This document shows positions 1 through 23,031 of a stretch of DNA of 23,031 nt, piece after piece. Each line of letters opens with the position of its first letter. Positions within the stretch are counted from its first letter, which is position 1. The position numbers were made by a program, and so were the translations under genes. Source of the stretch: a virus; IMG/VR virus record IMGVR_UViG_3300033150_000399, positions 1 through 23,031 of that record; one strand, 5' to 3'. Below the pieces are notes generated by a model. The model saw only the letters and a program-made list of their open reading frames with translations. It did no database searches and was not told the DNA's origin.

Positions 1-1045
1 CTTGATGAGTTTTTAGTTTTTGACAAAGTATTAACGGTCGATGAAATAGATCAGATATGGGCCGGAACTTACGGCGCAGGTGGAGTTCAAATCACTCCAA
101 GTCCAGCTTCGGCCGTTTCGGGCAAGGCGGAGCCGGCAGTCATAAAAGGCTCGCTGGCAATAACACCAAGTCCATCTTCGGCAGTTTCTGCCGGTGTTGA
201 ACCGAATGTTCAACAAGGAACGGTTTTAATAAGCCCCTCGCCGGCCTCAGCGGTTGCTGAGAGCGTAACGCCTACTGTAATACTTGGCAGTTTGTTTTTA
301 AGCCCCACGCCGGCTTCTGCGGTTGCACGATGTTATACTTTCGCCGGCGGCGGCTTCGGCTGTTTCTTCTACATTTAGCCCTAATGTAGTTCACGGAAGC
401 CTTACAATCACACCTGCGGCCTGCAATTCGATAGCGAATACAGTTAATCCAGCGGTGATAAAAGGCAGCGTTTCGGTAGCTCCTGCATCTTCTGATGCTA
501 TTGGAACAAGCGTCAGTCCTACGGTCATTTACGGTTCCGTGAACATTACACCTTCAGCAAGCTCGGCTGGTTCAGATTCAGTTAATCCGGTTGTCATAAA
601 TACTGCTTCTGCTGCATTCGCTTCTGGAATTGAACCTACAGTACAAATAGGCGGGGCATTGATAATCAGCCCGGAAGCGATAAGTGCTGTAGCGGCAAGT
701 ATTGCACCAATTGTCATATACGGCAGTGTGACGGTAAGCCCTGTTTCATCAGCGGCTGTTGCAGAAACGGTAAGTCCGCAGTTTGTTTACGGAAGTTTGA
801 GTATTACGCCAACCGCTTCATCGGCTGTAGGTTCTGTGGTTAGTCCAAATTTTGTGGCGGGAAGCTTGAATATTATTCCGCCGGCGCTTTCTGCTGTTGG
901 GGCGGTTGTTAATCCATCGGTTGTTTTGGGCAGCACAACGTATAATCCTGTTCCGGCAAGTGCGGTTTCAGGCGTCATTAACCCGATAGTATTAGGCGGA
1001 ATGATAGCATTTTTTTATCAGAGGCTTTTTATGAGGCGTTCTTAA
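1..1045 (+). CDS. LamG-like domain plus 23-residue repeat virion protein, 5' partial and frame-broken
   Basis: The reading frame is open from base 1 to a TAG at 376-378. The first residues (LDEFLVFDKVLTVDEIDQIW) match the C-terminal strand typical of LamG/concanavalin-like lectin domains (pattern iDE-riynraLs-eEi). After that comes an array of 23-residue repeats of the form GSxxITPxxASAVxxxVxPxVxx. Around 322-340 the repeat pattern leaves frame 1 and continues in frame 2 to a TAA at 1043-1045. The TTG at 323 opens the second frame but has no ribosome site and lies inside a repeat, so I read this as one gene with a frame break, not two genes. The product is probably a virion surface or fibre-like protein with a sugar-binding fold, inferred from LamG and from its place beside connector genes. 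The 5' end is outside the window. It ends in a hydrophobic/basic tail (IAFFYQRLFMRRS). Confidence 0.6.
85..1003 (+). repeat. Tandem 69-base (23-codon) protein repeats, about 14 units
   Basis: The valine (or equivalent) codon of the ASAV motif recurs at 115, 184, 253, 322, 362, 431, 500, 569, 617, 689, 758, 827, 896 and 965. Spacing is 69 bases in most steps. The exceptions are 40 (322 to 362, frame-breaking), 48 (569 to 617, in frame) and 72. The units are diverged at DNA level but keep Pro, Ala-Ser-Ala-Val, Val-x-Pro and Gly-Ser positions. The regular pattern suggests a beta-rich repeat or solenoid; that fold is an inference. Confidence 0.85.
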
Positions 1046-1046
1046 A

Positions 1047-1583
1047 ATGGCTATACAGATAAAACAAAACGAAACGAACGCGGCAAAGCGAAGGATGTAC
1101 TTTCATTGTGTCGATGCCAATGATGGAATTACGCCGGAAAACGGAGAAAACGGCGGCCAGCCTCAAATATCAATTAACGGCGGTTCATGGATTGATAGTG
1201 ACAATACTTTGGTGCTTATCGGTAACGGAAGATATTATCTGGAGCTAAGCGCTGCGGAGGTTGTCAACACCTGTGTTATCGAAGGAAGGTACAAATCAGC
1301 GAACACGGCGGAGATACCAGGAACGACCGTTCAAGTTGTTGCTCAAAATCCATATGATATTGTTTCCAGCATATTTGAAAAAAAAGGCATAACAGAAGGC
1401 GGCAACTGGGATTTCTCGAAAGTAATCAAAATACTGGCAGCCTGGACAATGGGACTTGCCAGGGATAAATCCGGAGAAACGGGAGTGATAGAGATTCTGG
1501 ACCCGGATGATGGTACAACTGTAATCGCGGAGCTTTCCCGTTCTGATACGACACCTTACAAAACTGTGACGGTAAAGATATGA
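1047..1583 (+). CDS. Phage structural protein of unknown role
   Basis: A 178-residue protein whose ATG follows the preceding stop by one base. Residues 1-100 are beta-rich with aromatic and Gly turns (SINGGSWIDSDNTLVLIGNG), compatible with an Ig-like or carbohydrate-binding sandwich. Residues 125-178 contain a helix (ILAAWTMGLARDKSGETG) followed by strands ending TPYKTVTVKI. This C-terminal layout recurs in phage proteins encoded beside connector genes, where the helix is usually followed by a Gly-rich loop and a final strand. I do not recognise a named family. It sits between the repeat protein and the head-closure gene and shares a 4-base ATGA overlap with the latter, so the two are probably translationally coupled. 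A decoration or neck-fibre role is possible but not shown. Confidence 0.7.
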   Translation: MAIQIKQNETNAAKRRMYFHCVDANDGITPENGENGGQPQISINGGSWIDSDNTLVLIGNGRYYLELSAAEVVNTCVIEGRYKSANTAEIPGTTVQVVAQNPYDIVSSIFEKKGITEGGNWDFSKVIKILAAWTMGLARDKSGETGVIEILDPDDGTTVIAELSRSDTTPYKTVTVKI

Positions 1584-2047
1584 GCTTATCATTCAAAGGC
1601 GGCGATTTGATAGCAATGCTGTTCGGAGGCATCATCGAATCAGTGGAATCCCCGTCAGCACCAACCGTCTCGGGCACGCCGACAGAGCTCGACATCGAAC
1701 TGATTGATGATGTTTACGATTTGATAAACGAACTTGGCAAAACCGTCACGTTCTGGGTTTATGGCTCGGAAACTTATGATCCCACAACAGGCAAGCAAAG
1801 CACGGGCGACGCTACGCAGTATAACAAGAAGGTCATACCGCCTTATGAGGTCGAGTTAAAGTATGTGGACGGGGATTTTATACGCATAGGCGATATGATT
1901 TCAGGTGTGCCTGCCAAGGATATTCAATTCACTCCGGAGCGTGGAATAAAAGTGACAATTGATTCGGCTGTTTGGGAAATTAAAAGAGTATCACCGATAT
2001 ATAGCGGTGAAAGGATTTGTTTATATTTGTTTCAATTGAGGAAGTAG
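1580..2047 (+). CDS. Head closure / head-tail joining protein (probable)
   Basis: A 155-residue protein that starts within the previous stop codon (ATGA). The C-terminal two thirds show the pattern of small phage head-closure (stopper) proteins: a strand-rich core with TYDPTTG, a segment IPPYEVELKYVDGDFIRIGD, then ISGVPAKDIQFTPERGIKVTIDSAVWEIKRVSPIYSGERICLYLFQLRK, where a variable measured or converted value is followed by a YxxQLR-type last strand. The N-terminal 50 residues are an acidic helix not seen in the shortest family members. Known head-closure proteins sit between the connector and the tail completion protein, and the gene order here (followed by gp10-like, terminator and tube genes) fits that. 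The assignment rests on pattern and synteny, not on a diagnostic motif. Confidence 0.6.
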   Translation: MSLSFKGGDLIAMLFGGIIESVESPSAPTVSGTPTELDIELIDDVYDLINELGKTVTFWVYGSETYDPTTGKQSTGDATQYNKKVIPPYEVELKYVDGDFIRIGDMISGVPAKDIQFTPERGIKVTIDSAVWEIKRVSPIYSGERICLYLFQLRK

Positions 2048-2051
2048 AAAA

Positions 2052-2099
2052 ATGCCATGCAAAAAAAAGAAAAAAAAGAAGAAAAAACGTAAGCGTTAA
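2052..2099 (+). CDS. Micro-ORF, 15-residue poly-lysine/arginine peptide
   Basis: The ATG at 2052 opens MPCKKKKKKKKKRKR and stops at 2097-2099. A Shine-Dalgarno match GAGGAAG (2038-2044) lies 7 bases upstream, overlapping the end of the head-closure gene. The stop overlaps the ATG of the next gene (TAATG). That next gene has no recognisable ribosome site of its own because its upstream bases are the A-rich micro-ORF codons, so translation of the micro-ORF could couple the two genes. The peptide itself would be strongly cationic with one Cys. It may act as a peptide, or only as a coupling leader. No homologue is claimed. Confidence 0.5.
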   Translation: MPCKKKKKKKKKRKR

Positions 2100-2497
2100 T
2101 GGAAACAAACATTGCACAATTCAATAAAGAGCTTGATGATTTCGCCAAAAAGGTTCCGGATAAGGTGACAATCATTCAAAAGAAGGTCGTCTTAGAAGCA
2201 TTGCGCCGTTTGGTTATGAGAACGCCAGTGGATACCGGCCGCGCTCGGGGAAACTGGCAGGTGACTATCGCAGAACCTGCGGAAAATCAGGTCGAAGTTA
2301 CAGACAAAGAAGGGGATTCTACGATAGCAAAAGGACTGGCTGCTTTGACCGGCCTGCCTGATTATCAGGTAGTTTGGATTTCTAACAACGTCAATTACAT
2401 AGAGTTCCTGGAACACGGCAGCAGCAAGCAGGCGCCGGAAGGTATGCTGGCAATAACTGTTGAGGAATTAAGGAACTGGTTGCAGAGGGCTGATTAA
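2099..2497 (+). CDS. HK97-gp10-like tail completion protein
   Basis: A 132-residue protein with the hallmarks of the HK97 gp10 family: an N-terminal helix with a long amphipathic stretch, the motif RTPVDTGRARGNW (residues about 39-51) and a C-terminal pair YIEFLEHGSSKQAPEGML followed by a final helix. In siphophages this family sits at the head-tail joint and helps attach the finished tail. The gene starts inside the stop of the lysine-rich micro-ORF and lies three bases before the terminator gene. The order head closure, gp10-like, terminator, tube is the normal one for this type of tail. Confidence 0.85.
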   Translation: METNIAQFNKELDDFAKKVPDKVTIIQKKVVLEALRRLVMRTPVDTGRARGNWQVTIAEPAENQVEVTDKEGDSTIAKGLAALTGLPDYQVVWISNNVNYIEFLEHGSSKQAPEGMLAITVEELRNWLQRAD

Positions 2498-2500
2498 AAG

Positions 2501-2908
2501 ATGAGTTGGCCGGCTATTGCAAATACTATTCGAGGCAGGTTCAAGACGCAGATTGCGGACGCCGAATCTCTGACTACTCAATACGATAATCAGAGTCTTG
2601 ATAATCCGGATAATGAGATATGGTGCAGGCTGACAATAAAGTCGGGAGAAACAACACAGGAGTCAATCGGCAGTCCTTCGGCAAACAGGGACAGGACGAG
2701 AGGGGTAATGATTGCTCAATTGTTCGCTCCTGTTGGAAACGGTGATGGCGAATTAAAAGAATTAGCAGAAACTATAAGGTCGGCTTTTAAGAGGGTCACA
2801 CAAGACGGGGTGACTTTCAAAACGCCTTATATTCGGGAGCTGGGAATGAGAAATGATTCATGGCAGATTAACGTGATCTGCCCGTTTTATGCAGACGATA
2901 TTGGATAA
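2501..2908 (+). CDS. Tail terminator-like protein (DUF4128-like)
   Basis: A 135-residue protein starting 3 bases after the gp10-like gene. It has the pattern of phage tail terminator proteins: an N-terminal helix (IANTIRGRFKTQI), a strand WCRLTIKSGETTQESIG, a central RTRGVMIAQLFAPVGNGDGELKELAETIRSAF segment and a last strand pair ending SWQINVICPFYADD. Such proteins cap the growing tail tube and set its length together with the tape measure. The family name DUF4128 is my best match from memory. Position directly before the tube gene supports the role. Confidence 0.75.
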   Translation: MSWPAIANTIRGRFKTQIADAESLTTQYDNQSLDNPDNEIWCRLTIKSGETTQESIGSPSANRDRTRGVMIAQLFAPVGNGDGELKELAETIRSAFKRVTQDGVTFKTPYIRELGMRNDSWQINVICPFYADDIG

Positions 2909-2941
2909 AAACAAAATCCTTTTATTTGAAAGGGCAAGGAT

Positions 2942-4105
2942 ATGAGTATTAGTGATATTGCAAGGATGAAGCTGGCGTATATCAAGGAAACTACGTTTGG
3001 CGAGCAGGTGACGGGCTCCAACCTGCAAATTATGAGAGTGACCGGAGAATCGCTAAAGCAGGAAACGGAGATAATTACATCAAGGGAGATTCGCTCTGAC
3101 AGGCAGATTGCTTCTGTTGCGAGGTCTAAAGTGGGCGCTGCAGGCTCTATCGAGTTCGAGTTGAGCTATGCGAGCTTCGATGATTTTCTGTTGGCGGCAT
3201 TGATGGATAACGACTGGAGTACGGAGGTCTCGGTTCTCTCTTCAGGGACGGCTTCTGCGGTGGCAACGGGCAATAAGTTCACCCACACGACGGGATGGGA
3301 TACAACACCGACGGCTGGTGAATGGATTGAAGTTCGCGGCTTTTCTACTGCCGGAAATAACGGATATTTCAAGGTGGTATCGGCAACGAGTACGGAAATA
3401 GTCGTTTCCGGCGGTTCGCTTACGGATGAATCGGACAAATCCGGAGTGACTATCGACCAGGGCGCTTCGATAAAGAACGGAACGACCAAAACATCGTTCA
3501 ATATTGAGAGGACTTATGAGGACCTATCAAATGAGCTTGCACTGTTCACTGGTTGCATGATAAACCAGCTTAATCTTAATGTGGCTACCAATGCGATTAT
3601 CAATGGCAGCATGAATATAATCGGCAAGATTGAAAGTTCAGAGACATCCAGCGGCGGGACTGGATACGATGCTGCCAATAGCAATGAGATTATGAACAGC
3701 ATAGACCATGTTGTAGGCATTTATGAAAATGAGGTTGCGGTCAATGTTCTCGACTTTAGTATGACTCTCGACAATCAGTTAAGGGAGCGTATGAAGGTCG
3801 GGACATTGGGAACTTTCAGTATCGGTTTGAGTCAGGTTAATCTGTCCGGGACGTTCACTGCCTATTATGAAAGCAAAACGCTTTATGACAAATATCTGAA
3901 TTTCACGAATACATCTCTGGCCAAGGTTTTCGAGGATACCGCTGGCAACGCTTACGTGATTGATATACCGAATGTAAAAATAACCGATGCGGCACGTCAT
4001 GCGGGGGCCGGCCTGGGTGATGACTTTAAGGTTCCATGCACATGGCAGGCTTTCAGGGATGCAACTGAAGATGTAACAATCCGACTGGTCAAGTTTGCTG
4101 CTTAA
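2942..4105 (+). CDS. Major tail tube protein
   Basis: A 387-residue protein that forms the stacked rings of the tail tube. The N-terminus (KLAYIKETTFGEQ, then MRVTGESLKQETEIITSREIRSDRQIASVARSKVGAAGSIEFELSYASFDDFLLAAL) is the typical tube-protein start: a capture of the alpha-arm, a Glu/Arg pair and a beta-strand with a FDxxLLAAL helix. Residues about 95-165 look like an inserted beta-sandwich (TGNKFTHTTGWDTTPTAGEW), as often seen as surface decorations on tube subunits. The C-terminal half returns to the tube core (YESKTLYDKYLNFTNTSLAKVFED, then VTIRLVKFAA). Ribosome site GAAAGGGCAAGG precedes the ATG. It is followed by the assembly chaperone, as expected. Confidence 0.88.
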   Translation: MSISDIARMKLAYIKETTFGEQVTGSNLQIMRVTGESLKQETEIITSREIRSDRQIASVARSKVGAAGSIEFELSYASFDDFLLAALMDNDWSTEVSVLSSGTASAVATGNKFTHTTGWDTTPTAGEWIEVRGFSTAGNNGYFKVVSATSTEIVVSGGSLTDESDKSGVTIDQGASIKNGTTKTSFNIERTYEDLSNELALFTGCMINQLNLNVATNAIINGSMNIIGKIESSETSSGGTGYDAANSNEIMNSIDHVVGIYENEVAVNVLDFSMTLDNQLRERMKVGTLGTFSIGLSQVNLSGTFTAYYESKTLYDKYLNFTNTSLAKVFEDTAGNAYVIDIPNVKITDAARHAGAGLGDDFKVPCTWQAFRDATEDVTIRLVKFAA

Positions 4106-4131
4106 TCTTAAAAAGAAGGGAGTTCTTTTCG

Positions 4132-4536
4132 ATGGGAAGTCTGAGTAAATTTCGGCTGGATAAAGATAAATCGACCGAAGGTATTTGGGTTAAGTTCATG
4201 GCCGATATTGAGGTCAAGATTGCGCGGATGTACAATCCGGAGTTCAACAAATATTATGCCGAAATCAGCGAGCCTTATCTGAATCAAATACGCAGAAAAA
4301 CAGCAGACAAAGATACAAAATCCGATTTGATTAAGGATGCTGTAGCTCATTGCATCATCAAAGACTGGAAGAACATTGAAGATGAGAACGGCAAGCCGAT
4401 CAAGTATTCACCGGAAAAGGCTCTGGAGATTATATCCGACGAGGCAAATGTGATTTTCTATGATTTCGTCCTGGATATTGCTAATTCGTTTTATCTTTTT
4501 TTCGAGCAACAGAAGGAGCAAGCGGTAAAAAACTGA
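4132..4536 (+). CDS. Tail assembly chaperone (gpG-like, zero-frame product)
   Basis: A 134-residue protein with the classic features of siphophage tail chaperones: small, charged, helical, with the pattern W-VKFMADIEVKIARMYNPEFNKYY, then RRKTADKDTKSDLIKDAVAHCIIKDWKNIEDENGKPIKYSPEKALEII. The ribosome site AAGGGAG lies upstream of the ATG. The last codons contain the heptamer A AAA AAC directly before the TGA, so a fraction of ribosomes should shift back one base into the downstream frame. Such proteins bind the tape measure and recruit tube subunits during assembly and do not stay in the virion. Confidence 0.88.
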   Translation: MGSLSKFRLDKDKSTEGIWVKFMADIEVKIARMYNPEFNKYYAEISEPYLNQIRRKTADKDTKSDLIKDAVAHCIIKDWKNIEDENGKPIKYSPEKALEIISDEANVIFYDFVLDIANSFYLFFEQQKEQAVKN

Positions 4537-4558
4537 TTAGCTGCCTTAAATGGCAGCT
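4527..4558 (+). promoter_or_regulatory. Programmed -1 ribosomal frameshift site with stimulatory hairpin
   Basis: The slippery heptamer A AAA AAC (4527-4533) is in the right phase for the chaperone gene and is followed at once by its TGA. Five bases later a hairpin begins, AGCTGCC (4539-4545), loop TTAAAT, GGCAGCT (4552-4558), seven perfect pairs. Heptamer, spacing and stem are the standard arrangement for -1 shifting in siphophage tail genes. Confidence 0.9.
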
Positions 4559-4853
4559 TGAATGGGGCAAAGATATTGAGTTTTTATTACAAAGACAAAA
4601 GGCGGGAAAGCCGACACCGGCACTGGAAAACATGCCGAAGCTTTTCGATGATTTGGCTTATGTCTGGGAAGCATTTTGGAAACTGCATGCCAGAAGGCAA
4701 TATGGATTTGGGCCCTGCCCAATTACAGTCACTGACATTATAGAATTTGCAAGGATTTACGAAGTTCCTAAGCCGGTAGAATTTTTCGATTATATTTCGG
4801 CAATGGATAATGAATGGTTGAAATGGTATGGCGACACTAAGAGTAGCGATTGA
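4533..4853 (+). CDS. Frameshift extension of tail assembly chaperone (gpGT-like T part)
   Basis: This is not an independent gene: there is no start codon near its beginning. After the -1 shift the frame is open from CTG at 4533 to a TGA at 4851-4853, giving 106 further residues (LISCLKWQLEWGKDIEFLLQ at the start, then NMPKLFDDLAYVWEAFWKLH and an ITVTDIIEFARIYEVPKPVEFFDYI segment). The full fusion is 240 residues. In lambda the equivalent T domain binds tail tube subunits while the G part binds the tape measure, and I infer the same division here. The tape measure start (4828) lies inside this frame. Confidence 0.85.
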   Translation: MISCLKWQLEWGKDIEFLLQRQKAGKPTPALENMPKLFDDLAYVWEAFWKLHARRQYGFGPCPITVTDIIEFARIYEVPKPVEFFDYISAMDNEWLKWYGDTKSSD

Positions 4854-6835
4854 TGCAAGGCAGGCTAAGATTGGGGCGCGTGATTTCAACAGAGCCACCG
4901 CCAGTATGAAAACAAGCGCTGGTTCAGCGACTATAGCTATTGAGCGGGGGTTTTCAAAGGCCATGCGGCGAATATTATACGTTCAAGAAATTCATTGATG
5001 CGGCTTCGGATGCAGAGGAAACGATGAACAAATTCAATGTCGTTTTCGGCAAGAATGCGATCGAGGCTTCTAAGTGGGCTGAAACGTTCGCAGAAAAGGT
5101 GGGACGAAGCAAATATAGAGTTAAGGAGTGGATGGCGAGTGTTCAGGATTTGTTTGTTCCTTTGGGCTTTGCCCGCGATGAGGCTACGGAGCTTTCAAAA
5201 TCACTTGTAAAATTGGCGGTTGATGTTGGTAGCTTTCAAAACAAGGCTGATGCTGATGTTATCAGAAGCTTTACGAGCGCTCTTGTCGGCAATCATGATG
5301 CAGTTCGCAATTATGGAATTGTAATAAGTGAGACTGCTCTTAGTCAGGAGGTTTTGAATCAAAATCTTGGCAAGGCATACAAAGACCTTACAGACCTGGA
5401 AAAGGTCCAGCTTAGATATTCTCTTTTGTTAAAGGGAAGTACAGATGCTATTGGTGATGCTGAGAGGACGGCAAATTCTTATGCAAGTCAGGTAAAGAGA
5501 CTGAATTCAAATTTACACGATACAGCCGTTGAGCTTGGTGATGATTTTCTTGGTGCAATGACCAAAGTTGTAAGGTCGATTAACGAAAATAAGGATACAT
5601 GGGGATGGTTTATTGAAACTCTTGGCGAAGGACTGGCAGAGATTGCTTCCGGATTCAAGGAATTACGTGAAACGATAAATGATTTTCAGCCCGTATATGA
5701 TAACTGGCTCAGGCAGCAGGAAAAACAAAAAAGAATAGCAAGACCAGCCCCGGGTGCTTTCGGTGGATTCGGAGCAGGTACTATGGGTGCTCCGCCTATT
5801 GGAGCTACTGAAAAACAACTTCCTGTCGGAAGGCTTGAAATATCACCGAGAGGCTATCAACGGTTGGCAGAAATGAGAGCAAGACTTAAAGAGATGGAAG
5901 AAGAAGCCAAAAGAAATGCTTTCATCGGACCACCGAAACCACTGGAACGTGATATTAAAAGACAAATTCAAAAAGAGGTCGAACTGAGTATTGAGGCCCA
6001 GCATAAAATTTACGAGGATGCCCGAGAGCAAATAGAACGAGTCCGGCATATGGACTATCTGACCAGACAGGAAAAGATACAAAATCTAAAGGATTATCAG
6101 CAGGCACACGCAGAAACACTGTCCAAGGTAGAAGAAGCAGAGAAGGCATTGCATGAAGAAATATTAGCTTACCAGCATTCAAGGGCTGATGCAATGGAAG
6201 CCTATTTCACACAAATGCGAGAAAACTATCAGGATTTTAATTTATATTTGTCAGAAAAATTTGCGGATACGGCAATGTCTATTGAGGATTCTATGGCTAA
6301 TGCCTTTGATTCAATGATTTCCGAAGGAGAAAGCTTTAAGGACGCAATGACTGACTTTGCCAGAGATGTTGGCAGGGCATTTTCGAGAATGGCCGCGGAG
6401 ATGGCGGCTCAGCTTGCTATGCTGGCAATAATGCAGGGATTTGGCGGTTTATTCAGAACGCCTAATTTGAGTCTGACAGGCCCTACAAATGCAGGAGTGC
6501 CGCCGGCGCTTGGAATGGGCGGAGTTTTGGAAAGAGGTCGAATAATGCCTATGGCGAGCGGAGCGGTTCTCGACAGACCCACTTATTTCCCTATGGCTAA
6601 TGGAGATATTGGTCTGGCTGGCGAGGCCGGACCAGAGCTTGGTTTCTTTCCGCTGAAAAGACAGGGCGGAAAGCTCGGCATAGAGGCATCAGGGCAGCAG
6701 CCGATTAACGTGCAGCCGACCCCGGTTAAGGTGGTGTTTGTTCGTAATCATAGAGAGGCTACTATCGAAGCAATGAGAGGAGAGGAAGGTCAGGCTGTAA
6801 TTATTAACACGCTCAGAGATAATGGTATATTATAA
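4828..6835 (+). CDS. Tape measure protein, with apparent frame break near the N-terminus
   Basis: The most likely start is ATG 4828, inside the chaperone extension: it opens MATLRVAIDARQAKIGARDF, a common tape-measure N-terminus, and runs in frame 1 to a TGA at 4996. The main body is in frame 2 (FKKFIDAASDAEETMNKFNVVFG onward) to 6835. Both frames are open between about 4937 and 4998; dropping one base near 4975-4980 joins them as RRILTFKKFID. The joined product is near 668 residues. Body features: helical region with VQDLFVPLGFARDEATELSK and an NSYASQVKRLNSNLHDTAVELGDDF block, a coiled-coil stretch at about 330-430, and the lambda-gpH-like end (PTYFPMANGDIGLAGEAGPELGFFPL). It sets tail length and enters the cell membrane during DNA delivery. 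The alternative TTG at 4940 lacks a ribosome site and would delete the N-terminus. Confidence 0.85.
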
Positions 6836-8064
6836 TGGCTTATAAAACAGGAAAAGCTAACGGACACAAGGAAATGCTGCTGGCATTGAAGGGCTTTCTA
6901 TGCAATGCAAAGAAGGCTTATAACTGCCAGGCGGGTTCTAATACGGGCAATGGCTTTGTCTCTGCCGAAAGGGTCAGCACGTCGCCTGTCGATGAGACAT
7001 GGAATCTAACGGCAACGTCGGCTACCAATTTTACTGTAACAGGTTCGGTTTCAGGTTCTCAGTCAGATGCTACTGTAGGAACACCTTACGATAATGGCAT
7101 TGTGGCATTTACAATCATTCAGGGGACAACGGATTTTGCTTCTGGTGACAGCTTTACTTTCGATGTGGCCGATGGTCTTGGTTCTACTGAAAAATGGACG
7201 GTCAAATCCTGGAATACCGATTGGGATGGCAATGGTGAATATGAATTGATACTTATGGCGCCAGGGACTTCCGGAACAGATGAGATTTATGTCGGGATTC
7301 AGACCTATAAAGACGTCGGCGATGATTACTACAACTGGCGACTGCAGGGATATACCGGATATTCATCACAGGCGAGTTTTCACACACAGCCTGGAGCAAT
7401 TCCGGACTCTTCGAGCGACCGCATACCTTCGGTTTTGTTGTGGGATTCGGAGCTTGATTACTGGCTTGTTGCCAACGGAAGGCGTTATGTTCTGGTGGTC
7501 AAAGTATCAACTGTTTACGAATTTGCTTACCAGGGATTTCTGCTGCCGTATGGTTTGCCTAATCAAATACCATATCCGATTGCTGTCGGTGGCACATCTC
7601 CGGCACAATATTCATACCAGAAGCGATGGAGTAGCATTGATGACAAACACGCTGCTTTTTGGGATGGAAGGGGTGGACCTTCTCACGCAACATTGAAAAT
7701 CCTGCATGGAAGCTGGCACGGAGTAAATAACCGGAGCAGCGATGAGTATTATGGCGATGATGTAAATGGTATCAATGTCTGGCCCTATATGCACAGTGAT
7801 TACAGATACTCAGATTATTATGGAAATCATTGGTTCGACCTTTTGCAGATGAATATAGACGGCAGTTATCCATTGTTTCCACTTGTTGTTTGTGGTGATG
7901 AACCGAATAAAAATTTTTACGGTGAAATTCAAGGTTTGTTTGCCTTGCCAGGCGAACAGCTTGCCTCCGAGGACAAAATAACAATTAGCGGAACAGATTA
8001 TATCGTTTTCGGCAATTGTTTCCGCACCGGAACGAACGATTATGTAGCTCTGAAATTGGAGTGA
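6835..8064 (+). CDS. Tail-associated virion protein, paralogue 1
   Basis: A 409-residue protein whose ATG overlaps the tape measure stop (TAATG). It opens MAYKTGKANGHKEMLLALKGFL, matching the start of the next gene (MAYQTGTSTGPDDLLDKLRTFL), so the two are diverged paralogues. Residues about 35-160 form a beta-rich insertion. The segment NWRLQGYTGYSSQASFHTQPG and YWLVANGRRYVLVVKVSTVYEFAYQGFLLPYGLPNQIPYP resembles a virion protein family I have seen in siphophage tail clusters between the tape measure and distal tail genes; I cannot name it firmly. It probably belongs to the tail tip. The C-terminus is a domain with EQLASEDKITISGTDYIVFGNCF. Confidence 0.75.
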   Translation: MAYKTGKANGHKEMLLALKGFLCNAKKAYNCQAGSNTGNGFVSAERVSTSPVDETWNLTATSATNFTVTGSVSGSQSDATVGTPYDNGIVAFTIIQGTTDFASGDSFTFDVADGLGSTEKWTVKSWNTDWDGNGEYELILMAPGTSGTDEIYVGIQTYKDVGDDYYNWRLQGYTGYSSQASFHTQPGAIPDSSSDRIPSVLLWDSELDYWLVANGRRYVLVVKVSTVYEFAYQGFLLPYGLPNQIPYPIAVGGTSPAQYSYQKRWSSIDDKHAAFWDGRGGPSHATLKILHGSWHGVNNRSSDEYYGDDVNGINVWPYMHSDYRYSDYYGNHWFDLLQMNIDGSYPLFPLVVCGDEPNKNFYGEIQGLFALPGEQLASEDKITISGTDYIVFGNCFRTGTNDYVALKLE

Positions 8065-8071
8065 TTTTTAT

Positions 8072-9127
8072 ATGGCTTATCAGACAGGAACATCTACGGG
8101 CCCGGACGATCTGCTGGACAAGCTTAGAACGTTTTTAAGTTCAAACGGCTGGACTATAAACGAATGGTCTGATGAAAGCTCGATGTACGAATCATGGAGC
8201 GGCCTTAACGGTTCGGGTAAGAGGCTTCACGTTCAAAAAACGGCGGGCGATTCGACAGTTATGTATTTCAATTTCAGAAGCGTCAACAGAGGCGTTGTTT
8301 TCGAGGACCACAGTACAGACAGTAGCATAGAAAGTTATGGAAAATATAAGGCGGAGATTACAGGCATTGCTCTTAATGGTTCGACAGGATACAGCGCTTC
8401 AAATAACTGGGACAAGCAGCCCGGATACATGCAGAGCAGCGATGGGAGCTGGGGTGTTTGTATGACTGAATTGTCTCTTACCGCCATACCAGCTTATTAC
8501 TTTTTTCAGGACGGCGATACTGTTATTGTATGCGTGGAATATCAGAGCGGAAAATTTCAATGGTTGGCCTTCGGTCTTTTGGAAAAGCAGGGAACGATAA
8601 CAGGCGGGCAGTTTTTGGCCGGTTCTGTAAATTGTTATGACCCCAGCGAACAAATACTTAATCCAGGCAATTATTTGTCTATGTTTTTTGCTAAAGGTTA
8701 TTCTGCTTTCGGTAATGGGGCTGTTTATTTAGATGCAGACAGTTCGGCTGCATGGCGTTCATCGGGATATATGGGGAGCAATAGCGGAGATACTCATGCC
8801 CAGGACATTCAATTTCCTGGATTGCCTGCAAATAGAGAGACTCCTTCATGGAATGATTCAAATACGATTAACAGCTTTTTTATCACACGAGCGCCGAACC
8901 ATTACAACGGACTTGCGCCAATGGTTCCGCTTTATGTTCTCTGCAAAAGGTCGAACGGCAACTATTCTCTGCTCGGCTGGCCGAAAAGTATCCGAATGCT
9001 TAACTGCTATTACTACGATCCGGCAGAGGAATACAATTTGGGTTCGGACGTCTGGAAAATATTTCCCCAACATAGCAAAGATGATAAAGGCAATATGATG
9101 GGCTTCGCGGTCAAGAAAGTCACTTAA
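8072..9127 (+). CDS. Tail-associated virion protein, paralogue 2
   Basis: A 351-residue protein 7 bases after paralogue 1. The first 35 residues align with that protein (TGxxxGxxxLLxxLxxFL), then the sequence departs: a beta-rich section with KRLHVQKTAGDSTVMYFNFRS and a middle block containing YYFFQDGDTVIVCVEYQSGKFQWLAFGLLEKQG. The ending FPQHSKDDKGNMMGFAVKKVT is strand-like. Gene duplication followed by divergence is the simplest explanation. Presumably a tail tip or fibre-anchoring protein, inferred only from location between tape measure and distal tail genes. Confidence 0.75.
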   Translation: MAYQTGTSTGPDDLLDKLRTFLSSNGWTINEWSDESSMYESWSGLNGSGKRLHVQKTAGDSTVMYFNFRSVNRGVVFEDHSTDSSIESYGKYKAEITGIALNGSTGYSASNNWDKQPGYMQSSDGSWGVCMTELSLTAIPAYYFFQDGDTVIVCVEYQSGKFQWLAFGLLEKQGTITGGQFLAGSVNCYDPSEQILNPGNYLSMFFAKGYSAFGNGAVYLDADSSAAWRSSGYMGSNSGDTHAQDIQFPGLPANRETPSWNDSNTINSFFITRAPNHYNGLAPMVPLYVLCKRSNGNYSLLGWPKSIRMLNCYYYDPAEEYNLGSDVWKIFPQHSKDDKGNMMGFAVKKVT

Positions 9128-9132
9128 TCATT

Positions 9133-10809
9133 ATGGCTGATTATAATGGAACAATGTCGGATGATATACTTTTTGATTCGCTGCGGTTTTGTAGCGATAC
9201 GATTTTAAACAATTCCCCAGCATATCTTAATGTCTGTGATTTGGAAGATGTTTTCATTGCCAAAAGCGGTACTTTCGGACGCAATCTGCCTATTACGATG
9301 AGAGAACATGGGCAGGCTGCACATCTGGTCACGTCTTTTGTCGATGATTATTATAATCGCATCCACGTAGATCCGCTGATACTCAATTTCGGGGCTATCA
9401 TATCGCCACTGACGGAGCAATTGATGGTATGGAATGCGTACTTTGAATCTAAGACATGCAACGATATCGTAGAGGTCAACGGAGATGAATGGGATTTGAC
9501 CGGTTCGACGCCGCCGTTTCAAATGAATGCTCTTGCAAGTACGACGTTTACGCTGGATTTGCCTAAGGAAGGAAGTCCTACTTTTGAGGGCAGTATAACT
9601 TTCGATTTCACGGATGCTAATGACACGATTGTTCTTATTTCTGGTACCAGGATGGAATTGTTTGCCTGGCGACCGCAGAAGGAAATCGTTGAAAAGCTAC
9701 AGTGGGTTACGAACATTCTAAAAAGCAAGGACGGTTCTTTGCAGAGGATATCAGTCAGATATGTTCCGAGACAAAGCTATAAAATATCGTTGATAATTGA
9801 AAGTGAGAAAGAACAGGCACGGATGGATGCCGCGGTGTTTTCGTGGCTAAAGAGGACATGGGGACTTCCGGTATGGCCGGAGCTTGAGATTCATACTGCT
9901 ACGATTAACGCTAATGATACGATTATAACGGTCGATACGACCAATGCCGATTTCAGGGACAACAGCCTTGGCATTATATGGAAATCACCGACAGAGGCCG
10001 AAGTCATTCAAATAGAGACGGTTGCTGCAGACAGTTTGACCTTATCCAATCCTGTCCAGAATACCTATACTGGATTGAAGCTTATTATGCCTTGCAGACA
10101 GGCGGTTATTCAGGGCAATATCATCCGGAAAAACTACAGTGCCGGACTGGCAATGTATGAACTTTTCTTTTTGGTCAAAGACAACGTTCTTTTGACCGGA
10201 TACACTCCGGCAACAACTTACAAGGGCTTGCCGGTTATAACTCAGGCAACGGCTGTGGACCCGACGCAGAAAAAGACGGTGGATGGTGATGTTTCGGTTA
10301 CTGATTATGAGACAGGAGTTTTTGAGCAGTTCAGCGATAGTGACTTTAATATATATCTGCAATCGCATTTGTTCTACAACGACTCAAAGGCCGAAGCGTG
10401 GGAATTTCGCAAATTTCTTCATTCGCTGTATGGTATGCAGGGCGTGTTTTATGTGATAACAGGCAAAAAAGATATGGAATTATCTCAGGGCTTCGGGGCG
10501 TCTGATACCAGTTTTAACATCTATAACGTTGGACTGGCGGACAATATGGGCGTGAACGATTTAAGAAAGGACATAGCATTCGTATTTCCGAACGGCACTC
10601 AATATTATAGAGAAGTAACTGGTATAACAAAATCCGGAAGCGAGGAAATAGTGACTATCGACAGCAACCTTGGTGTATCGGTTGAACCAGGAGATTGTGT
10701 TATCAGCTTTCTGGACAAGATGTGCCTGGCTGAAGATGAGGCCGAATTTATCTGGACTCGGGCGGGCGAGAACCAGTGCAAACTTAATTTGATGGCGGTT
10801 AAGGCGTAA
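9133..10809 (+). CDS. Distal tail (Dit-like) protein
   Basis: A 558-residue protein starting 5 bases after the second paralogue. A block typical of a phage family in this position is visible: FAWRPQKEIVEKLQWVTNIL, SLQRISVRYVPRQSYKISLIIE, then a tryptophan-rich FSWLKRTWGLPVWPE followed by strand pairs (TIITVDTTNADFRD, then GIIWKSPTEAEVIQIE). The last part (VFYVITGKKDMELSQGFGASD) and the closing EAEFIWTRAGENQCKLNLMAV complete a two-part layout. Such proteins form the ring that joins the tube to the tip. It precedes the J-domain gene with a TAATG overlap. Dit assignment is by pattern and position; the fold is not proven. Confidence 0.7.
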   Translation: MADYNGTMSDDILFDSLRFCSDTILNNSPAYLNVCDLEDVFIAKSGTFGRNLPITMREHGQAAHLVTSFVDDYYNRIHVDPLILNFGAIISPLTEQLMVWNAYFESKTCNDIVEVNGDEWDLTGSTPPFQMNALASTTFTLDLPKEGSPTFEGSITFDFTDANDTIVLISGTRMELFAWRPQKEIVEKLQWVTNILKSKDGSLQRISVRYVPRQSYKISLIIESEKEQARMDAAVFSWLKRTWGLPVWPELEIHTATINANDTIITVDTTNADFRDNSLGIIWKSPTEAEVIQIETVAADSLTLSNPVQNTYTGLKLIMPCRQAVIQGNIIRKNYSAGLAMYELFFLVKDNVLLTGYTPATTYKGLPVITQATAVDPTQKKTVDGDVSVTDYETGVFEQFSDSDFNIYLQSHLFYNDSKAEAWEFRKFLHSLYGMQGVFYVITGKKDMELSQGFGASDTSFNIYNVGLADNMGVNDLRKDIAFVFPNGTQYYREVTGITKSGSEEIVTIDSNLGVSVEPGDCVISFLDKMCLAEDEAEFIWTRAGENQCKLNLMAVKA

Positions 10810-11108
10810 TGATAAGGCGGCATATGACAAGACAGGAAGCTTTGAAAATTCTTGGATTGCCTAATGATGCTATTTTTGAACAAATCAAGACTGCCTATCG
10901 AGCAAAGGCAAAAATTTTGCATCCGGACAAAGGCGGCAATATCAAAGATTTTGTCATGCTGAAAGAGGCTTATGAATTGCTGACAGGAAAAAAGAAGGAA
11001 AGGATATTTAACCGTCAGGTAAGGCAAAATTGGCAAGTTGTTTATGTCCATATAAACCCAGGTTCTTTTTATACAAGCACGACATGTTCGTCGTCAAATG
11101 TTTGGTAA
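10809..11108 (+). CDS. Small J-domain (DnaJ-like) protein in the tail operon
   Basis: A 99-residue protein (or 94 if translation starts at ATG 10824, which has the better ribosome site AAGGCGG at 10814-10820). The J domain occupies residues about 7-60: helix I TRQEALKILGL, helix II IKTAYRAKAKIL, the invariant HPD at 38-40 followed by KGG, helix III FVMLKEAYELL. HPD is the motif by which J proteins stimulate Hsp70 (DnaK) ATPase. There is no Gly/Phe-rich or zinc region; the rest is a short tail ending STTCSSSNVW. It overlaps the Dit-like gene (TAATG) and lies three bases before the BR0599-like gene. Likely role, inferred: recruit host DnaK to fold or assemble tail tip proteins. Confidence 0.85.
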   Translation: MIRRHMTRQEALKILGLPNDAIFEQIKTAYRAKAKILHPDKGGNIKDFVMLKEAYELLTGKKKERIFNRQVRQNWQVVYVHINPGSFYTSTTCSSSNVW

Positions 11109-11111
11109 ATT

Positions 11112-11918
11112 ATGTCATACGATAATTATGAACAATCAGTTGCATCTGGCAAGCCGATTGAATTCTATGATTTCTTGGACGACTTCGGAAATCATTGTCG
11201 TATAACATCTTCATCGGTGGCCCTGGTCTATGGCGGCCACACTTATAACCCTGAGCCTTGCAAGAGGTCTAAATTGATGATCTCTGAATCCCAAAAGAAA
11301 AATAAAATGACTTTTCAATTATCGCGAAATAATAAATGGGTAATAAATTATGTTTCCGGACAGCTCGAAGGCAAGGCAACAGTTACCTGTTATCGAAAAC
11401 ATAAAGAAGATTCTGAAGTCAGGTTGTTCTGGTTTGGTGTAATTACTCAGGTAAAATTTGATGGAAACGGTGTGCCTACCATAACGGCAGAGCCAAGGAC
11501 ATCAAGTGTAAGCAGATGCGGAAGGCGAAGAAGATGTCAGAGTCTTTGCGACCATGATTTGTTTGATGCTTATTGCGGTTTGAACAAAGAAACATATAAG
11601 GTTGTTGGAACGATTGATTCTGTAAACGGGCTTGTTATTAACAGCACAACTTTCGGAACAAAGCCGGATAACTGGTTTGCATTCGGCGGCGAATTGGTTG
11701 TTGGAAATGCAAGGCGAATGATTGTGGCTCATACAGGAAACAACATCACGATAACGAGAATAATTCCGGGAATTGCTGCTGGAGATAGCTTTACGGCTTA
11801 TCCCGGATGTGCTCATACGCCGTCTGCTTGTTCGGCTTTCGGCAATAAAATCAATTTTGGCGGCGAGGAAAATCTTCCCAAACGAAATCCTTACGCCGGT
11901 GACCCGATTGTATATTAA
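11112..11918 (+). CDS. BR0599 / DUF2163-like tail protein, cysteine-rich (gpL-like)
   Basis: A 268-residue protein. The N-terminal half has strands typical of the family (PIEFYDFLDDFGNHCRITSSSV, GGHTYNPEPCKRSKL). The C-terminal half has the family signature C-x-D(H)-L-FDAYCG (residues about 153-159) and the closing GCAHTPSACSAFGNKINFGGEENLPKRNPY. Cysteines here cluster (RCGRRRRCQSLCDHD, AYCGL, PGCAHTPSAC). In lambda gpL, which belongs to the same functional slot at the tail tip, a C-terminal cysteine set binds an iron-sulfur cluster; I infer metal binding may apply here. It lies between the J-domain gene and the tail hub gene, as expected for this tip protein. Confidence 0.8.
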   Translation: MSYDNYEQSVASGKPIEFYDFLDDFGNHCRITSSSVALVYGGHTYNPEPCKRSKLMISESQKKNKMTFQLSRNNKWVINYVSGQLEGKATVTCYRKHKEDSEVRLFWFGVITQVKFDGNGVPTITAEPRTSSVSRCGRRRRCQSLCDHDLFDAYCGLNKETYKVVGTIDSVNGLVINSTTFGTKPDNWFAFGGELVVGNARRMIVAHTGNNITITRIIPGIAAGDSFTAYPGCAHTPSACSAFGNKINFGGEENLPKRNPYAGDPIVY

Positions 11919-11927
11919 ATAGGTTAT

Positions 11928-14522
11928 ATGGGAATTATAAATTTGACAATATGTTGGTTTGCTGATAACGGCCAAAGTTTGCAGATAGCTTTCTTGGACT
12001 GGCTGATATGGCTTGCAATATCAGCAGCTATATCATGGTGTATAGGTGAGGCAATAAAGAAAAAGCCTAAAATTAAGGATGTAACACCGAATGAATTTGA
12101 AAAACCAACGTATCAAGAAGGAACTATTTACGGTGTAATATTCGGGATGCCGGCAAGGATAAAAGGCGGTGTTCTTGCCTGGTGGGGTCACACAAAAATC
12201 GTAGCTAAATATGATTATTATACATATAATGAATGGGGAAATAACAAGAGGGAATATTACATCAAAGGTTATAGATATTACATGGGCGAGCAGAGGAATC
12301 TATGTCATGGACCAATCGACGGAATAAAACAAATCTGGTGTGGCGAACGACCAGCCTGGCCTACAAGACATAGTAGGACGCAGCTTGCTTCTGATGGAAA
12401 GACAAGCGCAAGTATTGATTATATGAATTTTTTTGGAGGTGATGATAAGGGCGGTGGAATAAGGGGTACTATATCATTTAATTATGGTTATTTGACACAA
12501 TCGGTTGACAGTTACATGGCATCAAGAATTGGTTCTAATATCTCGGCATACAGAGGTCTTGTTACAGTTGTTTTCAGAAGATTTTATATAGGAACATCAC
12601 CTTATCCGAGAAATTGGAGTTTTCTTCTCAAAAGGACTGACATACTCGATGATGGTTCACCGCAATGGTATTCATCAAAGGCCTGCATACACGAAGACAA
12701 AAGCTACGATTTGAATGCAGCTCATATGCTTCGTGAATGTTTTACCTGCCCGAGATGGGGTTTGGGTTACTCAGAAAGTCTTTTTGACGATGCTGACTGG
12801 ATGCCTTTTGCAGATACTTTATATTCGGAAAAGTTCGGTCTGTCTTATAACTGGGATGACCCTAATGAGACAATCGAGAATTTGATTGATGAAATAAAGC
12901 GTCATATTGATGGCACGGTCTATCAGGATCCGGAAACGGGCAAATTCGTGCCGAAGTTGCTAAGGGATGATTATGTTATCGATAATCTGGAAACTTTTGA
13001 CGAGGATGATATCGAAAGCGTTGATGATTTCGTTCGTCCCTCTTATGGCGAGATACCGGACAAGTTCTATGTTCGGATTGTTGATGTATTAAATAACACA
13101 ACCATTACAATTCCGGACGAAGATCCGGCGGTTAAGTCTATACAGGGTGGAAAAAGCATAGAAGTTAGCTATGATTTTTTGATGATAACAAATACTGCCC
13201 TTGGCGCTAAAGTGGCGGCGAGAGAGAGGTTTAAGACTACGTCAATGCCGGCGACTATGACAATTAAAGGCAAAAGGACGATGAGCCATTTGAGGCCGTT
13301 TGATGTATTTAAGCTATCTTATCAAATCAATCCACAGATACGCATTGAGAGTATGGTTGTCAGAATATTGGAAGTTGATTACGGAACGCTTGAAGATGGC
13401 TATATAACGTTCAAGTGTTCTCAGGATGTTTTCGCCATGAAAGACGCTGTTTACTCTACTCCGCCAGATTCCGGCTGGCAGGATATTGAGAATGAGCCGT
13501 CTGCTTCTCCATACCGTTTGCTTATAGAGGCTCCGTTCTGGGAGCTTGCAAAAAATATGGGTGTATCCGTTGCCGATGGGTATGATGACGATGCTGGTTT
13601 TCTTATGGTATGCGCTTCCAGTCCGAGCGTTGATTCGGTTGATTATAATTTGATGGTAAGGGATGGCCTGACGGAAGAATTCATATTACAGGACGGGAAA
13701 GCGCCGTTCACACCGACCGCTACGATTGATGATGTTCTGCCAAAGAATGCAGAAGATGTTGTTATACAACTTAGCAATTTTGAATTTCCGGAATATATTG
13801 AAGTAGGTTCTTATGCCATAATCGGAAACGAAATAGTCAAGGTTAAGGTTATTGACTATGATGAAGATAATCAGACGCTTTCGGTTACGGTGGCCCGTGG
13901 TGGGCTGGATACGGTGCCGGAATCTCATTCAGCAAACGACCGGATATGGTTTGTAGGTTCAACAAATTACTTTGTACTTAACGAATATATGGCAACAGAT
14001 CAGCCGGGTACGAAGGTTCTGCCCTGGACCTCGATAGGTGTTCTTGATGAAGGTTCAGCACCGATAGACAATGCGAATGCCTTTAACAGCAGGGCTAACA
14101 GACCATATCCCCCAGGAAATTTCAAAATCAATGGCGTCAGTTATCCCAAAGCTTTCAATGGAGAGCCGACTTTAACCTGGGCGCATCGAGACAGATTGCA
14201 GCAGACCAACGAAATCACTGAACACAGCGAGGGTAATATCGGTCCCGAGGCCGGCACAACATATACGCTTAAAATTTACGATGAAAACAACAATCTGGCC
14301 AGGACTGAAACCGGATTGACCGGCACAAGCTATATATACACTGAAGCTAATGAATTATTAGATTGTGGGGCGATTCAGATAAGGCTTCGATTCGTATTGA
14401 ATTCTGTCAGAGATGGTTACGATTCATGGCAGAGCTATGATATTACGGTACCAAGAACGATTTCACCTAATCCGGCTTCAGCAGTATCGTCGGGCGTGGA
14501 CCCGACAGTAGTTATATCATAA
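11928..14522 (+). CDS. Tail hub / host specificity protein (gpJ-like), ending in one 23-residue repeat
   Basis: An 864-residue protein, the largest here. Residues about 18-45 form a hydrophobic helix (FLDWLIWLAISAAISWCIGE) followed by KKKPKIKDVTPNEFEKPTYQEGTIYGVIFGMPARIKGG, a known arrangement in phage hub proteins: helix, basic stretch, then a beta domain giving PVVFG-type strands. The middle is the hub core (IENLIDEIKRHIDGTVYQD, then SVDDFVRPSYGEIPDKFYVRI), followed by beta-rich repeats and a fibronectin-like domain (about 745-840). The final residues ISPNPASAVSSGVDPTVVIS match the 23-residue repeat of the gene at the left end. The protein caps the tail and usually decides host contact. ATG 11928 follows the upstream stop by 9 bases. 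Confidence 0.82.
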   Translation: MGIINLTICWFADNGQSLQIAFLDWLIWLAISAAISWCIGEAIKKKPKIKDVTPNEFEKPTYQEGTIYGVIFGMPARIKGGVLAWWGHTKIVAKYDYYTYNEWGNNKREYYIKGYRYYMGEQRNLCHGPIDGIKQIWCGERPAWPTRHSRTQLASDGKTSASIDYMNFFGGDDKGGGIRGTISFNYGYLTQSVDSYMASRIGSNISAYRGLVTVVFRRFYIGTSPYPRNWSFLLKRTDILDDGSPQWYSSKACIHEDKSYDLNAAHMLRECFTCPRWGLGYSESLFDDADWMPFADTLYSEKFGLSYNWDDPNETIENLIDEIKRHIDGTVYQDPETGKFVPKLLRDDYVIDNLETFDEDDIESVDDFVRPSYGEIPDKFYVRIVDVLNNTTITIPDEDPAVKSIQGGKSIEVSYDFLMITNTALGAKVAARERFKTTSMPATMTIKGKRTMSHLRPFDVFKLSYQINPQIRIESMVVRILEVDYGTLEDGYITFKCSQDVFAMKDAVYSTPPDSGWQDIENEPSASPYRLLIEAPFWELAKNMGVSVADGYDDDAGFLMVCASSPSVDSVDYNLMVRDGLTEEFILQDGKAPFTPTATIDDVLPKNAEDVVIQLSNFEFPEYIEVGSYAIIGNEIVKVKVIDYDEDNQTLSVTVARGGLDTVPESHSANDRIWFVGSTNYFVLNEYMATDQPGTKVLPWTSIGVLDEGSAPIDNANAFNSRANRPYPPGNFKINGVSYPKAFNGEPTLTWAHRDRLQQTNEITEHSEGNIGPEAGTTYTLKIYDENNNLARTETGLTGTSYIYTEANELLDCGAIQIRLRFVLNSVRDGYDSWQSYDITVPRTISPNPASAVSSGVDPTVVIS

Positions 14523-14546
14523 AGGCATAATTTTTTATCTCGCATA

Positions 14547-14577
14547 GGAGCGGGTGGATTGAGGCACCACTCGCTCC
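14547..14577 (+). terminator. Strong hairpin after the tail hub gene, probable late-operon terminator
   Basis: The stem GGAGCGGGTGG (14547-14557) pairs with CCACTCGCTCC (14567-14577), eleven pairs with one G-T wobble and a 9-base loop. It starts 25 bases after the hub stop and is followed by GTTATTTCGTT, a weak T-rich run. No later plus-strand gene appears for about 800 bases, which fits an end of transcription. Confidence 0.65.
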
Positions 14578-14708
14578 GTTATTTCGTTCTGGGGCGGTTA
14601 ATTAGACCTAATGCCTATTATCCTACCTTCTACACGAAAAAACCCGGTAGGCGGCAACCTGGATTATTCTTGGCATATTCTATGAGATGGTTGAGAGTTG
14701 ATAAAAAT

Positions 14709-15062
14709 TCATCGCCTTATTTCATCGCTCGGAACAATTGCGAGTCTTTTGACTATGCCGCCGTCAATCCAAAGAATCAAAGACAGATAATTTGCATGGT
14801 CGTCAAATACCCATTCAATTGTATTTCGTCCGGGTGTAATCATGCCGCAACCGGCCCAGGAATTCTTTACATAACGACCTTGTGAAACAACGTCTGGCGG
14901 TCCGAGTAAATCGGATACGAATTGACTTGTTTGGCCCTGATATATCCTGTGCCCTTTGAAGTCTGTTATCTGGTTGCGATACATCGGGCAGTTACAACCA
15001 GAAACGAAAAATATGCCCGAACAGAAAACCAAAGCAATTGGCAATAAATTGACAGCTTTCAT
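14709..15062 (-). CDS. Small lipoprotein, moron-like
   Basis: A 117-residue reverse-strand protein. I choose ATG at 15060-15062 (MKAVNLLPIALVFCSGIFFV) over the upstream ATG at 15092 because GGAG lies 8 bases before it. Residues 1-20 form a signal peptide ending in the lipobox FVSGC, so Cys would be lipid-modified after cleavage. The mature part begins NCPMYRNQITDFKGHRIYQGQTSQFVSDLLGPPDVVSQGRY, resembling the BamE/SmpA-like small-domain pattern (G-x-T-x-x-x-V, then LGPPD). It is the only gene on this strand in the late region and lies between late and early operons, which is typical for prophage genes that alter the host surface (such as lysogenic lipoproteins blocking superinfection). That role is inferred. 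Confidence 0.8.
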   Translation of the reverse strand: MKAVNLLPIALVFCSGIFFVSGCNCPMYRNQITDFKGHRIYQGQTSQFVSDLLGPPDVVSQGRYVKNSWAGCGMITPGRNTIEWVFDDHANYLSLILWIDGGIVKRLAIVPSDEIRR

Positions 15063-15271
15063 CTTTAACACTCCATGATATTGAAAGCGCATCCATTACT
15101 TTATATCGCAATCCTTGAAAACAATAGTAGGCATAATTTACAAGTGACATCAAAATAATTTCGGACAAAATTGGAAAAATCCGCATTTTTAGCCCGGAAT
15201 TGCAGAAATTTTTCAAAAAATTTTTCGTTTTCAAAAGTTTACACAACAAAGATTTATGATTTATGGCATAT

Positions 15272-15296
15272 AAAAATATAAAATTTTCATATTTTT
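15272..15296. repeat. AT-rich inverted repeat beside the early promoter
   Basis: AAAAATAT (15272-15279) is mirrored by ATATTTTT (15289-15296) with a 9-base spacer, ending 4 bases before the -35 element. It could be an operator for a repressor, but the AT richness makes chance plausible. The wider region 15100-15300 is AT-rich and shows no supportable gene. Confidence 0.25.
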
Positions 15297-15299
15297 CTA

Positions 15300-15328
15300 T
15301 TGACAAAACATATTTTCATGCGTATATT
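15300..15328 (+). promoter_or_regulatory. Consensus sigma70-like promoter for the early operon
   Basis: The -35 hexamer TTGACA (15300-15305) is perfect. A 17-base spacer leads to TATATT (15323-15328), a good -10. Transcription should start near 15335 and read rightward into the small membrane peptide and the early genes. It is the clearest promoter in the window. Confidence 0.8.
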
Positions 15329-15362
15329 ATATTAGAAAGTTAATAAAGAATAAACAAAACTT

Positions 15363-15379
15363 AAAGGGTAGCAGAAATG
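15363..15379 (+). promoter_or_regulatory. Initiation cassette copy 1 (AAAGGGTAGCAGAAATG)
   Basis: An extended ribosome-binding cassette of the form GAAAGGGTAGCA(A/G)(G/A)ATG. The AAAGG part pairs with the 16S anti-Shine-Dalgarno; the constant GTAGC part is not explained by it. Confidence 0.7.
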
Positions 15380-15511
15380 GAAATTACAATATTTATAACA
15401 GTGGTAAGTGTCTATCTGATAATAGCTTACACACGCAAACCTAAACCAAATCAACAAGTCAAATGGCTCAAAAAATCCATAAATACAGGTGACAGCCGTT
15501 GGCTTGTCTGA
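15377..15511 (+). CDS. 44-residue single-pass membrane peptide
   Basis: The ATG is preceded by AAAGGGTAGCAGAA (15363-15376), the shared initiation cassette. Residues 1-18 are hydrophobic (MEITIFITVVSVYLIIAY), followed by a basic, hydrophilic tail (TRKPKPNQQVKWLKKS) ending SRWLV. This gives an inserted N-terminal helix with a positively charged cytoplasmic end. It is the first gene after the consensus promoter. The function is unknown; small membrane peptides near phage control regions sometimes inhibit lysis, secretion or superinfection, but nothing in the sequence decides that. Confidence 0.7.
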   Translation: MEITIFITVVSVYLIIAYTRKPKPNQQVKWLKKSINTGDSRWLV

Positions 15512-15841
15512 GTTCTTTAATCTTTGAAAAGTTAATAGGATGCTTGGGCGGTTACAAGGGCAACGCCCATGATAAGACAGGTGAGCCGGTAGGGTCAAGG
15601 CACTCCGTGAAAATCTGATGTAAATGCCGTGAACAGTCGGGACGATTAAGTCACGCAACTTTTACGCAAATCAGATTTTCAGGTTTAGCTAATCACCGTC
15701 AAGCGAGGTTAAAAACTCGTAGCCCCGAAATCTGATATGTACGTGCTTGGGACAAGTGACACGGTCAGGTCACGATTGAATCTGGCAACGTTAGCTTGTT
15801 GGTCAGTGACGGCATAGCGGTAAGTGACAAAATGACGTTTC
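15512..15841 (+). ncRNA. Candidate structured RNA region between peptide gene and tRNA-like element
   Basis: No reading frame here is supported. Helices: TGGGCG(G)TT with AACGCCCA (15545-15569, one bulge); a 12-pair stem TGAAAATCTGAT (15608-15619) with ATCAGATTTTCA (15670-15681); inside it GTAAA with TTTAC and TGCCGTGA with TCACGCA; GTGAC (15756-15760) with GTCAC (15769-15773). A third copy, AAATCTGAT at 15728-15736, could pair with 15670-15678 in place of the first, giving two mutually exclusive folds. Direct partial repeats (TGCTTGGG at 15541 and 15743; AATCTGAT to GTCACG, 38 and 40 bases) suggest an ancestral duplication. The class is unknown. A DNA role such as an origin or operator array is also possible. 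Confidence 0.5.
15608..15681 (+). repeat. Long hairpin, 12-pair outer stem with two inner stems
   Basis: The outer arms TGAAAATCTGAT and ATCAGATTTTCA are perfect inverted repeats 50 bases apart. The inner parts pair as GTAAA/TTTAC (15620-15624/15661-15665) and TG-C-CGTGA/TCACGCA (15625-15632/15651-15657, one bulged base). About 24 pairs in 74 bases is far above chance. Confidence 0.8.
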
Positions 15842-15904
15842 GCTCTGGTGATTTGGACGCCGCTTCTTTTTGAGCGGAGTCGGGTTCGAGTCCCGAACAG
15901 AGCA
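15842..15904 (+). tRNA. tRNA-like element without D-stem (degenerate tRNA or tRNA mimic)
   Basis: 63 bases fold as acceptor GCTCTG/CAGAGC (6 pairs, seventh position G-A mismatch), anticodon-type stem CCGCT/AGCGG with an 8-base loop TCTTTTTG, and a perfect T-arm TCGGG-TTCGAGT-CCCGA with the canonical TTCRANY loop, then discriminator A. Only 11 bases join the acceptor and anticodon stems, so there is no D-stem, and the variable region is two bases. The loop leaves the anticodon uncertain (TTT possible). It may be a decayed tRNA, a minimal tRNA mimic or a processing signal. CCA is not encoded. Confidence 0.5.
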
Positions 15905-15924
15905 TTAGAGCAATGGTGCTCAAT
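15905..15924 (+). other. Short hairpin after the tRNA-like element
   Basis: GAGCA (15908-15912) pairs with TGCTC across an ATGG loop, followed by AATTTT. The stem is only five pairs; it could be a weak terminator or a processing site before the next gene. Confidence 0.3.
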
Positions 15925-15949
15925 TTTGAAAGGGTAGCAAGATGTCAAA
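15924..15949 (+). promoter_or_regulatory. Initiation cassette copy 2, start of the 26-base direct repeat
   Basis: Bases 15928-15944 read GAAAGGGTAGCAAGATG. The 26 bases 15924-15949 recur exactly at 16261-16286, including TTTT before and TCAAA after the start. Confidence 0.8.
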
Positions 15950-16199
15950 GAGGAACCAAAACAAAACACAAAACTACGTGACAATGCCGGACTTTCGGGA
16001 AGGTGTTTGTCTTAACAATCAGACAGTCGGCAATCTGAAAAAATACCTGCGGAAGTTTCCGAACGATGCAAGGGTTGTTATCACCAGCACGGACAGCGAA
16101 GGCAATTACAGAAACTTTGATTGCAAGATTGCCTGCAATTTCGAGCATCAGTTCAAAACCAATACGGTTCAGTTAATTCTCGGTTTCATAAAAGACTGA
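15942..16199 (+). CDS. Small early phage protein, unknown
   Basis: An 85-residue protein starting with MSKRNQNKTQNYVTMPDFRE. The pattern VGNLKKYLRKFPNDARVVITSTDSEGNY is common in small phage or plasmid proteins, where a Leu-rich helix is followed by PxDAxV and a strand with a Gly turn; I do not know its function. The ATG has the initiation cassette, and the CDS is followed by a GNRA-loop hairpin at 16209. It is the first gene after the structured region. The start is well supported by the cassette. Confidence 0.75.
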   Translation: MSKRNQNKTQNYVTMPDFREGVCLNNQTVGNLKKYLRKFPNDARVVITSTDSEGNYRNFDCKIACNFEHQFKTNTVQLILGFIKD

Positions 16200-16208
16200 C
16201 AGGCCGAA

Positions 16209-16226
16209 ACGCGCCGCAAGGCGCGT
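16209..16226 (+). terminator. Compact GNRA-capped hairpin, terminator or attenuator
   Basis: ACGCGCC, loop GCAA, GGCGCGT: seven perfect pairs with a stable GNRA tetraloop, followed by CTGTGTTTT. It lies between the 85-residue gene and the DUF6166-like gene, so it may lower transcription of later genes or protect the upstream message. Confidence 0.6.
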
Positions 16227-16260
16227 CTGTGTTTTATGAACATACTGACGAGGCCAAATT

Positions 16261-16286
16261 TTTTGAAAGGGTAGCAAGATGTCAAA
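16261..16286 (+). promoter_or_regulatory. Initiation cassette copy 3, second copy of the 26-base repeat
   Basis: It is identical to 15924-15949, running from four T through GAAAGGGTAGCAAG and the ATG to TCAAA. The exact identity over 26 bases, including start-codon context, implies recent duplication or strong constraint. Confidence 0.8.
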
Positions 16287-16668
16287 TAAATGGAATTACG
16301 AAGCAGTAAGAACGGCGGACGGCGTAAAGGCGTTCGTGGTCGTCCAGAATGGCGGGGATGTCACGATGCGGACGCCCCTGCCTCATATTTTTAAGCACAG
16401 CCCAACAGGATTCGAGTTCGGGTACGGTGGATCCGGCCCGGCAGACTTGGCTCTCTCAATTCTAACTCACTGGTTCATGTCATACAAGTTCCCGAAGCCC
16501 GAGGCAATGAATGAGGCGAGCAAGCATTATCAGAATTTCAAGTGGACGTTCATCGCTCCATGCAAAGAACAAAGATTCTGCATCGGCGATAGGGTTATCG
16601 AGGAATGGTGGGTCGAGCAGGAAGAAGCCAGGGAGAAGGAATTGGCGGCAATGAAAGGGGGTGTCTGA
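16279..16668 (+). CDS. DUF6166-like protein
   Basis: A 129-residue protein. The motif FEFGYGGSGPADLALSILTHW (residues about 47-67) is the defining block of DUF6166 proteins from phages and bacteria: a Gly-Ser-Gly-Pro turn and a long Leu/Ala helix. FKWTFIAPCKEQRF and a C-terminal charged helix (EEWWVEQEEAREKELAAMKG) follow. The biochemical role of the family is not established. It starts from an initiation cassette identical over 26 bases to that of the preceding gene, and overlaps the GTG of the next gene. Confidence 0.8.
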   Translation: MSNKWNYEAVRTADGVKAFVVVQNGGDVTMRTPLPHIFKHSPTGFEFGYGGSGPADLALSILTHWFMSYKFPKPEAMNEASKHYQNFKWTFIAPCKEQRFCIGDRVIEEWWVEQEEAREKELAAMKGGV

Positions 16669-16912
16669 TTTGTATAATTGTGCCAATACAATAAATTGGA
16701 AGCAGGCAATACTGATGCAGATAAATGTTATTGTTGCGCCTCGAAGAGCAAAAACATTTAAGCTAAAAGAGTTGTATGCTTTTGAAGAAACGCTGAGGGA
16801 ATTGTTCCCGTCTAACAAAAACATCAAGGCCAAAATAAGGCAGGTATTGCAGCAGCTTAGAGACGAAGGAGTTGTTGAGTTTCTTGGTGATGGGCAATAC
16901 AAAAAGCTCTGA
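16661..16912 (+). CDS. Stand-alone winged-helix protein of DpnI/DRP C-terminal type
   Basis: Up to 83 residues. The start is uncertain: GTG 16661 overlaps the previous stop, while TTG 16670 lies 8 bases after AAAGGGGG (16654-16661) and has better spacing. Residues about 33-83 (FKLKELYAFEETLRELFPSN, then KAKIRQVLQQLRDEGVVEFLGDGQYKKL) match the C-terminal winged helix of DpnI and Dam-replacing endonucleases: the helix LYAFExxL, then KIRQ-LQxLRD-G-xEF and a wing. In DpnI this domain reads methylated GATC. No nuclease domain is present, so it may be a DNA-binding regulator or decoy; that is inference. Methyl preference is not proven. Confidence 0.75.
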   Translation: MSDLYNCANTINWKQAILMQINVIVAPRRAKTFKLKELYAFEETLRELFPSNKNIKAKIRQVLQQLRDEGVVEFLGDGQYKKL

Positions 16913-16942
16913 AATGGCATTTGAGAAAGGAGAAAGACAATT

Positions 16943-17611
16943 ATGAAATTATTGACAAAAGAAATCAGGAAGATACTGCCGCCTATACACGGGCAGGAAA
17001 ATCTTGGAGAGGACGCAGTTATTTACTGCAAATTCTTTACTCCGGACTCAAGCTGGACATGGTATGTAACCGAAGGTAGCCCGATTAAAGACGAGTCCGG
17101 CAAGGAAATCGACTTTGAGTTCTACGGTCTGGTTGACGGCTTCGAACAGGAATACGGATACTTTAATCTGTCCGAGCTTGAAAGAGTGACAGGACCAATG
17201 GGTCTGCATATCGAACGCGATATTTGGTGGAAGCCGATGACTGTGAGGGAGATCCGCAGGAGCATCAACGGCCTGCCGCCTGAGCCGGATAATCTTGACC
17301 CCGGCGAGCCACTGGTTTACGAACCGGCAGAGCAGCAAGAAAACGAAACGATTAAGGCGGTCAGGGAGCTCGTCAATTCACTCAAAGGCAGAGAATTAGA
17401 AATTGAGTCCGAATGCGGTGAAAAAGTTATGATGCAAATCAGGGACACTGATAACGACACCAGCAAATACGGCAAGTTTCTCGTACCGGAATGGTGTAAG
17501 TGCAAACAAAGCAAGTTCCTCTGCTACCCTGAAGATGGTGTATGCCATTGTGGTGTTTATAAGCACCACGTGCATTGCGCCAAGTGCGGCGGTGTGAGTC
17601 AGGTTGGTTGA
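16943..17611 (+). CDS. DUF2958-like protein with zinc-binding tail
   Basis: A 222-residue protein, start ATG with AGAAAGGAG upstream. The N-terminal domain is DUF2958-like: MKLLTKEIRKILPPIHGQEN, FFTPDSSWTWYVTEG, then FYGLVDGFEQEYGYFNLSEL and IERDIWWKPMTVREI, which match the usual Lys/Phe, WTWYxxE, FGLVxGxExELGYFxLxEL and ERDxxxxPxTL blocks. The family is common on plasmids and phages beside anti-restriction and replication genes; its activity is unknown. A Glu/Pro-rich linker (about 118-140) leads to a C-terminal set WCKCKQSKFLC, VCHCGVYKHHVHCAKC, which looks like a metal-binding finger. This extra tail is not in the minimal family. The following 78 bases hold two hairpins. Confidence 0.8.
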   Translation: MKLLTKEIRKILPPIHGQENLGEDAVIYCKFFTPDSSWTWYVTEGSPIKDESGKEIDFEFYGLVDGFEQEYGYFNLSELERVTGPMGLHIERDIWWKPMTVREIRRSINGLPPEPDNLDPGEPLVYEPAEQQENETIKAVRELVNSLKGRELEIESECGEKVMMQIRDTDNDTSKYGKFLVPEWCKCKQSKFLCYPEDGVCHCGVYKHHVHCAKCGGVSQVG

Positions 17612-17620
17612 TTGCCTTCC

Positions 17621-17671
17621 TGGGTGGGTGCAATTCCCACCCACCGCCTTAGCTCCCACAGGTGGAGCCAA
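17621..17671 (+). other. Two consecutive hairpins after the DUF2958-like gene
   Basis: TGGGTGGG (17621-17628) pairs with CCCACCCA (17636-17643) across TGCAATT, a loop resembling a T-loop. Then GCTCC (17653-17657) pairs with GGAGC across CACAGGT. No T tract follows, so a simple terminator is doubtful. The pair could stabilise or process the mRNA. Confidence 0.5.
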
Positions 17672-17716
17672 ACTTATAACCTGTTTTAAATGAGTAATTC
17701 AAAAAGGAGAATTAGA

Positions 17717-17884
17717 ATGACTAAAACACAAACACAAAAGGAAATCAAAGACGAAGATTCTAAATGTCTTAGATGCGGTGGTACTATTAAGTATGGAAAA
17801 AGGGCAAGAATAAATAGGCTTGGAATTAAATATGTCCTCGGCAAGTGCAGGGATTGTGGAACAAAATGGGAATTGTATGGATAA
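17717..17884 (+). CDS. Small zinc-ribbon protein
   Basis: A 55-residue protein. I choose ATG 17717 because AAGGAG (17704-17709) lies 7 bases before it; the longer frame from 17690 has no site. Two Cys pairs, CLRCGG (residues 17-22) and CRDCG (43-47), separated by a strand and helix, form a zinc ribbon of the kind used in small transcription or nucleic-acid-binding proteins. The N-terminus is Lys/Gln/Asp-rich (MTKTQTQKEIKDEDSK). It stands between the hairpins and the next cassette-started gene. The function is not known. Confidence 0.7.
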   Translation: MTKTQTQKEIKDEDSKCLRCGGTIKYGKRARINRLGIKYVLGKCRDCGTKWELYG

Positions 17885-17925
17885 AAGATTTCGTCAGATA
17901 AGGAGACATTTTTCAATCTATTTAT

Positions 17926-17942
17926 GAAAGGGTAAAACAATG
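17926..17942 (+). promoter_or_regulatory. Initiation cassette copy 4, variant
   Basis: GAAAGGGTAAAACAATG: the GAAAGGGTA part is kept but GC is replaced by AA, so the site is a diverged copy. Confidence 0.6.
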
Positions 17943-18131
17943 GCAAAAGAAAACGTTCAAACTGCAAAGCTCAAGGAAACGAAGCAATGCAAACACAGTG
18001 TAAGGTTCGACGACGATTCGGGCGAGCCGAGGGTGCTGAGCTCGGTTTACTTGCTCAGGCCGGCGTATGTGGCTCTTGGCGAACCAAAGGAAATCGAAAT
18101 CACAATAAAAAGCCCCGGTACCAAAGGGTAG
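17940..18131 (+). CDS. Small phage protein, KHSVRFDDD-type
   Basis: A 63-residue protein. The pattern KETKQCKHSVRFDDDSGE, then SSVYLLRPAYVALGEPKEIEITI, recurs in short phage and actinobacterial proteins in which Lys-Glu-Thr-Lys is followed by an R-F/Y strand, a SxYxxK/R block and a last strand. The biological role is unknown. The stop codon is formed by the TAG of a further GAAAGGGTAGC-like motif (AAA GGG TAG), so the end of this gene and the motif share bases. Confidence 0.65.
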   Translation: MAKENVQTAKLKETKQCKHSVRFDDDSGEPRVLSSVYLLRPAYVALGEPKEIEITIKSPGTKG

Positions 18132-18150
18132 CAAAGAAAAAGTACCGAGG
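18113..18150 (+). other. Hairpin with orphan initiation motif in the loop
   Basis: CCCCGGTAC (18113-18121) pairs with GTACCGAGG (18142-18150), eight of nine positions. The loop contains AAAGGGTAGCAAAG (18123-18136), which has no ATG at the usual distance. It may be a decayed start, or a copy bound by a regulator rather than a ribosome. Confidence 0.5.
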
Positions 18151-18197
18151 CATATAAAGGTAATGAATGATAACACAAATGAAAGGAGATTGTCAAT

Positions 18198-19208
18198 ATG
18201 GCACACGAAATAGAAATAAACGAAAATGGTGAGGCCCGGGCGTTCTATGCTGGCAAAGCACCATGGCACGGACTCGGCACTATGGTCGAGAAGGAAGTTA
18301 CTGCGGCGGCTGCTATTAAACTGGCAGGGCTGGACTGGGTTGTCGAGAAAAGGCCATTGTTTGCTCAGAGCATCGAAAACGACTCAATCGGTTACTGCGA
18401 AATCGACACACACAAGGCAGTAGTCAGAGCCGAGGATAACAAAATACTCGGCATTGTGACCGATGCTTATGAACCTATCCAGAACGAGGACTTATTCGAG
18501 TTCATGGAAGCGCTGGTCGGTGATAACGTAACGATGTTCCACTGTGCTGGTAGCTTGTTCGGCGGCAAGCGGGTTTTCATTACCTGTAAAATGCCGAAAA
18601 GTATTGAGGTAGGTCCTGATAAGGTGGATATGTATCTGGTGGCCTGTTCGAGTCACGACGGCTCAATGCAGTTTCATATCAAGTGGACGCCGATCAGGGT
18701 GGTCTGCTGGAATACGGTGTCTGCCGCTTTTCAGATTTACGGCGGCAGGGTCAGGGCTACCGATACTATGAGTATATTGCATCGCGGCGGCTGGAAGAAC
18801 AAGCTCCAGGAAGCGAGAAAGGTTCTCGAATTGAGCGAGATTTATCAGGCACAGGCTCAAAAACGATTCGAGTGGCTTCGCAAGCAAAAGATGAAAACGC
18901 CGGAGTTCAAGGCGTTCGCCGAACAGATGTGGCCGGACGAGGAAAAGGACGATGGAAAAATCATCGACCGGAGCAAGCTACGAGATGCGGTCAGGCAACT
19001 CTATCATCACGGAGTCGGCAACGAAGTCAATGGTGTAAAAGGTACGAGATGGGCGGCGCTTAACGCTGTGACTGAATACATCGACCATCATCGGACATAC
19101 TCAAAGGGAAAGTATGGTGATGTTTCGGACAACAGAATGAACAGCGTTGTATGGGGCAGCGGTGCCAATATCAAAAAGAAGGCACTCGAATTGCTTAGCG
19201 TTTCATAG
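18198..19208 (+). CDS. DUF932 / TIGR03299-like phage-plasmid protein
   Basis: A 336-residue protein from ATG 18198, with GAAAGGAG upstream. Family blocks are clear: FYAGKAPWHGLGTMVEKEVT, LDWVVEKRPLF, KAVVRAEDNKILGIVTDAYEPIQNEDLFEF, GSLFGGKRVFITCKMPKSIEVG, DMYLVACSSHDGSMQFHIKWTPIRVVCWNTVSAA. The C-terminal third is the usual helical part with a TEYIDHHRTYSKGKYGD region. Length is normal for the family. The family is widespread on plasmids and phages; its role is not firmly known and replication or DNA metabolism has been proposed. A terminator hairpin follows about 90 bases later, so it probably ends a transcription unit. Confidence 0.9.
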   Translation: MAHEIEINENGEARAFYAGKAPWHGLGTMVEKEVTAAAAIKLAGLDWVVEKRPLFAQSIENDSIGYCEIDTHKAVVRAEDNKILGIVTDAYEPIQNEDLFEFMEALVGDNVTMFHCAGSLFGGKRVFITCKMPKSIEVGPDKVDMYLVACSSHDGSMQFHIKWTPIRVVCWNTVSAAFQIYGGRVRATDTMSILHRGGWKNKLQEARKVLELSEIYQAQAQKRFEWLRKQKMKTPEFKAFAEQMWPDEEKDDGKIIDRSKLRDAVRQLYHHGVGNEVNGVKGTRWAALNAVTEYIDHHRTYSKGKYGDVSDNRMNSVVWGSGANIKKKALELLSVS

Positions 19209-19298
19209 GCTTAAAATGCTCATGTGAAAGCTACTATCCTATACCAGATTGAATTTTGAGGCTGTCACAGGATTTCTACGAACGCAAATTATTATCTT

Positions 19299-19336
19299 AA
19301 AGAGCGGGGGCATAATAGTTCCCGCTCTTTTTATTA
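19299..19336 (+). terminator. Rho-independent terminator
   Basis: AAAGAGCGGG (19299-19308) pairs with CCCGCTCTTT (19321-19330), ten perfect pairs over a 12-base loop, followed by TTATT. It lies downstream of the DUF932 gene and upstream of the next cassette-started gene. Confidence 0.8.
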
Positions 19337-19353
19337 GAAAGGGTAGCGGTATG
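19337..19353 (+). promoter_or_regulatory. Initiation cassette copy 6
   Basis: GAAAGGGTAGCGGTATG, directly after the terminator. It decides the start of the next gene at 19351; the longer frame from 19249 would run through the terminator stem. Confidence 0.7.
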
Positions 19354-19602
19354 GCAATCGCAATGATAGAAAGCTTGGAATCTCTGAAAAGATTAGGAAG
19401 CAGGCCGGAAGGCGTTGAATGTTTCATTATGCTTAATAGCGGATTGCGAAGCTCGAAGTTTATAAATATGGTTGGCAATTCTTTTTATGTTTTTAACGAT
19501 ATAGACGACAGCGAGCAATATTTGTCGGAAGAAGAAATCATGAACGAACAGTTTAACCTTATAGGTGAAGCAATAAAAAAAGGTGCACTGTTTGCTTATT
19601 AA
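19351..19602 (+). CDS. Small phage-plasmid protein, RSSKFI-type
   Basis: An 83-residue protein. The pattern CFIMLNSGLRSSKFINMVGNSFYVFNDIDDSEQYLSEEEI and the end NLIGEAIKKGAL match a small uncharacterised family on mobile elements in which RSSK-I is followed by a F-V-x-N/H-x-ID block, a Glu-rich stretch and an AIxxGAL end. Its role is unknown. The start is fixed by the initiation cassette at 19337. The frame upstream of 19351 is only a run-through. Confidence 0.7.
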   Translation: MAIAMIESLESLKRLGSRPEGVECFIMLNSGLRSSKFINMVGNSFYVFNDIDDSEQYLSEEEIMNEQFNLIGEAIKKGALFAY

Positions 19603-19608
19603 GAAAGG

Positions 19609-19625
19609 AAAGGGGTAGCAGAATG
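19609..19625 (+). promoter_or_regulatory. Initiation cassette copy 7
   Basis: AAAGGGGTAGCAGAATG, with one extra G relative to the consensus. It begins 7 bases after the previous stop and is followed by TCAAA like copies 2 and 3. Confidence 0.65.
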
Positions 19626-19826
19626 TCAAACGAAAAAATGTTACTAAACAAGGCAAACGTTCGGAAATACATCTTGAGAAGGCAGAAGGAAATCCGCAAG
19701 GGCTGGGAATTTTCTTATGTCGGTTCTAAGGTGTATGACGACCTTAACGAAAGAGTTCGGAAAATCATTGATGGTTCACTCAAACGTCATCCGAGCAAAG
19801 GCAAAACGTTTATACAGATAATGTAG
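19623..19826 (+). CDS. Small basic protein, possibly histone-fold-like
   Basis: A 67-residue basic, helical protein. ANVRKYILRRQKEIRKGWEF, then VGSKVYDDLNERVRKIIDGSLKRHPSKGKTF, recalls small bacterial proteins with a helix, a turn and a longer helix followed by HPSxGKT. The pattern is compatible with a single histone-fold-like or other DNA-binding module, but no motif proves that. It starts 20 bases after the preceding stop and precedes the 210-residue protein by 13 bases. Confidence 0.65.
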   Translation: MSNEKMLLNKANVRKYILRRQKEIRKGWEFSYVGSKVYDDLNERVRKIIDGSLKRHPSKGKTFIQIM

Positions 19827-19839
19827 AAAGGTTCATAAA

Positions 19840-20472
19840 ATGCACAAGGCAGTAATACTTTTAGTGAAGGCAAAAGACAAATTTGAGGCCAAAGAAAAGG
19901 CCGACGAGTTCCTTGATGCTTACGGCGAAGGCAGGGTATTTGATTGGTATCAAATTGGCGGAAGATGGACGGGGGCATTGAATCCCAAATATAAAGAGTT
20001 CCTCCAAAAAGCAGATGAAATCCTGAAAAAACATCCATCTAATAAAAGTAATGAGTATGGTTTTTTAACACAGGAGTCGGTGGATGATAATAAGGATATA
20101 TTACAGGATGTATGGGAACAGATGGGACAAACCGGTCCTAATCCATATTACAGCCAATATGAGCTTCCGGATAAAGGTGGCGATTATGACATTATGCCGC
20201 TTAAAGATTGCATATCTGTTGTCAGAGAATGGCAACAAGACAATGTTTTATGTGGCGATGAAATAATGAAAGAGGCCGAAGAATTGTATGGAAAGAACAG
20301 CAAGAATGGATTTAATCCAAAGATTTACGGGTATGAACTAAAAAGAGCAGGTGACTTATATTGCCAAAATTTTAGCTTCGATACGAATTTGTTTAACACA
20401 GAAACAGACGATTACGAATTGCCAGAAAAAACAGAAGGCTATTTTGCTGTATTGGTTGATATGCACGTATAA
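19840..20472 (+). CDS. Unknown phage protein with WYQIGGRWTG motif
   Basis: A 210-residue protein, ATG after GAAAGG. The N-terminus KAVILLVKAKDKFEAKEKADEF is a small alpha/beta unit. RVFDWYQIGGRWTGALNPKY (residues about 31-51) recurs in uncharacterised proteins of phages and some bacteria as a W-Y/F-x-IGGRW-(S/T)G core. The middle is helical (EWQQDNVLCGDEIMKEAEEL), and the end KTEGYFAVLVDMHV is a strand. I do not know the reaction or partner. The conserved Gly-Gly-Arg-Trp suggests a ligand-binding turn; this is inference. Confidence 0.75.
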   Translation: MHKAVILLVKAKDKFEAKEKADEFLDAYGEGRVFDWYQIGGRWTGALNPKYKEFLQKADEILKKHPSNKSNEYGFLTQESVDDNKDILQDVWEQMGQTGPNPYYSQYELPDKGGDYDIMPLKDCISVVREWQQDNVLCGDEIMKEAEELYGKNSKNGFNPKIYGYELKRAGDLYCQNFSFDTNLFNTETDDYELPEKTEGYFAVLVDMHV

Positions 20473-20548
20473 ACAAGTGCAGCAATTGCTGGTTTGAAGT
20501 CAAGTCAGACCTTCCGGAACACGCGATTGGCAGCAAGGAGAAAATGAA
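20473..20548 (+). other. Short intergenic spacer
   Basis: I see no gene, strong hairpin or promoter here; it ends in AAGGAG (20534-20539), which serves the next small gene. Confidence 0.5.
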
Positions 20549-20710
20549 ATGAAAGTTGTAATTAAAATTTGGGGTGGCTTTGTTCAAGAAGTAGAAAAAG
20601 ACAATGAGAATATTAAAGTTGAAGTTCACGACTATGATGTTGAAGGCTTATTGGAAGATGATTGCTCTCAAGATGAAAAAGGACGTTTATATAGCGTTCA
20701 ACAATATTAG
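20549..20710 (+). CDS. 53-residue small protein, MKVxIxxxGG-type
   Basis: A 53-residue acidic protein starting MKVVIKIWGGFVQEVEKDNE, continuing NIKVEVHDYDVEGLLEDDC and ending YSVQQY. AAGGAG lies 9 bases upstream. Short proteins with a strand, a GG-xVQxV turn, a V-x-V-x-DYD block and an acidic end occur on plasmids and phages beside DUF2958/DUF932-type genes; their function is unknown. An ATG at 20544 in another frame stops immediately and is not a start. Confidence 0.7.
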   Translation: MKVVIKIWGGFVQEVEKDNENIKVEVHDYDVEGLLEDDCSQDEKGRLYSVQQY

Positions 20711-20727
20711 GATTAGGAGAAAATCAA

Positions 20728-21369
20728 ATGGCAACATTATATGAGAAATACAGACCGAAGAAATTTGAAGAAGTTGTCGGTCAGGATGATGCCGTCAAGA
20801 AAATACAAAGGCTAATTAAGAGGCAGTGGGGTGGTAGGGCATGGTGGATAGGCGGAATGAGCGGTACGGGCAAGACAACAATTGCCCGTATCATAGCTCT
20901 CCAGGGTGCAGATGAGTTTTTTATAGAGGAATACGACAGCGGAGATAATATCAGGACTCAGGACTTAGACCGAATCGAATACACAATGCAGATACATGCG
21001 ACCGGCAAGGGGGGGCGTGCCTTCATAATTAACGAGGCTCACGGACTACCGCGGACAGCAATACGCAGGCTGCTCGGAATTCTGGAACGGATACCTAAGC
21101 ATGTTGTTTTTATCTTTACTACAACACGACTGGGAGAACGAAAACTTTTTGATGATCAGATTGATGCACATCCGCTGCTTAGCCGTTGTTGCAAAATCGA
21201 GCTTGATTATCTTTCGCTGACAGAGAAGTTTGCAAGGTATTGTCGAGATATTGCCACGAAAGAAAATCTAAACGGCAAGCCGCTCAGTGAATATATCAAA
21301 CTGGCCCAAAGGTGCAAGAGCAACTGTCGTGAAATGCTACAACGCATAGAGGCCGGCGAAATGCTGTAA
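20728..21369 (+). CDS. Minimal clamp-loader-like AAA+ ATPase
   Basis: A 213-residue protein from ATG 20728 with TTAGGAG upstream. Features: YEKYRPKKFEEVVGQDDAV start typical of RFC/DnaX clamp loaders, Walker A GMSGTGKT (residues 43-50), a Walker B-like AFIINEAH (98-105) in which the usual Asp is Asn at 102, sensor-1 TTT (131-133), and the SRC motif with arginine finger (152-154). The three-helix lid follows to the end. Cellular clamp loaders are over 320 residues and have a C-terminal collar for pentamer assembly; that part is missing. The protein probably works with a host clamp or replisome, or acts as a regulator. This is inferred; loader activity is not shown. Confidence 0.85.
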   Translation: MATLYEKYRPKKFEEVVGQDDAVKKIQRLIKRQWGGRAWWIGGMSGTGKTTIARIIALQGADEFFIEEYDSGDNIRTQDLDRIEYTMQIHATGKGGRAFIINEAHGLPRTAIRRLLGILERIPKHVVFIFTTTRLGERKLFDDQIDAHPLLSRCCKIELDYLSLTEKFARYCRDIATKENLNGKPLSEYIKLAQRCKSNCREMLQRIEAGEML

Positions 21370-21486
21370 CGACACAAAACGCCTCATTCAAAGCTACAAT
21401 TATACCATTGAAACTATTTTGATGGCTCAAATGGATTCCTATGCAAATATTTCATATAATAATATAAATAAATAAAGGGTGGCAAA
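21370..21486 (+). promoter_or_regulatory. Intergenic region with probable -10 element and cassette copy 8
   Basis: TATAAT at 21455-21460 lies 27 bases before the next ATG. The expected -35 position holds TGGATT, a poor match, so any promoter would be weak or activator-dependent. AAAGGGTGGCAAA (21474-21486), a variant cassette, directly precedes the ATG at 21487. Confidence 0.4.
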
Positions 21487-22017
21487 ATGTTAGCTTATGA
21501 AGAAACGGGAAAGTATGTCAGTGAACGTCATGCACAGGCAAAAGCAAAAGGGAAATTAACTGCAGGACAGGTTGCTAAGATTTTACGTAAAAGAGGACTG
21601 CAAATAAAAGCAAAGGAATTAAAGCGATACGCCAACGAATGGCATCACAGCGGATTCTATAAAGACTCAAGCGGCTTGAAAATGGGCAGGACTTATTTTT
21701 TCCCTGCCGACATTGATTTTGATATTCTTATTGAGCGAATTGAAAATGACCGCATAATCGGAGAACAAATTGATGAAGAAAAAAATCGTACTGCTTATAT
21801 TTTCAAGGTTGGTTTCAGAAAGGGATATGGTCGTCGCAAATGGATTCCAATTGCCAAATTCATTACAAAGGTTGTTCCGGAAAATGGAATGATACCCGAT
21901 GAAATAAGCCTGGAAGATTATGAAGCGCTTAAGCGATTCGAGGGAGAAGAGCTCGAACCTTATGAGACATTTGCTCATTTTAGGGAACGTATGGTCGGTA
22001 GAAAGGATATAAACTGA
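21487..22017 (+). CDS. Unknown protein with possible N-terminal helix-turn-helix
   Basis: A 176-residue protein. The N-terminal part LTAGQVAKILRKRGLQIKAKELKRYANEWHHSGFY (residues about 25-59) has two helices with a short turn and a Trp/His end, suggestive of a MerR-type helix-turn-helix or an RNA/DNA-binding unit, but without a clear family match. Then KMGRTYFFPADIDFDILIERI and a basic stretch FRKGYGRRKWIPIAKF. It overlaps the next gene by ATGA and seems to have its own start control (21370-21486), so the pair may be a separate functional unit. Function unknown. Confidence 0.7.
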   Translation: MLAYEETGKYVSERHAQAKAKGKLTAGQVAKILRKRGLQIKAKELKRYANEWHHSGFYKDSSGLKMGRTYFFPADIDFDILIERIENDRIIGEQIDEEKNRTAYIFKVGFRKGYGRRKWIPIAKFITKVVPENGMIPDEISLEDYEALKRFEGEELEPYETFAHFRERMVGRKDIN

Positions 22018-22424
22018 TGATAACCGTCAAAATCTCAAAGAACGATGTTAATCCGGAAAAATGGAATCAAATAGCAAAATCGCTTGAATTGCCGGAAGGT
22101 CGCGATGAGGTTATAGTCACGCGAATACCAGGGCTTGTGCCGGTAGAGGAAGGTTGGAAAATCGAGCCAAACAAAATTAAGTTGCCGGAATGGTTGATTG
22201 CAGACGATTTAGACAGAGAGCGATGGTTTGTGCTGCATATGAAAGAACCGCGTTTTATTGCTGAAATTGCTGATGGAGAATCATTTAATCCCCCATTTGA
22301 ATACCAGCTTGATAGCGGTGAATACCTTTGCAATTTTATTTGGTTCGACCCGCCCCCCGAAGATTTGACCTGGATATGCGAACAGGTTAATCAAGTTATT
22401 GAGCTATATGATTTTGATGAATGA
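22017..22424 (+). CDS. Unknown acidic protein coupled to the previous gene
   Basis: A 135-residue protein. By count it has about 29 Asp/Glu against 13 Lys/Arg, so it is strongly acidic, with several Trp (WNQIAKS, GWKIEPN, RWFVLHM, FIWFDPPPEDLTWICEQV). ATGA links it to the previous gene. Small acidic phage proteins sometimes mimic DNA or act as inhibitors, but no motif here proves that. It ends one base before the convergent integrase remnant (stop 22422-22424 against 22426). Confidence 0.7.
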   Translation: MITVKISKNDVNPEKWNQIAKSLELPEGRDEVIVTRIPGLVPVEEGWKIEPNKIKLPEWLIADDLDRERWFVLHMKEPRFIAEIADGESFNPPFEYQLDSGEYLCNFIWFDPPPEDLTWICEQVNQVIELYDFDE

Positions 22425-22425
22425 T

Positions 22426-22935
22426 TTACGAAAGCCAATCATCAACAGGCAGCAATTGAATAGCAGGAGCAAGCATAGAGCTGGTGTTAGTATAATACTT
22501 TGCTGTGAGCTCAGGCGAGCTATGTTCGAGCAGGGATTGGACGGCGGTTAATGAGACACCTTTGGATTGCAGAGTTGTACTGAATACCGAGCGTAAATCG
22601 TGAAATCTCAAATTCGGCAGACCGGCACGTTCTCTTATTGCTTTCCACTTTTTGAAGGTGTTGGTGTCGCCGGCCAAAAGCCGCTCCTGCCAGTCCGGAA
22701 GCTCCGAAATATATCGAGTAAGGACTGGAATGATGGACCTATGCAATGGCCTAGCAGCCATAGACTTCCTTGTTTTCTTCGAGTGCGTCCGGATAGTATT
22801 CGTATCAAAGTCGATATCGCCGATAAGTATGTTTTCAATGTCACTGCTTCGCAGTCCAGTTGTTATGGCGAGCAGAACGCGAATGTACCAGGTTTCACTG
22901 CGAATGCGAGCTGATATGTATACCCCTACCCATTG
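22426..22935 (-). pseudogene. Tyrosine recombinase (integrase), catalytic part only, no start
   Basis: Reading on the reverse strand from after a TGA at 22936-22938, the frame gives ARIRSETWYIRVLLAITTGLRSSD, with the catalytic Arg in TGLR, then THSKKTRKS (the beta-hairpin Lys), HDLRSVFSTTL (His-x-x-Arg), LLEHSSPELTAKYYTN (His and the nucleophile Tyr). All active-site residues are present. However, there is no ATG, GTG or TTG in frame before the first Arg; the first ATG (22759-22761) lies after it. The N-terminal core-binding domain is absent and the sequence beyond 22936 does not continue it in any frame. The gene is therefore a truncated remnant or continues outside in disrupted form. It belongs at an attachment site end, as in prophages. 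Confidence 0.85.
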
Positions 22936-22988
22936 TCAAGACAGAAAACTGTTCTTTCTAAGGTAGATTTATCGCCGTGTATAAAAGC

Positions 22989-23031
22989 AGTTGGAACGGA
23001 GGGAGCCCGTAGGGCGACCGGAGTTCCAACT
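22989..23031. repeat. 43-base palindromic repeat element at the window edge
   Basis: AGTTGGAAC (22989-22997) and GTTCCAACT (23023-23031) are perfect inverted arms. Inside, GCCC (23005-23008) pairs with GGGC (23012-23015) over GTA. The interior GGAGGGAGCCCGTAGGGCGACCGGA has the look of GC-rich dispersed (REP-like) bacterial repeats. It ends exactly at the last base of the window. Confidence 0.7.

Follow-up and report, generated by a model that had tools for sequence, protein, structure and literature searches.

Since 2011, short start-associated elements of unknown function, termed SAS, have been known from actinobacterial phages. Cluster K mycobacteriophages carry 11–19 copies of a 13-base SAS, GGGATAGGAGCCC, immediately upstream of start codons; the element contains conserved bases that are incapable of pairing with 16S rRNA, is essentially absent from the host and was described without a known function (PMC3203893). 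In 2024 its role was still considered to be ill-defined, and the associated ESAS were read as promoters with inverted repeats (PMC11373665); a survey of 188 Cluster K phages in 2025 showed that subclusters differ in SAS copy number and in the match to the consensus, K8 having no copies (PMC12699233). Cluster EF Microbacterium phages carry another motif, GGGAAAGGACCCC, with ten unusually well conserved copies at the position of the ribosome-binding site (RBS), which was described as ‘reminiscent’ of SAS although it shares no sequence homology with it (PMC7302621).

The DNA analysed here (the window) is the IMG/VR virus record IMGVR_UViG_3300033150_000399, of 23,031 bases. Its left part covers the last part of the structural region of a siphophage, with the tape measure and phrog_1101 tail proteins. 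A rightward module then extends from about 15.3 to 22.4 kb and encodes DUF6166, DUF2958 and DUF932 proteins, a clamp-loader ATPase and small ORFs, and the right end of the window is integrase-like. The module is headed by a strong sigma-70-type promoter on the + strand (TTGACA-17-TATATT, 15300–15328, 11 of 12 positions matching), which is kept at the same place in two related phages, L106 (TTGACA-17-TATAAT) and L135 (TTGACA-17-TAAGAT). The module would be expressed early. A first genome scan with DUF932 gave no match; scans with the terminase and alignment-based scans then provided a hint of the host, the terminase relatives leading to Sedimentisphaerales/Planctomycetota MAGs (69% for L228, 60% for L222 and L223) and the alignment-based DUF932 scan agreeing with a Sedimentisphaerales host. 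These phages are thus probably temperate siphophages of Sedimentisphaerales, a host assignment that comes from the relatives and not from the window.

Seven starts of the module are preceded by the consensus GAAAGGGTAGCA-N2-3-ATG or a close variant. A scan with GAAAGGGTAGCARRATG allowing up to three mismatches returns seven matches, all on the + strand between 15362 and 21489 and all followed by an ATG at a fixed distance, compared with a mean of 0.25 and a maximum of two matches in shuffled windows. This confirms the long shared motif announced by the preliminary description. The shorter pattern AGGG(G)T(A/G)GC occurs seven times on the + strand (15365–21476, within the module only) and once on the − strand (17530); shuffled sequences have a mean of 0.8 occurrences on the + strand and at most five. 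Chance is excluded as the source of the motif. Copy 1 (AAAGGGTAGCAGAAATG, 15363–15379) starts a 44-aa leader ORF that is conserved in L106 and L135. Copies 2 and 3 share the sequence GAAAGGGTAGCAAGATG and start an 85-aa ORF (15928–15944) and the DUF6166 gene (16265–16281), respectively; as previously noticed, they lie within identical 26-base blocks (15924–15949 and 16261–16286). Copy 4 (GAAAGGGTAAAACAATG, 17926–17942) starts a 63-aa ORF, copy 5 (GAAAGGGTAGCGGTATG, 19337–19353) an 83-aa ORF, copy 6 (AAAGGGGTAGCAGAATG, 19609–19625) a 67-aa ORF, the predicted structure of which is of low quality (pLDDT 59.5), and copy 7 (AAAGGGTGGCAAAATG, 21474–21489) a 176-aa ORF. All seven are on the + strand. 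The sequence given in the preliminary description, which allowed for close variants, holds in full for five of the seven copies: the degenerate copy 4 lacks GTAGC (AAAGGGTAAAACAATG, with GTAAAAC instead) and copy 7 is a variant with GTGGC, these two keeping AAAGGG and varying the spacer, while copy 6 has a fourth G. The exact TAGC spacer is thus found in five of the seven start copies. A terminator-like hairpin (19299–19331, z = −5.4) lies directly 5′ of copy 5.

The genes downstream of the seven motif starts belong to different families, and the flanks of most copies in the window are unrelated to each other. The regions upstream of the copies have neither a repeat nor a structure in common, and a good promoter is found close upstream only at copy 1. 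The motif is restricted to the module: as had been claimed, the late genes lack it, nothing in the late region matches, and the sequence that comes closest to it there, GAAAGGGCAAGGATATG, precedes the gene at 2942. Most late genes have a weak Shine–Dalgarno (SD) sequence or none, and about half of the module's genes have plain SD sites, with ordinary AAGGAG/AGGAG sequences before the genes at 16943, 18198, 20549 and 20728 that do not carry the motif.

We then compared spacers with the other features of a start held fixed, namely (A/G)GG, its spacing and the presence of an ORF of 40 codons or more, by counting each ordering of A, C, G and T in the spacer. TAGC is found five times in the window, against five times in total for the other 23 orderings. 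RNAduplex pairs the AAAGG of the motif with the host-type 16S tail, so SD pairing is present, whereas UAGC ranks only 136th among the 256 tetramers for pairing with this tail. As 135 of the 256 spacers pair better, pairing with 16S rRNA does not explain the spacer, and its conservation must have another reason. The earlier remark that GTAGC is not needed for the 16S match is therefore borne out, and the sequence comparisons support the conservation of this part of the motif nonetheless. The 16S tail itself has the canonical sequence GGATCACCTCCTTT in 23 of 26 genomes of the inferred host class, which led us to reject an altered anti-SD in the host. Neither is the motif equally frequent before host genes, an outcome that leaves the earlier proposal standing: in 298 genomes of the inferred class, which serve as a proxy for the host, AAAGGGTAGCN{1,3}ATG occurs 39 times, with at most two occurrences per genome, compared with about 93 for the reversed control. 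The motif is absent as a translation signal from this inferred host class, and a host signal was rejected on these counts.

The DUF932 protein of the related phage L106 (IMGVR_UViG_3300031566_000058) is 81% identical to that of the window. This phage carries the motif at four starts, those of the leader ORF, the gene at 6007, the DUF6166 gene and the homologue of the 67-aa gene, the first and the last two being orthologous to motif starts of the window. The start of the leader ORF, AGGGTAGC, is invariant across the window, L106 and L135. At the DUF6166 start L106 has GAAAGGGGTAGCATAATG, where copy 3 of the window is GAAAGGGTAGCAAGATG, and at the 67-aa gene all 18 bases (19608–19625, the extra G included) are identical. 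The motif survives there between diverged flanks, as the 50 nt upstream of the DUF6166 and 67-aa starts show identities of 0.56 and 0.54, respectively, between the two phages, compared with a median of 0.56 for random 50-mers. Copy 2 is identical through ATGT in L106, where it precedes a non-homologous gene, so that the motif is shared by orthologous and non-orthologous genes. L135, to which L139 and L140 are near-identical, has it at one or two starts, with AAGGGTAGCACCATG at the leader ORF and AAAGGTTAGCACAATG at the next ORF; only one of these is a good copy, the other being degenerate, and an orphan is the third. For copy 4, the orthologues in L106 and L135 have plain SD sites. No other copies were found in the 50-kb L106 and the 47-kb L135, within the parts retrieved and, by exact pattern only, the whole records. 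A DUF932 relative encoded in a MAG that shares its order with the Sedimentisphaerales MAG L228 starts with AGAGGAGTAGCACATG. The motif is absent from the more distant terminase relatives, and the search for relatives with the 67-aa protein gave none further. Across these three lineages, selection on GTAGC within the phage group would be the simplest reading. Outside the group, the unrelated phage contig L095 has two identical TAAAGAAAGGGTAGCAAAATGA sites, and exact GAAAGGGTAGCANNATG is found in 103 IMG/VR contigs, mostly as single copies, against 62 for a spacer-scrambled control; we rejected a widespread phage initiation cassette on these counts.

The orphan copy at 18123 reported by the preliminary description is present. 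This sequence, AAAGGGTAGCA (18123–18133), sits in the 20-nt loop of a strong hairpin on the + strand (18112–18151) with nine pairs and one mismatch, the stem of which (GCC-CGGUAC/GUACCG-GGC) has a predicted energy of −13.1 kcal/mol (z = −3.2), with none of 200 shuffled sequences being as good. The hairpin overlaps the stop of the 63-aa ORF and lies 5′ of DUF932. In L135, the corresponding gap upstream of DUF932 also contains an orphan, AAGGGTAGC, but outside any loop: only the orphan position recurs in this phage, and the hairpin is kept in neither L106 nor L135. Apart from this hairpin, no RNA structure is shared around the motif copies, and it is the sole hint of a role other than that of an RBS.

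Taken as a whole, the motif is probably a start-associated ribosome-binding element specific to a phage lineage, with a spacer that is itself functional. AAAGGG would be the working SD core, at normal spacing, and the GUAGCA spacer would be fused to it and conserved; since GUAGCA has no useful pairing with 16S rRNA, each copy would be a more constrained initiation site than a plain SD. The element would mark some of the genes of a single promoter-headed module and would set or coordinate their translation, either through the sequence and accessibility of the spacer or through a putative trans-acting factor. Its occurrence in no more than three phage lineages counts against this explanation, as do the few copies in L135, its absence from the more distant terminase relatives and the altered spacers of copies 4 and 7. 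We also consider it quite possible, though less probable, that the copies remain similar because they provide short stretches of homology between neighbouring genes, through which cassettes are exchanged, a phage RecT-type annealase being one conceivable agent; their RBS role would then be ordinary, and this would be compatible with the former explanation. The slot between copies 2 and 3, which is flanked on both sides by the 26-base repeat in the window, contains the 85-aa ORF and a hammerhead-like RNA, whereas L106 has an unrelated 144-aa ORF there. The two phages are 80% identical over the 50 nt upstream of this slot and their homology ends at the motif and its ATGT. As the identity stops at the motif and start codon, the motif marks the borders of an exchanged cassette, and the fact that copies bound a slot with a differing gene in the two phages makes exchange a live alternative. 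In addition, the 83-aa gene, which also lies between two copies, is missing from L106, and a RecT/Bet-like gene is present in both L106 and L135. On the other hand, the four-G variant of the 67-aa gene is common to the orthologues instead of being homogenized within a genome, no exchange is seen at the leader ORF copies and recombination does not need a fixed SD spacing. Cassette exchange may help in keeping the copies alike, but does not predict this spacing.

The preliminary description had envisaged a phage-encoded translation regulator or a specialized ribosome. A phage regulator, protein or RNA, that recognizes AAAGGGUAGCA to repress or activate all of these genes, with the orphan as an extra or decoy site, seems unlikely to us, even if the footprint of the ribosome and the conserved nonpairing spacer overlap, the orphan hairpin outperforms all 200 shuffled sequences and L135 has an orphan in the same gap. 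No binding protein or RNA was found: family searches detect no RNA-binding domain in the annotated products, the other copies share no structure and the orphan hairpin is not kept in the two relatives. As for a trans-acting RNA, the sole long complement in the module (at 17523; 17501–17540, CTGCTACCCT, in the DUF2958 gene) reaches −17.3 kcal/mol; shuffled motifs find complements of up to −18.7 kcal/mol, so this one is not significant and the candidate was rejected. The wider version, in which AAAGGGUAGCA would be the candidate site of a phage-encoded post-transcriptional regulator for the whole module, with the hairpin orphan at 18123 as a sensor or decoy and the actinophage SAS as independent inventions, is somewhat less likely still. 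Ribosome specialization is unsupported, given the ordinary SD sites of the neighbouring genes, about half of the module, and the canonical 16S tail of the host type. We similarly disfavour, as improbable, a favourable SD combined with chance or the recent duplication of one leader. The identical 26-base blocks, the twin sites of L095 and the modest excess of GAAAGGGTAGCANNATG over its scrambled control (103 against 62) would fit such an origin, but TAGC is more frequent than the 23 permuted spacers within this genome, another lineage has retained the motif where the flanks have diverged and most copies in the window have unrelated flanks. Finally, a bipartite contact with the ribosome, combining AAAGG–CCUUU with the pairing of UAGC to GCUG in the 3′ strand of 16S helix 45, is very improbable. 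The motif does resemble the 5′ strand of this helix (ACAAGGUAGCC), and RNAduplex proposes the UAGC–GCUG pairing in four of the seven start copies (15377, 15942, 16279 and 19351), with a gain of about 1–2 kcal/mol over the SD alone. However, 135 of the 256 possible spacers would pair more strongly, the opening of a stable and universal helix is implausible, and the same 16S sequence is widespread while hosts do not use the motif.

The comparison with SAS therefore bears on the ribosome-binding element that we favour. Like the Cluster K SAS, the window motif is short, asymmetric, multicopy, placed immediately upstream of starts and mostly outside the structural genes; it combines an SD core with strongly conserved bases that have no 16S partner, and it is virtually absent from the host, here an inferred one represented by a proxy class. 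Both have rare orphans, may contain the stop codon of the upstream gene and are kept by different gene families. In the window, near-identical copies stand at the starts of unrelated genes, conservation is not limited to the bases pairing with 16S rRNA and the motif is conserved in related phages, as for elements of the SAS kind. The copy numbers differ (seven and an orphan in the window, four in L106 and one to three in L135, compared with 11–19), but the lineage-limited spread is comparable to the variation of SAS between subclusters (PMC12699233). The sequence, GAAAGGGTAGCA, is unrelated to the consensus of the Cluster K or Cluster EF element (GGGATAGGAGCCC or GGGAAAGGACCCC), the host belongs to another phylum, and neither an ESAS nor its inverted repeat or promoter is attached. 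The Cluster EF motif has the same anatomy and is likewise SAS-like without homology, although an ESAS-like element precedes each of its copies and none was found here. The ordinary SD sites of the module (AAAGGAG, AAGGAG and AGGAG) share the AAAGG core and the spacing to the start with the motif, but have neither the GTAGCA spacer nor long repeated blocks. The window motif is thus analogous to SAS and not homologous to it, and by this analogy would work like SAS. An independent case in another phylum, with an unrelated sequence and the same anatomy, suggests repeated selection for SD-plus-spacer start elements in phage modules. With its plain-SD neighbours and its hairpin orphan, it offers controls within one genome for the questions of a factor, of the tuning of initiation and of recombination borders.

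Directly 5′ of motif copy 5 (19337–19353, at the start of the 83-aa ORF) lies a strong terminator-like hairpin followed by a T run (19299–19331; z = −5.4), and similar hairpins are found 3′ of DUF932 in two related phages, IMGVR_UViG_3300031566_000058 (L106) and a phage of a second lineage (L135). Motif genes downstream of such hairpins may therefore need read-through for their expression.

One non-coding stretch is conserved in the window (about 15700–15905) and L106 (about 5460–5650), and was not seen in L135; its 3′ end adopts a tRNA-like fold that lacks a normal D arm, with GCTCTGGTGATTTGGACG identical in both phages and a T-arm-like GGTTCGAGTCC. The DUF2958 gene overlaps at its 3′ end with a tRNA-Sec-like fold (Rfam, 26.9 bits, sub-threshold; 17588–17648 in the window, about 7655–7715 in L106 and about 4640–4700 in L135). 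This fold is followed by a stretch, CCACCGCCTTAGC...GCAGGTG, conserved across the three phages. L106 also carries a tRNA gene directly 5′ of a motif copy (5898–5974), the anticodon loop of which has eight bases; ARAGORN assigns it the anticodon ‘taga’, and this tRNA is a possible four-base decoder.

The 67-aa basic protein (19623–19823) is conserved in three phages and weakly resembles a DUF1931 protein (PDB entry 9qt0; E = 0.089), and is possibly a phage histone-fold protein; the quality of its structure model was too poor to judge this fold. In the L106 homologue (region 9208–10210) an in-frame stop occupies the position of the window's tryptophan codon. In the same region, the clamp-loader gene breaks off some 35 codons in, and an HNH-endonuclease-like ORF follows it. 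The RecT/Bet-like recombinase of L106 (L218 4599–6506, minus strand) is enlarged by roughly 320 inserted residues, the ends of which are intein-like; the L135 homologue lacks this insertion.

Two adjacent genes of the window (6835–8064 and 8072–9127) both match phrog_687 (structural protein) and are likely to be a tandem duplication. At the right end, an integrase-like gene (22426–23031, minus strand) is apparently interrupted near 22915, and a 20-base inverted repeat (22989–23008 and 23012–23031) closes the record; together, they suggest an insertion or an assembly junction.

Look-alike motif sites occur in L095, an unrelated AT-rich phage contig, where TAAAGAAAGGGTAGCAAAATGA is identical at 2511–2527 and 2863–2879, each time at a stop–start overlap.

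Finally, an RNA resembling a type II hammerhead ribozyme (16202–16259, plus strand) precedes motif copy 3 (16265–16281, at the DUF6166 gene start). It matches Rfam RF02276 with 28.7 bits (E = 0.038), short of that family's gathering score of 37. Its core is intact (CUGACGA, GAAAC and GUC), and the predicted cleavage site, after 16227, lies 38 nt 5′ of the motif copy. None is present at the corresponding place in L106. Hammerheads close to integrases are already known in prophages (PMC3088659).
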